Assembly: GCA_021836225.1 (NCBI GenBank)
Contig: JAKBJA010000017.1
Location: 1-9,484, forward strand
DNA: 9,484 nucleotides
Direction of reading: 5' to 3'
Source of the DNA: Pseudomonadota bacterium
GTDB lineage: Bacteria > Pseudomonadota > Gammaproteobacteria > Burkholderiales > Thiobacillaceae
Below the pieces are notes generated by a model. It saw only the letters and a program-made list of their open reading frames with translations. It did no database searches and was not told the DNA's origin. A program made the translations under genes and the position numbers. Shown in pieces: positions 1 to 9,484 of the stretch (its first letter is position 1; the number at the start of each line of letters is the position of its first letter).

Positions 1-2
1 GG

Positions 3-125
3 GGGAGGGACAGGCACAGCGCCGGCAGCGCCCCCCGGCGGCAGCCCTACAAACGGGCGAACACCGGGAACACGACCGGGCGGAAGCGCGAATATCTCAC
101 ACCGGCGCCAATATCAAATCCTTGA
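3..125 (+). CDS. C-terminal end of an upstream gene (partial)
   Basis: This is an open frame entering from the left edge, about 40 residues, ending at TGA 123-125. Up to about base 100 nearly every third codon position is G or C, far more than in the other two forward frames, which is how confirmed genes in this window behave. The visible tail is basic and rich in Gly, Pro, Arg and Thr (for example QPYKRANTGNTTGRKREYL), so it is probably a disordered C-terminus. Function cannot be told. If real, it means the left edge of the window lies inside a gene and is not a genome terminus. The assignment rests on codon-position bias over a short stretch only. Confidence 0.45.
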   Translation, partial: GRDRHSAGSAPRRQPYKRANTGNTTGRKREYLTPAPISNP

Positions 126-184
126 AACGATTTTACCCACGGAGCCCCTTCGCATAGCACAACCGGCGCGGTGCGTCAAGAGGG

Positions 185-214
185 TTGCGAAAGGGAGGGG
201 GGTGCGCGTAAGCT
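185..214 (+). promoter_or_regulatory. Possible promoter giving a leaderless mRNA
   Basis: TTGCGA (185-190) is followed after 18 bases by TAAGCT (209-214), a match to the TAnnnT -10 form common in high-GC bacteria. Transcription would be expected to start about seven bases downstream, at or next to the ATG at 222, which has no good Shine-Dalgarno sequence of its own. It is the only candidate promoter before the long unidirectional gene array. The boxes are degenerate, so this is an inference. Confidence 0.3.
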
Positions 215-221
215 GTGCCGG

Positions 222-479
222 ATGTCGAGCGCTGGTCACCTCTGGGTCTCCCCGGACCGCCGATGCCCGGACTGCCAGCGCATCCTCGCGTGGCGGACCG
301 CCCACCCGGAGATCAGCGACATCCCGCACTCGGACCGGATCCTTGTCGCGATCCAATCGGAGCAGATGCCCCGGTACAAGCGCCGGCATGTGACACACGT
401 TCCCCGCAGGGAACAGCTATGTATAGCAAATGCAGATGCAAAGGCAGGCGATGATGACAACAGTAGAGCAGACAACTAG
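222..479 (+). CDS. Small CxxC protein, function unknown
   Basis: An 85-residue protein. Third codon positions are almost all G or C from 222 to about 415, which identifies this as the coding frame over two competing forward frames. It contains one CPDC pair (residues 15-18) with scattered His residues, which could bind a metal, but there is no complete zinc-finger pattern. After about base 415 the codon bias collapses and the C-terminal 20 or so residues (IANADAKAGDDDNSRADN) look non-selected. They overlap the start of the helicase gene. I chose ATG 222 because a TAnnnT box sits seven bases upstream, suggesting a leaderless transcript. An upstream in-frame GTG at 171 has no ribosome site. The protein is not recognised and may be a regulator or an early small protein. 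Confidence 0.6.
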   Translation: MSSAGHLWVSPDRRCPDCQRILAWRTAHPEISDIPHSDRILVAIQSEQMPRYKRRHVTHVPRREQLCIANADAKAGDDDNSRADN

Positions 480-2196
480 CAGCGCGAACGCAAAGCCGCT
501 CGCGTATTACCTCGAGGGTATGCGCGACTACCAGGTCGACATGCTCCGCGCACTCTGGCGCGACATTGCAGCGGGCCATCGGGGCATCTACGCAGTACTG
601 CCGACCGGCTGTGGCAAAACCCGTGTCGGCGGCACGCTGCTCGCGATGAAGGCCGAGCTCGGACACCGCTCACTCTGGGTCGTACACACCCGCGAGCTGG
701 TGCGCCAAGCCGCCGACGCGATTGCGGCTATCGCACCCCCTAGTGTCCGCGTTGGCGTGGTCATGGCCGAGTCGGACGAGTCAGACGCCGACATCGTGGT
801 CGGATCAATACAGACTTTGCGCAATCCAGAGCGCATCGCCGCCTGTGGCATGTTCACTGGCGCTGTCGTCATCGATGAGTGTCACCATATCCGCGCAGAC
901 AATGGGTACGCGTCGCTGGCGATCTATGCGCAGGAAACGATGCACTGTCCAGTGGTCGGACTCACGGCGACTCCATTTCGGGCCGATGGCGAGGCGATTG
1001 AACGCGTGCTACCGCGCTGTTCGTTCGAGCGGTCGATCCCAGACATGATCGCGGCCGGATGGCTAGTGGACCTCCGGTACCGCGCCGTGGAGATCCCTGG
1101 CCTCGACCTCAGCGACTGCAAGCTCGTCCGCCGACTCGGCGCGCAAGATTTCGCCGACGCCGATATTGCGCAGCGTGTGGAGAACGCGGACGTCATCAGC
1201 GCGACGGTCGACGCCACCGTAGAGACGCTGCGCGACCGTCCGGGACCTGCGCTCGCATTCGGGGCGAGCGTTGCACACGCCCGTATGCTCGCCGACGCGT
1301 ACAACCGCGCAGGGATCCGAGCTGGGGCCATATGGGGCGACATGCCCCGGGACGAGCGCGACCAGATTCTCGAGGCGTGGAGGCTCGGGCCAATCAAGCT
1401 AGTGGCCAACTGCGCGGTGCTCACAGAGGGGTTCGACTACCCGGCCATCGAGACGGTAGTCATCGCGCGGCCCACGATGTCGGTCGGGCTCTACACGCAG
1501 ATGGTCGGGCGCGGTACTCGGATCGCGGATGGCAAAACGGATTGCGTGATCCTCGACATCACCGGGCGCATGCCGGCACGTGCGGTCCCGGTCCATCTGG
1601 ATGACCTGATGGGCGAGGAGCTGTCGGCAGAGGAGGACGGCGAGGTCGTGATAGACCGGAAGCGCCTCGTGTCGCCCAGGCCACAAGGTCACGCGCTGCG
1701 TGACCCGTTTGGCCGAGCGCGATTCTCCTGGACCCACCACCCAGTGCCCGCACTTACCGGCGTGTGGTACGCGCCGGTCGCGGAGCGATTCACGGCCGTG
1801 CTCATTCCCGATCCGTGGGGGCGGGGGCTGGTCATGCCGTGGCTCGTCACTAGCGACTCAGTGCAGCCGGCGGGATCGGATTGGGTTCCCCGCCGTCGCG
1901 CCATCGCGGATATTGAGGCGTCCCTTGCTCGGGCGCATGTCGCGAGCAAGTCGTTGTCGAGGAAAGACCGCGCCTGGCGTAACCTGCCTCCGACCGACGC
2001 ACAGATGTCGATGTTGCGCCGCCTGTCCTATGTGCGCGCGTACGGCCGCGAGATCTACCAGGCGGCGGCGCGCGAGGGCTGGTCGCGTGGCGACGTGTCG
2101 CTCGCCATCGACGCGTTGGTAATCGAGCCGCAGGTACGCAAGGCTTTGCGGATGAGTCAGCAGGACAACGGCGCCCAAGGAGGAGCTGAGCAGTGA
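451..2196 (+). CDS. SF2 DEAD/H-box helicase (XPB/RAD25-like)
   Basis: An ATP-dependent nucleic-acid helicase or translocase, 581 residues from ATG 451. Visible motifs in order are a Q-like RDYQ (25-28), Walker A LPTGCGKT (50-57), motif II DECHH (142-146), motif III GLTATPFR (170-177), motif V VLTEGFDYP (323-331) and motif VI QMVGRGTRI (350-358). Both RecA-like lobes are therefore intact. This arrangement is typical of phage and plasmid SF2 helicases thought to act in replication or recombination. Residues from about 400 to 581 form a C-terminal extension with no motif I recognise. ATG 430 is an in-frame alternative, but 451 has AAGGCAGG (441-448) just upstream. The start overlaps the preceding small ORF. 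The last codons hold the AAGGAGGAG ribosome site (2177-2185) for the next gene, and the stop overlaps that gene's GTG. The family call is secure; the exact role in the element is inferred. Confidence 0.93.
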   Translation: MMTTVEQTTSSANAKPLAYYLEGMRDYQVDMLRALWRDIAAGHRGIYAVLPTGCGKTRVGGTLLAMKAELGHRSLWVVHTRELVRQAADAIAAIAPPSVRVGVVMAESDESDADIVVGSIQTLRNPERIAACGMFTGAVVIDECHHIRADNGYASLAIYAQETMHCPVVGLTATPFRADGEAIERVLPRCSFERSIPDMIAAGWLVDLRYRAVEIPGLDLSDCKLVRRLGAQDFADADIAQRVENADVISATVDATVETLRDRPGPALAFGASVAHARMLADAYNRAGIRAGAIWGDMPRDERDQILEAWRLGPIKLVANCAVLTEGFDYPAIETVVIARPTMSVGLYTQMVGRGTRIADGKTDCVILDITGRMPARAVPVHLDDLMGEELSAEEDGEVVIDRKRLVSPRPQGHALRDPFGRARFSWTHHPVPALTGVWYAPVAERFTAVLIPDPWGRGLVMPWLVTSDSVQPAGSDWVPRRRAIADIEASLARAHVASKSLSRKDRAWRNLPPTDAQMSMLRRLSYVRAYGREIYQAAAREGWSRGDVSLAIDALVIEPQVRKALRMSQQDNGAQGGAEQ

Positions 2197-2489
2197 GTGA
2201 AGACGATATCTTTGCGCGAATTGCAGAGTTCAAGCAGGTGCTGGTCGATCTTGATCACATCGATGACGAGCTCAACGGTGTGCTCAATTCGGCGTTTAAT
2301 CGGGAGGTCGGGTTTTTGGGCGTCGTGCCGCGCGGAGGGCCTCCGAACACCGGCATGGTCACGCTTTACCAGGTGCTCTCGAACGTGCAAAGGAATGTCA
2401 GCTTGTGCATCAAGGCTGTATCGGATGCAGTCGCGACGCTCGAATATGACGCTGCCGCGGATGCCGGCGACGCTGCGGCGAACGGGTGA
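2193..2489 (+). CDS. Small helical protein, function unknown
   Basis: A 98-residue protein starting at GTG 2193, six to seven bases after a strong AAGGAGGAG site, with the GTGA overlap signalling translational coupling to the helicase. The N-terminal half is acidic and helical (IAEFKQVLVDLDHIDDELNG). A central Gly/Pro turn (VPRGGPPNTG) separates it from a second helix (VTLYQVLSNVQRNVSL), and the tail is Ala/Asp/Gly-rich and probably disordered. The layout suggests a helical hairpin or a small oligomerising protein, possibly a helicase or replication accessory given the coupling. I do not recognise the family and no catalytic motif is visible. Confidence 0.8.
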   Translation: MSEDDIFARIAEFKQVLVDLDHIDDELNGVLNSAFNREVGFLGVVPRGGPPNTGMVTLYQVLSNVQRNVSLCIKAVSDAVATLEYDAAADAGDAAANG

Positions 2490-2499
2490 TTCGATGCCG

Positions 2500-2808
2500 A
2501 TGAGGTACCGCATGAGGACGCCTGAGATCGAGGCCGTCCAGCTCCTCTGGAGCGCGTGGGACGACGTGTGCGCGCTGGTCGGCGAGGGCGTGCAGGGCGT
2601 CTGGTTGCACCCGACCGACGGCACGCGTTACGTCACAGATTGGAGAGATACGGGCGAGTGGACGCACGACGCACGTATTGGCTGTGTGGTCTCGACGCCT
2701 GAAGGGACGATGCTCGCGCGACAAGGCGACTGGATCATCAAAGACGGCGAGGGGCGCCTTTGGACCTATCCGGACGAGGCGTTCCGCGCGACCTACGAGC
2801 CCATCTAA
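2500..2808 (+). CDS. Small phage protein of the PGDYG-like type
   Basis: A 102-residue protein matching a pattern widespread among phage hypothetical proteins. It opens with a MRYRMRTPEIEAVQ start (family form roughly M-K-Y-R-K-K-P-V-x-I-E-A-x-Q), has a central TPEG, then GDWIIKDGEGRLWTYPDEAF (76-95) and a terminal TYEPI. The PGDYG/GDWII block is the signature. The molecular function of this family is not known to me. ATG 2500 gives the family's usual N-terminus and lies ten bases after GGGTGA; ATG 2494 would add two residues. It follows the upstream stop by ten bases. Its presence is a good marker that the locus is phage-related. The family match is from memory, not a search. Confidence 0.82.
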   Translation: MRYRMRTPEIEAVQLLWSAWDDVCALVGEGVQGVWLHPTDGTRYVTDWRDTGEWTHDARIGCVVSTPEGTMLARQGDWIIKDGEGRLWTYPDEAFRATYEPI

Positions 2809-2833
2809 ATATACACAGAAAGGAGCAAACAGC

Positions 2834-2971
2834 ATGAAGATAGGAATCGTCGCCGGCATTATCGGCGGCGTTATCGGAGGTGTGCTCGGCGGAATCGTCG
2901 GGCGCATAGTTGACTGGCTGACGCTTGATTCAGGGCCGTTCGGTCAGCGGAACGGCGGTGATGTCGCATGA
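2834..2971 (+). CDS. 45-residue glycine-zipper membrane microprotein
   Basis: The reading frame is preceded by GAAAGGAG (2818-2825) with an eight-base spacer, an excellent ribosome site. Residues 3-25 form one hydrophobic segment built on a regular small-residue pattern (AGIIGGVIGGVLGGIVG), a glycine zipper. In membrane peptides that pattern typically drives helix packing or oligomerisation. The rest is a short polar tail. The stop overlaps the next ATG (ATGA at 2968). Such peptides can be pore formers, holin-like proteins, minor virion membrane components or toxins. Nothing here distinguishes these, and its place among replication genes favours an accessory role. Confidence 0.72.
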   Translation: MKIGIVAGIIGGVIGGVLGGIVGRIVDWLTLDSGPFGQRNGGDVA

Positions 2972-3303
2972 TCAAGGAGTGGGCGTTCGGCCTCGATGAC
3001 GTGCCGAAGCGCGAGCTGTATATGCGGCTGCTTGACTCGGCCAACGCGTGGTGCAACGCAGAACTGCCGCGCCTCGTGCAGGTGGCGGATCCCACGCAGG
3101 CCGTCGAGGGCGCCAAATTGGCGGACCGGCTGATGTATCAGCTCCGTCAGGGAGTGGCGGCCGTGCTCGTCATGGTCGGCTCGCTCGGTGGCGATGCGGA
3201 TACGACGTTTGACATCCGCCTGTGGGGTACCGCGAGCTCTGACGGAACCGCCGCAGAGCTGCGCGTCCACGCGTTTCTGACGGACAAGGAGGATGCGGAC
3301 TAG
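2968..3303 (+). CDS. Hypothetical protein, 111 residues
   Basis: It starts at ATG 2968 in an ATGA overlap with the microprotein, so it is probably translated by coupling; only a weak GGTGAT lies upstream. The N-terminal two thirds look helical (KRELYMRLLDSANAWCNAEL, LADRLMYQLRQGVAAVLVMV). The end looks like beta strands with an acidic tail (FDIRLWGTAS, AELRVHAFLTDKEDAD). No motif or family is recognised. The conserved-looking frame, GC-rich third positions and tight packing make the gene credible although its function is unknown. Confidence 0.78.
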   Translation: MIKEWAFGLDDVPKRELYMRLLDSANAWCNAELPRLVQVADPTQAVEGAKLADRLMYQLRQGVAAVLVMVGSLGGDADTTFDIRLWGTASSDGTAAELRVHAFLTDKEDAD

Positions 3304-3380
3304 TGGCATCACTACGACGGAATCGAGAGCACAGCGAAGCTGAAGACATAGGCGTAAACATAGAGGAGGACCGACCAGCA

Positions 3381-3911
3381 ATGGCAGAGACATCGGACAG
3401 GCCCGTCAACCGCGTCGACATCGCAGAGATGAAGGATACGAACCAGCCAGCAACCTCGGTCGTGACGAACCCGGACGCGGCAATGATGACGGCGCAACCC
3501 CGCCACCTGCAGCTCTGGTTCGTAGAGCGCTATCCGTCGTCGATTGAGGACCCGCTCAGCGTGCAGCGTCGGATCGTCGAGAACATTTTGGCGACGGATG
3601 CCGACTCGGTGCTCGACGTGAAAGAGTCGCTGGACTCCGCAGGCTCCCTCGTGCGTCGGCCAATCCGCATCGAGGAGGTCGAGAGTGTGCTGCCGTCAAC
3701 GTATGGCGGTATCTACCTGCAGGTGCGGATCACGACGCTGGACGACGGCGAGGTGCGCCTGGTGAATTTTGGCTCGCCGACGATCCTCGCGCAGCTCAAG
3801 ACGCTCATCGACGCTGGCAAACTGCCCATCGAGTGCAAGGTGGTGCCCGTGGCACGCGGTGGCAGAGACGGGCGAAACCCGCCGTTGTATCTGCGCCGCA
3901 TCAGCTACTAG
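3381..3911 (+). CDS. Possible ssDNA-binding-like replication protein
   Basis: A 176-residue protein. ATG 3381 is chosen because GAGGAGGA (3363-3370) sits ten bases upstream. Extending to GTG 3303 would add 26 codons with poor GC-third-position bias, although that GTG also has a GGAGG site. Residues 1-40 are polar and probably disordered. The C-terminal part (about 110-176) looks like alternating beta strands: DGEVRLVNFGS, then PTILAQLKTLIDAGKLP, then a GRDGRNPPLYL end. A segment of the form GS-x-L-x-x-L-x-LP followed by a basic, aromatic tail recalls small phage and plasmid proteins annotated as single-strand DNA-binding. That resemblance is from memory and weak. Position between helicase and polymerase fits a replication role. 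Confidence 0.8.
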   Translation: MAETSDRPVNRVDIAEMKDTNQPATSVVTNPDAAMMTAQPRHLQLWFVERYPSSIEDPLSVQRRIVENILATDADSVLDVKESLDSAGSLVRRPIRIEEVESVLPSTYGGIYLQVRITTLDDGEVRLVNFGSPTILAQLKTLIDAGKLPIECKVVPVARGGRDGRNPPLYLRRISY

Positions 3912-3927
3912 CTGACGCCGCACGCGG

Positions 3928-4548
3928 ATGCCCGCCGCGAAGCCACCACCTGGAGACTGGTTTGACGATCCGATCACGGACGTCTTTCCGCTCCAGCCTA
4001 TGCGTGTATACGTGCAAGTAGCTTTCGACACGATACGGCTTGGCATGGCGACGCGGGCATCCGCGCTGCGGCAGCAGCGCGAGGAGGCGTGGGCCAACTA
4101 CCGCGCATCGATCAAGGGACTTCCAGCGCAAGACGCTCGTCGCGTGAATCGGTCCACGTGGCTGAGCGTTTGGGTGCACATGGTCGAGAGCATCGACCAG
4201 ACTTGGCCGAAGATCCGGGACAAGAGCGAGACTGCCCGTCCGCGTCGGGATTGGGCATACGAGAGCGCAAAGCCCATGCACGCGGAAGGCGCCCACTGGA
4301 ACTGGCATGTGACGCTGATCGTTCAAGGCGACTATGACGTGAGCGCGAACGTCTCACACGTGACCTACGACACGATTGACTTCCGCGAGCTTAACTGGCT
4401 GACACTTGATGGTCGCCGAGTGCGTGCGACCATGCAGAACGCGTATTTAAAGGCGGTCGAGCACATGGGGGAGCCGGACTCGCGCGCATTCGGGTCGCGG
4501 ATACGTTATTTCGCGGCGAATGCGACATCCCTGGTACATCACGAATAA
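3928..4548 (+). CDS. Hypothetical protein, 206 residues
   Basis: ATG 3928 lies 16 bases after the previous stop with no clear ribosome site, so re-initiation is likely. The N-terminus is Pro-rich (PAAKPPPGDWFDDP). A long helical, Arg/Gln-rich middle follows (ASALRQQREEAWANYRASIK), then an aromatic-rich region with several Trp residues (STWLSVWVHMVESIDQTW, GAHWNWHVTLIVQGDYDV), and a mixed C-terminus. No catalytic motif or known domain is seen. As the largest unknown gene near the polymerase, it is one candidate for an element-specific replication protein, such as a terminal protein if replication is protein-primed. That idea is speculative. Confidence 0.78.
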   Translation: MPAAKPPPGDWFDDPITDVFPLQPMRVYVQVAFDTIRLGMATRASALRQQREEAWANYRASIKGLPAQDARRVNRSTWLSVWVHMVESIDQTWPKIRDKSETARPRRDWAYESAKPMHAEGAHWNWHVTLIVQGDYDVSANVSHVTYDTIDFRELNWLTLDGRRVRATMQNAYLKAVEHMGEPDSRAFGSRIRYFAANATSLVHHE

Positions 4549-4550
4549 TC

Positions 4551-4557
4551 GAAAGGA
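4551..4557 (+). promoter_or_regulatory. Ribosome binding site deciding a GTG start
   Basis: GAAAGGA directly abuts ATG 4557, too close to serve it, but lies five bases before the in-frame GTG at 4563. This favours GTG 4563 as the true start. The same heptamer recurs before 2834 and 4964. Confidence 0.5.
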
Positions 4558-4562
4558 TGGAC

Positions 4563-4928
4563 GTGAGCGTCTACGACGAGGACTGGGCGCTCGACCTCGG
4601 GGACGGGCACTACCTCTGGTGGTCCATCTGGGCGCCCGACCCGGAACTCAACCCCTGGGCGGCGGACCTTCCCGGTCCCGAGGACGAACCGATCGGGGCG
4701 CTCATCCGCCACCCGAAGGGGCCCCATCCCTCGGGCGCCTACGCGCAGTATTCGTGGTGCGTTGGGGGCGTGTCCTTCGACACGCCACGCGGCCGTGCCT
4801 TCGCCGATCGGCACCCCCGCCCGATGTGGCACGTGGAGTCCCTTGCGCCCCTCACGATCTCGCCGTCGGTGCTCTGTAGCTGCGGCGATCATGGCTTCAT
4901 CCGGGACGGCAGGTGGCTCCGAGCGTGA
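4563..4928 (+). CDS. Small Cys/His protein with CSCGDHGF C-terminus
   Basis: A 121-residue protein from GTG 4563 (ATG 4557 would add two residues but leaves no spacer to the ribosome site). It is rich in Trp, Pro and Asp. The C-terminus SPSVLCSCGDHGFIRDGRW (100-118) closely matches a motif I know from phage and actinobacterial hypothetical proteins, similar to the DUF6527 type. There a CxCGxHG group could bind zinc. The N-terminal part includes LWWSIWAPDPELNPW and IRHPKGPHPSG, consistent with a compact beta fold. The function of this family is unknown to me. The domain name is a recollection, not a search result. Confidence 0.8.
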   Translation: MSVYDEDWALDLGDGHYLWWSIWAPDPELNPWAADLPGPEDEPIGALIRHPKGPHPSGAYAQYSWCVGGVSFDTPRGRAFADRHPRPMWHVESLAPLTISPSVLCSCGDHGFIRDGRWLRA

Positions 4929-4963
4929 AAATATGGATGGAATAGAAAGGACGGACATGCGAT

Positions 4964-5764
4964 ATGGTTTCTGGCGCGCTCTTTCAGTATCCGGGCAGCA
5001 AGGGACACCTCGCGTCCCGGATCGTGTCGCTGCTTCCCGCGCACAGGACATACGTCGAGCCCTTCGCCGGTACGCTCGGCGTTTTGCTCGCGAAATCTCC
5101 CTCTGCTTGCGAGGTCGTTAACGACATTGACCGGAAGCTGGTGACCTTCTACCGGGTCCTGCGTGACAACCCCGACGAGCTGGTCCGGCGGTGCGAGCTG
5201 ACGCCATATGCGGAGGTGGAGCTGGACGCAACGATGTCACTGGACGAACCGGACGACGAGATCGAGGTCGCGCGCCGCTTTTGGCTTAGCCGTGACATGT
5301 CGATCAACGGCAAGGGGCGCACGTTCAACTTCACCAACATGACAACTGCACGAGCGCATATTGCCCGCATGAAAGAGGTCGCAAACCGTTTGGCGGATGC
5401 CGTGATACTTTGCCGCGACTACTATGACGTGTTCGAGCAGTTCGACGCCGAGGATACGCTGTTCTACTGCGACCCTCCATACCTCGGGTCTACTCGCACC
5501 TCCGGCATGTATGAGCACGAACTGCGTGGACTCGACGAACACCAGCAGTTCGCCGACGTGGTGAACTCGGCGCGCGGGATGGTGCTCGTAAGCGGCTATC
5601 CGTCGGCCGAATACGACGAGCTGTTTCCCGGTGACCGCTGGCGGTACATCGACTTCGAGGTCACATCGACGGTATCTGTCGCGGGAAACGGACGAGGCAA
5701 AGCCGCCACCGAGCGCCTGTGGGCGAACTTCCCGCTCGCAGAACAGCAGCGCATGTTCGCATGA
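4964..5764 (+). CDS. D12-class (Dam-like) adenine-N6 DNA methyltransferase
   Basis: Transfers a methyl group from S-adenosylmethionine to N6 of adenine in DNA; D12-class enzymes often recognise GATC. At 266 residues it has the usual family length. Visible motifs are QYPGSKGHL (8-16), the AdoMet-binding VEPFAGTLGVLL (31-42), the acidic VNDID strand (52-56) and catalytic DPPY (170-173). A C-terminal target-recognition part and a final ERLWANFPL element typical of the family follow. All key residues are intact, so it should be active. No restriction endonuclease is nearby, so it is an orphan enzyme, probably protecting or marking the element's DNA. The best-placed ribosome site, GAAAGGA (4945-4951), is 12 bases before ATG 4964 and nearer to an out-of-frame ATG at 4957. 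Its stop overlaps the polymerase ATG (ATGA at 5761). Confidence 0.94.
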   Translation: MVSGALFQYPGSKGHLASRIVSLLPAHRTYVEPFAGTLGVLLAKSPSACEVVNDIDRKLVTFYRVLRDNPDELVRRCELTPYAEVELDATMSLDEPDDEIEVARRFWLSRDMSINGKGRTFNFTNMTTARAHIARMKEVANRLADAVILCRDYYDVFEQFDAEDTLFYCDPPYLGSTRTSGMYEHELRGLDEHQQFADVVNSARGMVLVSGYPSAEYDELFPGDRWRYIDFEVTSTVSVAGNGRGKAATERLWANFPLAEQQRMFA

Positions 5765-7683
5765 CGCCGGACGAGCGGCGCGCGCACTATATCAGGCCGC
5801 TGGTACGCGACCTGTTCCCGAGGCGGTATGTGATCCTCGACACGGAGACGCGTTACGAAACCGAGGGCCCCGGTCTGGACGTTCACCGCTTCCGCATCGC
5901 GTCGGCAGAATTTGTCCGTTGGCGTGACGCCGGCAGCGACACCGACACGACCCTTCGCCATTTCGCGTCGCCAGATGATCTTTGGCACGCCGTGGACAAG
6001 TTCTTGATCAAGTCGCAGCCAGTGTCACTGTGGTGCCACAACCTCGGCTTCGACCTTCAGATCAGCCGTGCGTTGATCGTCCTGCCACGGATGGGCTATG
6101 AGTTTGCGGCGATCCGGCTGGGTGAGGATATTTCATGGGCGAAAGCGGTGCGCTTGCGAGACGGCGCCACGCTGACGTTCTGTGACACGTTCTCCTTCTG
6201 GCCGACGACCCTTGATGCTATTGGCAAGATGATGGGCATCCGGAAGGCGCCGCTGCCGCCCAACGACGACGACGATATCGACGCGTGGTACAAGCGGTGC
6301 GACCGCGACGTGATGATCACCCGGCGCGCCGTGCTCAATATGCATACGTGGCTTCGAGAGAATCATCTCGGACCGTGGCGCATGACGGGACCCGCACAAG
6401 CATGGGCCATATGGCGTCGGCGGTTCCTTTCGCATCGCGTGCTCGTACACGACGATCCCGCCGGGCTCGAGGCCGAGCGTATCGCCGCATACGCGGGCCG
6501 CGCGGAGGCATTCCGTCACGGCGTCGTCAATGAGGCCGTGGACGAGTGGGATTACAGGCACGCGTATGCATCGATCTGCGCGATGGCGAACCTGCCGAGC
6601 TACCGCATGACCGAGTTCATCCGTGTCGGTGACGCCGTCCGTGATGCCTACGAATTCATCGAGCGGGGCGAGTCGCCTTACCTTCTCGGCTGCAGCCTCG
6701 ACAGCGTTGGCCTTGTCGAGGCGACGGTACGCGTGGCGCTCGATTCTGATGCGGGTCGTGGAGCTAGCGACGTTCCGGTGCTGCCGCATCGTATTCCCGA
6801 AACCGGCGACATCGGCAGCAGGATCGTCTGGCCTCTCGGACGCTTCCGGGGGTACTGGTGGCTCCCGGAGCTGCTGGCCGCTCGGCAGGCCGGACAGCTA
6901 TCCGAGTGCGAGATCCACGCCGTGAGCCTCTATCGGTGCGAGCCGATCCTGCGAGCGTGGGCGGAATGGGCTATTTCTGTCATCGATGATCAGTCTGGAT
7001 CGCCGTTGATCTCCGGCCTGGTCAAACATATGGCGCGCACCTTAATAGGACGCTTCGGGATGCGGTACGTCGACTACGCGGCAGCGCATCTAGCTCCGAC
7101 CGAGCGCGTGATGGGTGGCAAATGGGTTGACGGGGATTCCGCATCGGGATCGGCTGCGCACCGCATGATGCAAATCGGTCAGCAGGTTTACGTCGCCACC
7201 GATGCGCACGAAGGCGAAGACAGCGCCCCGCAGGTCATGAGCTATGTCATGGCACTGACGCGCCTTCGTCTCCTGGGCGCCATAGATGCGGCCGGAGGCG
7301 CAGGTCCGGTGGTATACTGCGACACGGACGGCCTCTTTACGACCGCCGAGGGTAGTCGCAGGCTACGTGCATATTCCGACGTGAGTTCCGGGCTTTTGCG
7401 ACGAAAGGCGACCTGGAGGCACATGACCATCCTTGGGCCGAAGCAGCTCCTTCTGGAGGATCGCCCGAGGGTCGCGGGCCTTCCGTCCCGGCCCGTCCGG
7501 CACAACGCCGACGGGTCATGGACCGTCGAGCGCTGGGAACGGGCGCGTGCCGCGCTCGAGGCAGGCACGCCCGATCAGGTACGCGTTCGTACGGTCGTCA
7601 TGCACGTGCCCGGCAAGGATGGTCGGCGGTTACGCGGAGACGGGGGCACGACCCTCCCGATTTCCATAGGGGAAGCGCCATGA
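5761..7683 (+). CDS. Family B DNA polymerase with 3'-5' exonuclease
   Basis: A 640-residue replicative polymerase, closer in size to phage and plasmid PolB than to cellular ones. Exonuclease motifs are ExoI LDTET (26-30, D27/E29), ExoII HNLGFD (93-98) and ExoIII YKRCDRDV (177-184; D181 or D183). Polymerase motifs are motif A DYRHAYAS (264-271, consensus DxxSLYPS), a pre-B block WPLGRFRGYWW with EL (370-371), motif B from K422 to GRFG (430-433) and motif C YCDTDG (519-524, consensus YxDTDS). GPKQLLLED (559-567) matches the KxY region but lacks the Tyr. Start ATG 5761 overlaps the methyltransferase stop; an upstream GTG at 5719 would run into that gene. Whether it uses a protein primer is unresolved. 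No long insertion between pre-B and motif B is evident, but the 85 residues between B and C could hold one. Confidence 0.93.
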   Translation: MTPDERRAHYIRPLVRDLFPRRYVILDTETRYETEGPGLDVHRFRIASAEFVRWRDAGSDTDTTLRHFASPDDLWHAVDKFLIKSQPVSLWCHNLGFDLQISRALIVLPRMGYEFAAIRLGEDISWAKAVRLRDGATLTFCDTFSFWPTTLDAIGKMMGIRKAPLPPNDDDDIDAWYKRCDRDVMITRRAVLNMHTWLRENHLGPWRMTGPAQAWAIWRRRFLSHRVLVHDDPAGLEAERIAAYAGRAEAFRHGVVNEAVDEWDYRHAYASICAMANLPSYRMTEFIRVGDAVRDAYEFIERGESPYLLGCSLDSVGLVEATVRVALDSDAGRGASDVPVLPHRIPETGDIGSRIVWPLGRFRGYWWLPELLAARQAGQLSECEIHAVSLYRCEPILRAWAEWAISVIDDQSGSPLISGLVKHMARTLIGRFGMRYVDYAAAHLAPTERVMGGKWVDGDSASGSAAHRMMQIGQQVYVATDAHEGEDSAPQVMSYVMALTRLRLLGAIDAAGGAGPVVYCDTDGLFTTAEGSRRLRAYSDVSSGLLRRKATWRHMTILGPKQLLLEDRPRVAGLPSRPVRHNADGSWTVERWERARAALEAGTPDQVRVRTVVMHVPGKDGRRLRGDGGTTLPISIGEAP

Positions 7684-8102
7684 ATCTGGACCTCGAGCTA
7701 AGTCCCGCGCAGGTCGGCATCGGCCTCGCCGCAGTCGGCGTCGTATTCGAGGTTTTCTCGTCGCTCACCTCGTCGCCGTGGACGATGGAGAATTTCGGGG
7801 CGGATGAGCAGCGCGCGAAGAGCGCTCGATACTACGTTGCAGCCGCCGCGGTGATCTCCGGCGGTATCGGGCTCGGTTACGCGTGGCTAGCGGGATCATG
7901 GTGGCCGCTGATCGGCGTTGTCGTCGCATCGGGCGGATTCGTCGTGATCTACCTGCTGGCGCTGGCTCGCGGAAAAGCCGCCGGCAATATGGGATGGGCG
8001 GCGCAGAACTCGCCCGGATTTTCAGACACCGCGGCATCCGCCGCCGCAGCGGTGCTATCGGAGTCTGGGCGCAACTTGCAGGCCCCGCTGCGAGTGCTGT
8101 AG
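7680..8102 (+). CDS. Three-helix membrane protein, unknown function
   Basis: A 140-residue protein whose ATG overlaps the polymerase stop (ATGA), with AGGGGAAG (7668-7675) a few bases upstream. Predicted membrane segments lie at about 10-30, 51-71 and 75-96. Helices 2 and 3 form a hairpin around AGSWWPLIG. Between helices 1 and 2 is a polar loop with SSPWTMENFGADEQ, which looks constrained and may be functional. The last 40 residues are soluble and Ala/Ser-rich. There is no signal peptidase site or enzymatic motif. As the first gene after the replication block and upstream of other membrane and ATPase genes, it could be a virion or envelope membrane protein, or a lysis or export component. 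The family is not recognised. Confidence 0.82.
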   Translation: MNLDLELSPAQVGIGLAAVGVVFEVFSSLTSSPWTMENFGADEQRAKSARYYVAAAAVISGGIGLGYAWLAGSWWPLIGVVVASGGFVVIYLLALARGKAAGNMGWAAQNSPGFSDTAASAAAAVLSESGRNLQAPLRVL

Positions 8103-8120
8103 GGGAGGAGGGGATAGGGC

Positions 8121-8639
8121 ATGTCCGACGAATCTGAATCGGCTTCGGCCGCTGAAGCTGCCGAAGCAGCAGCCGAAGCGGCCGAAGCAGCGGCCGAAGC
8201 AGCGGAAGCAGCAGCCGAGGCTGCTGCATCTTCTAGCAGCTCGGAGTCAGAGCCAGAACGCGATGCCCACGAGCTGTGGCGCCTGGAGCACGAGAATCGC
8301 CATCAGGAAATGCTTGTACGCGTGGCGCAGGTTGATGAGCGATTCGCAAACATCGAGTCCAGATTGTCCGCCATAGAAGCCCGCGCCGGAGAGGCCGCCG
8401 CAGAAGCAGGCGCGTCGGCGAGCATCGCGGAGGTCGCCGCTGCGATGGCGGCCGAAGCCATCGAGACAGCCAGTGACGCCGCGGAGACTGCGGAAGCCGC
8501 CGCAACTACTGCTACTGCCTCGGAGGATGGCACCGAGGAGATCGTCGGCAACGTCGAGGTTCCCGACGTAACGCCGCAAGAGATACGTGACGCTGAAGAC
8601 AACGCTCGCCGTGGGTCGTGGTGGAGGAGGATGCTGTGA
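8121..8639 (+). CDS. Ala/Glu-rich coiled-coil protein
   Basis: A 172-residue protein preceded by a very purine-rich ribosome site (8102-8113). Residues 10-36 are nearly pure Ala and Glu with a seven-residue period (AEAAEAA), forming a long acidic helix. A Ser/Glu linker follows, then a classical coiled-coil stretch (about 50-90: ELWRLEHENRHQEMLVRVAQ, then DERFANIESRLSAIEARAGE), and a second Ala-rich acidic helix (about 90-135). The end is basic and aromatic, GSWWRRML, and could touch a membrane or a partner. The composition suggests an extended oligomeric structural protein such as a spike, scaffold or tether. No family is recognised, and low complexity makes homology searches unreliable. Confidence 0.8.
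   Translation: MSDESESASAAEAAEAAAEAAEAAAEAAEAAAEAAASSSSSESEPERDAHELWRLEHENRHQEMLVRVAQVDERFANIESRLSAIEARAGEAAAEAGASASIAEVAAAMAAEAIETASDAAETAEAAATTATASEDGTEEIVGNVEVPDVTPQEIRDAEDNARRGSWWRRML
8148..8228 (+). repeat. In-frame 21-base tandem repeat encoding AEAAEAA
   Basis: About three and a half imperfect units of a 21-base period encode residues 10-36 of the coiled-coil protein. Synonymous codons vary between units (gca, gcg, gcc, gct; gaa, gag), so the amino-acid pattern is conserved better than the DNA. That suggests selection on the helix more than recent slippage. Confidence 0.75.
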
Positions 8640-8673
8640 CATACGCTGAGCGCATGACGAATCGGAGACCATC

Positions 8674-9423
8674 GTGACGGTCATGGAAATGGAAACTGCA
8701 CAGCGCGAGGACCCGGTGTTCGTGCGTACCGTGCCAGAAGTCGACGCCGGCCACCAAAGAGAACGAGAGTCTGACAGCGAGCAGACTTACGTCTGCGAAA
8801 TTTGTCAGGACTTCTTTCCCTCCCAACGCGGGCTGAACATCCATATGGGTCACAAGCACCCCGAACAGGCCGAGGGCTCAAAGCGTCCACGCTCTCGTCG
8901 TGCCGCGTCTGCGCCTGCGTCCGCCAGCGATGTGGAAGGCTCCGTCAATCGATCATCGCGTCCGGATCGCCCAGATTTCGCGTCACTCGGGTCCAAGCCT
9001 TCACGCAGCGCCAAGCCAGTGCAGCAGTTCATCCTGCATGAGGTCAATGACGGCATCATCACAGGCCTTGGTCTGCTCGGAGTGCCTGAGCAGATCGCCC
9101 GTGCGAAGATCCTCGAAAATGGCACGAAGAGCGTCGCCGACGTTGTGCAGTTTTCCACTCGCGAGGCGACGATCATCGCCGAGGGCGCCGTTCGCATGAA
9201 GGCCACGCCGGTTGCCGAAACTGTTGGCCGCATTGCGGGGCCAGCGGTTCCATACGTGTTTGGATTCTTTGCGCTGCTCGTCATCGCCAGTCACGTGCTG
9301 CGCCTTATTGCACTGCGACGCCACCTTGCTCAGCTCGTCCAGCAGGTGCAACCCCAAGCATCATCGGGTGCGGAGACGAATGGCGCGAGCGGATCTACTG
9401 CCCATAAGCCTGTCTTTGTCTGA
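8674..9423 (+). CDS. C2H2 zinc-finger protein with a C-terminal membrane segment
   Basis: A 249-residue protein from GTG 8674, five bases after CGGAGA (8664-8669); ATGs at 8683 and 8689 are alternatives. An acidic N-terminus precedes one textbook C2H2 finger: C41-x2-C44-x12-H57-x4-H62, within YVCEICQDFFPSQRGLNIH. A basic, Ser/Ala-rich linker follows (KRPRSRRAASAPASAS), then an amphipathic region (about 115-185), one predicted membrane helix (about 193-215, PYVFGFFALLVIASHVLRLI) and a short Gln-rich tail. The finger and basic linker suggest DNA or protein binding, and the anchor ties it to a membrane. In a virus with an internal membrane this could connect genome and membrane; it might instead be a host-membrane regulator. 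The ATPase start lies inside its last codons. Family not recognised. Confidence 0.85.
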   Translation: MTVMEMETAQREDPVFVRTVPEVDAGHQRERESDSEQTYVCEICQDFFPSQRGLNIHMGHKHPEQAEGSKRPRSRRAASAPASASDVEGSVNRSSRPDRPDFASLGSKPSRSAKPVQQFILHEVNDGIITGLGLLGVPEQIARAKILENGTKSVADVVQFSTREATIIAEGAVRMKATPVAETVGRIAGPAVPYVFGFFALLVIASHVLRLIALRRHLAQLVQQVQPQASSGAETNGASGSTAHKPVFV

Positions 9424-9484
9424 CAGGATCGCGCTCGTCGGTAAGACGAGAAGCGGAAAGAGCGTCGCGACGCTGATAATCGTC
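9380..9484 (+). CDS. P-loop ATPase, N-terminus only (possibly packaging-type)
   Basis: The first 35 residues are visible before the window ends. ATG 9380 follows GGAG (9372-9375) by four bases and overlaps the zinc-finger gene by 44 bases in another frame; GTG 9368 is an in-frame alternative. The sequence runs straight into DRIALVGKTRSGKS, a strand plus Walker A P-loop, with no N-terminal domain. A Walker A this close to the N-terminus, in the form GKTxSGKS, is common in FtsK/HerA-type genome-packaging ATPases of tailless viruses and in related conjugation ATPases. Walker B and the arginine finger are outside the window, so the subtype is inferred. Confidence 0.7.
   Translation, partial: MARADLLPISLSLSDRIALVGKTRSGKSVATLIIV

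Follow-up and report, generated by a model that had tools for sequence, protein, structure and literature searches.

The left part of a very probable tailless, PRD1-related bacterial virus with a linear genome of about 21 kb

Gene content of the window

The window, that is, the whole stretch of 9,484 nucleotides analysed here, is the left part of a contig of 21,001 bp plus 138 bp, about 21.1 kb in all. Fourteen co-oriented genes and the start of a packaging ATPase gene fill 96% of it, with overlaps of 1–4 bases at five joints, which was in agreement with the compact, one-directional arrangement described in the initial annotation (Table 1). No Rfam families were detected in the window or in locus L001, and no tRNA was found in loci L001, L003, and L015.

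Table 1. Features of the window and of the genes directly to its right
Feature	Position	Strand	Remarks
Left terminal region	1..189	.	140–189 is the inverted-terminal-repeat arm
Small cysteine-containing protein, 102 aa	171..479	+	Open frame; weak relative in L015, 45% over 42 aa
SF2 DNA helicase, 588 aa	430..2196	+	Pfam ResIII/Helicase_C; phrog_16
98-aa protein	2193..2489	+	No family match
104-aa protein	2494..2808	+	Phage family phrog_419, E 4e-16
Gly-rich 45-aa protein, hydrophobic segment	2834..2971	+	
111-aa protein	2968..3303	+	No family match
202-aa protein	3303..3911	+	No family match; terminal-protein candidate by position only
206-aa protein	3928..4548	+	No family match; second terminal-protein candidate, by position only
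123-aa protein	4557..4928	+	Weak DUF6527 and phrog_15183 matches
D12-class adenine-N6 DNA methyltransferase, 266 aa	4964..5764	+	Pfam E 5.5e-28; phrog_56; solved Dam/DpnII relatives
Family B DNA polymerase (PolB), tectivirus/phi29 type, 640 aa	5761..7683	+	
Membrane protein, three hydrophobic segments, 140 aa	7680..8102	+	Relatives in L003 and L015
Acidic Ala/Glu-repeat, coiled-coil-like protein, 172 aa	8121..8639	+	Coiled coil read by eye
C2H2-motif protein, one hydrophobic segment, 249 aa	8674..9423	+	Directly upstream of the packaging ATPase
P9-type packaging ATPase, start	9380..9484	+	Runs on beyond the window to 10105; 241 aa
Two tiny membrane proteins	10113–10214, 10218–10382 (extended window coordinates)		Directly after the ATPase
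Predicted double jelly-roll major capsid protein (MCP), 419 aa	10395–11654 (extended window coordinates)		

The replication genes named in the initial annotation were all recovered. The helicase matched ResIII (E 1e-23) and phrog_16 (E 1.4e-79), and the methyltransferase was indeed an orphan, no restriction enzyme being found among the window proteins scanned. The polymerase carries the motifs DTE, HNxxxD, DxxxAY, and DTD and matched phrog_1907 (E 3.4e-8), the family that the polymerases of PRD1 and GC1 also match best, while its match to DNA_pol_B_2 (E 7.7e-4, 18.9 bits) fell below the curated cut-off of 25.8. Against tectivirus polymerases, hhalign gave 98.7% over 455 columns in a single comparison that had no unrelated polymerase as a control. 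Weaker signals came from the 123-aa protein (DUF6527, E 2.5e-4, below the curated cut-off; phrog_15183, E 2.6e-5) and from the 202-aa protein, which has a weak relative in L006 (E 0.002).

To the right of the polymerase lie the three-helix membrane protein, the coiled-coil protein, the zinc-finger protein with a membrane anchor, and the P-loop ATPase that had also been read from the sequence beforehand; the C2H2 finger was weak in Pfam (E 0.02). Proteins resembling the coiled-coil one by eye, with no blast match, adjoin the finger gene in L003 and L070. The finger and coiled-coil proteins are likened to those of the relatives because motif, hydrophobic segment, and place are shared, with no blastp match between the counterparts at E 0.01. 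Many further small proteins with hydrophobic segments are encoded, in the right half as well, and gave no match to DNA-delivery families. Among the proteins scanned, none was recognised as a terminal protein, a spike, a penton, or a DNA-delivery protein of the PRD1 kind.

Packaging ATPase, capsid protein and genome ends

From the left half, the initial annotation had predicted a tailless membrane virus of the double jelly-roll lineage or an element derived from one, to be checked by extension to the right and by a search for terminal inverted repeats. The contig does continue to the right, where a capsid gene is present and the predicted fold of its product is PRD1-like, with two jelly-roll domains. 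A first MCP model built on 14 sequences (pLDDT 50.6) was too poor to use, and the alignment was therefore deepened to 29 sequences. The best structural matches in BFVD were GC1 and Wip1 (E 4e-20). Because the profile comparison with four tectivirus MCPs was weak (65.9%, over part of the protein), the case for MCP homology is made from the predicted fold; when the MCP profile was run against PDB sequences, it returned five matches, all chance-like. The ATPase matched phrog_2666 (E 1.5e-12), into which the ATPases of PRD1, GC1, Forthebois, and phiKo, used as controls, also fell. Against P9-type packaging ATPases, hhalign gave 98.2% (a single comparison with no unrelated P-loop control), and a PDB search with the ATPase alone gave seven chance-like matches. 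The right half also codes for a lysozyme-like domain and a weakly endolysin-like gene. Together with the MCP, the ATPase, and the small hydrophobic proteins, these genes support the predicted virus.

Inverted repeats were present at both contig ends, the 50-bp arm at 140–189 being 90% identical to contig bases 2–51. Window bases 1–138 lie outside this arm and have no counterpart in the 21,001-bp assembly contig, so the genome ends and the repeat length are provisional. Tectivirus inverted terminal repeats measure about 100 bp, compared with 50 bp here and 138 further bases unpaired at one end.

We are confident that the window covers the left part of a linear, nearly complete dsDNA genome of about 21 kb, and that this genome belongs to a tailless bacterial virus that is a relative of the sampled Tectiviridae but stands apart from them. 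The computed basis is the inverted repeats at both contig ends, the predicted PRD1-type MCP, the P9-family ATPase, and the tectivirus-homologous PolB. The particle very probably contains an internal membrane. Linear plasmids bearing a polymerase exist, and no virion was seen here, but a linear plasmid or decayed element that lacks a capsid and only borrowed a protein-primed polymerase is very improbable: the capsid, ATPase, lysozyme-like, and membrane-protein genes are all open, and MCP and PolB probably share one contig in four other relatives, where the longest contigs for the two are equal in size (19.7–22.6 kb). The predicted MCP fold largely rules out such an element, and with the capsid gene present the "derived element" of the initial annotation was abandoned. 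We give practically no credence to a fragment of a tailed phage of the terminase/portal lineage with odd gene content, even though the name given to the ATPase family in PHROGs is "terminase large subunit". That family, phrog_2666, is the packaging ATPase family of tectiviruses, and the membership of the four control ATPases in it and the predicted MCP fold rule this reading out. Among the proteins scanned, no portal, tail gene, or large terminase was recognised, nor were the relaxase or T4SS genes that the initial annotation had listed as contrary evidence.

For the tailless, membrane-containing virus, PolB would start genome copying at both ends, each with a bound protein primer, presumably assisted by the SF2 helicase, and the methyltransferase may mark the DNA, possibly as protection from host restriction. 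Around a membrane carrying many small membrane proteins, capsid trimers would assemble, and the ATPase would pump DNA in through a vertex made with the two tiny adjoining membrane proteins. A lysozyme-like protein anchored in the membrane could serve entry together with spike-like proteins, and exit could depend on an endolysin-like protein and a partner resembling a holin.

Named relatives and rank of the lineage

PRD1 (Alphatectivirus, AY848689) has a genome of 14.9 kb, compared with 21.1 kb here, and its MCP is 12% identical; polymerase and structural genes run in one direction in both. The terminal protein gene directly precedes the polymerase in PRD1, whereas the methyltransferase holds that place here, and P6 and P10 stand before the packaging ATPase of PRD1 instead of the coiled-coil and C2H2-finger membrane proteins. 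Neither a helicase nor a methyltransferase is annotated in PRD1. Forthebois (MK620900, 18.3 kb) and DesireeRose (OL455892, 15.5 kb) share the hallmark genes and the order ATPase, small protein, MCP, membrane or small proteins, but they differ in their reversed polymerase arm, and their MCPs gave no sequence match. GC1 (Gluconobacter phage, Gammatectivirus, NC_042083; 16.5 kb) likewise has two tiny genes separating ATPase from MCP, but also a reversed polymerase arm, and blastp within a small ORF set found no match between it and the element. The nearest annotated ATPase by sequence was that of the Thermus phage phiKo (MH673671; 11.1 kb, no polymerase annotated), at 27% (E 0.06 against the database, 2e-6 within the small set). 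For PolB, the single match in the phage collection was archaeal virus sp. OM716002 (21.8% identical, E 5e-16, annotated as protein-primed), a 6-kb record compared by PolB only. The MCP of Sulfolobus turreted icosahedral virus (Turriviridae; circular record) was clearly more distant than that of PRD1.

In ATPase and PolB trees, both unrooted, with long branches flagged and with Bam35 and Toil left out, the group and the sampled tectiviruses, Forthebois and DesireeRose included, stood on opposite sides of 100/100 branches, and the hallmark genes did not branch among the named tectivirus genera. The ATPase tree held nine rows, including five tectiviruses, and the PolB tree 25 rows, including four tectiviruses, with 20 of 40 homologs used. 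The MCP had no match at E<=1 among 50,697 INPHARED records of annotated phages and therefore seems to form a new branch within a known group. These results support a new lineage at the level of genus or family within a known kind of virus, and no higher rank, which bears out the earlier suggestion that the lineage may be new.

On balance, we lean towards a still unnamed family-level lineage of linear, protein-primed, PRD1-like bacterial viruses of about 20–22 kb, with their own packaging neighbourhood and nearly absent from IMG/VR. An ordinary new genus within Tectiviridae, with no separate family, is also quite possible: the three hallmark genes, the ATPase/MCP gene order, and the probably linear form with inverted ends are all as in that family, whose named genera are likewise invisible to each other by MCP sequence. 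PRD1 P3 matched 77 records (75 PRD1-like at ≥95% and two from Gluconobacter), and the Forthebois MCP matched 14, all actinophages. Against such a genus stand the 100/100 branches, the genome size (tectiviruses have about 15 kb, and the reference records span 11.1–18.3 kb), and the co-directional polymerase and structural genes, as opposed to the reversed arm of Forthebois, DesireeRose, and GC1, although PRD1 is co-directional too.

Scans of IMG/VR, which depend on short peptide patterns, gave no loci for the MCP in two attempts, none for the ATPase, and one for PolB (L006), in whose ORFs blastp found no MCP relative. Of 398 genomes from the phylum of the bin and 17 from its family, the bin's own genome was in each case the single one with the MCP profile; among 395 genomes of the class of G413, two had it, namely G413 and G587. 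Titles and abstract openings, as distinct from full texts, contained no published description of this virus group. The double jelly-roll group links phages, archaeal viruses, adenovirus-like viruses, and giant viruses. A lineage in which the PRD1 module occurs with additional replication genes in a longer genome, and with a packaging neighbourhood of its own, offers new material for the evolution of this virus group. Pipelines tuned to tailed phages easily miss tailless double jelly-roll viruses, and this MCP gave no match in the IMG/VR pattern scans or among the INPHARED records; the MCP, PolB, and ATPase profiles made here can be used to find further members.

Host of the virus

The bin looks alphaproteobacterial and contains no 16S. 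That the contig represents a phage genuinely infecting this alphaproteobacterium, and not a mis-binned virus of another host, is possible but doubtful. It sits in that bin, its tetranucleotide composition correlated at 0.46–0.68 with 14 pieces taken from the large contigs there, and the tectivirus GC1 has an alphaproteobacterial host. The values for six pieces from two actinomycete bins, however, were 0.45–0.63, no better separation, so composition does not decide between the bin and the actinomycete bins; for seven short contigs of the bin, whose sequence read as N, there was no value. Further points against the bin's own host are that 20 of its 30 contigs are only 2.5–5.6 kb, that relatives of the virus occur in two Actinomycetes bins and one Dermatophilaceae bin, and that one bin contig (C13) is a WhiB-bearing fragment of another tectivirus-like phage. 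This fragment is suggested to be foreign, because WhiB was found in none of 16 family relatives and the contig is only 3.5 kb long. No clear CRISPR spacer match was found; there were five short matches in relatives, and the three of these five loci that were checked contained no repeat array, although one of them, L027, carried four two-copy repeats.

Contig ends and left-half genes

The window mapped onto the reverse strand of contig C6 (21,001 bp) of the source assembly G000 (5.43 Mb, 30 contigs). The first 9,346 bases of the reverse complement of C6 equaled window 139-9484 with 0 mismatches, and window 1-138 was without counterpart in the assembly sequence. The ends of C6 formed an inverted repeat with a local score of 75; simple shuffling of the left end, repeated 200 times, gave scores no higher than 34. 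As this repeat started one base in from either end of the contig, it would fit an assembly break where the outer parts of the repeats are identical. The G-rich start of the window may represent the genome terminus.

The window was 96% covered by 14 genes in the same direction and the start of a 15th. An SF2 helicase and a D12 adenine methyltransferase, whose solved relatives are of the Dam/DpnII type, were recognized, and a 104-aa protein matched phrog_419 (E 4e-16), a phage family of unknown function. The family B polymerase (PolB, 640 aa) kept the motifs DTE, HNLGFD, DYRHAY, and DTD, the acidic residues of which were invariant or nearly so across 40 homologs. When its profile was searched against the PDB, phi29 polymerase was the sole match up to E 1 (E 0.01), and against four tectivirus polymerases it aligned at 98.7% probability. 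The polymerase gene overlapped by 4 bases both the methyltransferase gene and the gene of a membrane protein with three hydrophobic segments. A small cysteine-containing protein was common to the window and the related locus L015, in which its gene is overlapped by one arm of a diverged inverted repeat.

Features of the element and of compared loci. Positions above 9484 continue the window numbering and equal 21140 minus the contig coordinate; L003, L015, and L070 are relatives, and L032 and L040 are contigs C4 and C13 of G000.
Locus	Feature	Position	Strand	Remark
Element	Inverted repeat	window 140-189; contig bases 2-51		45/50 identical
Element	Cysteine-containing protein	171-479		45% over 42 aa with L015
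Element	Finger protein	8674-9423		C2H2-type motif, hydrophobic segment
Element	Packaging ATPase	9380-10105		phrog_2666 ("terminase large subunit"), E 1.5e-12
Element	Capsid protein (MCP)	10395-11654		419 aa
L003	Finger protein	741-1739		C2H2-type motif, hydrophobic segment
L070	Finger protein	1041-2030		C2H2-type motif, hydrophobic segment
L015	Cysteine-containing protein	7219-7386
L015	Inverted repeat	7246-7295; 8240-8289		74%
L040	WhiB	525-695	+	WhiB match
L040	ATPase	767-1504	-	DesireeRose 27%, E 4e-12; phrog_2666, E 3.5e-8
L040	Phage methyltransferase	1486-1953	-
L040	Finger protein	2118-2972	-	C2H2-type motif, hydrophobic segment
L032	Phage endolysin	2179-2970		phrog_13480, E 1e-29

Capsid, packaging, and right-half genes

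The predicted double jelly-roll capsid protein had no Pfam match and a PHROG match at noise level only (E 0.34). A model built from 29 homologs (pLDDT 83.5, pTM 0.86) was made for the database protein P0001, which is identical to the element's own MCP at 413 of 419 positions. Both Foldseek and VIA-align placed P3 of PR772/PRD1 first by a wide margin, and a search of a viral structure library returned the MCPs of GC1 and Wip1 first.

For the control ATPases of PRD1, GC1, phiKo, and Forthebois, phrog_2666 was also the best family (1e-64 to 2e-29), indicating that the name "terminase large subunit" misdescribes a family to which tectivirus ATPases belong. Under automatic annotation, this label can conceal tailless viruses. 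The ATPase and capsid genes are separated by genes for two tiny proteins (33 and 54 aa) bearing hydrophobic segments, where PRD1 has gpi and P20 and GC1 has gp10/gp11. As a family search with both proteins gave nothing above noise, they resemble the PRD1 and GC1 proteins in position and size only.

The finger proteins of the element, L003, L070, and L040 each had a C2H2-type motif and one or more hydrophobic segments, and the finger gene adjoined the packaging ATPase gene in all but L040, where it was one gene away. Although the element's finger protein had no blastp match to the other three and similarity is weak or absent, the place common to four viral loci suggests that these proteins act in packaging or assembly.

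Right of the MCP gene lay several small proteins bearing hydrophobic segments, a lysozyme-like SLT_3 domain protein (E 1.5e-7) with a hydrophobic segment at its C-terminus, a 232-aa protein with no role assigned, an endolysin-like protein matching phrog_291 weakly (E 0.0016), and two further membrane proteins. A 92-aa protein is holin-like only in its size, its place, and its single hydrophobic segment, and two proteins are guessed to be spikes. The final ~2 kb carried small ORFs on the opposite strand, and those scanned matched nothing of known function above noise.

Relatives and distance from known viruses

The first protein search found 14 MCP homologs, one of them the element's own, and the alignment search found 27. 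In four MCP/PolB pairs, the longest contig was of equal length for both members (P0002/P0016, 21,925; P0005/P0017, 20,886; P0004/P0020, 19,697; P0012/P0022, 22,588); each pair was taken as one contig, which would imply genomes of ~20-22 kb. A coiled-coil-like gene, a finger gene, and the ATPase gene were all kept near the MCP gene in L003 and in L070, a 3.7-kb piece from another genome (G587). Their order and direction in L070 were those of the element, and in L003 the coiled-coil-like and finger genes were on the opposite strand. The ATPases of the element and L003 were 39% identical and their MCPs ~30%.

The polymerases of L006 (IMGVR_UViG_3300009094_000504), P0025, P0028, P0029, and P0032 formed a sister set. 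Their contigs are of constant size (~14.1-14.5 kb), which suggests that they belong to a different group of smaller viruses whose polymerase is related, and L006 showed no relative of the MCP.

Among 50,697 phage records, tblastn with the MCP gave no match at E<=1, and IMG/VR pattern scans gave 0 loci. PolB had one match among phages (OM716002, 22%), none among 72,556 plasmid records, and one IMG/VR locus. In the ATPase tree (9 rows) and the PolB tree (25 rows: 20 of the 40 homologs, L006, and 4 tectiviruses), the element's group and the sampled tectiviruses fell on opposite sides of 100/100 branches; both trees are unrooted, have flagged long branches, and lack Bam35 and Toil. Tectiviridae genera can be equally distant from each other in MCP sequence, so that MCP distance alone does not make a family. 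Considering this together with the properties of the trees, we grade the group as probably new at genus-to-family level. A 2018 survey of such genomes includes Odin, PM2, STIV, Bam35-Toil, PRD1, and FLiP groups (PMC5894146).

Proposed life cycle and host

The element itself contributes gene presence only, and every step of the proposed cycle is drawn by analogy with tectiviruses. A peptidoglycan-cutting protein would aid entry, the genome would be copied from both ends by protein priming, the capsid would be assembled on a membrane, ATP-driven packaging would proceed via one vertex, and the endolysin and holin would effect release. As no integrase was recognized among the element proteins scanned, the genome is more likely to exist free and linear, in a lytic or plasmid-like state, than to be inserted into a chromosome.

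The bin and the relatives point to different hosts. A 16S search of the bin gave no match. Its large contigs resemble a Gram-negative chromosome, probably alphaproteobacterial; an HlyB-type type I secretion protein is encoded, and the best 10 plasmid matches of its homospermidine synthase were all from alphaproteobacterial genera (47-48% identity), with Pseudomonas accounting for 17 of the 45 plasmid records matched. The relatives point to actinomycete hosts, through bins only: L003 and L004 come from 'Actinomycetes bacterium' MAGs, and the MCP homolog P0063 from a Dermatophilaceae MAG. In G000, 20 of the 30 contigs were 2.5-5.6 kb, and C13 (3,526 bp) was a piece of another tectivirus-like phage. 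With at least this one other viral contig swept into the bin, its host label is not trustworthy for C6. WhiB, encoded on C13, belongs to a regulator family typical of actinobacteria; it was not found in 16 family relatives of the G000 genome, and among 14 control genomes only Corynebacterium matched. The endolysin gene on the short contig C4 (5,350 bp) also points to viral contigs having been collected in one bin.
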